Positions 1-64,000 of a DNA stretch of 64,000 bases are shown in pieces; position 1 is the stretch's first letter, and each line of letters opens with the position of its first letter. Source of the stretch: Oryzias latipes (lineage: Eukaryota > Chordata > Actinopteri > Beloniformes > Adrianichthyidae); the NCBI RefSeq assembly GCF_002234675.1, contig NC_019877.2:1936041-2000040 (forward strand). The letters run 5' to 3'. The translations under genes and the position numbers were made by a program. Under the pieces are notes generated by a model. It was not told the origin of the DNA. It saw only the letters and a list, made by a program, of their open reading frames with translations, and searched no databases.

Positions 1-755
1 GGGTCGCTGGAGCCTCCTCAGCTGCTTTCAGGTGAAGGGGGGGGACCGGTCACAGCCGCAGACCCCCCCTCATCTGTTTCCGTTTGCTTTAAATCCGGGT
101 TCCATCGGCGCGTTTGCCTCTGTCAGCGATCTAATCGGTGCGTGATGCTGAGGGGACGTGATGGGAGGATGATATGAAGGCGGCCTCGTCCCAGCGGCGG
201 CGTCGATGCATCGACCGCTTCGGCTGGAACGGCTCTCAGTTTAATGGAGGGCGACGCAATCAGAGCGATTCCACCGCCGCTCAGTTCTTTTAATGAATGC
301 AGGTTAGGAGTGAGATGAGAAAATCTCTGCTGAGGAAAGTCCAGTTTGACTCCAGAACTCCAGCCTTTACTTTAAAAAAGACAAAAAATGAAATAAGAAT
401 CCTAACTTGGAAGTTTTAATCCACTGAAAATAGAATTTAGGGGGGAAATGAAATCACGGTGGTGATGAGCTGCTTCCTGTTAGGTTTCTCTGCCACTCAC
501 CTGGATGCTGGACGACTTCCTGTGGGACGCACAGGTGAGGCGCACCTGTCTGAAGGTCACATGTGCACTGGCTGCTGTCAGCAGTGAGGAGGGGGTGTCA
601 AAGCTGCTTCCTGAGCTTCCTTTAACGCAGAGGTCTGCCGCCTTTCACAATAAAAGACCCATTTGGTAGCGAGACGTTCAGAAAACTTCTGTTTCTGCGA
701 CATCAGTTGATCAAATGTAGCTTTTGTATCCTTATAATAATTGTATTGCGACAGG
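1..755. other. intergenic, no gene; unique-looking sequence at 1-300
   Basis: No exon or coding frame can be supported. The first 300 bases are non-repetitive, GC-richer than what follows, and contain TAAT-type motifs near several CpGs, as in some vertebrate regulatory elements. This is only an impression; alignment to other fish would decide. Confidence 0.3.
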
Positions 756-835
756 ATGCACGGTGGTGCAGTGGTTAGCGCTCTCAGAAGGCCCTGGTTT
801 GAATCCCAGCTGGACTCTTTCTTCACAGGTTAACT
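756..835 (+). mobile_element. tRNA-derived SINE head (truncated)
   Basis: The segment has a tRNA-like promoter. The A-box-like GTGCAGTGGTTAGCG is followed by the B-box-like GGTTTGAATCCCAGC and then by a GGACTCTTTC block, as in the common teleost tRNA-type SINE. It is cut off after about 80 bp where a different, hAT-like repeat begins. It is not a working tRNA gene, because no acceptor-stem pairing is preserved. Confidence 0.6.
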
Positions 836-839
836 GGTT

Positions 840-1235
840 ACTCTAAGCAAGGCTGGGAAACTCATTTTCACCGAGGGCCACATCAGCATAGCGGCTGTCC
901 TCAAAGGGCCACATAGAACTTATACATGTAACTAAATATAATGGAAAAAAAACATGTTTGCTTGGTACTCTAGCATAAATTCTTTTACATTTGATTCTGA
1001 CAGGTTAGGTTATACGGACAGTGTTTAAGTCCTAATGTACAGTTTCCCAATCCGATATTTCAAGTCCAATTCCCCCTAGATATGAATAAATACACACCAA
1101 TTTTTCATTTTTATTTTAAGAATTTGAAAACTTTTATGCTCTCGCGGGCCACATAAAATGGCATGGAGGGCCACATTTGGCCCCCGGGCCTTGAGGTTGA
1201 CACATGTGCTCTAAAGCAAGGGTGGGAAAACTTTT
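840..1235. mobile_element. hAT-like non-autonomous DNA transposon remnant(s)
   Basis: The block contains repeated GAGGGCCACAT words and ends with TTGGCCCCCGGGCCTTGAG, typical of hAT-derived repeats in vertebrates. A similar word, CTCTAAGCAAGGCTGGGAAA, at 841-860 recurs near 1208-1228 in the same orientation. The region may therefore be two nested or tandem copies. No transposase frame is present. Confidence 0.45.
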
Positions 1236-1599
1236 TTAGTAACTTAACTCACAAAAGAAAGAAGTAACATTGAATCTGGATGAAAATATGCTTCAATTTC
1301 AATATAAATATATTTGAAAACGGAACATTTCGGAGTGTTTTCTTTCAAACTATGATTTTTACTGGTATTTTAGTGCTAATTGTACCGATGGGTTGACGTC
1401 CCTTCAGGGAAAATAATGCTGCATTCATGTTATGTTGGAATGATGGGAAAAAATAACACCGCATGAATTCATAACAACTTTTTGCACCCAAATGAAGGTC
1501 CAATTATTTGGACCAGAATCACAGGGAAAATGAAACATTAATGTAATTGATCCCAGTTTGGCGGGTCAGCTTGCAAGTGGGAGTGACGTTGTGGCCCTG

Positions 1600-1685
1600 G
1601 GACATGACCTGTCCAGGGCGTATCCCAGCAGGACAGGCTCCAGCAACCCAAGGCGGGTCAGGAAAATCGACGGATGGATGAATTA
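1600..1685 (+). mobile_element. SINE-type 3' module ending in GGATGGATGAA
   Basis: Contains the GACCTGTCCAGGGCGTA and AGGCTCCAGCAACCC words and ends in CGACGGATGGATGAA. This is the typical 3' body and GGAT-type tail of a widespread fish short interspersed repeat. The tRNA head is missing, so it is 5'-truncated. Confidence 0.55.
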
Positions 1686-1689
1686 TGGC

Positions 1690-2875
1690 AGCAGCTTCTT
1701 TGGACAGCAGTTCTTATCAAAATAAAGGACACCCTGCCTCCAATAGGATCCTCCTGCTGCTGCTGCTGCAGATTTACTTGCAATTATAATTTTAATACAT
1801 TTATTTATAAGAATATGTGCTAAAAACATATTCTACTAGTAAATCAATCTGACAATAAACCTTTAATCATCGTTTTGCTGAGTTATTTGATTTCTGCGGT
1901 AAAACACACGTCTCTTGATTTTTTGAAATGTCACCAGTAGTAAAAGGAAAAGAACAAAAAGAACGAATGTCACGAATATACGGTTACGTCAGTTTAAATA
2001 TCTTAAACCACGACCCCATTTTTAATTTATTCAGATTGTTTGCAAGCTCCGATGTTTTACAGCACACCATGTAATCACGCAACAGTCTGATTGGTTGAAT
2101 CGATTTTCAATTCAGCATTGAATCCTTTTCTTTTATTTGCTTAAAGCGTCAAAGATAAAATGACATTTTTGTCACCATTTGTCAGTTTCCTAAACTTTTC
2201 ATCTGATCCAAAACCTTCCTAGACAACAATCTAAAGGCTTGCTTTTATTTTGAAGAATCGAGCAGATTCCCTGTGATGGAAAACATCTTTTCTGCTGGAT
2301 TTTATTCTTAGAAATTGACCCATTTTGTTTTGTGCAACAGTAGATTAGCAGATCTTTGGAAGTCTGGAGGCCGTCAAGGATTCTCTTTCCTCTTTCATCA
2401 GAACTTTGCCTTCAGCTGTGTTTTTTTTCTCCTCTTCTGTATTTTTCTCTCACTTTCCCTCCAAGTCTTTGCCTCTTTTTTGTTTTTCTGCGCTGTTCTG
2501 CAGACAAGACTTTGCCTTTTATGCTTTGATTGGAACCAGAGACGACGGATTTTCAACTAAATCTTTGCTCCGATTGGTCAAATAAAAGGGAAACCTTGAC
2601 CTTTCTGCAGCAGCAGCAGGTCAGAAAGGTCTGAGCTGAGCACAAATAGAATGCTAGGACTTTATCAATGGATTTCCTGTTTGGCCTCCTGACAGCTGAT
2701 GTTAAACTTCCCCTGATCCCTGAGGGAAACCTGCATTGTTTCTGTTGAATTTGGCTGAAAAAGGAACCATCAAAAATGGTGCCCACGCCTTCATCTACAT
2801 CTGTTTCACTTCTTTTATTTTGTAAAACGCCAAACTTTCTCGTTAATTGAATTGCTGGCTCAAGCTGAACGAAAT
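1690..2875. other. intergenic, no gene seen
   Basis: AT-rich sequence with no supported exon. The 81-codon open frame near 2315-2560 is low-complexity Phe/Leu/Ser with no splice context and is not called. Confidence 0.4.
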
Positions 2876-2879
2876 GACA

Positions 2880-3890
2880 CCAGTTTCAGTTTCAGTTTCT
2901 TTCAAACACAAATGAAAAATCAACACAGTGGTTTAAGAAAGACCTAAAACAATACAGTGTGCTTGAAAAGGAGTGGGTTGAAGAGGAATCTTGTCTGCTC
3001 CCATCCCTTTTTACAAATCCTGACGGTGTGCGTATTCAACACGCGTACAGATAGGTACAAAACATTCACGTACAATTCTGCATGGCAACTGTGCAAAAGT
3101 GACATTTTTTGTTTTATTAATCATTTCTGGCCTTATACAGTACTATAGTGACTTCTTGTAGGATTTTTTGAATACATGTAAACTTTTGTTTGTTTTAAAC
3201 CTTCATCCAATCTATTCCATAAATCCACACCACAATTTGATAAACACATTTTCTTTTTTGTAGTGGGAATGTACTGCTTTATGAATTTCAGTTGTTTTCT
3301 TAGATTGTAACTCCCTTCTCTGTCTATGAACATTTGCTGTAAGTTTATTGGAAGTAAGTTGTTTCTGGCTTTAAGCATGATGAGTGTCGTCTTCAGTTTC
3401 ACTAGATCCCCTAGTTTCAATAAACCCGAGTATTTGTGTGTGTCCCATTGTCCACTCCATGAATCATTCGAACAGCTTTTTTTTGTAATATATATAAACA
3501 CTGTAGGTTTGTTTTCTAAGGATTTCCCCAAACTTCTACACTGTACTGTAAATATGGTAGTATTATGGATGAATATATTAGTAAACGTGCTTTGTGAGGT
3601 GTTTGTGGCGTTTTCCGAAAATCATGAATTTAGTTTTGTTAACACTGAGTGAGAGTTTATTTTTGTCAAACCATTGTTTCAGTTTCCCTAATTCTGTATT
3701 AACTATTTTTACAATTTTCTTGAGATTTTCCCCTGTACAGACTTGTGTCGTCAGCATATAAAAAGTATTTTAGTGTATTTGATACCAAGTGTATGTCATT
3801 AATGTATAGGATGAACAGTCGGGGGCCTAATATTGATCCTTGTGGAACTCCACAGCTTAAATTTAGCAGGGATGAAACTGCTGCCTGTTA
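2880..3890 (-). mobile_element. 5'-truncated L2/CR1-like LINE (reverse-transcriptase C-terminal part)
   Basis: On the minus strand, about 3780-3862 encodes the reverse-transcriptase words GVPQGSILGP, LFILYIND and, further on, YADDT. This is the catalytic YxDD region of a CR1/L2-type RT. The frame is broken before an open segment at 3531-3133 that holds a typical LINE C-terminus (LKARNNLLP, YNLR, CGVDLWN). The 3' UTR runs to a GAAACT-repeat tail at 2881-2900, so the 3' end looks intact while the 5' end is truncated near 3890. The copy is dead, with a frameshift and missing endonuclease and N-terminal RT. The clade is inferred from motif style. Confidence 0.75.
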
Positions 3891-4046
3891 TTAATACAAC
3901 TGTTTATCACACATGTTATGACCATATAAGGAATGTGGGCGTGGTTAACAAAAACCCAATCTTCCTCTGCAGTTTTTGACATTTTTCTTATTTTTCTTTA
4001 GTCGAAACGCTTAAAATTGAACCAGAACATTTCATCCAGAAAGGTT

Positions 4047-4062
4047 GGGGGGCGCGCCCCCC
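4047..4062. repeat. perfect 16-bp GC palindrome
   Basis: Six G, CGCG, six C: a perfect inverted repeat with no loop, inside AT-rich sequence. It lies just upstream of a LINE 3' UTR fragment. No function is evident. Confidence 0.6.
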
Positions 4063-4189
4063 AGCCGTGTACATTCTTCCAGAAAGGCTGTGGGCTCGTC
4101 TCAAGCCCATCTGGATGAAGCTCGTCTGCTGGACTATTCAAACATGTAGTTGTAGAGTTGGATAAGCTAATTCTTCTCTAAGAGTTCTG

Positions 4190-4475
4190 GTGCATCGCCT
4201 GTCCGTCCTGGGGGAGGATCCCTCCTTCATGTGGACCCCCCTGAGGTTTTCTTCTTTTTTGCCGGAACCCGTTTCTTTTTAGGAGTTTTTCCTCACCGAG
4301 AAGGGGGGTCAAAGGGCAGGGATGCCCAGTTTAGTTTAGTCTGTTTAGAATTTTCCTATTAAATTCAATGATTTTATGTTTACATTACAATTACCGGCAC
4401 AAACCCCATTGAGGCGACTGTTGTTGTGATTTTGGGCTATAGAAATAAAATTGAATTGAATTAAAAACCAGGTCT
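4190..4475 (+). mobile_element. L2-like LINE 3' UTR fragment
   Basis: Contains the GGAGGATCCCTCC box, the TTTTTAGGAGTTTTTCCTCACC box and a terminal GGGCTATAGAAATAAAATTG followed by AATTG repeats. This arrangement is typical of the 3' UTR and short tandem tail of fish L2-type LINEs. No coding part remains; the 5' end is lost. Confidence 0.6.
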
Positions 4476-4549
4476 TTTTTTGTTTAAAAATGGAAACGAG
4501 CATTTAGCCGCAGAAACAGATGGATGTGGTGATTATGCAACACATGTCT

Positions 4550-5070
4550 GAACGTGGAGGAGAAAAACCTGCCAGTTCCTCCATTGATGTTCCTGCCAAG
4601 AGGCGTTCGAGAGTGGAACGCAGGGAGACGCCGAGTGCCGAGAAATGAGATTCCTTCCAGTCCTGCGATGCAGGACCGAGGCGGTAATGATGCGGTAATG
4701 GACGAGGCGGCGTCAGCGCTGATTAGGATCAGTCCAGGGGAGTCAGGGGCCCTTCAAATTGCTAATCAAAGCTGGCCGTGAAGACAGGCAGCTATTCTCG
4801 CCGGGTGTCTGCGCCGCCCTTGTTCCCGAATATGAGATGCCGCTTTAGCCCCAAACGGAGCAGGAAATTTGCATCTCCTTTGACTCGGTAAAGGTCACGG
4901 CTGCCACGGAGGTCCAGAGAGGACGAGGGGAAACAGACACATGGTTCTCTGATCAGAAATGATGCTCTGCTCTCCTGAGCCTCCCAGCATCCTCTCTGAT
5001 TCATCTTTCTCTCTGCTTTTTCTGCCTTTGGACCCGACAGACACATTCCCCCTGGTCGTTTTTTCGCCAT
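4550..5070. promoter_or_regulatory. candidate conserved non-coding element
   Basis: A non-repetitive stretch with several homeodomain-like motifs (GCTGATTAGGATCA, TTGCTAATCAAAG) and no plausible exon. The 75-codon + frame here lacks splice sites and family resemblance. I infer a regulatory element only from composition and motif density, so confidence is low. Confidence 0.25.
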
Positions 5071-6160
5071 TCAATCCCAATATTGCATGCACATAGAAAC
5101 TTTTCAGAAGTTTGACCACTGAGTTAGCATAATCAAGTCAGACTCTGTATGAAGGGAAGCAGCTCAGCTTCAGAAAAATTCAGGATTGTGGTCTAATGAG
5201 ATCAAACTAACTGACCAAACACAAATAACTGGGCCATCCGCAGGCTGTCTGCGATTATTGGTCATTAAAACGCTTCTGCATTTATTCAACCACCACTGAA
5301 AGCATTACACACAATAACGTTGAACTTATTATGCTGACATGTTTGGATTTTTTTTTCTGTTGTCTTTTTAGTTCCATTCACTCAGAGTTAGGTTTTGTAT
5401 CATGGTGATTTTCTTTTTATAGTTTATTTTTTAAAAAGCTTTCAGCAATAAAAGAAAACAGCAGAAAATTGCAAATGTTGTATTAAGTAACGTCATTTCC
5501 CGATTATGATAGTTTGATTTGTTTTCAAAGTCTCAACCTTGTACACACAGAAACTTGTCTTTGTATTTTTAAGAGGACATTCAGTTCAACATAAGCAAAC
5601 AGCTCACTGCAATAGCACAAACACCAAACACTCTAACATCTCTAAGAAACTCTCCATTAAGGCCATGTCACGCGTGATACACGTGATTCATACGTGGTTC
5701 CACATACCTGGAAAAACCCCACAAGTAGGTTTGTTACCAAACGCTGGTCCCCAGAATGTCACATAAACAAGAAGACACAAACAAAGAGAAAAAAAAGTCA
5801 AATTCTCTTCTGGCATGATCTGGGGGGGGGGGTTACAAGGTCATCTGATGTGGGACAGCCTGAACACACGTTTCAAACAGGAAGTCAATTGAACAAAAAC
5901 ATTGCCCCACTGAACTCTAATGACCCTTTTTTATGCAACTCCATTAAAGCCCAGTCTTTGTGTGCTTCACTGGTCTTTTTTACACGACACTGTAAACATT
6001 GGACAAACTGTAGTGAGTCTTTTTCTAAGGGACGTCTAACTTTAAAGTAACATTTAATCAGTGGTTTTAAAATCACATTTGGTTTGGGATGATGCAATAA
6101 AAAAGGCATGTTGTTGATGAATAATGTAGTTTATCTATCTGTCTATTAATCTGTGGCCTA
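5071..6160. other. intergenic, no gene seen
   Basis: AT-rich, unassigned. It includes a 12-base G run at 5821-5832. The 118-codon frame at 5694-6050 has no recognisable family or exon borders. Confidence 0.4.
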
Positions 6161-6164
6161 TTAA

Positions 6165-6870
6165 CCAGAGGTAGAGCGGTTAACTTCAAATTAGAGGATC
6201 AGGGGTTCGGCTCCTGCCCTGCCCGCACGTATGTCGAGGTGTCCTTGGGCAAGACGCTGAACCCCACTCTGCTCCTGGTGGTTAAAGGTTTGCGCCAGGG
6301 TTGGGCAGCAAAGTCGGTGTTTATGGGTGAACGGGACTGTAAAGCGCCTTCTAGTGCTACGTTGCCAAACGTAGCGCCATGGGGTTTCTGAAAAGATCGT
6401 TGACGTGGTCATGAATGTATACGGTGACAGTCAGGCGTCCAGAATGGCCCCCTTTGTTTTATAACCCTAGGTTAGCGGGCGGCTGGTGGCACGTTGATAT
6501 GGACGGCCGCTGTCCGGAGACACCTACACATCGTCCAGCCTAAGCTGCTGCCGGCTGCAGATCCGCCTGTCACTGGACTGACTCTGCGCAACCTCGAAAT
6601 GTACCTGGCCGCTCACTGACTGATGTCAACTTTTAGAAAGAAATCGTCTGGTCGCCATCAAATTTGAACTTTTTCTTAAAACCTTCGCAGCCAACACACG
6701 TAATTTAAAAAAGTAACTGCTGCCTCCTGATTACAAATGTCGCTGCGCGACCACCTACCAAATAATTTGCAATTAGGTTGCTAGGCGTTTTGGGACATGT
6801 GACAGTAGTTTGACAAGGTAAAGCACTATATTAGTACACCCATTTACCATTTACCAGTGAAATGGGAGGC
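6165..6870 (+). mobile_element. tRNA-type SINE interrupted by a ~455-bp insertion
   Basis: The head carries A-box-like TAGAGCGGTTAA and B-box-like GGTTCGGCTCC, then the teleost words TGTCCTTGGGCAAGACGCTGAA and GACTGTAAAGCGC up to about 6362. The matching 3' end (GGTAAAGCACTATATTAGTA, CCATTTACCATTTACC) resumes at about 6817. The material between belongs to another repeat family, so the SINE was probably split by a later insertion. Exact junctions are uncertain. Confidence 0.55.
6470..6640 (+). repeat. dispersed repeat family C, copy 1
   Basis: The words GATATGGACGG, TCCGGAGACA and GCGCAACCTCRAAATG recur at 10000-10190 (opposite strand) and 10830-10920 (same strand). This copy sits inside the interrupted SINE. 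The family was not recognised. Confidence 0.5.
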
Positions 6871-6879
6871 AGTGAATGG

Positions 6880-8615
6880 TCATTGAGGCGGGGGGGGGCG
6901 TAAACCTTTGGTCAACGTAGCCGTCCCACTTCAGGCTGAATCAATCAGGTGAACATAACTTAGTTACATGTTTGGCGCCCCTTGTGTTTGAGGGTGGAAT
7001 TACAATTACAGACTATAAAAAGGGACTTGAATTTATTTGGAGAGAGAAAAAAATCCGTTTCATACTTCCTACTTTGTAATGTCAGTTTAAAAAACGTTTT
7101 TATTTTACTCTGCATTCACATTTGAAATGTAATAAACTGTGAATTAAAAAATAGCATCAGTCTTTCCTGTTCCCACAATGCAGAAAAACCAAACCGACAG
7201 CCGTGTTTGTAGCTGCACACAACACGGAGACCTAATGGCTCAGTTGGATCAATTAATGGGGCGCACCGCTGGCCATGTCGCTCCACAACCTTTGATTTCC
7301 ACGCCGCCCTCTCGCTCTGCCTTGTTAGCTGAACGCACACTGAGCTGCGGTGGGGAATGTCACCTAAAAATGGTGGGCCGCACGGTCCTCTCTAATGAGA
7401 TGGAAACAAAGCCAGCCGGTGGTGGACGCTGCACCGACCCGCAGGGTCAAACAGAACCGCTTGAAGCCTCATTTCAGGCTTCAGATGAGCACACGTCTGC
7501 AGGAAACGCACGGAAAACCCTTTGGTTTATGTTGCACGGTTATATGAATGCTATCAAAGTATGGAGAAGTTCGTAGACGGTTCTGCTTCAGTGACGGCTC
7601 TTCAGTCTCACTCAAAGTGGGAGGTTTAACGACTGACTGCCTCGCCCGAAGCCACGCTTCCAGAGTGGATGAATAGATTTCATCTGTTTTTCTGCGTAAA
7701 AAGATTTGCAGAAAACATTGATCCTAAAAATCCAATAAATGACATAACAAGGTTTGCATTTAAACTCCTATAAACGTTTAAGCAACCATTTAGAAAAATT
7801 CACCTGCATTTGAATCAGGATCGACTTCGCTCTGATCACAGCTTCTCGTTTCTCTGAAGCTTCAGCTGCCGTCAAAGCGGGGCGGCGTTGACGCACACCA
7901 ATCCCCAAAATGATGAAAGCTGGAGATGAAAGATTATTTTGGTGCTCAGATCATTTTCACTTTAAGTGTTGAGATTTCGTGAAAAGTCTTCCAGCTCAAT
8001 GTCAAAATGTAGGAGGAAGATGGTTCAAATTTGGAGCTACTTTGTCCAAATAATTTATATTTAGCATTGAAAGTCATTGCATCTTCAAACATGTGACTCC
8101 AAAGAAGATTTGTTTTCATTCAAAGATCTTTTTTAATTTGTGGTTTGAAACATTTTTTAGTGTTTTTTACCACTTTGGCTTCAACAATTTACCTTAAGGC
8201 CAGGTTTTTGCTGAAATGCTTGATCTTCTCTATACAACCAGCTTCTTTTTATTCAATAACTCCTCAACAAACCTCAAAATGTCTGCAAAAATTCACAAAA
8301 ATTTGTGAACATAAACAGTTTTTATGTTTTATAGCAAAAGATCTAAAGTGTATGGATAAATAAAAATGCATGAGTCCACAAACAAAGCAAAGAAAAGGTC
8401 AAAATAATATGAAAACTATACTAATTGAAGAGCAGAATAAAGAAATTAAACTTAAACATTAAAATGTAAATTAAAAGAACATATGCTAACTAAAAAAACA
8501 GAACAACTAGATAAATGTAAAAAATATGGATGGATGGAGATGGGAAAAGGTAATTTTCAGGACAGATTTCCATAAAATGGTTTCCTCCTTTTATTGATCC
8601 TGACAGTCTCCCTCC
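6880..8615. other. intergenic, no gene seen
   Basis: Mostly unique sequence. A 132-codon open frame at 7178-7576 was considered, but it lacks splice sites, domain resemblance and a credible start context. An 11-base G run lies at 6890-6898. Confidence 0.35.
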
Positions 8616-8619
8616 GATC

Positions 8620-8860
8620 ATCTTCTGATCTTTCTACAAAGTGTGTCGTTTTGTCAGGAGAATTTCACCTCTGACTGTTGGTGCGGAGCAACCCCGCCGC
8701 CTCTCCCCGTCCCCGTTGATGAGAGCTTGGAGCTTGTGGCCAACATGGCACATATTCCACGTGATAAATACTCCTGATTGACAACAATTTGAATAAATGA
8801 ATACCCATAAAATGCTATTTGAAGCGTAGTTTTCTTTATTTATGTCCTCCATCATCAGAA
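8620..8860 (+). repeat. dispersed repeat family A copy
   Basis: A mid-repetitive element of up to ~400 bp found at least eight times in this window. Shared words are GGTGCGGAGCAACCCCGCC, TACTCCTGATTGACAACAA, TTTGAATAAA and TATGTCCTCCATCA. It has no coding capacity and I do not recognise the family. Other copies are listed separately. Confidence 0.55.
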
Positions 8861-8979
8861 AAATGCCACAAGCTTCGTCAGAGTGAGTTTTGAACTCAGA
8901 GCCTCAACCTTTTCTCAGCTGCCTCACCCTAACATTCATTTTATGTTGACCTCTGTAAGCTAGTGAATCCTGGTTTCTG

Positions 8980-9345
8980 TCTTTTTCTTTTTCCTTTCCT
9001 TCTGTGCCATGAATCCAGCTGACAAACGGTACAAAAGCCTCCAATCCTCTCAAATCAAGCTTTTTTCCTTCTTTTGCCTCTCAGAGCAGCTCCTGTCAGT
9101 CAACACTCCTTCTCTCCTCTCCAAGAGTCTATTTTCTGTCTTTTTCTCCTCCCTTTCAACCTTTTTTTTCCCTCCTTTTCCTCAGAGTCACTCCTCCCTC
9201 CTCTCTGGTCAACAGCCAGTTTCTTCTCTGCGATCTCTCCCCTTCACCGCTTCCTTCCTCACTTGAGCGTCTTTCTTTTCTGTCCTCCTCCTTCCTGCCC
9301 TACATTACCTCTCTTCTTTTCACTCCTTCTGTCCTGCCCCCCTTC
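8980..9345 (+). repeat. polypyrimidine-rich tract
   Basis: About 360 bp dominated by C and T on the + strand (TTCCTTTCC, CTCCCTTTC, TTTTCCCTCC). It creates open frames rich in Ser, Leu and Phe that are not genes. Confidence 0.6.
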
Positions 9346-9999
9346 AGCATGCAACGCAGCATAAAAGACATCAAAGTCCAGGAACGGTTGGTTTGGCAAC
9401 TAAAGAGGAAGATTTTTGTTGGAGCAAAGCGAAAAGCCTCGTCGTTCAGTTCAAACCGCAGGTTTCCAGTCAGTCACGCCTTCAGAGCTAGCAGGAGATT
9501 AGAAGTTGTGGCATCTCCTGCACAAACTCAATTCAGACAAAAGCTGGAGGAAGACCTCTCTCCTTGAAGAGGGAACCCACACTTTAAGCCGTGTTCAAGG
9601 CGGCAGCATGGACCTGGGGAGTCGGGGGGACAGAGGAAGGACAGGTTTGGGAGATTAGAGGATGGGCGGGTGACCTGAGCAGATGTTCCCTGTCCTCTGT
9701 CGCATTGAGAATCCTGCGCCGTCACGATTGCAGGGAAGCAGAGTCTTAAGTCATTTGTTGGAGAAATGAACCGATATCTCCACCTCACAGTCTGCGTGGA
9801 GGAAGTGCAGAGAAATACTTTTAGTATTTCTTCTGTCACTTCAAAACTTCTGTTTTGTCTCGTAAAAGGCAAAGACCCCGAAGTTTTCCACGAGCGATTA
9901 CTGGAGAATAGGCAAGAGTCTCAACAACACGATACATATCACAATATGTCAAAGGTTTCTCCCCCTTTGGTCACAAACACAACTGCCACCACGCAATGG

Positions 10000-10190
10000 G
10001 GATCGACAGAACCTTCCAGGTTAGCTACCGCCGCCCGTCATTGGCGTGGTCATCAGTCTGTCGGGGATGACGACCGGGGCAATGGTAACCAAATCGCCGG
10101 CCCACAGCCGCTCTGATTGGACGACATGTAAATGTCTCCGGATGGCGCCCGTCCATATCGAGTACCACCCGCTACTCTCTGGAGGGGGTA
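10000..10190 (-). repeat. dispersed repeat family C, copy 2 (inverted)
   Basis: The reverse complement of about 10100-10170 matches 6490-6560 (GATATGGACGGGCGCCATCC, GGAGACATTTACATGTCGTC). It abuts a piggyBac-type MITE at 10191. Confidence 0.5.
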
Positions 10191-10411
10191 TATAACCCAT
10201 GTGCTGTCTTAGATGACCCCTCCCTTACATTGACGTGTTCTCCCTAACATGACAAAGGTGGATAAAGGTGGAAAGATTTCATGTAATCCATGGACACCAG
10301 TGAAGATCACAAATCATTGAAGAAAAAAGGTTCAGAGCACTGTCTAGTGGGTCTAGATGACCCAACTCCCAATTTTAAAGTGTCTAGGATAGAACAAGGG
10401 GTAAAAAGGGG
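10191..10411 (+). mobile_element. piggyBac-type MITE, copy 1 (decayed ends)
   Basis: About 220 bp matching the better-preserved copy at 24094-24319 throughout: CATTGACGTGTTCTCCCTA, GGTGGATAAAGGTGGAAAG, ACACCAGTGAAGATCACAAA, GGGTCTAGATGACCCAACTC. The expected TTAA ends have drifted (ATAACCC at the left, GGGGTAAA at the right). Non-autonomous. Confidence 0.7.
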
Positions 10412-10930
10412 TCCATTTTGCACCGCTGGTCATCTGCAACTCAGGTTTTAAGCATATGTTATAATCTTCTCAAATTTACAAACGTACAGGTTTTTAGACG
10501 ACGTGCCTCCCAGCGAGGGCAAAGCAGGACAACGAAGGTTCAAGCGGTCCAACCACAGCAGGAGTCTTCATCGGATGAAGAGCGTCAGTGCAGTCCCCTC
10601 GTTCATATGCTGGACCCGCGGCGGCCGGGATCGTCAGATTGACGTCTGGTCATCGCTGGGCCCCATGTCAGCCCTCGTCGAGTGCCTGGCTGCTACCGTA
10701 CGATTAATGAGAACCGGACGGTGGCAGTGGGACAGCGGCAGGGGGTGGATGGAGGGTGGCAGTCTGAAATCAGCCGATTGTAAGAGAATTTTGTGGACCT
10801 AGGAGACCCTCCCATCAGTCAATTTCCACTGCTGCCCTTCTGTCACCCCCCTGCCAATGGACTGCCACCGCGCAACCTCCAAATGAGCCCGGACGACCAC
10901 TGACCGATGTCAAACATTTTTTCTGTTTGT
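10412..10930 (+). repeat. unassigned GC-rich segment ending in family C copy 3
   Basis: 10412-10830 is GC-rich and holds weak open frames (74 and 99 codons) with a Ser/Glu/Asp patch. I could not assign them. 10830-10920 repeats the family C words GCGCAACCTCCAAATGAGCC and CACTGACCGATGTCAAAC. The block may be the remains of a larger transposon around the MITE. Confidence 0.4.
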
Positions 10931-10934
10931 CTGC

Positions 10935-11105
10935 AGGTGGACGGAGGAGCAGGGAGACTTTGGCCCCGCCCAGCGTATTTTCTGCATCACAAATACTATC
11001 TGGTTTTTGTCTGCTCCTGATCCGTCATGAATTGAATAAACAAAGACTTAGAAGCGCAGTTTTACTCTTAAATTCTTTTCTTGATGTCCTCCATCACGAG
11101 AAAAA
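10935..11105 (+). repeat. dispersed repeat family A copy
   Basis: Shares GGCCCCGCCCAGCGTATTTT, CTGCTCCTGATCCGTCATG, GAATAAACAAAGACTTAGAA and GATGTCCTCCATCA with the other family A copies. It ends about 1.2 kb upstream of the shisa8 coding start. Confidence 0.55.
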
Positions 11106-11599
11106 ATAAAAACACCCTTTTCCTTGGAGTGGCTCTTCCAACCCCGTTATTCCAAAGGTGATTCTGCTCGCCAACAGTCCTCCTCACGTCAGAACATTTG
11201 ACAACCAAGTCGTCTTTATGGTACTTTACAAACCTAAAATGTGTTTTTGTGTGTTTCCCACCAGATGTGTCTGTGTTTCCACTAAAATACTCCAAACTGA
11301 GGAGGAAAAAAGGCTTAATGGAGGCAACAGGAAGTCCAGAGACAGCCAGGTTCTTATGGGTTCAGCATAAATCAGCAGATCTTTGTTGGACTTTTGTGTT
11401 TTTTGGTTCATAACTTTATGAAACATCCACCACAGACTGGGAGATTTTCCTTTTTCACATGTTCCCCGCCTCATGTCCTCCATCCTTCCAGGCGTTTGTG
11501 CGCCGAGGATGATGGGAGATGCAGCTGGATGTGACTCCCCCTGCACGCTCTCCCTCTCCTCCCTCCCCGGCGCTGTTGGGAGGTAGAGGAGGACATCTC

Positions 11600-11891
11600 A
11601 TTTAGTTTCTAACTGTTGCGGCGCTCGCTGCAGCCCTCTCTCTCTCTCGCTCAGACACAAATCGGCGGCGGAAAATCCTGACCGCAGTTCTGACGGAGCT
11701 GCTTTTGAAGAAAAAGGGAGGAAGACGAGGGGAGGTTGTCGTCGTCTGAAGTTCAGAGATGGAGCCGCATGGGGAGAAGATGAAGGTGCGGAGAAATGCT
11801 GGGAAGGATTCTGCTCAGTAAAGTTTGTGGATATTTCTGAGAGGAATCCGTTTTTTGTTCTTTTGGGGGGAAAGGAGTGGACGGCTGAGAG
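11600..11891 (+). promoter_or_regulatory. probable shisa8 promoter / 5' non-coding exon
   Basis: CpG-rich, non-repetitive DNA with a CTCTCTCTCTCGCTC tract at 11636-11650. It ends at a good splice donor (GAGAG|GTGAGA, exon end 11891). A possible acceptor at 12271-12273 (CCCGCAG) leads into the exon containing the shisa8 start codon. This spacing suits a leader exon. The transcription start cannot be placed from sequence. Confidence 0.45.
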
Positions 11892-12311
11892 GTGAGAACA
11901 TTTCTGACCACTAAGTCCATTTCTCTTTATTTTCACTTCAAAATAAACTTAGCTCAGTTTTTCTTTAACAAAAATGGTTTCAGTGGTTCTTTTTTTTTTA
12001 TATTTCCAACGATTGTGACCTTTAAAATTGCCCTCTGTTCCTTATCGATTCCATAGGAATGAAGGATCAATGCAAATGTCACGAGCTTTTAGAGGAGCGT
12101 GTTTGGTTAATCCTCCCGCTAACTTACTTCATGACAACCAGAACAGAAACAAAAAGCTTCTTTTGACTGTTTGTTGCTCATCAAAGCATAAAAATATCCT
12201 TTTCTCGTCTGTGACCTTCTGTCCGTCGGTAACATCTGTTTCCAAATGTCACCTTCCTGTTTGAAGCCCGCAGGTGAGACGTTGCCGAAAGAGCTCCCCC
12301 CCCCCCGAAGC

Positions 12312-15300
12312 ATGGCCGCCGCCATCAACCCTTCACCCTGCCACTTTTTCCTCTTCTTCGTCTTCTCCCATCTGGTTTCCCCTCCAGCTCTCGCTCAGGA
12401 CGACTCCTCCTCCAAGGTGGCCGTACCAAAGGGCGGCTCCTTCGCCGTCCCCACCGAGCTGAACAACCGGACTTCTGAGGAGACCACGCAGAGCTCTCCC
12501 CCAGAGACGGGACTCTCCACTCCCAGCAGTGGGGGAGACGCGGATGACGAAGACCTCCCCCCAGCCGGGGGGACGCGCTGCCAGGGTTACTACGACGTGA
12601 TGGGCCAATGGGACCCCCCATTCAACTGCAACGCCGGCGTCTTCCTGTACTGCTGCGGGACCTGCTTTTACCGCTTCTGCTGCCAGTTCCGGCAGCAGAG
12701 GCTGGACCAGACCATCTGCTCCAACTACGACTCGCCGATCTGGGCCAACACCGGCAAGCCGGTGGCCACCATCACGGAGGGCCAGGCGGACCAGGACCGG
12801 GACCGCACCCACCTCATCGTTTACATCATCTGCGGGGTGGTGGCCGTCATGGTGCTGGTGGGCATCTTCACCAAACTGGCCGTGGAGAAGACCCGCGGAG
12901 GAAGTGGTCGGGGGGCGGGGCCTCCTCAGCCTGACATCAACACCAGGTTAGGGGCGCGTCCATGTGATCGGATGTTTTCACTCTAGTCTGGTGTCACATG
13001 GCATATTCAACCATATTTGAGTTTTTCTTCTATCATTAGACCCTTCTGGTCTCTACAGCTGTGGTCACATGACCCCATATGGGGGGGTTTGACCCGTACG
13101 GGTGCTGGGTTGTCTTTGGAGGGTCGTAGAGAGGAGCGGCTGCATTTTAAGAGTAGCGCATGTGTCGTTCGCAGTATATGTGAGGCTCGTACGACCACCT
13201 CAAGAGACGTGATGAAAATGGAACGTACCATAGGTGTGCGTGTGGTATTCCTTAGGCTAATGGAAGTTATGGTCTCTAAAGCTGTAGTCACATCACCCCA
13301 CATAGGGGGAATTGACCTGTTCGGGTGCTGGGTTGTCTTTGGAAGGCTGTGGAGAGGAGTGGCTGCACCCTTAACCCTTGTGCTATCCTAGGCACATTGG
13401 GAGTTGGGTCATCTAGACCCACTAGACAGTGCGCTGAACCTTTTTTCTTCAATGATTTGTGATCTTCACTGGTGTCCATGGATTACATGAAATCCTCTCC
13501 ACCTTTACCCACCTTTGTTGTCATGGATGTAAGGATCGGGTCATTGTGACCCTATAAGGGCTAAGGGGAGCGCAGGTTCCTTTTGTCTCGCAGTTCCTTT
13601 TAGGCTCATACGACGTGATGAAAATGAAACCTACCATTGTCGTGGTTTGGTGTTTCATGAAGTATTCGTAAGGCTGGTGGACGTACTGACGTTGCCATTG
13701 GACGGCGCCCTTTTGCCACACGCTAGTCGCTGTCGAGGTGCGAGTTCTGGCTCTTTACTGACCGCACGAATGCTCGAGGTGTGCAGGTGGTGCGTAAGTG
13801 GCCGTAGGACGCCTGCATGATGTCCACACAAACTATACACCTCTTCAGTTCTTCTGTTATCAGACGGACGTCGAAACATGTCAGGTATGTGGAAAAGACA
13901 CAACCGTGTCTGACAACAGAAGCCCCTAAGAAGTCAGCTAACAATACAGACACTATGAACTGTATTGAACTTGCACACTGATTGTCTAATTTTATTATTT
14001 CTAATAGTCAGGCTGCAGGAAGGTGATGAAATCACTACGACACACCTGCTTCTCACCTGCTTCACCCTGACGTGTTACACGACCTGTTGCCCGCAGCGTG
14101 CGTGTAGAAAAAACGTGCAAGAACATTTCATCTCTACAGGTGTTGACTGAGCGTTCTGCGATGTCCGGATCAGGTTCGGCCATTTTTTCATCCCCGGAAA
14201 GCTCTGAATGAAAATAAACAATAAAAAAACATCAAAGGTTCAATCGAGGGGAGAAAACGGCTAATAAATACCCGAATAATTGTATTGTTAGAGTGAAAAT
14301 GATCCTTAAACATATATTTATCTCCTCCTCCTGTCTTTCTCTGCTCCTGTTTCAGTTTATCGTCCTCTTGAGTGTCGTTTAATGAGCTCAAAGCTTGACT
14401 CACTGGGCTTTTTCTGCTGCGTCGCAACAACGATTGGGACTTTTTTTTTTACACAAATCAGGACATTGTCCCGGGTTCCTGCAACCTTTGGGAAGCACTT
14501 GTGTCCAAATGCAGCAGCTCTTTCCGACCACGACACGCTCTTCTGGTTCCTGCTTTGAATGAAAAACCTTAAACTCACTGATTTGATTCTTCAATACAGA
14601 AATATTTTGTAGTCTGATGTTTTTTCCAGCTCTGATGAAACTAGAATCAGCGATGGGTTGGAAAGTGGAGCTCGGCAGATAAAAAGTGGGATTTCCCCGT
14701 CGATACATCATGATGTTTGATTGTTATGTAATTTATTCCCAAGGTGAACTCAACTGTGAGTCTATAGACAAACATTTGATCAAATCGAATCACTTTTTCT
14801 TTAAAATTTTGTTCACAACTGAAGTTAAATCAGAGAGAGATCAAGGAAAAAACACAAGACTGAGCAAAAACAACAACTATTTTGAGCTACGTTTAATGTT
14901 AAGGTTGACTTTTATTTTGTGTAGCTACAGTATCAAGGCCACCACACAAGAACATATGAATTAATATATGAAAATAAAGTCCCAAAAGTGTGAAAGAAAC
15001 GGTCAATATTTTCTTCCCAGCGACATTTTTCCTTCCTCTAAATCTGTGGGACATTTTCTTCTGCAGAGTTTCCTGTTATGTCTTTTTAATGTCCTTATAG
15101 TGACGATAATATGATGCTGATGCTAAAAGACTCAATATTTGTAAAATAGTGATACACAATATTGTTTTTGTTTTGGTTTTGTTGCTATTTATCTTTGTAA
15201 ACACACTTTTGCCTCATGAATTTATGACTTTAATCTCAGAAATTCTTAATTTATGAATTTATTATTTTATTCTTGTGAAATATTGACACTGTTTTCCCAA

Positions 15301-18300
15301 AGACGTTCTTCTCGGAAAACGTTTTTTCTGGAAAAATTACGACTTTATGCTCATAAAATGTTACTTTATTTCCTAAAGTTTCTCAAAACAGTCAACAAAA
15401 CTTTGCTGGTGGTTGTGGGCTTAACCTGTCTGTGTGAAATCGTGAAGATCGCTTGAACAACGTTTTTTTTCCATGTTGAAGGAAAACGTGAACATTCGCC
15501 AAAGTACACATTTTCTTTGCCACAAAATAGCTGGCTGTGGCCATCCCATAATGATTTCAAACCTCCTTTGGATATCTATTGGATATCAATAGAGACCTCT
15601 ACAGTAGATGTGATTATCTGATGGACATCCTTCTGAAGGAATGACGCGCAGGAAATAGCAGCTGTTTCTAAATCCGGTTTTACGATCACATTATTATCAG
15701 ATATCTGCAGCATCTGCGCCTGAATCTGCGGCGCCGGCCTGAAGGCGCACTGATCGCTTTGCCCCCCTGCAGTGGAGACGCTCGATCTGCCCGTCGTTGT
15801 CGGCAGCTGATGCTGCAGCGCTGAAGGAAGCTAAATAAAGAAAATCAGATCCATATGTCCTTGACTGAGAAGGATATGACATGTGACGGTTTCTGTCGGT
15901 GACGCCGTCAGGCTCCGTTTTAGGAGTCCCAGACTAAAACTGAGGGCTCAGTCGTGCAGAAAAGGGAGATTTGAAAAAGAGTTGACCTTACAATGACATC
16001 ACACTGTTCTCTGGCGTTTCTGGGAATCAGGAGCAGACTGCTGGAAAACGTGGTATTTGTGACGTAGAACATGCGCTGGGCGGGGCCACAACCTCCCTGC
16101 TCCGCCCCACTTTGATGCATCCACTTGCAGACGACTGGATGCGTGACCCGTATTTTCGGACCATAAGCCGCCCTGGAGTCCAAGTCTCAAAGCTTGTGGA
16201 CATTTTTGCCAAGACCGATGTGAAGCTCCTCCCACACGTGACGGCAGCGTCATGTGTGGGAGGAGCTTCCGTCAGAAGTTTTTAGCCTTTATTTACTTGG
16301 GACCAGCTCTACAAAAGCGTCGGTGATCGCGTCTCCATGTCCGGGTTCATGACATCAGTCAGAGACTCTCCCGGTACGGCGAGCTTCACCGTCTACTGAA
16401 TGACGGCGCTTTCAGCGGTACTTTCTGTCCCTCTGTGACCCGGTTTGACGACCTGCTGACCCGCTTTAGTCCGAGGAGAGAAAAAAGCAAAAACAAGGAT
16501 AATAATGTCTAGACGCAAATAAGAAAAATATTCTCAAGTTCAGGAGAACGATCAGATTCTCCTCCATGTTTGTTTTGGACGACGCTTCTTCTTCTGTTGA
16601 TGCACACAACTATAGTGCCCTCTACAATAGAATAGAATAGAATAGAATAGAATAGAATAGAATAGAATAGAATAGAATAGAATAGAATAGAATAAAATAG
16701 AATAGCTTTATTTATAAAGCATCTTTCCCAGAATGAATCACAAAGTGCTTCACAAAAGGAGCATAAAATCATATCAAAACACAAAGAAGTAATAAAATAC
16801 AATAATAATAATAAAACAAAACACAGTAAAACTTAGTAAAGCACTGAATAAAATCAACTATAAGCTCTCCTGAATAAAAACTTTATGACCTGAGATTTAA
16901 TACAGTCAACAGAGGCGATCTGACGCAACGACAATGGAGGGAGTTCCAAAGACGAGGAGCAACGGCTTGACATGACAAATCTCCTCTGGACTTAAAGCGG
17001 GTTTTTGGAGCGCTTAATAGATTCTGGTTGGATGACCTCAAGGATCGGGCTGAAAAGTTTGGGGTTAAAAGGTCAGATACGTACGTCGGAGCTTGACCAT
17101 GCAGGGCTCTAAGAACTATTTTAAAATCAATTCCAAATAGCCGACGTAAAGCAGACAACAGAGGAGTGATGCGTGTCCGTTTACTGGTTCCTGTTCCTCA
17201 TGTGGTTATTATTGGAAAACAACCGCTAAGCCTGGTGGTTAGTGGGAAAATAACGAATATTTATTTGTTTTATAGAATCACATGTAAGTCGCCCCCCTGA
17301 CCAAAGAAACAGGTTTTATACTCACAAAAATGTGAAAGGTCTTTGTTTTCCTGGTCTGATAGAAATCTGGATCCAAACTGTACGGCTGGACAGCTGCAAT
17401 ACTGCTCACCATTTTTGTTGTTGCACTGGTAATGCTAGGTTGAGGATGTGAGGGGCTGTAGGCTAGCGGGCCTGTAAATAGAGAGCTCTCAGCAACAGTC
17501 CCGCCCACAACTCAAAGGTGAATTTCTAATGGAAACCTGCAGGAACTGCCTTAGAAAACGACGCAGGTTTTTAGATTTTGGTTAAAGACTGCACAATCCC
17601 ACTTGAAAGACCACTAGGGACGCTTTGGAAGTACATTGAAAAATGAACGGCGTGCGCCACGGCCTCCTAACCCCATGCCTGTGGGTGATGCCTGTTTAGA
17701 AATCTGAAAACGGTTTCTCTGGATTTGGGCGTGCCGCCATGTTCCACCCTGAATTCCATGCACAGTTTTAGAAATGAGGATCTCTATCATCTCCTTTTTT
17801 TTAATCTCCTTCTTTGATTCTAAGGTTAAAGGTCAGAAGCAGCCTTTTCTGTCCTGCTGGCCTGCATTCAATCCTGCATCTTTTCATCTAAAATGTGCTC
17901 ATGGGCTCTCATCCTCTGCTGCTATGGCGAGGATTAATGCGGCTCGTGCTCCACTGAGACGGATGAGCGTCTCCACAGATTACTGCTGAGATGAAATACA
18001 CTATTAGACTGTTATTAGCCAAACTGTGTTAGAAAACATGGAGCTGCGTGTGTTTCTTGGATAATCGTTGTTTCTTTTCATTGGTACACGTGTGATCCGC
18101 CACTCCGGTCTCCTTCAGCCACACTGAGCTCATTGTGTTTGCATACATCAGACAGCAGGCAGCAGGACGCTGAGAGCGCCGCTCCAGGTCACGCGTGTCA
18201 CGTCAGATGAAAGGCCCGAACAGCAGACGCGCCGACTTTACACCCAGAGAGTAAAAAAAATAAATAAAACACCAGTGACCTTCACGGATTCAGCCGAGCA

Positions 18301-21300
18301 CGGACGCTCGCTGTGGTTTATGGTTCAATAAAAATAAAAAAAATAACCCAAAAATGATGGTGGTGACATTTAGGAAGCAGGAAACAATGCAGCTAACAAG
18401 AGACCGTCATGGAGGAGGAATGGAGATGTGCATAAAGGAAAGCCTGAGGGGGTTTTTATTTCACAACTCAGGTCTGACGAAGCAGAACCACAACCGACAC
18501 ACAAACTGTTCTGCAGAACGGATTCCCGACCGTATGGAACTGTCGCCCCGTCTTTGTCTAGACTGCCCTCACAGGGAGATATGGGGTCGTCAAACCTGCA
18601 CGGGTCTCTGCAGGAAATATCAAGGTCGTAGACGGCCGGTGAAAATGTTCATTCACATTTTTCACAATTTTCTCTTTTCTAAGGGCGTGCTGCAGGCGAC
18701 AGGTCGTGGCGAACACGTAGGGCGTACGCAAGGGTGACGCGCAGCCGTGTCGTACTGATTTTTCTTTATTTATCCCCCATAATTCTGCAGACAGTACAAA
18801 GAGTCCGGTAGTTCTGTTCACGGGATCCGTGCGCGCTCCTCGCTGCAGCCGCACTGCTAGAAACGAGGAAATCAGACAATCAGTGGATGTTTGTGTGGTC
18901 GTCCTATACGGGTACTCACGGGTCACATTGACCCGTGTATGCAGCATTAGGTACGTAAGGAGCCAGGACTTGCACCTTACTGACGAATAGAGTGTGGCAT
19001 AAGTGCACTTCTATAATCCTTACGAACACGTCACGATGTAAAAATGAATTAACATGAAGTTACTTTTAAGAAGTTCTGAGATTAGTTGATTAAAGCCATT
19101 ATATTTGCTGTCAAAGCAAAATTTTAGGCAAAATTTAATAACTTTTTTGAACTTAACACAAGAACAAATGATTTTATTCATAAATGTTCCACCTTTTTAC
19201 GGTTTAAATGACTAACTATGTAAAAATAGTTTGAATTTCAAAATTTAACCATTTGAAACAGAAATGACTCCTGTTGGATAAGAAATTGTAAACAAAATGA
19301 GAATCTGTTTCTCTTTAAACAGTTCATTTTGAATGTTTTCTAGCAAAATAAAATCATAAAAAGATTTTTTTTCTGGGTTTTTACCAAAACCTTTTACAAA
19401 TTAAAAGAATATTGTTTTAAAAAAAAGCTTTAAAGTGTCTGAAAAGTTTCCAGTTTCCTCCCATCACTGGAGAACGTCACAGGAATTTATTTCAAACGTT
19501 TTTTAATGTGATCTCCATGAATATTCCTCAGATAATGTAGAGATCTTTAAAACTACGGTGTGATGAGTAAAATAAAATTTTTTTCATTCTCTGTAAGAAC
19601 TGTCCCTCATTTGCTTTTCCTTCGCTGTTGATCAAAAACATCTTAAGGGCAGAAACTCCACCTAAACTTCTCCTTCAGGCCAGCTTGATGGTTCATTAAA
19701 AATGATCAAACCAGACCTGTCCAGGGTGGACAGGGATGACCCACATTGAGAATGAGTGGATGCACATTAATAACAAAAGAGTTCAATCATTGATAAAGGC
19801 TGATGATCTGTTCCTGTTCCTGTCAGAGCTCCGGCTCTCCAAAAAACTCCTTCGTCTCTCCACTTTTAACATTTATACCCACACAATGTTCAGGCAGGAC
19901 TGTCTATCAATTTACCAATAAACTGATTTTGATTGAACGCTAAACTGTTGGAGGTGATGATTAGCAGCAGGTCGTAATGGAAGCTGTTTTTGTAGCAGCT
20001 TCTAGCCTTTTAGCTTGTTTATCCAGAAAAGTAACCATAACTCCTTTTTAATGATCAATGCCTTCACAAACGGAAAACACAGTCACAGCAGCCGTACTCT
20101 TTAGAGGTAAACCTGTTTTGGTTTTCCAATTATAAGAAAAATTGAACTGATTTGTTTAAAATGGTTTCCGGGATGTTGGGATCTTATTTTGAAATTCTAA
20201 AGGAAGTCTTTGAGCTCTTTCCTTTCCTTCCTTCCTTCCGGATTTTTGTAGTTCAAGTTATAAACTCACCAATCAGATGCCTCCTGAAAAGTAGGTGGAG
20301 CCAATCTGCTTGATTGACAGATTTTGTGTCAAGCGGTGGGGGTGTGGCCTTCCAGCAGGCACACGCCTCATTGGTGAGGGTTTTTGCCGCTGAAACTCAG
20401 TGCGGCCTTGGACCAATCACTGCGTCCTGATGACGTCTGGCTCCAACACGGCGGCGTCCGTATCTCCAAAAAAGATGGCGACTGAGTTGGAGCCATTTTC
20501 TGTGGATGACATCACACCAGTCACTGGTCTTCATCCGTTATCGAAGTTTTTAAAGTCACTGCCGTTTTCTGAGGACCAGTCCTGCCAAAAAAAAAAGGGG
20601 GGTTGTTTTCTCAGCTTCATGCAGACAGATTCTTCCCGCCGGAGTCCAGACAAAACCTTGAAACACTTTAGCTTTACTTTATAGTCTTACTACAAAAGCG
20701 GCGTCTTGGTGCTGAACGGAGAATGACGCAGGACGACAACAAGAACCGCAGCAAGATCCATTCATGGACCGACGGAGGAGTCCAAAAAGAAGATGGACAG
20801 ACCTGCAGGTGCCTGGACTCGGGTTAGGTCAAAGTTCAAGATCCAGGAAGAGACGTTTGGATAAACATGGATCCACCGAGACGGATATGGGACATCTGGA
20901 TGATCCACGAAACATCTGGACTGACGTTCTGATGAGACACAACTGTATCTGGAGCAAACCTGCAGCTTTCCTCACAGATAGCATCACAGAGGCAGTCAAA
21001 CACGGCGGTGGCGGTGTTATGGTTTGGTGTCCATCGGCAGAAGAACTGAATCCTCAAGTTTCAGTTGCCGCTCTGAATCGGCGCCCACCTGCTCTCTCGG
21101 GGTCCGTCTGCACACGTTCTGCGCAGACGGACCCCCGCTTGGATCAGATGTGACAGCCCCCACCCCCTCCCGCTGCTGTGCCGTCGTCTCCTCTCACACC
21201 TGGTGGACGTGGGTCAGCGCTCGCCGATGGTCGTGGAGGATCGGATTCTACGGCGAAGAAGAACGGAGGACTTGTGCCTCTGAGACGACACATTTCCCTC

Positions 21301-24300
21301 TTAAAGGAGAGCGTAGACGTTTTTAGAGTAGAAGCTCAACTCATCGGGTTTCCATCTCAGCCTGTTCCTCCTCCTCTCTGCTTTGGTAACATCACAAACT
21401 GGAAATGCCTGTTTCATCGTTCTTTTCCACAAATTTTACCCTCTCAGTCCTAACTTTCTCTAAATTTCTGTTGTTGATCTCCGCTGTTGTTTTTCTTGTA
21501 GTTTGTTCGCAAAATGAAAAAACCTGAAGGTTGTTCAGCAGATTTTTATTGATTACTTTCACAGAACTTACAGTTATAACTTCCAGATTTTAGATCATTA
21601 TTTTAAAAATACAAGACACTTAAAGGATGCATGAGAAAGATGAATAAAAACTAGAGAAACTAACTAAAATAGCTGTTTTAATAAATGATAACATATGTCT
21701 AACTGAACAGGTGTGCAGCGGTGTGCACCTGTTAGCTTCCTTTTTTTTCTTTGGTGCCTCTTTAGACAAAACTTAAAGGACCAAATATTTTATGTGGTAT
21801 TTAATGCTGAGATTTATTAAAGACCTTTTAGAAACAAAAATGAAAACATTCAAGCTGCTTTTTTCTCTTTTCGTGATTTTTTCCCCTTACATTTTTAATT
21901 TTGTGGAAATAAGTCGTTAAATTTGAGGTTATGAACAACCAGCAACAGTTATGAGACATAATTGTGGAATAACTCCTTTGTTGGAGGTTCACCTGTCAAC
22001 ATTTTGACCTCGTCTTTGCTTCATGCGTTCTGTTTGTTCGTTTTTTGTATATCCATTCACTTTAGATCTTTGTCCTAAAACAGTTTGATCTCAATGTCTT
22101 TATAAGAAAGGAGGAAAGCAAGCATTACTACAAAACCCGTTTAAAGTAAATGAATAAAGCAAATTTTAGTTTTAAAAAAAGGTTCAAAAGGCCCCAATTA
22201 CTACTGAGGGTTAAACTAATACTTGACTTACATTTCAATGAATATAGAAAGTGATTTACACATTTAAGGGGTTTTACAGTTTAGTGTCTGCAGATGAGTA
22301 AAGTGAGGCTTTTATGGTGTGACACGTCAGCAGACAGCTGTTCCTGTGCTGCCATGTCTTGTTATTGCATCTGTCGTCATCCGTGGCGGCGAGGCGACTG
22401 AACTACACCATCAATAGGGGGGGCAGGTGACCAGAGGATGAAGAGTGATGAAGAGATGCTGACAGAAAGTCATTTTTCTCCTGTTTTGTGTTGAAAATTA
22501 GAGGTGATGAAGAGCGTAGAGGCGTTTCTGACAGATGATGCTGAGGGACAACAAAGGGCGTCGCTGTTTGTTTCAAAATAAAAGCCCTGCATTTGTGTTT
22601 ATTTGTTTTTCAGTGTTTCCACTAAAAATGCCCCAATTATCCATTTATTTTTGCTTTTCAGTTGCAGCTTAATGCCAGTTTATTTGAAATGCGACTCCTG
22701 GCTGCAGCTCAGACTCTGCATTGATCTGCATTTCCATCCTAAAACACTTCAACTTTGAATATCTGGGATTTGTTTTGTTTTTTAACCTCAGAATCACATT
22801 TACCGTCTGAACAGAAATGTTCAGACACATAATCACCTTAACATTAATTTTTCTTGTCTTTTCTTACCAACTGTGCCAAATCCTTCCCTGTCTTGGCTGC
22901 ACTTCTGCCCTAAATTCCTTGTGTTTTTAGCAGCGTTTGCTGGAATTTGCATTTCTTCTCTGCCCTGAGGCAGGACCCGTCTTCTTGTCCAAGTACATCC
23001 GCCCACTTTCAGTCATCAGTTTGCCTGATTAATGTGCAAAATTCTAAAGAGAACAGTTAAGCTGAATTTTTGTTTATTAGTGTTCAAATGGGGAGTCATA
23101 AATTATTGTACTTTCTCTGGTTTGAATGTAAAAAAAATGACTTTTTTCATTATAAAAGCTGTTGAAAACAAATCCAAAGAGGGAAATTGTGGAAAAAGCT
23201 TTTTTAAAATGTGTTTTATTGGAAATAAACAATAAACAAAGTTCAAAAATCGAGATTTAGACTCAAAGCTGTAAAAAACTACAAAAACTTGCATCCTTCA
23301 GTGTCCTAACTAAGATTTAGGAGCAACTGCTCTCCCAGATTGCCAAAAAAGCAAGAAAAACTGGTAAATTTGGAGGATTATGAACCAATTTGTGCCCCAC
23401 CTGCTCATCCTTTAAAGCTCCTGATTTTCCACCACTTTTGTCTATTCAACGCTGATCCAGCTGCACGCAACGTCCTCTTAGCCACCAAGAAAAGCCGGGA
23501 TAAAGCCTCACCACAGATCCAGGCGGCAGAGCCTGCAAGGCCTGCAGATCCAGAAGACAGGTGCAGGTCTGACTGCAGATTGAAGTTACACATCTGAAAG
23601 TCTGTGAGCCAAAGGGAAAGAGCGGGACACCTGAGGCCATTGAAGGAAAACCGAGAGGAGCAGGCTGGAGAAACGAAGGAGAAGGAGCATCCTGTTGTGG
23701 ATCATCTAAGACATTTAAGGTTCTGTAGCTTCAGCTTCACTAATTTGTGAAGAAGTTCAGACTCTAACTTTTGGAAAAGCTGTGTTGCATCTCTGAGCCC
23801 AAAGGTCACACAGTCGTCCACGTTTTAGTTTTTAGTCCCCCGACGTGACAAACGGGAGGCGCCGCAGGAGGCGCCCTGACAGGAGCTTCATCACTCCTCC
23901 ACACTCCTGGTCAGAGAAGTGGCTGAGTGTGAACACGCCGCCTCCGGCTGACGCGCCGGTTGTGCTCCTGTGTGCAGTTTGTGTGTCCATGTTTGTGATG
24001 CTGAGATGTTTTTTTAACAAAAGAATCTTTGAATTTATTCAATTATCATAAACATTAGGCCAGAATCCACTATAAATCTTTTATTTCTCATTGTTAACCC
24101 TTGTGCTATCCTATGACCCCCCCCCCCCCCCCCCCCCCCTTACATTGACGTGTTCTCCCTACCATGACAAAGGTGGATAAAGGTGGAAAGATTTCATGAT
24201 TTCCATGGACACCAGTGAAGATCACAAATAATTGAAGAAAAAAGGTTCAGAGCACTGTCTAGTGGGTCTAGATGACCCAACTCCCAATGTTAAAGTGCCT

Positions 24301-27300
24301 AGGACAGCACAAGGGTTAAATTGTTGTGAACATTTGAACACAGAGCTGCTCTCATAGCTGCAGCTTTTTTGCTCATTTTGCAGGCGTTTGGATAAAAACT
24401 GAAGAGTTCCTTTCAAACGGGACAGTTCGACCCGTTTGTGTCGCAGGTTCCTGCTTCTTTTCGGCAGCTTCACTCCGCCAAACGACCAAACCGTCTGTGT
24501 GCGTTTGCTGTGATCTTCAGGATACTGACGGACCTCCTGAAGCAGCAGGGAAGTGAAGCCAGCTCCTTGGAGAACACCATGAGCAGCTCCCCCGGCGGCG
24601 GCGGCGGCGGCGGTGGCGGCAGAGGAGCCAACGGCGTTTCGACCAGGATGCTGCGCAGCAGAAGTGGTGAGAGCAAAAACCATCTCTGCTGTTTACAGAA
24701 CCCCTGGATTTCCCACAAACATTCTCTTTTGGCCCCAAATTATACTTGGAAGATTTGGGAATTAAAGGTATATAGTGTCTGTTTTATAATAAACTTTTAG
24801 ATAAAGCTCATTTTTTTTATTCAAACTGTCATATATACCTGACACAAACCTAAATGCATAAAATGAAATCTTTTACAGAACTTCTTGTTAAATTTTGAGA
24901 CAGTTTGAGACATAAAAATGTCTGTTTGAAGCTTGAATGAATAGTTGCCTCTAATCTTTGGTTTGTTTGTAACATTTATTATATCCAGGGAGAATTTTCT
25001 GGATAATCAAACTGCTTCCACCAAATCTTCTAGTAAATGTTGAAAAATAGAAGGAAGAAAACAAGGAGCGGTGTTGTATGGCTACCCGCCCCCGCCGGCC
25101 TCTTTTTAACCCGCCCCTCAGTGGCTAAGCAGCTGTTACTTGCCCCTCACTTCCCCCCTTCTGCCCCTGCCACCCTGGTCAGAGCTGCATGGGACAAATT
25201 CATGAAAAAAATCACTTTTTTATCAAAGTAATGGCTTTTCTGTTGGTTTTATCTCCATAGCAACCATTTTATTTTTTGGTTGCCTAGGGATGACGAACAG
25301 GTGGATGTCATTTTCAGAAGAATCGGCAAAAGTACATTTTTGAATTTCCTCGGCAACAGGGGTTTTTGATAACCACACCCATATTTCTGAAATGATCCTA
25401 TCATATCACCGTTTTGTTCAACTTGAAGAAGGCGACGATTCATGTATTAAATTTTCACACTATTCCGGTATAAACTGTGCGAGCAACAGCAAAATGCGAC
25501 TTCTGCGAGCTCGCCACGCTAACCTCCCACAAAAATCGTCGTGTAAATCGAACATTTTATCCCAAGTATCTCTGCAATGAGGCTGGAGGAGACCATTGAT
25601 TATAATCCCTAAGAGGACTTTTAGTCTGTAGAAAGTCCTACATTTTTGAAAAAATTCAAGAAAATTCTTTCCAAGGTCAAAGGTCAACAAAAGTTCGGTT
25701 GTGGTTGTCGACTTTACCTGCTGCCGTTTGGGGAAATTTTGCTTAAAAGTTGCTCAAAGTTTTTTCCATACTGTGTAAAAAAAAATAATCAAATTTTTTA
25801 ATTTTTTGTTCTGGTTATGACCAGAACAACTATTAATTTAATGTTATTTTAAATGTTAAATGTTGTTTTAAATTGCCTCTTTTATTTATTTATCTTCAGT
25901 TGTGCTGCTCTTCTGCACCCTCCATGTCCCAGAAGTAAAACCAGATATCGACCGACTGTCTCAATCCGACCCGGTGCTCGTTTTTGCCTCGTTGAAGTCA
26001 AGACGCACGTTTTTTGCCCCTTCAAACTATCCTGCGACTCTTCACCAGATCGCTCCCTGAAATTTGTTTTGGTCTCGTTATGGTTCAAAGCGAAAACACA
26101 ACCTGACGTCTCGCCTGGTGAATCACCTCCTTCTGTCCCAGATCTTCATCTGAAGTCTGCGCCTGTCACTGAAATATGTTTGTGACGTCTTCAGCCTGAC
26201 GGATTTGTGAACGGGTTCAGACTGAACGCGGGTGGAGCCGTCGGTCTACAGAAAAGCCAGACCAGGATTTGTTGTGGTGGAGAACATTGATGGAAAAGGT
26301 TCAGAGAAAACACTTTATTGAACTGTTTCCAGTCTCACTTTGAAGCTTTGGAGCTCTGATTCAGCTGTTCCACAAACATCTTCACTTTTATCAGTTAATA
26401 GGAGGTCAGCAGGACACTTTCACACTGAGCTGGTAGGTCCACACCCCTGAAACTCTGGTGGATTTATTCCAGTGGGAATGCTGATAGACCATGGACGAGA
26501 TCAAAGAAGGGATTGTTAGGAGATTCTTGAACAAGTTTTGTCTGTGAATATTAGGGGTGTTGGAAAAAATAGTTTCAGCGATATATCGCAATATTTCATT
26601 TGGCGATACTCGTATCGATTCAAAATGCTGCAAGGATGGTATTTATTTAATCACGTATGAGCCTCCTTCAGTGTCTGACTCTTGTTTTCCACTTAAACCT
26701 CCAACCGCTAGTTGGCAGCTGACCGACTGACCGACCAACCGAGCGACAGACTGGCTGAAAAACCAACCAACTGACCAACCAACCGACCAACAGACCTACT
26801 CACCAACCAACCAACTGACCATGCGACCGACTCAGCAACAAACCGACCAATAGACCTACTCACCAACCAACCAACCGACCGACTCAGCAACCAACCGACC
26901 AACAGACCAATAGATCTACTCACAAACCGACCGACAGACTGACTGACCAACCAACACGCCGTCAAGCTAACTGACCGACAGATCTACTCACTAACCAACC
27001 AACTGATCATGCGACCGACTCAGCAACCAACCGACCAACAGACCTACTCACCAACCAACCAACTGACCAATAGATCTACTCACAAACCGACCGACAGACT
27101 GACCGACCAACCAACACGCCGTCAAGCTAACTGACCGACAGACTCACTCTCAGCAGACCCACTCACCAACAGACCAACCGACTGACCCACAGATCTACTC
27201 ACCAACCGACCGACTGACCAACCAACCGAGCGACAGACTGAGCGACAGACCGACCAGCAGACGCCCCCCCTCCCAACCAATCAATCCAACAACCAATCGC

Positions 27301-30300
27301 CAACTGACAGACTGAACAACTGAACTAATCGCCGACCCACAAAGCGACAGCCCCACTCACCGCTGGACTAACCCAACCAACCAGTCCAACTGATCAACCA
27401 AACGACAAGTGACTTACTTTGATGAACCCGAGGGAAGTTGTATGGTCTGCTGAAACCACACATAAGATTTAAAAAATGGATAAAGTATCCATTTTAAATA
27501 GATAAAAGCAGTTAAAAAAAGTAATAATACATAGGAGTTTGAGGTAAAGTCCTTAAAAATCTGTTTAACATATGTAAATAACAGCAAAGAGAGCAGCCAA
27601 TCACCGAGGATGCCCTTCTGACGGGCAAAGGCAGAGAAGGGGGGGGGTCCAGTTGATGCTGGAGAAGAGTGACGGGTAGAAGAAGGACAGGAGCTTCAGG
27701 CAGATGTTAAAGCTGACCGGTCTCCTCAGGAAATACCTTCTGTTCTGTTCTGTTCTGACCCTTTCTGCGTGTCTGAGGGAACCAGTCCAACATAAGTGCA
27801 TGTAAACATCCTGCTGTGTTGTGACGTTTGTTCACAAGAAAACTCACAACCTCATTTTTTTCAGAAATCAAAGTTTCTCAACGCAAATAGATCCGTCATT
27901 TTAAGGCTCTTCCAGAGAGATTAGAACTTAAGAAGACAGGAGGTAAATATTTACTCTGAAAGCCTCCAACAAAGATGACTCACAGCCGAGGGAGGAGAGC
28001 TGCAAGCAAAAAGCAAAAAGCAAAAAGCGCTGACCTACTTCTCAAACTCCAGAAGAATTGTGACCCACTAACAAATGGCTCTTCCCAGCTGCAGGCGCTT
28101 GTCTTTAAGGTTGTCCTCCACGTTCAGCTCCTCCCTGCTGTGTAAAGGAATGACCGCGGTCATGAAGGTACAGAAAAAACCCAGAACGTCTGCTGCGTTC
28201 AGGCAGACAAATGTCAAAACTCGCTCCTCATGCTGCGGCGTCCAACAGCAGAGACGCACGTCAAAGCTCAGACACGGGAGGAAAACCTTAAAAGTTCTGT
28301 TTTCACCTGTCTGAGGTTGAAATCTAAAGAATGATTTTATAATGCTTCATTTCTGGCTCTAAGCAAAGAACATTTGACCATTTTATATTTTCTTTTTTGA
28401 GCTCAAAACAAAAAAAAAATAGATGAAAACCCAACTAAAACTGTTTGTTTAGACATCATTTTGAACCCAAAATGACTAATTAGTACTCAGAAGTTCTCAA
28501 ATGATCTTTCAAATAAACGTCTATTTTGAAAAAGCTAAATTATTTTCTGTCATTTTCCAAGGGCATCAGCAAAAATGAACCAAAAGTCCCTCAAATCAAC
28601 AACATCAACAAAAATCACACTAGAGAATTCATTTTTAATTGGAAGTATCATAAATGTCGTTTAGATGTTAAATCAAACCCATTTACACTAACTAATCAAA
28701 TCAAATGATTTTTTAATGATTTTAATTTTTTTTAATGGTCTTTGATTTATTATTTACTTTTCTAATATTGAAAATACGTCTTAATTCGAAATACAAATAA
28801 CAAATCTACCAGGAACAGGACAAAGGGAGTTTTTAAATAATTTCTACTCAGGATGTTTGAATTCTTGAAGTCTGAAGGAAAAATCAAAAGGAAAAATAGG
28901 TAAATGTAAATGTGGTTTATACCACCTTCACTCCTCCTTCAGTCAGAACTTCATCCTGACTTTCAGCATCTTTTTCAAACTGTTTGTATGTATGTTTGTA
29001 AAACATCTTCATCTTCTTAATATCAAATATGAAAATCCTTATATTCAGTGTAAATAATGTGTGTTTTTAGGTGCAAATGTGTCTATTAAAAGTAAATAAT
29101 AATGTCTTGTGGATAATATCATTTTATTTTATTTGTTTTCGAATCAATTTATGACATAATGTGTTAAACTGATTTAATATAGTTGCGTTTTTATTGTCTT
29201 TTTCCTTTGTTATTGCTAAAAGTACTTACGATAAAACAAATTAATGATCACAAATCAATCAATTACGAGAAAGAAAGTACTTTCACTTCCTGTTTCAAAA
29301 GGTACAAACCTTAAAAAAAACAAGAAATGATCCGTTTGGACGACAGCCGACAAAGCAAAGAGCAAAGTTTCACAGCGAAAATGGTTATTTATGAATTTTA
29401 TAATCACATCAGTGGAGATTTGTGTCACATTTCTCTGATTTCTAAACAACATGAAGGTCCATCTGTCATTTTCAAACATGCTTTTATTCTGTTTTTATTC
29501 ATCTTTGTGATGAATTGAGTAGAAAACCTAACATCAACGGTTCAAACAGCCGAATTAGTTTCTGCTGGAAACAACCTGTTTTTTTTTGGACATTAGTGTG
29601 TCCCGGTGGACATCAGGGGACGCGTCTACTCATCCCTGCGGTGCACAGCCAGTGCAGCACATGGATGCATCGGTGGAGCTCATTAATGCTAGAAGCCGGG
29701 GCTTCTCTTTCTCCCGGTTTGTTCCATTGTCTCCATTATTTTAGTGTGTGACGGACGGCCGCCTTCATCTCTGCAGACGTCTCCACCTTTAAATTCATGT
29801 CGATCACGAGTTTATTTGGTGTTTGCTGCACTGAGAAAACATTTGAGCAAACTGGATGTTGGGTCTGACGCCGGTTTTGTGTTAAACAGGTCTTCTGCTA
29901 CAAAACGGAGTATTAGGGACTATAACGAGAAAAAAATGACAAATAAAGTCATACAATTATAAGAAAAAGGACTAAAAATTTTACAAGAGTAAAGTTGTAA
30001 AATTATAAGAGAAAAGATTAAATTTAAAGGGACTAAAGCCGCATAAAGATGAGAAAAAGTCAAAATTTTATTAGACTAAAGTTGTAAAAGTATAAAAAAG
30101 TCACATTTTTTTAAACATTAAAGTTATTCAATAATGTTATTATTAAAATCCAGATTTTAGGAGAATAAAGTCTTTAAAATATGTTGCACAATTATGAATA
30201 AATGTTTCAATTTTTCAGGGAAAAGGTTGTAAATTTAAGCTTAAAAATGTTAGTTCTACATGGAAAAAGTTTATTTAAGTTCTATTTATCATTTATCATG

Positions 30301-33300
30301 TTTCAACTGTTTAATTTATGCTTCAGAGGAACTTTATTTTCATAAAATTACAACTTTATTTTCAGAAGACCAGACGTTTTAGTAATGCAACCTTTTAAAT
30401 AATAAATTTACCATTTTATTCTTGCAAAATTTTACATCTTTCCAATTTCTTTGTCATAAATTTAGGACCATTTTTCTTGATATTTGCCCTAATAATCCGT
30501 CATATTCCTGCAAAAAAAAAAACCAATCTGAACCTTCCATTAAATTATAAAGACATGAGACAAAAATGTGTTTCAATAGAAAAAAATGACCTTTGTGATT
30601 CTGAACACAGATGAAGGCAGATGCAAAGATGAAAACTCAGATTTAAACTTGTGATAACAACCAGAGTTTATCACAATTTTGCCTAATTTCAGTTTTCCTC
30701 TTGAAGTTCACCAAACATTTGGGGTAATTCTGAGAATGGAAGAGAATAAAGAGGATCTTCAGCAGAATGACGGCATCAGGACTTGGAGAAGTCTAAACCT
30801 TTTTCAGACTAAATCTTTTCTCTTGCGAGGAAAAAGTTGATTCTGTAAAAAAAAAAAAAAGTCCCAGTCATCAAGCCGTTTGACACTCAAGAGACCTACG
30901 GAGATGAGAGGAATTTAAATTCAAGATCATTTAAATCGAGCCCGGGTCTTCCAGCATCTTTGGAGCAAACAGAACCTAGAGGGGGAAACACCAAATCTGA
31001 GCCAAACTCACATCTGTCCCTTTTTTTCCAGAACAGTACCAGCTGAATAACTCCGCCTACGGGCAGATTGGACAAGGGCTTCCACATCCACAGAGCAACC
31101 ACAGCACCCTGGGGCTGGGCAAGTACACCTCCCTCAAAGCTGTGGGTAAGTCTCACATCACAAGACCGCCATGACCCCAACCGACACAGCGACCTTTGGG
31201 GGACCGGAGGGCGGCGCCACGCACCCCGCCAGGTCACAAAGGGGTTGTGAAATACTCTGATAGTCGGTTCTAATGATTCCACTTTTTGGACCATTTTCTA
31301 CTAAAGTACTTGGACCCTTTTCAGTCTAAATCATGTTTCTACACTTTATGATGACATCTTTTCTTAATATTATACTTATTTAAAAACTTTATCTGTTGTC
31401 CCTGAACAGCCGCCATTTTTGCACACACTGTACAGATGGAAACTGAAAAAAGTGAGAAAAGTTGTGGGTTTTTTCCCGTGTAATTTACACAGTTGTGTAC
31501 CAAATGAGCCACGTTTAAACCACAGAAGAAGAACGAATAAACCATGCAAAGAACACATAAACAAATCCGGTCCAACGTTAGTAAGGAGGCATTTCTGTAG
31601 CATCATTAAAAATAAAAGTCAATACCAGAAATGCTTTTTCATTTTGAAAATGATAAAGCACTTCTTGTATTGACTTTTATTTTTAATGATGCTACAGAAA
31701 AGCTTCCATACATTTGTGCACCAATGACGTCATTTGAATGTGATGCGTGCGCCGTATACGCGATATAAAGTTATGCATCGGTGGTACATAGGTTCGACAC
31801 ACGTGGAACGGATGTGGAAAGCCACAAACTCTCGCAAAAATTATATAATAAGATTTACGTAATAATTGCATATAAACTTTGCAAAATACGCTTAACTGCG
31901 TAATTCTCACCCGAACAAAAATTGTGAACCGCTGAAAACTGAATTCACGTCGGCCAAAACCTCATCGGACATCTGCAAACATTGACGAACCCAAAAACAC
32001 GTATGAATGCGTAGATCACGCATGTATCAGGGAAGACTGAAACTTCATACGTGGAAAATGTGCAAAATGGAAATGTAACACGGTTAACAATGACAGTAAG
32101 GATGCAGATTAGTACAGTTTTCATTCAAAATTTAACTTAAAGGTTCAAAAAAAAAGTTATTAGCTTTAAAATTTTAGACAAACATCATGAGAATTATGAC
32201 TCATTTCCCTCTTGGAATAAATCCTTAGAACATTTATTGGAGGGTCACTTTTTCTTTTTTTTTTACTTTTTCTTTACTTTATTTTCTGTATCTATACATT
32301 TTTCTTAAATCTATATTCTTTAGATCTCTGTTATAAAATGTGAAAACTGTTTAATTTAATTTTTTTTTTAGAAAAAATAGCATTTGCCACTCTGTATTAA
32401 GATTCTTTTGCACAATTTTAGGCTTATTACATAATATAATAAAAAATACATGTGAGTTTTTACATCAAAGGATGAGAATAAGGATAACATTTTTGTCATG
32501 TGTCTTTTTTTATAACATAAAGGTCACATGACAAAAAAAATAAAATAAAAAACTCCTATCAGGAATATTTGAAGCATGTTTCTTGTTTCCAGAAAAAAGG
32601 TTGTTTGTTTTCCAAATAGGAGGTTTTGTATTTTGACCATAAATGTCCAAAATAGGAAGTTGGGGTTGCACAAAAAAACAGATTTAAAGGTCAATTGTTG
32701 TGGTAAAAAAAACCTTCAAAAAGGCCCCAAAATGCAACAGATTTAAATCTGTTTTTAAATATTCCTCATAAAAGATAATTAGTTAGATAAATAACGGGGA
32801 AAAAGAGCTTCTGGAACAAGAACTTGCACTAAATAAATGTGATGGACGGACAAGAACCATGACAGACGAGGTTATTGTAAATGTGGGTGATGTCACCGGC
32901 CTCAGGGTGAATTTAAATAACGCCATTCACGCCAAGCATTCATGTCTCACGTTCGCAGACCGCCACGCACGCCACTCTTCCGTCTCAGGTGGAGTGTATT
33001 TATAAGTCGTCTTTGTTGTGTCTAATGATGACCTTCACCTCCATCGTTCCTCCGCCTTAGTCTCCGCCCCTCAGAGAAACCCAGAGGAGCTTTGAACTCC
33101 AAGGCATTTCCAAAAACACTCAGATCCGCAGCCTTCCTCTTTGATCTTCCTCTTCCTCCTGACTCCACTCTGGAAGCGGAGGTACGATGGAGCGAGTGTG
33201 TGACTCAGACGCTCCTGCGGTGACTGTGTTTGCTCATGGACACTTCAGTTCAGGCCGCTTCCACGTGTGACTCAGATCTGCATCCGACTGTGACAAATTC

Positions 33301-34926
33301 AGCACGACTGATGTCCAAAACGAGCAAATGACGGAAGTTTTGAAGCTGCTGGAACCCAGAAACGTCTCCATTTTAACCAGATTCCTGACACAACTGACCG
33401 CTGTACGGTCATTTTAAAGAATGGTTCGCTCCGAAAAGGACTTTATGATCCAGACTTCATGGATGGATGAGGTCAGGATTACTGCAGAGTATTAGGAAGC
33501 ACTTTTCATACATCCAGTCTGTATTAAGTGATATACATTAAAAGAAAAAAAACCTTTTTCAATTTGACCCAACAACAAAGTTAATTAAATACTTTTGAGG
33601 TTTTTTTGTTCATTTTGGGAAGCAGCAATTAACAGCAGCCAGAAACTTATATAAAAATAGAAAAATATAATAATAAAAATGAGGGGCCAAATGTGACCCT
33701 GTGGGTTCTGCAGGGTTAATAACCAAATGCAAAGAAAAAACCTTGAAAATGAGCACATAAAATGATGGAAACATCTGGTGAATAAATCTTAATCCTTTCC
33801 TTTAATAACATGAACAGACTCTGTAGTCCTGGGGACTTAGAAGAGGCTAAAGACCTAAAAACTGAATGAAGTTTTGGTTCTACAGTCTGATCAGACTGTA
33901 AAGTCTTTTCAGATGGATGTGGGAAAAAAACACCAATAAAGTAAACTTTGAAAACACAGGGACCCCATGCAGCCGTTTTTAAGAATGAGTTCCCGTCCTC
34001 TGGTCCTCACGTGCACACATGCATCCTCGTGCAGGACAGGTTTCTAACAGGTTAGAAGCATTTAGGGAAAGAAATTATGCTTAAAACATCAATTATGTCC
34101 GACGTTTGAATGTGTGTCACATGCTCGATCGATTTTATGTCTTTCTGATGCCGTTGAAGCAAAATAAACTTTTAACGTTGTTTTATTCTCTTGGAAGTCA
34201 ATAGAAAAGCTTTAGAAATGTTAGATGTAGGAGAGGAATATGGAGAGACTGAGAAGTTACACAATCTGATGAAATGTTTCTGCTTTTTGTTCATGAAGCG
34301 ACAGAAATGGGAGAAAGTTTCCTGAAGTTCCGTTTTTTTTTTATCAGCAGCCCACGTGGTTCCGGTCTGCGGTTCCATACCGGATCTCACCGTCCTCTGT
34401 CCGTTTGTGTGTCTGTGCAGCTGAAACTGCGTCCCGCAGCCACTACAAGAGCTTCCCGGTCATGGACTTCTCCCAGTACCAGCACGCTCCCGCCTTCCAG
34501 CCGGTGCAGCCCAAAGAGAAGTCCTACATCCACCAGCCCCTACCGGCGCACCCCGACTTCCACAGCCCGCTCTCCATCTCCATCCCCTCCAGCAACCTGG
34601 AGCAGTGCCGCCTCCCCAAGACCACCACGCACCCCTTCATCTCCAGCTCGGCCTTCAAAGCCTGGGAGGCGACGGACCGCCACGTCCACAGGCAGACCTC
34701 CGTCCCCGCAAACAACTCCTCGTCCCTGCACGGCTCCCGGAGACACGGCCACTCGACGCGGCGGCAGCGGAGCATAGAGGACACGCCGGAGGTCTTCAAC
34801 CAGCCCTACGGGGGGGCCTACAGAGGAGCCGGGCAGGGGCAGCCCGTCCAACACCAGCCTTCGTATTACCGCAACGCCAGGCAGAAGAGCTACTCCACCC
34901 ACAGTGCAACCGAGGTGACCGTGTGA
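12312..34926 (+). CDS. shisa8: Shisa family AMPA-receptor auxiliary protein, shisa8-like
   Basis: Four exons join in frame: 12312-12946, 24521-24666, 31032-31145, 34421-34926 (intron phases 2, 1, 1), giving 466 aa. A signal peptide (about 1-29) is followed by an acidic, Ser/Thr-rich ectodomain with an N-R-T sequon at 52. Then comes the Shisa cysteine module from Cys90 (CQGYYDVMGQW; CC at 114-115 and 123-124; Cys136) and one transmembrane helix at about 168-188. The cytoplasmic tail contains ILTDLLKQQG, a nine-Gly run, QYQLNNSAYGQ and HYKSFPVMDFSQYQ, and ends in the PDZ ligand EVTV. This is the layout of the CKAMP subfamily (Shisa6-9), which modulates synaptic AMPA receptors. The shisa8 choice rests on linkage to xrcc6, josd1 and cbx7; shisa9 or shisa6 cannot be excluded from motifs alone. 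The next in-frame upstream ATG (12246) would lie before the putative acceptor, so 12312 is preferred. Introns total about 21 kb and are repeat-rich. Confidence 0.85.
13042..13690 (+). repeat. ~223-bp tandem duplication in shisa8 intron 1, second unit split by a MITE
   Basis: 13048-13143 and 13271-13368 are clear direct copies (GGTCTCTACAGCTGTGGTCA versus GGTCTCTAAAGCTGTAGTCA; both contain GGGTGCTGGGTTGTCTTTGG), offset 223 bp. The rest of unit 1 (GAGGCTCGTACGAC, GTGATGAAAATGGAACGTACC at 13182-13228) reappears at about 13600-13640, after the MITE at 13371-13564. The duplication therefore predates the insertion. Confidence 0.7.
13371..13564 (-). mobile_element. piggyBac-type MITE, copy 2
   Basis: Starts with TTAACCCTTGTGCTATCCTA and ends with AAGGGCTAA, reading in the opposite orientation to the copy at 24094. 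Internal matches include GGGTCATCTAGACCCACTAG, TTCAATGATTTGTGATCTTC and CACTGGTGTCCATGGATTAC. The right TTAA has mutated to CTAA. Confidence 0.75.
13590..14150 (+). repeat. left copy of a diverged inverted-repeat pair in shisa8 intron 1
   Basis: Words here (TATTCGTAAGG, TGCCACAC, GAGGTGCGAGTTCTGGCTC, ACTGATTGTCTAATTT, GACCTGTTGCCCGCAGC, AACATTTCATC) match the reverse complement of 18620-19045 with substitutions and indels. The short frames produced in each copy share a diverged run starting TDCLI and ending VRLQ. A decayed transposon family is likely. Confidence 0.5.
14160..15630. other. shisa8 intron 1, no gene; decayed A/T minisatellite near 15210-15460
   Basis: AT-rich sequence without exons. 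15210-15460 repeats words such as CATGAATTTATGACTTTA and AAATTACGACTTTATGCTCA, the strand-reversed form of the degenerate minisatellite at 29925-30490. Confidence 0.4.
15640..15850. promoter_or_regulatory. candidate conserved non-coding element (intron 1)
   Basis: Non-repetitive, balanced-GC island containing ATTATCAGATATCTGCAGCA, GCAGCTGATGCTGCAG and several E-box-like CAGCTG words. It stands out against the repeat-rich surroundings. Regulatory function is only inferred. Confidence 0.22.
15955..16135 (-). repeat. dispersed repeat family A copy
   Basis: The reverse complement contains CCACGTTTTCCAGCAG, GTCTGCTCCTGATTCCC and GGGGCGGAGCAGGGAGG, aligning with the copies at 36120-36540 and 58310-58430. 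Confidence 0.5.
16222..16269. repeat. 21-bp-arm hairpin
   Basis: GAAGCTCCTCCCACACGTGAC (16222-16242) pairs with 16249-16269 with one mismatch across a 6-nt loop (GGCAGC). Part of the right arm (GTGTGGGAGG..GCT) followed by TTTTTAGCCT is also seen near 62978-63013, so the arm may be a fragment of a dispersed element. Confidence 0.6.
16626..16705 (+). repeat. (AATAG)n microsatellite, 16 units
   Basis: Sixteen AATAG units with one variant (AATAA). It directly abuts the 3' end of the minus-strand LINE fragment at 16706-17160, so it is best read as an expanded LINE 3' tail, (CTATT)n on the element's own strand. Confidence 0.85.
16706..17160 (-). mobile_element. L2/CR1-like LINE 3' fragment
   Basis: The minus-strand frame at 17158-16883 encodes a LINE ORF2 C-terminus with LRALHGQAPTYVSDLLTP, ARSLRSS and AVAPRLWNSL words. 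This is a different subfamily from the element at 2880-3890. A short 3' UTR with TTTATAAATAAAGC follows and runs into the AATAG array. All domains upstream of the C-terminal part are missing. Confidence 0.75.
17460..17570 (-). repeat. dispersed repeat family A, 5' part
   Basis: CAACAGTCCCGCCCACAACTC and GTGAATTTCTAATGGAA match 44495-44540 of another family A copy; the remainder of the element is absent or unrecognisable. Confidence 0.45.
17850..18240. promoter_or_regulatory. candidate conserved non-coding element (intron 1)
   Basis: Non-repetitive. Includes GCGAGGATTAATGCGGCTCG, TATTAGACTGTTATTAGCC and CACGTCAGATGAAAGG. No splice-bounded frame fits. The TAAT motifs suggest, but do not show, an enhancer. 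Confidence 0.25.
18620..19045 (-). repeat. right copy of the inverted-repeat pair in shisa8 intron 1
   Basis: The reverse complement reads TTCGTAAGG, TATGCCACAC, AAGGTGCAAGTCCTGGCTCC, CCACTGATTGTCTGATTT and CACGACCTGTCGCCTGCAGC, in the same order as 13590-14150. The copies lie about 4.5 kb apart, head to head. Confidence 0.5.
19050..20240. other. shisa8 intron 1, no gene seen
   Basis: AT-rich sequence without supported exons or recognisable elements, apart from TTCCTTCCTTCC near 20223-20235. Confidence 0.35.
20250..20540 (+). repeat. dispersed repeat family B, copy 1
   Basis: Shares GGACCAATCACTGC, TGACGTCTGGCTCCAACAC and GGCGGCGTCCGTATC with 52320-52590 (same strand) and with the reverse complement of 60590-60830. 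No coding capacity; family not recognised. Confidence 0.6.
20755..21045 (+). mobile_element. decayed Tc1/mariner-type transposase fragment
   Basis: A + strand frame retains WTDVL, IWSKPAAF, VKHGGGGVMVW and related words matching the central part of Tc1-type transposases, where KHGGGSVMVWG is usual. The helix-turn-helix domain, most catalytic acidic residues and terminal inverted repeats are not visible. An inactive remnant in shisa8 intron 1. Confidence 0.65.
21050..22255. other. shisa8 intron 1, no gene seen
   Basis: AT-rich from about 21450. Open frames at 21024-21453 have no family resemblance and may be the decayed rest of the neighbouring transposon. Confidence 0.35.
22290..22620. promoter_or_regulatory. 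candidate conserved non-coding element (intron 1)
   Basis: A unique island with GTGACACGTCAGCAGACAGC, TGCATCTGTCGTCATCCGTG and repeated GATGAAGAG words. It lies about 2 kb upstream of shisa8 exon 2. Regulatory role inferred only. Confidence 0.22.
22625..24090. other. shisa8 intron 1, no gene seen
   Basis: Unassigned. Open frames of 60-85 codons around 23032-23600 are low-complexity or lack splice borders. Confidence 0.35.
24094..24319 (+). mobile_element. piggyBac-type MITE, complete copy with TTAA duplication
   Basis: Bounded on both sides by TTAA. Terminal inverted repeats CCCTTGTGCTATCCTA (24098-24113) and TAGGACAGCACAAGGG (24300-24315) differ at one position. TTAA targeting with ends starting CCC is the hallmark of piggyBac elements. 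It is non-coding, about 226 bp, with a 23-base C run at 24117-24139 that is only a few bases in the other copies. It ends 201 bp upstream of shisa8 exon 2. Confidence 0.85.
25060..25530 (+). repeat. dispersed repeat family D, copy 1 (shisa8 intron 2)
   Basis: Aligns over nearly its whole length with 42545-42985 in xrcc6 intron 8. Shared words include GCCACCCTGGTCAG, ATGACGAACAGGTGGATGTC, AGAAGAATCGGCAAAAGT and GCGAGCTCGCCACG. Each copy is inside an intron in the sense orientation. The family was not recognised. Confidence 0.65.
25535..26700. other. shisa8 intron 2, no gene seen
   Basis: Unassigned sequence. The 110-codon frame at 25853-26185 has no domain or splice support. Confidence 0.35.
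26710..27400 (+). repeat. GACC/AACC-type degenerate minisatellite with higher-order units
   Basis: About 690 bp of ACCAACCGACCGACTGACC-like words, strongly purine/C skewed. Longer blocks recur: CATGCGACCGACTCAGCAAC at about 26819 and 27008, and CACGCCGTCAAGCTAACTGA at about 26955 and 27114. This indicates later duplication of units of roughly 160-190 bp. Minus-strand frames reading VSRSVGWLVG-like repeats are artefacts. Confidence 0.8.
27405..29920. other. shisa8 intron 2, no gene seen
   Basis: Unassigned, AT-rich. Minor simple repeats: CTGTT units near 27740-27755 and three CAAAAAG units near 28002-28026. A unique, CpG-containing patch at 29600-29700 (GGAGCTCATTAATGCTAGAA) could be regulatory, but nothing proves it. 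Confidence 0.35.
29925..30490 (+). repeat. degenerate A/T-rich minisatellite
   Basis: Poorly conserved units of about 25-30 bp around AAAGTTGTAAAATTATAAGA and GAGAAAAAGTCAAAATTTTA. This fish-typical A-rich tandem repeat decays towards the right end. Confidence 0.5.
31582..31710. repeat. near-perfect ~127-bp palindrome (foldback element)
   Basis: 31592-31625 and 31667-31700 are perfect 34-bp inverted copies. Pairing continues outward (GGAGGCA / AGCTTCC) and inward (CAGAAATGCTTTTTCATTTT / AAAATGATAAAGCACTTCTT) with few mismatches, leaving almost no loop. It lies 437 bp downstream of shisa8 exon 3. It could be a MITE-like foldback or a long-hairpin RNA source; TA dinucleotides occur at both edges. 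Confidence 0.8.
31711..34420. other. shisa8 intron 3; unique island at 32870-33300
   Basis: No exon between 31146 and 34420. 32870-33300 is a non-repetitive GC-richer island (GATGTCACCGGCCTCAGGGT, AATTTAAATAACGCCATTC, TTATAAGTCGTCTTTGTTG) that may be regulatory. Confidence 0.3.
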
Positions 34927-35659
34927 CCGCCTCGGAGACCACGTCCTGCTGCGGCGGTCGGCGCCGAACCTCCAGCGGGACACTATACTCAACAAACCGA
35001 GAGGCACGGGCGTTTCAACACTCACTCCTGCCCTCCTCAAAGGTCACCCGGGCTTCACACTCCACCAAAGCGGTTCCACGCCTGCAGACGAGACGGTGGA
35101 GTTCTTAGAAGGGAGAGCGTGGATTTGTCCGTGTTCACGTGACAAGGTCATCTATCTCCGAGCGGAGGTCAAACGCCACGCTTTACTACGGCTCACAATG
35201 TTCCAACAATTCAACATGGCCGACGTTTTCTTCATCCTCTGATGACGGATCGGCTTCAGAAAAGTCCAAATATTTTCAAGTGACTTGATGAGTGACCCCT
35301 AAGATATTGGTTTTAGTTGTATTTGACGAGAATTTTGAAAGACGTCTTTAGTGATCCGTCTCTGATCGGATCAGAAAAGTCACATTCTCATTGGTTTCCT
35401 GATTTTCCTGACCTTTAGAAAATAAATTGGCAAAACACACTAAAATAGATTTAAAGATCGTTAAATGTGTTTGCGTAAAACAGCTGTGTTTAAATAAAGT
35501 TAAACACTTTCAGAAACTTTCCAAAGAAAGAACTTTATTCGGCACCTTTGTTTTTGACCTCTTCAAGTCTTACAGTGTCAACAAATTGAACATTTGAAGC
35601 CTAAAAGCAAAAAATGTGGATCATTTTTACCTTCAACGTGTCGACACAAATGAGGGAAC

Positions 35660-35665
35660 AATAAA
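35660..35665 (+). terminator. candidate shisa8 polyadenylation signal
   Basis: AATAAA about 735 bp after the stop codon. Another AATAAA-like site lies near 35494, so the true 3' end is not fixed. Confidence 0.35.
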
Positions 35666-36119
35666 GTTTTGTTCAAACTTTGGTGAAAACAAAGAGTGCA
35701 GCGGTGTGAGCGTCACTTTTCTGAAAGTATCTCACTCAACCACTTGTGCTTGAACAGCTACTTCCTGTTCACACAATCTGGATCCAAACAAGAATTTATT
35801 CACATTTGGTGTTTGTAAAGCATCAAAATCCTCTCGAGTCAAAGAAACAAATCCAGCAGCTGAACAGAATGAAAAGAAAAACAACAAACTGTTTTGTGAA
35901 GTCGTCTTCATTCTGATGCTTAGCAATTTCTCAAGCAGAACCAGAGTCCAGGAAATCGATTACCAGGACTGATTAGAGCCAAAGAGGACAGGAAAGATAC
36001 AAAAAAAACAGCAAAAAAAAACACTGGAACATCTGTTCTAAGACAAAAAAATGAGATAAACTAGCAGATGCACCAATAACAAAAAAAAAGTAAAGAAACC
36101 TGTGTCGTTTTCTAAGACA

Positions 36120-36540
36120 TTGTGTCTGCAGAGCGGCAGGAGTTAATTAGAAACCCAGCCCCCTCTTCCAGTCACCCATAGCTTGGAGCTTTTTATGTAT
36201 ACCCCCTCTCCTGCTAGCTTACGGCCCCTCACACTCCCAACCTAACATTAGCGGTGCAACAGAAACAGTAATCAAAATCAGATTCATCCAGCCGTCCGGT
36301 TCTGATCCAGATTCCAGCTCAGATCAGGAAACGAAGCAAAGATGCATCAGAATGGAGCAGAGCAGGGAGCGTCTTGCCCCAAAAAATACTTTCGTCTGCT
36401 CCTAATTTACAATGAATTCAATAAAGAAGGACTCAGAAATGCAGTTTTAAGCTCAATTTTCTTTACATATGTCCTCCATCAGTCCATGTTTAAAGCACCG
36501 TTTTACATCAGAGTGGGTCTGTGCCGCGGTGGGCCGGGCC
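36120..36540 (+). repeat. dispersed repeat family A, longest copy
   Basis: Runs from GCAGAGCGGCAGGAGTTAAT through GGAGCAGAGCAGGGAGCG and GTCTGCTCCTAATTTACAAT to AAAGAAGGACTCAGAAATGC and ATATGTCCTCCATCA. It serves as a reference for the other copies. Intergenic between shisa8 and xrcc6. Confidence 0.55.
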
Positions 36541-36544
36541 GCGT

Positions 36545-39278
36545 CAGAACTTAACTATGGGGCACCTCAATGGCTCAACCTTCAACCTAAAGCGAAGAAC
36601 AGCCCCTTCTGTCCAGCCGCCCTCCTCAGACCCAAATGACCCGGAAGGTGTTCTGTCACGTAAAAACAGGCAGAAATGACCCCGGAGCCGCTAGAACAGA
36701 CTAGAGTGGGAGAATCCTGACTTCATTTAAACGATATCAAAGTCCTCAGCTGCTTAAATCCTGCTGAAAAAGCATTTTCTTCTGATTTTAAACCAACTTA
36801 GTGTTGATTTTATAGAACAAAACCCTGTTCTAGGCTTTTCTGCCTCTTCTTATTAACGTCTTCATGTTTTTCTATCCAGCTGCCCGTCACAAGTGGACTT
36901 TAAAGACAAAGTTCTTTGTACTTTATGTGTGTGAATCCAATGTAAGTAAAACCCTACTTTTGTGAAAAGGTAGCCGACTGTTAGCAAAGCATGAGGCCGA
37001 CAAATCTGTAAACAACCCTTCATTGTGTTGTGTTTTTTTTTTACGTTAGTGATCCCACTTGGTGGTTCAGAGAAGCAATAAGACGTATTTGTGACATTTA
37101 CTGAGAGAAAGTTCAGGGTTTTTGACCAAAAAAAAGGTGAAACAAACGCAGAAGTGCCTTAAACATGACGTTATGCGAGTTTATCTGTTGCCCAATAAGT
37201 AAATGAACCAACAATATTCCTATTTTTCATGATATCCTTTGATTTGATGCCAGGTATGTTCAGTTTTCAGCCAACAGTTTGTTCCTGTTTGGAGTTCCCG
37301 TCAGTTTTTGCAAAAACGCCGTTTTTCTCGTGTTCGAGCCCAGCTGAGCCCCCCTCCCATGCTGGGTTTCCACGGCGGCGCATGCTTTGCATTCAATGCC
37401 ATCAGGCCAAGCGGGCAGGGACAACTCCCCCCCGGGTCACATTAACTCCACGGTGAGGACAATGCCCCCATCATGTCAGCTCCCATCAGCCTCCATCCCC
37501 GACCCGGAGAGGCAGAGGGGGGAGAGAAAGACGGAGCGGGAGCCCATTGAAAGGGAGATAAAGAGGAGAAAAATAAAACCTACACTGGTTGTAAGTGTGG
37601 ATGTGGGTCTCGCTGAAGTCATAACAGAGTGTGGAAGCCTGGATTTGAACCCGCGGGCCTCTGAGCGGAGGCATCTCTGCTACTACAAAGTGCAGGAGTT
37701 CATTGGAGAAAAGTGACGGCGTTCGTCTGAAACGTCCGGTCTACCAATCCAACATGGCTGCTGCTAATTCCTTCATCTAAAACAGGCATGTTCAAAGTCC
37801 GGCCACGCATTTTCACTTGCCCACAGGCTCCTGTCACATAATCAATAACATGCAGCCCCCCCCCCCGTACTTTCTGAATACAGTGTGTATTGATTTTGAT
37901 CGTCTCCACACATAAATCCACTTATAGGTCGTTGACCTGCAGCAGCAACTTTCAGAGCCAAACCACAAAAACAGATTTATGTATTTCTTTTATTATTTTT
38001 GTTTCGGTTTTCTTGTTGGCATTAGACGTTTGCAGTGTGCATTTCATAGTGAACAGAAACATTTCATACGAGCCCAGATTTAGTGTGGACAAAAGTTTGT
38101 TTTTTTTAAACAGACTTTTTCTTTTTTTAAAAATGGTTAAAATTTGAAATTTACAGTAATTTTGGTTAAAAAAATATTTGGGCGTATTTCTGTTCTATGT
38201 AAAGAAATGAAAAGAATCCCATTGCAAGAAAATGTTCATGAAATAGTTGATTAGCGTTTAACGATTTAAAGAAGGCAGTTCGGTCGACCCTCACTCATTT
38301 TCACTATAAAAAAATCCAAATATAATCATTTAATGAGCAATAAAGATTCCAACTTTTGTTTCAATGAAACCACAAGTTTTTGCAAAAAAAAAACTTTGAT
38401 AGTATTTGTATTTTGAAAAGTTTTACCTCCTTTTTTTTTTGGAAAAAGTTTCTGTCCCGTTTATTTTAATAAAATCACAGTTTGTTTTTTAAATAGTGTA
38501 CAAATGTTTATTTATGGCAGACAGTTATACATTTTTGCTTTCTAATATTGGTTGTTTGTGAGAATCTATAACTATTGTGGAATGTTTATTAGTTTAGGTC
38601 ATTTTAGGACAAAATATGGAGAAAAGTGAGAATCCATAAACTGTATAAAAATGTTTGTGTGCAATTCTACAGTTAAAAATTCACTTTGGCTCATAAATAC
38701 ATGTATTTGTCACCTTGGCACATGAGAGAACAGACTAATAAGAGAAGGATACATATAGACGTTTCTAAACTGAGACACAACATGTAGAAAATTTGTACAT
38801 ATGTAAGGTATTTGTCTCTTCAAAACCAGATTTATACCCAAAAAAAGGCTTGTTTAGAAATTCATGCCTCTTTTAAATGACAAAAAATAATAAAATGTTT
38901 AACATTACTGTGTGCTTTTGTATTTATTGAACCAAAGTCCTTTGACTGAATTTAAAAAGGATCAATTGCATTAATCTGAGATTGAATCCAAAGTGGCTGC
39001 TTTTGGTCGATAAATGGAGAAATTGTACCATCTAGTGGTTGATATGGGTACTGCATCAACACTGCAACAACACTTAGTGGTTTAAAACTTTAAACATACA
39101 TATTTTTAGATGAATCTTCATCAAAACTACCATTGACTAAGCAGGAAAAGATAAGCGCATGGATATATGCTTTAAATATATATATATATTTAAGTATATG
39201 ACCAATAAATAAACAGGTAATAAAGAAAGCATTCACTGCAGTGTTTTCTCAAATTGTTTATTATTATTATTATTACTA

Positions 39279-39315
<37 letters not shown>

Positions 39316-39925
39316 AAACGTTTCAGTACAGTACAAGATGTCTTTTGCAAAGGCTAAACAATCAGAGAATAAAGAGGTCTTACAATACATAGCAGAATAA
39401 CCAACACGAGAGAAAAAAATGAACCTAAAAATGAAATTATAAAAAGTCATATATTTTAAAACATTCAATAATTAAATTGTTTTTCATAACTTATGATTAC
39501 ATTTTTTTAATTCTACAGAGGCCAAAAATATTTGTAAGTCATTTTATTTAAAATTATTTAGTAATAGAATAGAATAGAATTTTTTTGCAAAACGTTATTT
39601 ATTTTTTAAAATATTTAAAACTTTTTTTATCCCGATCATTATGTTTTCATATTTTACCAAAACAATAATTAGGTCAAATTAATATGTTTCATTTTTATGG
39701 AAACTTGAGTCACTAAAGATAAATGATGAATAAATGTTTAGACACGGTAATATTTTCCAACAAATATAGAGACGAAATCCACACAAAGATGTTCGGTGCT
39801 TACTTTCTCCATCTCCAAATGTTGAAAATGGATCACGTGCTAATAAATACGTAAAATTAAAGTTTTCTTCGCTTTTGGCCCTCCATGGTGAAGTGAACAG
39901 AAAACAAACGCGTGCCTGTGAATTT
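36545..39925. other. shisa8-xrcc6 intergenic region, no gene
   Basis: Holds a hAT-like fragment at about 37785-37900 (GGCATGTTCAAAGTCCGGCC), a tRNA-B-box-like word in reverse at 37640-37665, an ATATATATAT tract at 39176-39190 and a short AATAG triplet at 39563-39577. Otherwise AT-rich and unassigned. Confidence 0.4.
39257..39314 (+). repeat. (ATT)n microsatellite
   Basis: About 58 bp of ATT units with one ACTATC interruption near 39274-39280. Confidence 0.9.
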
Positions 39926-39929
39926 GGGG

Positions 39930-40111
39930 CGTGCACTTCATGGGAATCTCCGCCTCCTTCGTGAGGATTGGCCAGTTTTTCAGAGTGACAAACAAGGAAC
40001 CAATGGGAAGGCGGCTTTCTGATGACGTGGTAGACGTGCTCGCTCACGTACCCAAAACGCGGCAGTCATTGAAACTAGCCAGGATTTCCAAGCAGCAACA
40101 GAAAAATATCG
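39930..40111 (+). promoter_or_regulatory. probable xrcc6 promoter and non-coding exon 1
   Basis: Contains an inverted CCAAT box (GGATTGGCCAG, 39965-39975), a direct CCAATGGG (39998-40005) and a CRE-like TGATGACGTGG (40020-40030). These are followed by a possible leader exon ending at donor ATCG|GTAATT (40111). A matching acceptor (ATAAAG, ending 40454) precedes the coding start by 14 bp. No TATA box is obvious, as usual for a housekeeping repair gene. Confidence 0.5.
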
Positions 40112-40468
40112 GTAATTAAATCATTCTGCCACAGCTCAAACTTTTTTTTAGTTTGATATAATGTAATTTTTTAAAAATAGTTTTTATTCTGCTATATAAG
40201 TGGTGATTTATAAGAACAGGAAGTACTTTTTTTTCTTTTGCTAACCAAACGCTAAGCTAGCTGTTGTTACAGTTAGGCTAACAGTAAACAATGACAAACT
40301 TCTCTGCACTGAGGCTGCACGCTTGTTTATTTAAAGAAATGAGAACATTATTGTCAAAGTTTTTTTTCTCTTGTTTCTGTTACGAGAAACCAAACAACAC
40401 ATAAGTCTGCAGGTGTGAAATGTTGTCACCTTTTATTTCTTTGAAAATATAAAGGAAGCTGTAAACAA

Positions 40469-43400
40469 ATGGCCGAGTGGAATACATACTACCGGAATGA
40501 AGATGAGGAGGAGGATCAAGAAGAAGAGGAGCAAGCTGGAGGTCAGATGAAATCAATCAGATTAGGATTTATGCTGGATTACTATGATGAAGTTGCATCC
40601 AAACACGTGTTCTGCTTTGGACAGGAGACTATAAAGCCACAGGAAGAGACAGTCTGGTCTTCCTGGTTGATGCTTCCAAAGAAATGTTTATCAAGGGCGA
40701 AGATGGAGATCCCTCCAACTTTGACATGACCATGCAGGTTAGTCCAGTTGACTCAACTTCAACCTGAGGACCCATCACTGACATGTTTAGACTTATCAGA
40801 GTATCACATTTGCTGTTTTTGCAGGTCGTGCGCAGCGTTTACACCAGTAAAATCATCAGCAGCTACAGGGACCTGGTGGCTTTGGTTTTTTACGGCACAA
40901 AGGAGAGCAAAAACCCCAGGAACTCCTTCAAACATGTTTACGTGTACCATGACCTGGATGAACCTGGTGAGATGCTTAATCCACACACTCCAATTCAGTT
41001 GTAAACAAAAATGATTGATCCATATAAAAGTGAGGGATGTTCAGCACTCAGACGCTGGTCTTCTCTTGTGGTGGGTAGGCGCGCAGCGGGTCCAGGAGGT
41101 CGACGCTCTGAGGGGGGATAAAGGGGCCCAGCTCGCTGCAAAGACGTTGGGCAGTGGGGAGGCGTCGTTAGGCGATGCCCTGTGGTGCTGCGCCAACCTC
41201 TACAGCGACATCAAGCTCCGCCTCTCCCACAAGCGGCTGATGATTTTCACCTGCAGGGATGAACCGCACTGGGGCGACAGCGCCAAGGACCGCCAAGCGC
41301 GCACCAAGGCCAGCGACCTGAAAGAAACTGGTGCGTGATGATGACCGCTCCTCCTCCTGGTTCGTCCTGGTGGTTTGACCTCCGTTCTTTCCGTCTTTCC
41401 TCAGGGGTGGTCATTGATTTGATGCACCTGTTGAAGCCGGGCGGCTTTGATGTCTCTGCCTTCTTCTGTGACATCATAAGTCCGCCGGAGGACGAGGAGG
41501 AGCTGGGGCTGCAGATGGAGCCTTGTGGCAAACTGGAGGACCTCAGGAAAAGGGTTCGGGCAAAAGAGCTGAAGAAAAGAACCCTGGCGAGGTAAAACCA
41601 GCTTTGGTCTGGTGGGATCTTTAACGTTTTCTCTTGATGCGTCTGTTCTCCTCTGCCGCTTTTAGGTTAAGCTTGAGTCTTGGCGAGGGTGTGAACGTAG
41701 CCGTGGGACTTTATGCAACAGCGGTGTCGGCTCGGAAGCCGCCTCCTGTCAGGCTTTACAGAGAAACCAACGAACCGGTCCGCAGCAAAACCCGGACCTT
41801 TCACACGCAGACGGGCAGTCTGCTGCTCCCCAGTGACATCAAGAAAGCCCAGGTCCAGGAAGAGCCGGCGTGAAGGTCGCAAATTCATCGCTGGCGTGTT
41901 CTTAGCATGACCTTTTCTGTCTGTGCGTGTTCAAAGGTTTACGCCAAGAAGCAGATTGTGATGGAGAGAGACGAGGTGGATGCCATCAAGAAGTTTGACG
42001 ATCCCGGATTGGTTCTGATCGGGTTTAAACCCATGGAGAAGCTCAAGCTGCATCACCACATCCGGCCTTCTGTCTTCCTCTATCCCGAGGAAGAGGAGGT
42101 CAAAGGTGAAGAGTGGGATCATTGGGACGCCATGAATTGAAATGTTTTCATCCGGAGATGTGGATGATGTTGAAGGGCTTTGACTGTAGATTAGATTCCT
42201 GAAAAACTTAGGGTAAATGGATGTTATGAGGTGAGTCCATCCTGCGTTTTCCTTCTTTTTAGGCAGCGCCTGTCTGTTCACTGCCTTGCTGAAGAGATGC
42301 AGCGACAGGAGCGTGTTCGCTCTGTGCCGCTGCATCCCCCGCAGAAACTTCCCTCCTCGCTTTGTGGCTCTGGTGCCTCAGAAGGAGGAGGTGGACGAGG
42401 CGAACGCACAGATTTCACCTGCAGGTAAGACGCTGCTAAACATTTAGAGACAATCTCAGCAGGATCTAGTTCTTCCACACAGATTATTTTCCCTTCAGCT
42501 TTTATTTAGGAGGCCTTTTTTTCATCCAGTGATTATAGAACCACATTAAAGCGGCGAGCTGCGTTGCATGGCCCACGGTTGGTACCCGCCCCCTTTGATT
42601 GACACCCCCCCCCCCCCCCCTCACTGGCTGAGAGGTTGCTGCACGTCCCTCACTCTCCCCTTCATCCCCTGCCACCCTGGTCAGGGCCACACATGACAAA
42701 TTCATGAAATTCGTTCATTTTATCGCCATAGCAACCGTTTGATGTTTTGGTCTTCTGGGAGTGACGAACAGGTCGATGTCATTTTTAGAAGAATCGGCAA
42801 AAGTGAATTTTAACCACGCCCACATTCCTAACATGTTCCATTACGTAGGTCGTATCGTTTCGATTCACGTATGAAATATTCACAATGTTTCGCGGAAAAA
42901 CGTGCGAGCTACAGGGGAACGCCGAATTTGCGAGCTCGCCACGTTAACGCCGTTCAAAGTCTGTAGATTCTAAATTCAACATTTTTTCACCAGACAATTC
43001 TCGAGGACCTGGGAGGCGATAGATTGTGATATATATATATATTTACATTCAATATTGCATTGAGATATATATATACATATTTGTGATCCAACTGAACATT
43101 ATGCTGTCAAAATAGGAAAAACAATCTTAACTCCTCCTTTGTTTAAACACTGTGTTTATGATGGAAAACTATTGAGAAACAGAAAAATCTCTGGTTCTGT
43201 GGAATTAAAACTTAAAAACTAAAGCTGCTTAAATTAAAAAAAAGTAACCCACCCAAGAAAAAACATTTTGTTTTGAGTTTAAGCAGAAACCAAAGATCCA
43301 CACAACAATTTAATGATTGACGCAACATCTACACTTAATCTGTCTTTTTTTTTTTAGTTAAAATCACATTTATATTTTTTTGTTTGTGGATTTTGATCAT

Positions 43401-44967
43401 AGACTCACTTTAGTTTTGAATTTGTCTTCTTTAATTTTACTCTTTTGTGCTTCAATTATTAAAAATTCAGATTTGTTGTGTTAGTTTAGTGAATGTCCAG
43501 CAGGGGGCAGTCTAAGCTGACAGCTTTTGTTTCATTTAGTTATCTGGAGTTAAAAAAAATGTTTTTATTGTTTTCATCTTGTCTTAATCCTCATATTTAG
43601 TTTAATGTTTCCCTCTAAGAAGCAATTTGTCTGTTTATCAGGTTTTAACGTCATCTATCTGCCGTTCGCTGACGACTTCAGGACTCTGGATCTTCCTCGA
43701 TGTCCGTACGCCTCACAGATGCAGGTCAACAAGATGAAGGAGATCATCTCAAAGCTGCGCTTCAAATACAGGTGCGTCCAGAGGAACCCCCAGGTGTCTT
43801 TATGTTCAGGAAGTATGATGAGTCGGATCTGGAGGTTACACATTCACGTGTCTCTGCAGGAGCGACGCCTTCGAGAACCCGGTCATTCAGAAGCACTTCA
43901 GGAACCTGGAGGCCTTGGCTCTGGACATGGTGGCTCCAGAGGAAATAGAGGACCTCATCAGTAAGATTCTGACCCAAAAAGAGAAATGGCAATCTGGTTT
44001 TCTGTGTGGTTACCTCTGACCGTCTGATGTTTCCTGCTTCAGTGCCAAAGGTGGAGCAGATTGACCAACGCCTGGGTCCTCTGGTCCAGGAGTTCAAAGA
44101 CCTGGTCTACCCTGCAGATTATAATCCAGAAACAAAACCAGCCGCTAAACGGAAAACAGGTAAAGGAAGAACGACAACTCTGGCCAGAACTCTGATTAAA
44201 AATGGTGTTTTTACATCTTCTTCTATGGTTTTTTGGTGATGATGGACGACTAACATGAAGGAAATTGGCCTAAAATTGAATTTCTGAGCGTTTATTTATT
44301 CAAATCATAATTATTTTTTATATTCTGTGTTTTGTCGTGTTTTACTGTGAAGCACTTTGTGATTTTTATCTTGAAAGGTGCTAAACAAATAAAGTTTAAT
44401 AGTATTATAATAGAAAAAATACACTGGGCGGACCTTGACCTCCCTGCTCTGAGGCCCCAGCAACATGGAGGGGAAGGGGGGCGGGGTTGTTCTGCACCAA
44501 CAGTCCCACCCGCATCTCAGATGTGAATTTCTAATGAAGTCCTGCCGCTCTGCAGAAAATATGTCCTAAAAAACAATACAGATTGCTGCATCGTTGTAAT
44601 GAAAAGATGCCACTTTATTTTGAAAGAGTTTAATTTGATTCTTTGTTGTCACTTAATTTTGAAAGAGATAAGTTAAATTCTTTCAAAATAAAGTGACAAC
44701 AATCATGATTGATGACACTTTATTTTGAAAGAATTTAACCAAATTCCAAATCCTCCTGGTGTAGCCGATGCTGGAGCCGGAGCGTCCGAGAAAAAGCCCA
44801 AAGTGGAGCTAACGGAAGACGAGCTGAGGGCCCACGTGCTGAACGGCACTCTGGGAAAGCTGACCGTGCCCGTGCTGAAGGACGCCTGCAAGCAGTTCGG
44901 GGTTCGAACCACCGTCACCAAGAAGCAGGAGCTGATGGACGTGCTGACGTCTCGACTGGGTTCGTGA
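40469..44967 (+). CDS. xrcc6: X-ray repair cross-complementing protein 6 (Ku70)
   Basis: Twelve exons join without a stop to give 611 aa (human: 609): 40469-40541, 40625-40737, 40825-40966, 41079-41330, 41405-41591, 41666-41852, 41937-42105, 42263-42424, 43642-43771, 43860-43960, 44043-44159, 44765-44967. Ku70 pairs with Ku80 as a ring that binds DNA ends and recruits DNA-PKcs for non-homologous end joining in the nucleus. Seen in order: an acidic N-terminus ([15 protein letters not shown]); a von Willebrand-A-like domain from [12 protein letters not shown]; the DNA-encircling beta-barrel core with [21 protein letters not shown] and [15 protein letters not shown]; the C-terminal arm ([19 protein letters not shown]); and a C-terminal SAP domain ([20 protein letters not shown]). 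The acceptor of exon 12 is the least certain border, because a hairpin repeat lies just upstream. Identity is certain by family resemblance. Confidence 0.95.
42545..42985 (+). repeat. dispersed repeat family D, copy 2 (xrcc6 intron 8)
   Basis: Matches 25060-25530. It includes a 16-base C run at 42605-42620 not present in copy 1 and ends near GCGAGCTCGCCACGTTAACG. AT-rich (TATA)n tracts follow at 43028-43078. Confidence 0.65.
44420..44570 (-). repeat. dispersed repeat family A copy (xrcc6 intron 11)
   Basis: The reverse complement reads GAAATTCACATCTGAGATGC, GGGACTGTTGGTGCAGAACA and CCAGTGTATTTTTTC, aligning with 8640-8760. It directly follows a LINE-like 3' end at 44330-44400 (GAAGCACTTTGTGATTTTTA, CTAAACAAATAAAGTTT). 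Confidence 0.5.
44606..44735. repeat. hairpin flanked by direct repeats at the xrcc6 exon 12 acceptor
   Basis: 24-bp arms at 44643-44666 and 44679-44702 pair with one mismatch across a 12-nt loop. The related word GATGMCACTTTATTTTGAAAG occurs directly at about 44608 and 44711, flanking the hairpin. The array ends about 30 bp before the exon 12 acceptor at 44764, within the usual branch-point zone. Confidence 0.65.
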
Positions 44968-45154
44968 GGAGCCGCGATCCCGCCGCCTTGAACCGTCACG
45001 CCAAAGTCCTGCGTCTGGGAGGAACTCAGATTTGTTAAAAGCATGTAGTGTTTGTCTGGAATCAGAAAACAATGTTTCCTTGTTGTATAAAAATGTTTCT
45101 GTCTTAGAGAGCCCTTCAAAGTAAGAGCATGTGAACTTCTCCTTGTGGTTCCAT

Positions 45155-45160
45155 AATAAA
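45155..45160 (+). terminator. xrcc6 polyadenylation signal
   Basis: AATAAA 188 bp after the stop, followed by a GTGTT-rich stretch (GCGTGTTCAG), as expected for cleavage. It lies only about 320 bp upstream of the next gene's start codon. Confidence 0.7.
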
Positions 45161-45479
45161 GCGTGTTCAGTAGAAGCTGTTTCCGCCTCTGCGCGTCTCT
45201 GGGGAGGGCGTGTCTCCTCAAAGCTGCAGCTGCATACCTTCAAGCAGGCGCAGCAGTTTTCCAGCGGAGGCTCGGCCTGCAGGAGGAGTCGGGGCATTTC
45301 TCCTCGTGTGAGTGGCGTCACGGTCCGGCGGGCAGAAAGCAGGCTCTCACATCACTGCAAACATCTACTTTCTAGAGGTGAGGCCTTAAAAACTGACCTT
45401 TGACCTGGATGGGTTTGTGGTGGACGAGCGTTGACCGCCATGTTCACAGCGGTTCTGCTGCAGCAGGTCTGAGCTGAGG

Positions 45480-47777
45480 ATGGAGTTTCTGCGCGGAGTA
45501 GAGGATGCTGGGAAGGCGGCTGCAGGTGAGAAGAGTCCAACGGACGGACGTTTGCCGGTTCTTCTGTTAGCATCGTGACTTGAGTGAGCTCCGTTTCTCA
45601 GGAAAAAGCTTTCCGCTGCTTCTAAAGAACCGTTGGAGGCAAGACTCAACTTGTCTTTGACTTTCCATGTAAACCTACGCAATAATACAAGTTATGATAT
45701 GGATCAGCTCAACGTGGATGAAAAACTAGATTTAAAAAACAGGCACTTTGAATTTTAATTTTTTAATGAAAATTTGAAAATAAGACGAAGATTTAAAAGA
45801 ATTTTTGAAATGTGAAAAATAAAATTGTAAAGAAAAAATTTACATTTAAAACTTTAAAACTACGGAGCTCCTTAAAGGTTATTGGTGTTAAAAAGAAAAT
45901 CAAAGAAGAAGAAAAAATTGCAAATTAGTAAAAATATTAAAAAAAAAATTAATCTTGAAAAAAACATTTATGGAGCACCTAAAGGAACATTATAGATCTA
46001 GAAAGAAAGTTTCTTCAGCATATAGTACACACAAGAAGCTTTTTTAAACGTTGTTTTTTTTATGAAAAATTAAAAATAAGACATTGTAAATTTAAAAGAA
46101 TTGTTGAAAAAAATAAAAAATCAAAATGTTTAAAAAAAAAAAAAGAAGGTAATCTTAAAAGAATTATTGAAACTTGAAATTTGAAACTAACGTTGATGTT
46201 AAAAAGAAAAGCAAAGAAGAAAAAAAAGTGGTAAATCAGGAAAAAAAAAGGTTTAATCTTGAAAGAAATATTTACGGATCCCCTAACGGGACATTATAGT
46301 TCTAGAAAAAGAGTCACTTGTTGTTGGTTTGATTCTGGTTCTGTTTAGTCTGGTGGCTGAAGAGCAACTGTCTCTGGATGGGAGTCGTTGTCATCGTGGG
46401 ATTTATTTTCTACAAACTTTGTCAAAGTAAGTCACAAAATAAAACAATTGAACTATTGAAATATTTTGATTTTCATCTTTTTTTTTTTATTTTAACAAGA
46501 TAAATCCCTCAAAGGAGTAATTTCTTAAAAGCGGGTGATATAACATTGGATCAAATCCTTTCTTCTGGCAGCTCTTCCGGCTCTGATCCGATGGCTCGTC
46601 CGGATCTTCTGCTCCCCCAAAGGTGAGGCTTTGCTCCTCTTTCTGCTCCGTCTCTGACCTGAAACGTCTTCTGACTGTTGCTTCTGTGTCTGCGTCAGGA
46701 ATCCGCCGGCTTTGGGGCTGGATGAGCCTGACAAACATCCGTCGTAAGACCTCAACGTTTCATTGAAGCGTGTAAAAAGGAATCTTTACCAAAATAAAAG
46801 GTTTTTTCTTCCCGTGTCTCAGGAATCCAGAGTCTGGTTAGATGGCTGTTGAGGATTATAGTTTTTTTAAGTGGTGAGTGCTTCCTGCTTTTTTTTTTTT
46901 AACTAAAAGTGGACAAATTATCCAAAGAAACAACAAATATCGCACAAAAAACCCTGTAATAATATAAAAGTCCCACTAAATCTGGAATTTTCCTCTTTGT
47001 CAGGTCTGACCTTCAGGCTGCTGTGGATTTTTACATTCGGCAAAGGTATTAGGAGCTTTTATTTTGGTTTTCCCTTTTTGTTTGTGCAGAATGCATCAAA
47101 AAATGTCATCATTCTAAACATGAAAATGAGTCCGTTGGTCTCCAATCCTCCTAAATATAACGGCCACAGCTGTTAAAGGAAACAAGGACAAACATAACAA
47201 AATTCCAATTTGATTAGGATTGAATTCTGAAGGAGCAAAGGTGATGACAATGTGTTGGTTTAAAATAAAAAAAAACATGTGCTTCAAAAAGAGTCAAGTT
47301 TTCGGTTGAATAGATCATGTTTGTTTTTTTTAATTTAAATTAAAAAGGTTAAAATAAAAGTCAGGACATCAAACAGAGGAAATGGCACAAACTCAAAAAA
47401 AACCATCCCAAATAAACAAAAATGTGTGAAAATTTGTCCAATTCAGTGAGAAAAAATGTTGGTTTCCTCTGAAACAGATGCAGAAACTGTCAGATTTAAG
47501 GTGGAATGAGATGTTTTTTAAGAACAGACTCCATGCAGCTAAAGTGTTTCTGAAATGAGAACTGATGTCCAACAATGTTCTTTTTTTTTTGGTCTGTCTG
47601 GGCTCCAAAGGATCTTCAAAGTCTCCGAAGGGTCCAGAACCTGTCCTGACCAAGGTGAAGCAGGTCCTCCTGGGACCCCCTGGGGGAGGACCCACCTCCT
47701 TATTGGGATCCTTGTTAGGCAGTAGAACCGGAGAGGCGAAGGCCCCCGCCGGCCCTCTACTGCAGAGCACCAAGTAG
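45480..47777 (+). CDS. unrecognised small membrane protein encoded by phase-1 micro-exons
   Basis: Seven exons join in one frame: 45480-45525, 46349-46426, 46572-46622, 46699-46743, 46823-46873, 47004-47045, 47611-47777 (159 aa). All six introns are GT-AG and phase 1, and the five internal exons (78, 51, 45, 51, 42 nt) are multiples of three, so any could be skipped without a frameshift. The N-terminus MEFLRGVEDAG precedes a strong transmembrane helix (about 23-40, LWMGVVVIVGFIFYKL). Residues 42-104 are short Trp/Arg-rich hydrophobic segments, one per exon. Exons 3 and 5 match (ALIRWLVRI versus SLVRWLLRI) and are the same length, suggesting exon duplication. The tail (105-159) is Gly/Pro/Lys-rich, with VLTKVKQVLLGPPGGG. 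I do not recognise the family. Topology suggests a single-pass protein plus amphipathic membrane-surface helices. It lies between xrcc6 and josd1 on the same strand. Chance assembly of six phase-matched introns is unlikely, but expression is unproven. Confidence 0.65.
45745..46315 (+). repeat. ~290-bp AT-rich tandem duplication in intron 1 of the micro-exon gene
   Basis: 45745-46015 and 46045-46315 are diverged direct copies. Landmarks are GGAGCACCTAAAGGAACATT versus GGATCCCCTAACGGGACATT; TATAGATCTAGAAA versus TATAGTTCTAGAAA; and AAGAAAATCAAAGAAGAAG versus AAGAAAAGCAAAGAAGAA. It ends just before exon 2. Confidence 0.65.
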
Positions 47778-47959
47778 AGCGTGGACGGAGACGGTGACAC
47801 CCCCATGACACGTGTCCATGACATCAGCGGGGAGTTTGACCCGCGTCTTCCTGCAAAGACGTGTGGCGTTTCCTGCAGGATGCAGATAATCATCGAACCT
47901 TCTGATCTCTTTGTCGTTTTTTTTCTCTTCTTTATTTTTTTAAAAAATTCACCATTTAG

Positions 47960-48180
47960 GTTGGGGGGGGGGGGGTTTGGCGTGGAGCAACCCCTTCCCC
48001 CCTTCCCTCCACTACCTTACACCACAACATTACTGGGGTAACAAAAGCGGCGAGCAAGGTTGGAGCGGATGCATCACAACGGCGAGCTTGTGGCCCCGCC
48101 CATCGCAGTTTCTGGGTTTTTTTCCCCCCGTCTGCTCTTGATTCACAACTATTTGAATAAAGCAATTTTCTCTGATAATA
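47960..48180 (+). repeat. dispersed repeat family A copy
   Basis: Shares GTGGAGCAACCCCTTCCCCC, CGAGCTTGTGGCCCCGCCCA, GTCTGCTCTTGATTCACAAC and TTTGAATAAAGC. The AATAAA at 48156-48161 may serve as a polyadenylation signal for the upstream micro-exon gene. Confidence 0.5.
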
Positions 48181-48184
48181 CTTC

Positions 48185-49245
48185 GATTAAACTGGATCCA
48201 AGCGCAGCGTAACCATGGAAACGTGCACAGAATTGACTTTGATTGGCTTCTGGGTGAACATCTCAGTCGATGAAAAGGGCCGTCGACGCATCGTCCCTGC
48301 GTCAGATCCAACGTTTGACATATTTACTGATGAAGACCCTGATGAAGGTCAGAAAGTCTGTGAAAAATATTTGCCTGATTAATTTTAATCATCAAAAACG
48401 ACTGGAAGAAGATAAGAACAACTAATAAACGAAGCTTTAGTGCCTCTTTCATTAGAAACACATTTCAGGAACAACAACTAAAATAAAGATGAAACAAATT
48501 GTGAAAATATTTTGGAATAAAACCTTTTAATCAGGAAAAATGGGATTTTAGTTAGCGTTGGAACATGAAAAAGAAAATGTAAGATGTACTTAAAATAAAA
48601 AACTCAGTGAGTGACACAAAGGCAGATTTTTGACACTTTTATTCAACATGTAATCCATTAAACATAAAAGTTATTAGTTATGTCTTTGCTGCTTTATAAC
48701 CTCAAAAATAATGTGTTCCTAGAATGCATTACTCCTGTAATGCTGTTAACAAATTTAACATTCATGTTTAGATTCATTTTAAACCAAATTCTTTAAATTT
48801 AAAAGGATAAATTTGAGCATTTTTTAAGCTTTGGGCTTTCAAGATTTAACAGTATTTGTTGAATAGGTCTTTTTAAAATTCACATCTGGTTTTATTTTGT
48901 TAACCTGGAAGTATTCGCTGTAAATGGGGGGTTTATCTGAGCTTGTTTTAATACGTTTTGGGGATTTCTTTAGCCTTTTTTAAATTTAAATTTGTATCAT
49001 TTTTTTCTTCCTGTTAAGTGATTCTATTCTAGTATTTCAATGGGTGATCATATCAATAATTTCAGTCATTTTTTACACTTTTTGGGGCATCTTTAAAAAT
49101 ACATCTTTAGCAAATGCTTGTTTATTTTATTCTGAAATTAATAGTAAATACTAAGAATGAACAAACCAAATTAAAAGAGAAAAAACGTAAAATATTTATG
49201 ATAGTGAGAGAAACTGCTGTAAAAGTAAGTAAATTTAATGGGGAA
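48185..49245. other. intergenic, no gene seen
   Basis: AT-rich spacer between the micro-exon gene and the josd1 promoter. No exon, tRNA-like or element signature was recognised. Confidence 0.4.
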
Positions 49246-49249
49246 TTTC

Positions 49250-50231
49250 ACAGGTTGAAGGTGCGCGTGAGAGTCGCCCCTCCCCTTTCACTGACGCAGG
49301 CTCTGACGGTCACGTGGAGCCTGTGGAAACTCACTGCGCATGTCAGCGTTCGCACGGACAGGAGAAAGACTCATCGGGACCAAAGTGGGCAAATAAACGT
49401 ACTTTAGGTGGTTTTTGGAGCGACGAACGGCTGGGTTTACATCTCACAGCGCCTCCTTAAAGTCCCGTTCGGACAAAGCCGTTTGGAAACGGACGAGTAA
49501 GTGTCCAAAACATGAAGTTTAGAGGCCAGGCGTTGTGTGTTCGCCGTAGAAACGGGAGTCACGGAGTAGCAGACTCAGTCTGGCTAAAACGCTAAATATC
49601 TTCAGGGACGTGAAGAAGAAATCCCATCTGTTTGTGTGGTTCTGCGCGGTCACGGAGGCAGTTCCTCCGGTGTGTGTGCGTGTTAGCGTCCGTGGCTGGT
49701 TTAGGCTAGCACACTGACTGGACTGCTTGTTTCCTCTGATCCAGTCAGTCTTCGCTGTTTACTTTCTGCCTATTTCTGGGTCTGCTGACCAGGAGGAGGC
49801 TGGAGCTTCACGGCAGGCTGTTCATCCGTCACAAACACTTTCAAAGTCTCCTACAAGTGTCTAATTTCATACTTTGACTCAATGAAAGCCTTCAAAACAT
49901 TTGTGTTTTAGGTGCTAATCTGGATTCAAACATCTGCAGAGGAAGCCCAGCGGTCTGAGGATGGAAGGAGCTGCAGATCTTCAGGAAGAAGCTCCCGAGT
50001 CTTCAGTTTGAGGCTACAATCTGCTTTAATCTGCAGGATTAAGGAAATATTCCTAACTGAACTCTTCCTTGAGTTTGGTGGTGGCAGCAGGAGCTCGTTT
50101 CCCCCCATAGGCCTAGCTGCTCTCTTCCTGGATGGTGAGGGGGTTGCCATGGTTACCGTTGCTGTGCCACTGATGTAGCGTCCTGAAGTGGTAGGGGTTG
50201 GGGTGGAGCTGGAGGAGGAGGACGTGCAGGA
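49250..50231 (+). promoter_or_regulatory. josd1 promoter and 5' untranslated exons
   Basis: CpG-containing sequence from about 49255 leads to a probable leader exon ending at donor GGACGA|GTAAGT (49496). A second 5' exon opens at acceptor GTGTTTTAG (49911) and runs into the coding exon. The leader contains upstream ATGs, for example near 49960 and 50150, so translation may be tuned by short upstream frames. The transcription start is not placed. Confidence 0.45.
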
Positions 50232-53200
50232 ATGGGAAGTGCTCCGTACCCAGCCGGTGAGTGGAGGGAGAAAGGGCGAGGCGGCCTGCAGGAGCTGGGC
50301 TGCATGCCGTGGAAAGTCAACAAGCAGAAAGGAGGAGGAGGAGGAGGAGAGGGGGCGGGGGCAGAGAGGAGGCACGGGGATTACAGGGACGTTCAGCAGC
50401 GGGATCTCTCATCCTCCTCTTCCTCACTTACACCCCCTGCTCCTCCCCGACCTCCCCCGGCGATTTACCACGAGAAGCAGCGGCGAGAGCTGTGCGCTCT
50501 GCACGCGCTCAACAACGTCTTCCAGGACGGGACGGCCTTCAGTCGGGACGCCCTGCAGGAGATATACCAAAGGTGAGGATGGCGTCCGCGAACATCTGGA
50601 TTCCACGTGACGCGTGGCGGCACGTGATGACGAAGAATGTGTGGATGAACTTTCACAGGCTTTCTCCCAGCACCATGGTGACGCCTCACAAAAAGAGCAT
50701 GCTGGGAAACGGGAACTACGACGTCAACGTCATCATGGCTGCCCTGCAGACCCGAGGGTTCGAGGCCGTTTGGTGGGATAAAAGAAGGTCGGCAGAACGT
50801 TTCTTCTTCGGTTTTTGCTTTCCAGATGTAGTAAATTAAAGAAAAATCATCCTTTTTTTTTGCCTCATCTTCAAAAATGTTTTTTTTTTAACCAACAGAA
50901 GAACATTCCAGGTGGTTTTTAGATTTTTAAGGATTGAAATCCTTAAAAAGTACATTCAAATAGAATATTTAACAAAAACTGACCTCCAATTCAGGTTTTA
51001 TGGTTCATGAAAGTGTTTACGGAGACAAAAAAATGTTTTTTTTCCCATTACATTTCCTGTGGCCCTCTAGTGGTGACCAGGCGAACTGCCCCGCTCTCTG
51101 TCACTTTCGTTTCTGAACAGGTTTCAGTCTGGAAGTTTCACCTGTTCATGGAGGAGTTGTTTTGCTTTGAATCTGAGCTCATGACAGTTGCAACATTTCA
51201 GAATAAAAGCAGCCTTATTGTCTGGAACAAAACCGACTCATTTACTAAACAACATAAATGATTCCAACTGAAATGTGGCAAAAAACAGAGACTTCCTCAG
51301 AACCTCCGTGTCATTCAGAGTTAGAAATTCCCTAAAGCGATGAGAGAAATCAATCAACTAATCAGTTGTTAATTATAACAAATGAATAGAAGGTTAAACA
51401 AACGATTTCCTAATAGTAATATTGATTATAGTACGTTATTCATCTTGATGAAGTGCAGATGAGATCAGGAAACCTCACAGACATGCCTGCGCAGGAAGAG
51501 GACTTTTATTTTGAAATGTCAACACAGATATTTTGAAGTTTCTGGTTAGTCAAAAGTGGTTTCAGCAGATGTCTTGGAGCCCATTTCAGATCACACACAT
51601 GTCTGCCCTTTGATGCAAACAAAACAAGCAAAGTCGTAAAATCAGACAAAAATCAAAAATCAAAGCCGTTTGACTGTTCGGGGGGGTCGTTTTAACTAAA
51701 AGGGAAGCATTTTTTAACTTTCTCAGTGGTTTTGTCTTTTTGTTACAAATCTGCGTCAGCCTGACCATAAAAACATGGAAGTTTAATCTCCTTCTTGTTG
51801 TAAATATTACTGACAGAGCCGTAAACGTGCGTCTTCATTTTACTGTCAAATTAATTTAAAAAAAACGTCATTTTTTTGCTCTCTTTTTTTGTAGAGTTGT
51901 CGGGGGTAACCACCAAATAAAACGTCCTAAATGAATCACATTTTAAGTATTAATGTTATTTAAGTCATCTGACCATCACTTTGTAAAAAAAACCCACTTC
52001 AGATGTGATTATTGTCAAAACTTTGAATTTCTTCCGCCTTCAGGGACGTCGGCAGCATCGAGTTGTCCAACGTGGAAGGTTTCATCCTGAACGTACCGTC
52101 CAACCTCCGCTGGGGGCCCCTTCGCCTGCCGCTCAAGCGCCAGCACTGGATCGGGGTCAAAGAGGTGGGCGGAGTCTATTACAACCTGGACTCCAAGCTA
52201 CGCAACCCTCAGCCCATCGGGAGCCCGGATGAGCTCAGGTGAGAGCGCTCGCCGCAAAGCCCCCAAGGTGTGTCCCTAAAGGGAGGGAGGGCAGACGATG
52301 AGGTTCAGACGCGTCATTAAAAGTAGGCGGAGCTTGCCGACCCACACGTCCAGCATTCAAAACATTTGACAGATGTACAAATGCGGTGTCGCCTGCTTTC
52401 AAGTGGGCGGGGCTTCTAACAAGCTCACTCCTGATTGCCCAGAGTGGTTGCCATAGAAACTCAAATCAACTTGGACCAATCACTGCTCACTCATGTCGCC
52501 TGGTTCCAACAGGGCGGCGTCCGTATCACATAAACAGCATTTTCTCTGGACACTCGCTCGCTGCAGTTACGTCAGCGTGGTTAACGGACGCCCTGATGAG
52601 CAACCCCCCCCCAGTCCAAAAACGAATCCTTCTTCATTCATATAGACGTCACAGACAAAACAGGAAGTGGTTGTACGGCGAAACTGAAATAGACAATATC
52701 TCTCCTCCAACAAGAAGAACAGACTGTACTTTTTTTAAAGATCTTTATTGTTGGTTCAAAACAAAATTAGGATCTCTGGTCCCGGGCCAGCCAATTAAAG
52801 AGCAATAAATAGAAAAACATGATTAAAATAAACCAAAATACAACTTTCATGATGGTGACCTTTAGAGGAACTCTTCTGCTTCCTCTATTAAAGACCCACT
52901 CTGGTTATTGTGCTATTTTTCTGATGATGGAGGACATTTATAAAGATAATTCAGCTGTTCTTAAGTAGCCGTTTGAAAAAGCTGTAAAACTGCTCACTGC
53001 ACACCTTAAACCCTTTTTCTGTCGTCTAAACTCTCAAAGTTGAAAGCTTCATGGAAAAAGAAGTCCAGGATTAGAAACAAAAGTGTGATCAGAGATTTGT
53101 GCTGAAACCATTGTGAGCACAGAGGAGGTTGATTGACAGTTCTCTAGATCCAATCAAGAGGCAGAACACTGAATAAAAAAATCTGCGTTTTCGTCTAAAT

Positions 53201-53345
53201 CCAGCTTCACATGTGTGGATCTCTTCTCCTGTTTTGTGGACGCAGGAAGTTTCTGCGCCAGCAGCTGCGAGGGAAAAACTGTGAACTCCTGTTGGTCGTC
53301 TCCGAGGAGGTGGAGGCGCACCAGACGTGGCGGTCTGACGGATGA
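50232..53345 (+). CDS. josd1: Josephin-domain deubiquitinase, Josd1
   Basis: Four exons, all joined at phase 2: 50232-50572, 50659-50787, 52044-52238, 53246-53345, giving 254 aa. Machado-Joseph-type cysteine proteases remove ubiquitin; JOSD1 is membrane-associated and linked to membrane dynamics. Catalytic Cys88 lies in [14 protein letters not shown], His191 in LKRQHWIGV, and the third acid, Asp206, in YYNLDSK; all three are present. [18 protein letters not shown] and HLPL-like core motifs distinguish it from JOSD2. The start at 50232 has a better context (GGAATGG). It also keeps the Cys before PWK that human JOSD1 has, whereas a start at 50304 (230 aa, MPWKVNK) would lose it. The linker before the domain is expanded by Gly, Ser and Pro runs, making it longer than human (202 aa). 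The C-terminus TWRSDG matches the family's short tail. Confidence 0.93.
52320..52590 (+). repeat. dispersed repeat family B, copy 2 (josd1 intron 3)
   Basis: TTGGACCAATCACTGC, GGTTCCAACAGGGCGGCGTC and CATTTTCTCTGGACA match 20400-20510 and the reverse complement of 60600-60700. Confidence 0.6.
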
Positions 53346-55200
53346 GGGGAGGGGGGGCGGAGGCCATCACAGAACCTGCAGGGGAGGATGCAGCATCGCC
53401 AAAATGCATGAAGACCCCCCCCCCGCACACACACACAGTTTACAGCACCGCCCCTGCATCAGAGCCATGCAGGGGGGGGGGCACCTTTACCACCTTTCCT
53501 GGGAACACAGAGACTTTGGACCTCATGTTCTTGCTGTTTTTCTACGTTTGGAAGTGCGTTTCAGTTTCTGTCCCAGAATGCCGTGCACTGACGGCCCCTG
53601 GTCTCCTTCTACTTTCACTCGTCTCCTTCCTCAAAGTGCTTCATAGTTGCGCCCTCGTCATATAACAGGTCAAAGGAGACGCCCGTCTTTGTATTCCTGC
53701 GCCTCCACTGCAGGGTGGCGGGGGGGGGGGGGTCGACCCGACTCGCCCCATCCGGGTGACCGACAGCAGCTCTGAGGGGCGTGGCGGAGCCCTCCCACCC
53801 TTTGCCGACTGTAGTTTTATAGGCAACACAACAATGCAACATGCTGCCAAGTGCGCCCTCTACTGGACGCTTGTGAGACACACCGCTTCAAGTCACTCAG
53901 GCTCCCCTTTTTTTAAAACTTTTCCCCACTGAGAAATGGAAAAAAGACAAAAATCCAGCAAGTTTCTGACCAAACAGACGTCCTTTCATCCAAACCGTGG
54001 AGGTCAAGAGCTAAAGGAGAAAATTCTGCTGCACAATTGGATGAATTGGTTTGTTTTTCTTGTTTACCTTCAGTTTAATCCATTTAGGGAGGAAAATCCG
54101 GCCAAAGCAGCAACTTGAAGACGCTCAGAAGTTCATTTCAGTAACTCCTGCTTTAAATCTGATGAATCTAAGTTGGTTTAGATGAAAGCTGGCATGAAGT
54201 TCAGTCCTTGTGTTTGTAGAAAGTTACTGCTGTTGTGGGGCTTCAGTGTGAGAAGAGGAGGGGGGGGGGGTGATGATGACGGGTCTGAGGAGGTCTTTAG
54301 TAATGGGGGGGGGTGAAAGTAAAATGATGAACAGGTTTATTTTAGAAGCGTTTTGACAGCAGAAAAGCTTCATTTTGATCAGGTTTGTTGTTTTCCGGTC
54401 CTTACTGAAGCCTTAATGTTTTATAAATTAATCTGGACAATTATTTTCAAAAAGCCAAATTCATGTTTGATCGGAACAAACGAGTTTTAGCAGAAATGAA
54501 TATTTTCTTTTGGCGTCCAGGTTATTTTTATTTTATTTTTTTCATTCTGAATATGTGTTTTCGATTCCTGACAGCTGATGTGGATTTCCCCGCAGACGCC
54601 ATTGTTTGTTCGTTTGTTTGTTTACTTCCTTCTTCCCGCAAACGGCGCCTGTGACCCGGCAGATGCAGGCGTCCAACCCCCATCCTGTAGAAGGAGATCT
54701 TCATGTGAACCAGCCGCACAAACTGAACGGAAAACTGCGAGGACGGATCGACGGCGTTTGTCAGTCTTCGGGTTTGCAGGACATCCTAAAACCACCTTAA
54801 AAAAGTCATCTACGAGAAAAAAACACAGAAAGGTGACCAGAAACAGTTTTTTAAAAAGCACTACTACATCAATTATAACTTTTCTTTCCGGATGTTTTTG
54901 TTTTTATTGCCAAGGAGAATGTTACAGAAGTTTAGAAGCAGAAAGGAGAAACTCTACCGGTGTCTTATTTTGAAGGAGCATTTTAACGCTCCAGCTTCTG
55001 TTAATTATCAGTGAAATATCACAAGTTTATTATTATTATTATTATTTGTATTCGTTTCAGTGCAGTTTCATGACCAACTATATGAGGATTGGTTGTTTCT
55101 TTTATTGCCATGACAATCTTCTCAGTCCTCCTGAAGGGATTCTGACGGTCACTGTATGTTTCCTTTTTTCATAAAAATAAAAGCATTCATTACGGCACTT
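53346..55200 (+). other. probable josd1 3' UTR
   Basis: No further coding exon is supported. Simple tracts include a C run at 53407-53414, CACACACACACA near 53425-53437, and G runs at 53472-53481, 53720-53732 and 54261-54270. AATAAA at 55176-55181 is a likely end signal, giving a 3' UTR of about 1.85 kb. Confidence 0.45.
55176..55181 (+). terminator. candidate josd1 polyadenylation signal
   Basis: AATAAA in ATAAAAATAAAAGCATTC, with no earlier strong signal in unique sequence after the josd1 stop. Confidence 0.45.
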
Positions 55201-55499
55201 TATGTAGAAGCTCCAGCCTGGCTGTTTTGTTTGATTTAACTCCAATTCCTTATATAAACACCCTTAAAACACCACTATATTTTCCAGAGGGTTTGATATT
55301 TTACTGTCAAACACAATGTACTCAGAAATTTTGATTTAGAGCATCTGAAGTTGTCTGAAAGATCTGATTATTCCAAATGGTTTATTGTGTATTTGAAACA
55401 ATATTAAATGGGAAATTCTCTCATATCCATAAATACTAAAGTAATATTTAATCTTAGTTCGGTTAATAGGTTACTCCCAGTGTTCTAGGTGTGCACGAG

Positions 55500-55605
55500 A
55501 GAGTGATTGTGTGCCGCACCCTGTCCCAACTTTGCTCAACATGACCCGGGATAGGCTACGGTGACCCCGAGGGGTCACCCCGGGTTAAGAAGATGGATGG
55601 AGAAT
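55500..55605 (+). mobile_element. SINE-type 3' module
   Basis: ACCCGGGATAGGCTACGGTG, ACCCCGGGTTAAGAAGATGG and ATGGA are the decayed body and tail of the same class of repeat seen at 1600-1685. 5' head absent. Confidence 0.5.
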
Positions 55606-55979
55606 GTAATACACTTTAAATAAAGCAGTTTAGGTTTAAGGGAAAAAGGAAATTGTATAAATATCTTCCTAAAGTTTTGACTTCAGGAGGTTTAAAATAA
55701 TTTGTGTGTCCATGTGCATCAATTATTATTTAATTAAATAAAGTTAGAGTTTTGCAGTCTATTATAATCTGTGTTACTGATATTTATTTATTTTTATCTA
55801 AAGGATTGCCATGATACTATCTTTAAAAATGTTTTTCTTTAAGTAATTTTCTTTAAAATGTACATTTCTGCAGAGTACAATGTTCAAATTAATTGTGATT
55901 AAATTTGACTCCATTATAAGTCAATAAAAAACAATAAACGTGGTCTTTAAGGTGGTAGGTACTTTTTAAGACGTCTTTT

Positions 55980-56264
55980 CCGTTCTAAAGTCCACATCAG
56001 GACCCCTCACGGCTCGGAGCCTGAGGCATGCTGGGAACGCGCTCCAGGAGACGGGCGCGCGCGCGTGCAGATGTGTCGCAGATTTGTTGAAAGTCTCTCG
56101 GAAAGACCCTCGTGCCATAAGGAAATCTGCCCGGACCCCGCTGAAACCCGCAGCGGCTGAGCGTGGAGGGCGCGCGGCGGCGAGCGCGAGCTGTCAGCGG
56201 CAGCAGCTCGCGCGTTAGCTTAGTTTGTGACTTTGACAGTTGGAGGGGGGGGAGCAGCGGAGAG
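55980..56264 (+). promoter_or_regulatory. cbx7 CpG-island promoter and 5' UTR
   Basis: Dense in CpG (GGGCGCGCGCGCGTGCAG near 56055-56072; GGGCGCGCGGCGGCGAGCGC near 56168-56187) and continuing into the first exon and intron to about 56480. No TATA box is visible. The 5' UTR reads open in frame upstream of the chosen ATG, but the family start MELSAIGEQ decides it. Confidence 0.65.
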
Positions 56265-59200
56265 ATGGAGCTATCTGCTATCGGGGAGCAAGTGTTCGCC
56301 GTGGAATCGATCCTGAAGAAAAGAGTTAGGAAGGTAAAGCCGCCTCAGACCCCCCGGCCGGCGAAATCCGGGAGAATGTCGGGATATTTCGTTGGGATGG
56401 ATGCTAATTGCGCATTAATCTGTTCGAACGCTGTTGAAACGGGGCGGGTCAAAGGGAGGACGGCTGCTGTCACTCAGGCCAACCGCCGGACTCACACGCC
56501 ACTCAGGAGTGACCGGTACCGGCAAAAGTCGCCTGCTTTGGGCCTGTTCTGCTGCTAATTGGGTTCGGGTCCAACACTGTATTGACGTTGACACATGAAG
56601 GTGCGTAGGGAAGAATTTGGGGCCCTCAGAGCAAACGACGGGCACCTGAAACTGCATTCGTTTGAAAAAAAAAAACACTTAATAATTACTGTTCAGGTGG
56701 CTTTAAAATTTTAAAATAAACAGTTTTATGATTAATATTTAAGAAAATTAAATGACGACATTATGAATATATCGATACTTTTTAATGATAATTTTATTCA
56801 AATGAGTCTTGCAACACTCCCGGCCTACACCTGTAGAGGGCAGTGGCTGCAAAGGTGCATCTTTACAAAAACCATAGAAGAAGAACCATTTAAGTTTGTC
56901 AATTTAAAACATATTTATTAACTTTGTCACAGCAGCAAATATTTTCAAAAACTAAGATATTTTTCTCATCATTTCAAGTATTTTTATGTCTATTACTGGT
57001 AATCATTTGTATATTTATTACCTTTTCTCACCTTTTTTTAATGAGAACTGAACTGAGTGACGTCACAACTGACTAACAGCCAACATAAAATCTATCCAAA
57101 AATGTGACTTTTTATTGTTTAAGCGTATGTTTATAAATGTCTTTTATATCAAGCACCTTGTGTTTTACACATGCTGATGAAAGGTGCTGTAACCCTTGTG
57201 CTATCCTAGGCACTTTGACATTGGGAGTTGGGTCATCTAGACCCACTAAACAGTGCTCTGAACCTTTTTTCTTCAATGATTTGTGATCTTCACTGGTGTC
57301 CATGGATTACATGAAATCTTTCCACCTTTATCCACCTTTGTCATGGTAGGAATAACGTGTTTGTCTTATTCGTAGCTGACTTTCTGGGCGTTTTCTCTCG
57401 GGCCTCAGATCAGCGGTGCCGTTAACCTGCTGGTTATTGTTCAAATGTGGAAGTGGATGAGTCAAGAGTATCAGGAAATGAGGTGACTTCACCCTCTGAG
57501 AATACAGTCTGCCACTGCATGATGTCACAGGATGACTAACCCTCAGGGTGTATAGAAATCACACCATGAAGGTTATTTTTATCGCGCGTTTGGTCAGAAG
57601 TCGTAGCATCGTCGCTCTGCTGGAGGAGAAACCTTTGACCTGTCATTTAGGGTGGATGCGCCTTTCAACCCACCCTTTAGGAAAGGTGTAGCTGCATCAC
57701 TTTCAAAGCCCTAAAGGGAAGCAAAAAGTTTGTCCGATTGTTTCTTTCTTCGTTGCTGCGTTGCTCCAGATGCTTTCGCTTCGTCGTGAACCGCGTTTGT
57801 AGGGCCGACCACTTTTTAGGATGGTTCGAATCCGATCAGTCTCGATCACAGATGGATGGAAAAGTGCCTTGCTTTTGGGGCTGGGACGACCCGCCGCTGA
57901 GGCTCCTCTGAAACTTTGTCTCCTCAGGGGAACGTGGAGTATCTGCTGAAGTGGAAAGGATGGCCTCCAAAGTGAGTACGCACTCCTGCAGGAGGAAAGC
58001 CGGACCCAGGGAGGTTCTGGGAGAGCTCAAAGTTTGTGCTGTTTTACCACTGATGCCTTGCTGCTCCCTCCTCTGTAAAACGGGGAGTGAACGAGGTTAA
58101 AGGTCGTCTGTGCAGATCATCCCTGAATCCTTATTTAGGGTCGTTCATTAGTTGATTTGAATCATTCCTGAATTTCTCCATTGCTGCTGATTTTTGACAT
58201 TTTTGAATATTAAAGCCATAAAAACGTCTAGAGACGTGTTTGATCGTGTCGGTCTGCGTTTTTTAACCAGAAGCGCTCGCTTTAGTCGTTCGTTTTTAAC
58301 GATAAATGATGTTTTTCTACTCAAAGAGGACAGAAGCGTTTTTCTTTCTTCAAATCGTTGTGAATCAGGAGCAGACAACAAATGTGTGACGTAGAAAATA
58401 CGCTGGGCGCCCGTCTACGGTGGCTGACATGGCTCACACTACATGCAAAAGAAAACAGCACAATAACAAAAAAGATATGTTTGTGAAAGGAAGCCAGCGC
58501 CCGGTATCGAACCAGCGAGCTTCACCAGTATTTCAATAGAGACAAAAAGGCTGGAATATCTTGACAGGTTAAAGGATTTGAAGGATCAAAAGTCACAGCT
58601 GGAAAAAGCGGAAAGATCTGAACATTTTTATAGTTGAATGGTTGAAATAGCTGAAAGATTGAAGGAGGAGTTAAGCGGCAAAAAAAGGAGGAAGACACTA
58701 GAATAAAGAAAGAGAAACAAACGTCCAAAATACTCTTTTAACTGAAAGATGCTGTTTGTTTCAGCCTGTAAACAAATCCAGTCCCTTTATGAGACTGAAG
58801 GTCATAAGGTTAAATACGAATGTTTAACGTCGGGGTGAGTTGGTTGTCAGATCCAGACTTTCTGGTTCTTCTAAATGCCTGATTAAAAAAAATAAAAAAT
58901 AAAAAAATCATCAAACCTGGAAAGGATTATTCGGATGAGTTTTTCTTTGCAGAAAAGTGATTTAAAAATGTAAATCTAGTTCCAGAAGAATGCAAACATG
59001 AAATGATGGATCAACTCTAAACTGTGGGCTGAAGTTTTAGGGGGGGGCTCTAAACCGGCGTCTTTGGTGTCACCTGTGGCAGGTACAGCACCTGGGAGCC
59101 GGAGGAGCACATTCTGGACCGGCGCCTGGTTCTGGCCTACGAGGAGAAGTAAAAGACGCTCCTCTCACTCTTCCCTCTGTTGTGTTTCTTCACGACATTT

Positions 59201-60212
59201 CTTTATTTCTATGACAAATGAATCATTTAATTCACAGAAAGCAAACTCTGCTAAAAGTCTTTTTCCTGTCAAAAGGTTTTCATTTATTTGGTCCAAAACA
59301 TTTAACAGAAACAAGCTTTTTTACTCTTATTGACTCAATCAATCAGTCTTTGTGTCTTCATCACATATTTTGTTATAAATAGATAAACATAGCTTTAGAT
59401 TATTTGCAGACAACCTTAACATGAGCAGAAAGTTGCTTGTTTTTTTTTTCTCTTGATGTTCCGGGTTTTAGAGAAGAGCGGGAGCAGGCGCTCAAAGGCC
59501 TGAAGGCCCAAAAGCTTTTCCTCCAGGTGGGTGTCCCGCCGCATTCCTGGTTAAAACCAATGCTGGGACTGAACCTCCTGCTCCGTTTCAGGATGGGGTC
59601 TACACCATGGACCTCCGCAGCGCTCACAAGGGTCCTGAGAAGGCTCCGCCCCCCCTGCAGTTCTCAGTGGCGTCTTGTTTGGAGTCGGAGGACGAGGACG
59701 ACTCCAACAGCGACTGCAGGTCTCGGCGTCCTCTGGCTCACCGCGAGTGCAAGCAGAGGATGTCGCAGAGAAGATACTTCGACTCCAGCTCCTCTAGCCC
59801 CGCCCAGGAGGACTGGAACGAGCTGGAGTCCCAGGAAAGCGTAGAGGAGGAGGAGGAGGAGGAGGGGGCCGCAAACACATACAAAGGCTTCTTAAACGGT
59901 ATGGTCCCCCTCTGTGCTCCGAAAATGAAGATTTTCAGAAAAGAAAAACCCAAAAGAAGCCTTGAACCTGTTCCATCTGACGTTGCCTCTCCTCCTCGTT
60001 CAGAGCAGAGGGGAGCAGACGGCTGGAGCTCTGCCGTCACCCCAAACGCCGTCGAGGCGTCCGCATGGAGACCCGGTGTGGCGCCGGGGGACGTGACGGT
60101 CACAGATGTCACCCTCAACGCCCTCACGGTGACTTTCCGGGAGTCCGGCATGGCCACGGGCTTCTTCAGACCCGCTCAGCCGGCGTGCCTGCAGCCACAC
60201 GGTTCGCACTGA
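56265..60212 (+). CDS. cbx7: chromobox protein 7 (Polycomb PRC1 chromodomain subunit)
   Basis: Exons 56265-56333, 57928-57971, 59083-59148, 59472-59526 and 59592-60212 join in frame to 284 aa. If 59899-60003 is spliced out (GTATGG...TTCAG, 105 nt, no stop), the product is 249 aa, close to human CBX7 (251). CBX7 reads H3K27me3 and anchors PRC1 in the nucleus. The chromodomain (about 10-62) keeps the aromatic cage Phe11, Trp32 and Trp35 (GEQVFAVES, LLKWKGWPPK) and YSTWEPEEHILD. YTMDLRSAHKGPEK follows; a Ser/Asp/Glu-rich middle includes a seven-Glu run; and the C-terminal Polycomb box is VTVTDVTLNALTVTFRESG...GFF, which binds RING1. The KRGPKPKR AT-hook-like motif of mammals is replaced by LKGLKAQKLFLQ. 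That could mark a diverged paralogue (teleosts often retain a and b copies); the copy letter cannot be assigned here. Confidence 0.93.
57190..57355 (-). mobile_element. piggyBac-type MITE, truncated copy 4 (cbx7 intron 1)
   Basis: Begins TAACCCTTGTGCTATCCTAG and keeps the internal words GGGTCATCTAGACCCACTA, TTCAATGATTTGTGATCTTC and ATCCACCTTTGTCATGGTAG. The far terminal repeat and TTAA are gone. Confidence 0.7.
58310..58430 (-). repeat. dispersed repeat family A copy (cbx7 intron 2)
   Basis: The reverse complement includes GCCCAGCGTATTTTCTAC, CATTTGTTGTCTGCTCCTG and ATTCACAACGATTTGAAG, matching 10960-11040. Confidence 0.5.
58480..58535 (-). mobile_element. tRNA-like / SINE fragment
   Basis: The reverse complement contains GCTGGTTCGATACCGGGCGC, a B-box-like core, but no complete tRNA fold. 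Best read as a SINE or tRNA-pseudogene remnant. Confidence 0.35.
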
Positions 60213-60589
60213 GACGCCGGACGTGTGCCCCCCCTATTCACGCTCTGTCTTCTCCCGCCCCACATGGGGCGCCCGAGGGGAAAAGGTTGTCGTCACATCA
60301 GGAGGAACGCCAAAGAGCCCCGACCGAGTCCTGAGCACCGGACCGCCCCCCTTAAGCGTGCCAAAACACTGTGGAACAGACCCAGACATCCCATAATCCC
60401 TCGCCACGTTAGCCTGAAAACAGCCAGAAGAATCCCGCCTTAAATTCAAACACAAACCCGGCCGCCTGGCGCTGATGGAGGAGCGGACCGCCGAAACTCT
60501 CCTTTCTGAGCGTTAAGTCAGCCTTCGTGTGATGAGATGATCCTCTAGAAGAACCGCCTAAAAGTCCTGTTTCCATGACATCGACTGTA

Positions 60590-60830
60590 AATGAGAATTG
60601 GACCGAGTCACAGACGTGTGACGTCATCCAGAGAAAATGCTCCAAAGTCGCCATTTTCTTTTCGTAATGCGGACGCCGCCATGTTGGAGCCAGACGTCGT
60701 CAAAAAGCAGAGATTGATCCGAGTCGGTCCAGTCCGGCCCGACCACTTCAAAGCGGGCTACACCAAATCCTAGGTCGTAGGGGCCAGCAGGCTCCTCCTA
60801 CTGTTATTGAAGCATCTGATTGGTCAGTTT
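60590..60830 (-). repeat. dispersed repeat family B, copy 3 (cbx7 3' UTR)
   Basis: The reverse complement reads GACGACGTCTGGCTCCAACA, TGGCGGCGTCCGCAT and GAGCATTTTCTCTGGATGAC, aligning with 20430-20510. If the cbx7 3' UTR extends to 61954, this copy is transcribed with it. Confidence 0.6.
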
Positions 60831-60967
60831 ATAACTGGAATTACAGGAAAAATATCAGGATAAAACAGAGAAAGATGGTTCTTCTGACCAACAGGATGAC
60901 TGAGTAGCAGCTGTTCATTTCTCCATTGAAGTCTGGGGGATATGCAGGTACTTCCTGTTTGGAACGT

Positions 60968-60984
60968 GGGGGGGGGGGGGGGGG
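60968..60984 (+). repeat. G17 homopolymer
   Basis: Seventeen G residues; another run of fourteen lies at 61314-61327. Both are in the likely cbx7 3' UTR and are prone to length error or polymorphism. Confidence 0.8.
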
Positions 60985-61953
60985 CACTCAGTCCAGTCCT
61001 CAGATACAGTCAATGCCTCCTACCAAAGGAAGACTCGCATAAAAACATTTCACATATTTCAGTTGGCCAGAAAGCCTCATTTTGAGTTTATTACAGATGT
61101 TTTTGTCAGTCTGTCATCTGTGGAGACGCTTGAGGTGAAGTTATGGACCAAAGATGATTATATTTTCACCCAAATGCATCACCATGGTAACCCAGGACAA
61201 AGACGTCCTCAGAGATGACGCGGCGCAGTTGGTGGAACGGCGGGATTTTGTTCCTGAAACGAAGCACTTTGAGAGAGCGGGAAAACCTGAAACAGGTGGA
61301 TGTGGGGACTGATGGGGGGGGGGGGGGTCACAGAATCAGCTAGACAAACTTTTTCATTTTTTTAGGAAGACAGACGTTGTGTTCAGCAGTGACATCAGCC
61401 TCCTGTTCCATCTACGCTACTTTGAAGCCGTTTCAGAACCTGAACTGGATCCAGTTCTCCATACGTGTGACCATCTTTGAGCTTCCTGAGGTCTAAAACA
61501 TCAACAGAAGCCCGTCGGCGTGAGCGTCCTTCAGGCCTTCAGTCCAGACTTCCGCCTGAAAACCGTCTGGAGCTCGGCGTCAGTCAAAAACACCAAACTC
61601 CATGTGCTCCATCCGTGTCCCGCTTCTCCTTTTCCAGGGTGGAGTTGAGCCTTAAAACTTTGTAAAGTCAAAGCCGTGCCCCCCTACCCCCTCAGTGGGA
61701 TGGCCCCCGCCCTGCAGGTGCAGCACGGACTCTCCAACAGCTGAGATTCATCCGGAGGATGTAAAGGCCTGATGCTCCTGTGTGTGAAGCGCAGAGCTGA
61801 TGTCACTGATGCCCCGCCCCCTGACCTCATGACAGGATCATTGGACTGTCGGGGCAGCTTGTGTTTAACGTTTGCAGTGAATGTTTGTTTTTATGTTGAA
61901 TCTGCTGCACTTTATCATGATATGACCCTCACAGGCTCCCATCCATGTGTTCT

Positions 61954-61959
61954 AATAAA
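61954..61959 (+). terminator. candidate cbx7 polyadenylation signal
   Basis: AATAAA followed by TGTTGCTCATGTTTG, a U/GU-rich downstream element on the transcript. It implies a 3' UTR of about 1.75 kb. Confidence 0.5.
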
Positions 61960-62103
61960 TGTTGCTCATGTTTGCAATGACTCTGTTCAGTTTGAATCAA
62001 CCTTTATGTAAACAAAGGTTACACAAAAAAAAGTCTTTACCGACCCCACAGCGGTCGGCTAAAACAAACCTGCACTGACCGAATGATTTATCTGTAGGGT
62101 TAG

Positions 62104-62136
62104 AGGCACAGTGGAGGAGCGGTTAGCCTCACAGCC
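62104..62136 (+). mobile_element. tRNA-derived SINE head fragment
   Basis: GGCACAGTGGAGGAGCGGTTAGCCTCACAGC is the SINE A-box region. It breaks off at CATGGCCGGCTCTCCCTATA, which starts another, unidentified repeat with CCGCGTAGGGCCCCCGCC. Confidence 0.5.
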
Positions 62137-62451
62137 ATGGCCGGCTCTCCCTATACGCGAAATACGCAGCCGCGTAGGGCCCCCGCCACCACCATATGGA
62201 GTCCTATACTGTTCATAATTAAATAAATAAATATTTAATTCAATAAATAAATATGACGTCATGCAAATACACAATCAACCAATAAATCTCTCATAAATAT
62301 ATAAAAAGATCATGAAATTGTGAAAAACCTGCACACTGATTTTAAATTAGCCATTTTATTATTCAATATATTTCCTTTTGCTTTAAAAACATGTTCATTA
62401 TTTTAAAACAGCATTTTAAAAATATTCATTTTAATCATGTGGAATATATTA

Positions 62452-63737
62452 AAATTTTACGTCTTTTTACGTCAGAACCTCGGATTTCAAAATCAATATT
62501 TTCCAAAGTAGCTTTGTTTTTATTTAATGTTGCTGTTTTTCACAATGGCTGATTTATTTCATGAAGAGCTTTTTCAGGAGAATGGGTCTGTCTGTCAATC
62601 AAACTAGACAAGGCGGAGACACTTTTGTGATTGGCTATTCCTTTACCCAGACATGAGCAGCAGCACCCTAACTCCCCTGACTATATCGATCGAAGATGCT
62701 TCAGCAAACGTGATGGCGCAATGCACACCCCTCAACACTAGGGGGAGTATGCACCTCAACACATCCACAGTGTTACAAGAAATTGGGCAGTTTTTGTTCT
62801 AAATTTGCGGATAAAAGTGGCTTTGGGCGAGTGTGCATAATTCAGGTGATTTTGTGGTCGGTTTGGCAATTTTCATCTTCTCATGAACGTATAGTAGTGG
62901 TCTAAGTTAGGCTGAGTGGTTGTTGGAGTTCCACTAAGCTTCTATGAACTGGAGTTTCCATGAACGCACCATGCCGCGTGTGGGAGGGGCTACCAGCTAA
63001 TGTTTTTAGCCTGATAGCCACATGGAGCGGTTGCTTGTGCTTATCTCAGTAACAATGCATGGATGCACAATGTACATGGAGAGTGTTAAGATGTCAGAAA
63101 CGTCATCGCAGGAAAGGTTCAACATTTTCCCTGAGAGGGAAAAATAAAACCAGAGGACCTGATTATAATCATTGAAAATAGAAAAATATCATAAGGTTCA
63201 GGAGGCCCGAGCAGGCTTGTCCCGCTTTGCACAGCTGCCTGGTCTCACTCTGTCGATCCTCCTGCGAGCCGACATATGTCACGATGTGAGCTGTGAGTGA
63301 ATGGCGTAAGAATGAGGAGTGTGAAAGATGTTGACGACCGGAGCTCCTTTGTGGTTTGGTCCACACAAACCCTCAAACTACAAAAACAGAGTTGTGGATG
63401 TTTGCATCTTCTGCAGCAGACAGATAGTTTGTCTCTATTTGATCCTCTAATGTCAGCAAAGCCTCGCGGATATCGCTGAAACATGTCATCTCTCTGACTG
63501 GCACACCGCTGAGCGGGTATCGAGGAATATGAGTCGATTTCCGTGGATCAGCCAATGAGCGTTTAGATCCCGCCCACTTTCACTGATTGACAGATAGACC
63601 CATTCTGCTGAAAAAGCTCTTCATGAAATAAATACGCCATTGTGAAAAACAGCAACATGAAATAAAACAAAGCTACTTTGGAAAATATTGATTTTGAAAT
63701 ATGAGCTTCTGAAAAAAGACAGAATTATAGTAAAATT
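62452..63737. mobile_element. ~1.29-kb element with ~150-bp long inverted repeats
   Basis: 62484-62601 and 63584-63700 are near-identical inverted arms (TTTCAAAATCAATATTTTCC and its complement; AGAGCTTTTTCAGGAGAATG versus CATTCTGCTGAAAAAGCTCT). Weaker pairing extends outward to about 62452 and 63737. The 982-bp interior holds minus-strand frames of 60-79 codons (for example PLSGVPVREMTCFSD, 63555-63373) that I could not assign. A foldback DNA transposon or inverted LINE/SINE duplication is possible. Confidence 0.65.
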
Positions 63738-64000
63738 CAACATGACATGAAATTCAACAACGATTTAAAGCTACCAGATGTAGTTACCACTCTGATCAAT
63801 TTCTCAATGAATAAAACTCTCTCCAAAATATACAAACTTTTATGCAATTTAGATAACAATATTTCACTTCCGACAACAAAATGGGATGCGGATTTGAGCA
63901 TCAGCACAGATGAAAGTTTTTGGTCAGAAGTTTGTCTAAACACCTTTAAACTGACAAAAAGTCCAAATCTGCAGCTAATCCATTTCAAAACTCTTCACAG
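63738..64000 (+). mobile_element. L1-like LINE ORF2 C-terminal fragment, continues past the window
   Basis: The frame open from about 63720 to the window end reads LPDVVTTLINFS, LSKIYKLL, KWDADLSISTDESFWSEV, LNTFKLTKSPNLQLIHFKTL. This pattern (KW...L, W..., T...NLQLIHFKxLHR) is characteristic of the C-terminal region of L1-type ORF2 proteins. Upstream endonuclease and RT domains are not in the window, so it is 5'-truncated or interrupted by the inverted-repeat element next to it. Confidence 0.7.

Follow-up and report, generated by a model that had tools for sequence, protein, structure and literature searches.

A candidate seven-exon gene for a small, basic, predicted membrane protein between xrcc6 and josd1 of Oryzias latipes

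Does the spacer between xrcc6 and josd1 of Oryzias latipes hold a protein-coding gene assembled largely from very small exons, and, if so, what does its exon structure imply for splicing and for the protein? Such a gene had been proposed at 45480-47777 of the stretch of DNA analyzed here (64,000 nucleotides in all, called the window below). We put the probability of a real gene with this architecture, about 3 kb long and encoding a small basic protein of 159 residues that is predicted to enter the membrane, at roughly 0.72, judging from the sequence.

Exon chain between xrcc6 and josd1

Of the flanking genes, xrcc6 was recognized by Protein Data Bank matches to Ku70 and josd1 by its Josephin domain, bearing out the position given in the original prediction. 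Farther out in the window are a Shisa N-terminal domain (~12.6 kb) and a CBX C-terminal motif (~60.1 kb); together, these four neighbors match a set that lies in human chromosome 22q13.

When the seven proposed exons were joined and the frame was checked, they gave a single frame of 159 codons. Each of the six introns has GT-AG ends and interrupts the frame in phase 1, as claimed, and each of the five internal exons (78, 51, 45, 51, and 42 nt) is a multiple of three. The features of the gene model are as follows.

45200..45479, + strand: GC-rich 5′ region and probable 5′ UTR (base composition; ATG context by eye)
45480-45525 (46 nt), + strand: exon 1, MEFLRGVEDAGKAAA, with a phase 1 donor ranking within the top 0.14% of GT dinucleotides in the window
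46349-46426 (78 nt), + strand: exon 2, predicted transmembrane helix 1 (hydropathy, insertion score; weak acceptor)
46572-46622 (51 nt), + strand: exon 3, cassette TLPALIRWLVRIFCSPK (exon chain; hydrophobic moment 0.68)
46699-46743 (45 nt), + strand: exon 4, cassette GIRRLWGWMSLTNIR (Trp in shared register; weak donor)
46823-46873 (51 nt), + strand: exon 5, cassette RIQSLVRWLLRIIVFLS, an in-register relative of exon 3 (exon 3/5 alignment)
47004-47045 (42 nt), + strand: exon 6, GLTFRLLWIFTFGK (with exon 5, a predicted second hydrophobic helix)
47611-47777 (167 nt with the stop), + strand: exon 7, basic Pro/Gly-rich C-terminal tail and stop (codon-usage model)
47778..48180, + strand: probable 3′ UTR (AATAAA at 48156)

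The GC content is 0.57 at 45200-45600, compared to 0.25 at 45600-46300, and the CpG observed/expected ratio of the 5′ region (0.72) is ordinary for the 64-kb window. Judged by eye, the ATG of exon 1 has A at −3 and G at +4; two upstream ATGs, at 45409 and 45440, are both out of frame. A probable polyadenylation signal of xrcc6 lies at 45155, upstream of the gene. The gene would thus run from the GC-rich region near 45.2 kb to the polyadenylation signal at 48156, a motif that is also present in the gene's AT-rich introns.

Four of the 12 splice sites are weak, each lying within the top 12 to 18% of all GT or AG in the window: the exon 2 acceptor (top 18% of AG), the exon 4 donor (top 12% of GT), the exon 6 donor (GTATTA, top 17% of GT), and the exon 7 acceptor. 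The junction between exons 6 and 7 is the least secure of the gene. The spliced frame contains the terminal stop only, while the other two forward frames contain 12 and 2 stops. The in-frame codon score exceeded those of 994 of 1,000 shuffles of the same sequence, with codon training in which one piece overran its exon by two codons, including a stop.

Several other sequences were noted in and around the locus. Within intron 1, an AT-rich stretch of ~300 bp occurs twice in tandem (45747-46319); copies of repeat families D3, D4, and D7 lie 304, 296, and 311 bases apart and are 80 to 85% alike. The last xrcc6 intron (44608-44740) carries, by eye, direct and inverted copies of a CACTTTATTTTGAAAGA-like motif just before the last exon; this may be a small mobile element with a palindromic structure. 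On the minus strand, an open frame at 26708-26983 consists of repeated Val/Ser/Arg-Leu-Val-Gly-Trp-type units and is probably a tandem repeat read through. Minus-strand open frames at 16883-17197 and 3133-3621 resemble retroelement remnants; a Pfam search of both returned nothing up to an E value of 0.01.

Gene-finder scans and searches for relatives

A dynamic-programming gene finder was written for this analysis. It relied on splice-site matrices (with approximate vertebrate consensus frequencies), the context of the start codon, and open frames only, and it was given positions 45181-48200 with the model withheld. Its optimum held exons 1 to 5 exactly at exon costs of 0, 2, and 4, that is, in three of the four settings. 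Exon 6 was exact at cost 2, was given another start at cost 0, and was replaced at cost 4; exon 7 as a whole was not chosen at any exon cost. At cost 6, exons 1, 3, and 5 were kept and exons 2, 4, and 6 were dropped. Dinucleotide shuffles of this 3-kb stretch, which had been picked on account of the finding itself, reached the real score in 1/500 (cost 2), 2/500 (cost 4), and 0/500 (cost 6) cases. We also scored 3,020-base segments on both strands of the window at cost 4. The segment with exons 1 to 6 ranked second among 82 segments, which overlap by half and hence are not independent; its score of 32.6 fell between those of the josd1 segment (34.9) and the xrcc6 segment (31.5). A minus-strand segment without a recognized gene reached 26.1 by splice sites alone, compared to 32.6 at the locus.

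A second finder combined splice sites with codon usage trained on the xrcc6 exons. At costs 4 and 6, its optimum contained exons 1 and 3 to 7 exactly and dropped exon 2; at cost 8, a shorter chain was returned. None of 300 shuffles reached the real score at any of the three costs. This score is not specific, because segments elsewhere, including antisense ones, score higher: the locus scored 64, and the best 14 of the 82 segments all scored at least 73. Two of those 14 are minus-strand segments antisense to other exons (83 and 77), and one (43791) contains part of the gene chained to xrcc6.

A further scan, of 45200-47611, looked for open, symmetric mini-exons whose two splice sites each scored 0 or more. 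It gave five candidates, namely, exons 2, 3, and 5 and two overlapping ones at 45230-45307. The scan misses exons 4 and 6, whose donors are weak, and other weak exons could escape likewise. Taken together, exons 1, 3, and 5 are the best supported, exon 4 is well supported, exon 6 is fairly supported, and exons 2 and 7 are moderately supported.

Antisense genes were considered and set aside, as the long minus-strand open frames at 44703-45351 and 47393-48016 resemble those that commonly arise opposite GC-rich exons. No minus-strand segment over 44 to 48 kb was among the best 14 of 82 in either scan. Just upstream of josd1, the gene finder chains 49300-49341, 49550-49669, and 49745-49856, with and without codon usage; these may be 5′ exons of josd1, belong to another small gene, or reflect chance.

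Alternatively, the spacer might hold a chance chain of open frames and cryptic splice sites, or what is left of a dead gene. Such an origin is favored by the weak junctions, by the unspecific codon-usage score, and by the one or two shuffles of 500 that equaled the real splice-site score at two of the three exon costs. Against this, exons 1 to 5 were found exactly, untold, in three of four settings, the locus scores beside two known genes, the cassettes include an in-register repeat (see below), and the GC content is 0.54 in exons versus 0.31 in introns. We therefore regard a chance or decayed chain as improbable, while counting a non-coding or decaying gene among the possible readings of the locus.

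The search for relatives covered protein families, structures, and genomes. The 159-residue product matched no Pfam family up to an E value of 10, and its single match among solved structures (E value of 0.43 over 24 residues) was taken as chance. A protein search of the fish's own genome (734,051,031 bases, 25 contigs) gave eight matches, of which six are the locus itself; the other two (E values of 0.77 and 1.19) contain stops, and no second copy was found. Because each exon was matched separately and exon 6 of the gene itself reached just an E value of 0.025, a diverged copy composed of short exons could escape this search. It likewise revealed no retrocopy, which would have proved splicing. 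A DNA search of the same genome returned the locus and five short matches at other places, all to pieces of intron 1. In collections where fish DNA is not expected, none of 6 pattern matches in viral contigs and none of 149 in bacterial and archaeal genomes was confirmed. Rfam and tRNA scans of the 64-kb window gave no matches.

The gene had been called undescribed. We found no literature joining josd1, xrcc6, and teleosts, and the titles and abstract openings of the matches listed made no mention of a gene between xrcc6 and josd1; undescribed status is unproven on this footing. The gene may be orthologous to a divergent gene already annotated in vertebrates or teleosts, a reading that is compatible with a real gene and that we rate at a little short of even odds. 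In its favor, fish genes can generally be expected, for the most part, to have counterparts in other fishes. The lack of a Pfam family, of a credible solved structure, and of a paralog in the genome itself counts against it, although these three negatives would not reveal the ortholog of an uncharacterized gene.

Probable exon duplication, predicted topology, and possible splicing variation

The original prediction described repeated RWLxRI-type amphipathic pieces, one per internal exon after the first. Exons 3 and 5 carry the motif literally. Aligned in register, these two 51-nt exons share 6/17 residues with many conservative changes (shuffle P value of 5e-5 for the best of six pairs, uncorrected for the six). 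The other five cassette pairs are weakly alike (P values of 0.04 to 0.11), and 0/20,000 shuffles attained the score summed over the six pairs. A Trp at residue 8 is common to all four cassettes, exons 3 to 6 (P value of 0.0005 for a common column). Codon identity between exons 3 and 5 is highest at the second position (10/16, compared to 7/16 at the first and 6/16 at the third), as would be expected if the encoded residues have been preserved and silent sites have diverged. The repeat is most simply explained by tandem duplication of a symmetric exon, and at least exons 3 and 5 probably derive from one such ancestral exon; convergence on an Arg/Trp helix is a possible alternative.

Amphipathicity does not extend to every cassette. 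The hydrophobic moment was 0.68 for exon 3 (shuffle P value of 0.003) and 0.67 for exon 5 (P value of 0.002), whereas exons 4 and 6, despite the shared Trp, were not amphipathic by this measure (P values of 0.52 and 0.91). The proposed amphipathic pieces thus hold for two of the four cassettes.

With approximate hydropathy and insertion scales and a rough home-made insertion score, exon 2 is predicted to form the expected transmembrane helix at about residues 22 to 40 (19-residue hydropathy of 1.87, insertion score of −1.25). A second hydrophobic segment of similar strength, residues 82 to 100, is made by the exon 5/6 junction; it would include two arginines, which counts against it. The notion of one segment per exon suits exon 2, but exons 5 and 6 joined fit a second hydrophobic helix better than they fit two amphipathic pieces. 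The product has a net charge of +17, of which +11 falls in residues 42 to 105; by the positive-inside rule, this charge would place the cassettes in the cytosol.

A putative arrangement follows from these properties. The exon 2 helix would serve as the first transmembrane helix and anchor the protein; exons 3 and 4 would form Trp/Arg interface helices on the cytosolic leaflet, according to the same rule; and exons 5 and 6 would join into a second membrane or re-entrant helix, followed by the basic tail. We tentatively suggest, at clearly less than even odds, that such a product could act as a membrane-surface anchor or a small membrane-shaping protein, with expression, topology, and action all inferred.

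The frame-neutral exons had been read as a set of swappable segments with up to 32 skip-isoforms. All 32 include/skip combinations are indeed open and encode 70 to 159 residues, but one of them is the full-length form, leaving 31 skips. No upstream exon ends in T, so the phase 1 junction codon is never a stop in any exon pairing. Symmetric cassettes might be alternatively included, the cell thereby tuning the number of membrane-interface helices of an otherwise real gene. Besides the open combinations, the weak sites on several exons would suit variable inclusion, and duplicated exons are described as a known substrate of exon substitution (PMC9741552). Frame neutrality, however, is expected from the duplication of a symmetric exon and, as a by-product of it, is not in itself evidence of modular splicing; moreover, tandem duplication is described as common and mutually exclusive splicing of the copies as not (PMC9741552). 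We give modular splicing little credence, and regulated exon skipping in this gene is likewise doubtful. A still bolder and less probable version would have the gene retune its own membrane topology by splicing. Helix 2 would then require the inclusion of both exon 5 and exon 6, because their junction joins two half-helices, an arrangement we consider very unlikely. Skipping either exon would yield a one-helix protein with its basic tail on the other side of the membrane, and exons 3 and 4 would set the number of interface helices.

The splicing logic of the gene is probably ordinary until transcripts say otherwise, and what is noteworthy is then the lack of a recognized family together with the duplicated Trp/Arg exons. 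If expressed, the gene would encode a small membrane protein matched by no Pfam family and would be a compact record of exon duplication making membrane-interface helices. Regulated skipping would make it a simple system for studying the effect of splicing on membrane topology; if merely constitutive, it would be one more uncharacterized gene.

Relation to known systems

Schistosome micro-exon genes have coding sequence made up largely of tiny symmetric exons, and their products are secreted and carry a signal peptide. The gene described here resembles them in that its five internal exons, each 42 to 78 nt long, make up 267 of its 480 coding nucleotides (counting the stop). It differs in encoding a predicted membrane protein of a fish, and there is no known relation between the two. 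The N-terminus of the predicted product, MEFLRGVEDAGKAAA, is charged rather than hydrophobic, as judged by eye.

LST1 is described as a small, alternatively spliced transmembrane adaptor with at least 16 reported splice variants, only one of which was detected as protein; it carries inhibitory tyrosine motifs and, in its short extracellular part, a cysteine through which it dimerizes (PMC8111073). Likened by description, both are small membrane proteins, the one here by prediction (PMC8111073). The tail of the product here contains no immunoreceptor tyrosine inhibitory motif, its sole Tyr being residue 37, inside predicted helix 1.

The fusogens myomerger and FAST are described as combining a membrane helix with an amphipathic helix, to which FAST adds a polybasic motif (PMC7830690). 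The product here has, by sequence prediction, a membrane helix (residues 22 to 40) and basic amphipathic helices (exons 3 and 5), a like anatomy in a small protein when compared by description (PMC7830690). Unlike these fusogens as described, it has a likely second hydrophobic helix, and whereas myomerger is described as N-in/C-out (PMC7830690), the charge distribution of the present product points to the reverse orientation of helix 1.

Vertebrate genes also contain tandem duplicated exons, of which one copy is described as substituting for the other (PMC9741552). Exons 3 and 5 are like them in being nearby, homologous in register, and of equal length and phase; here, a further exon (exon 4) stands between the copies, while the described copies substitute for each other (PMC9741552).
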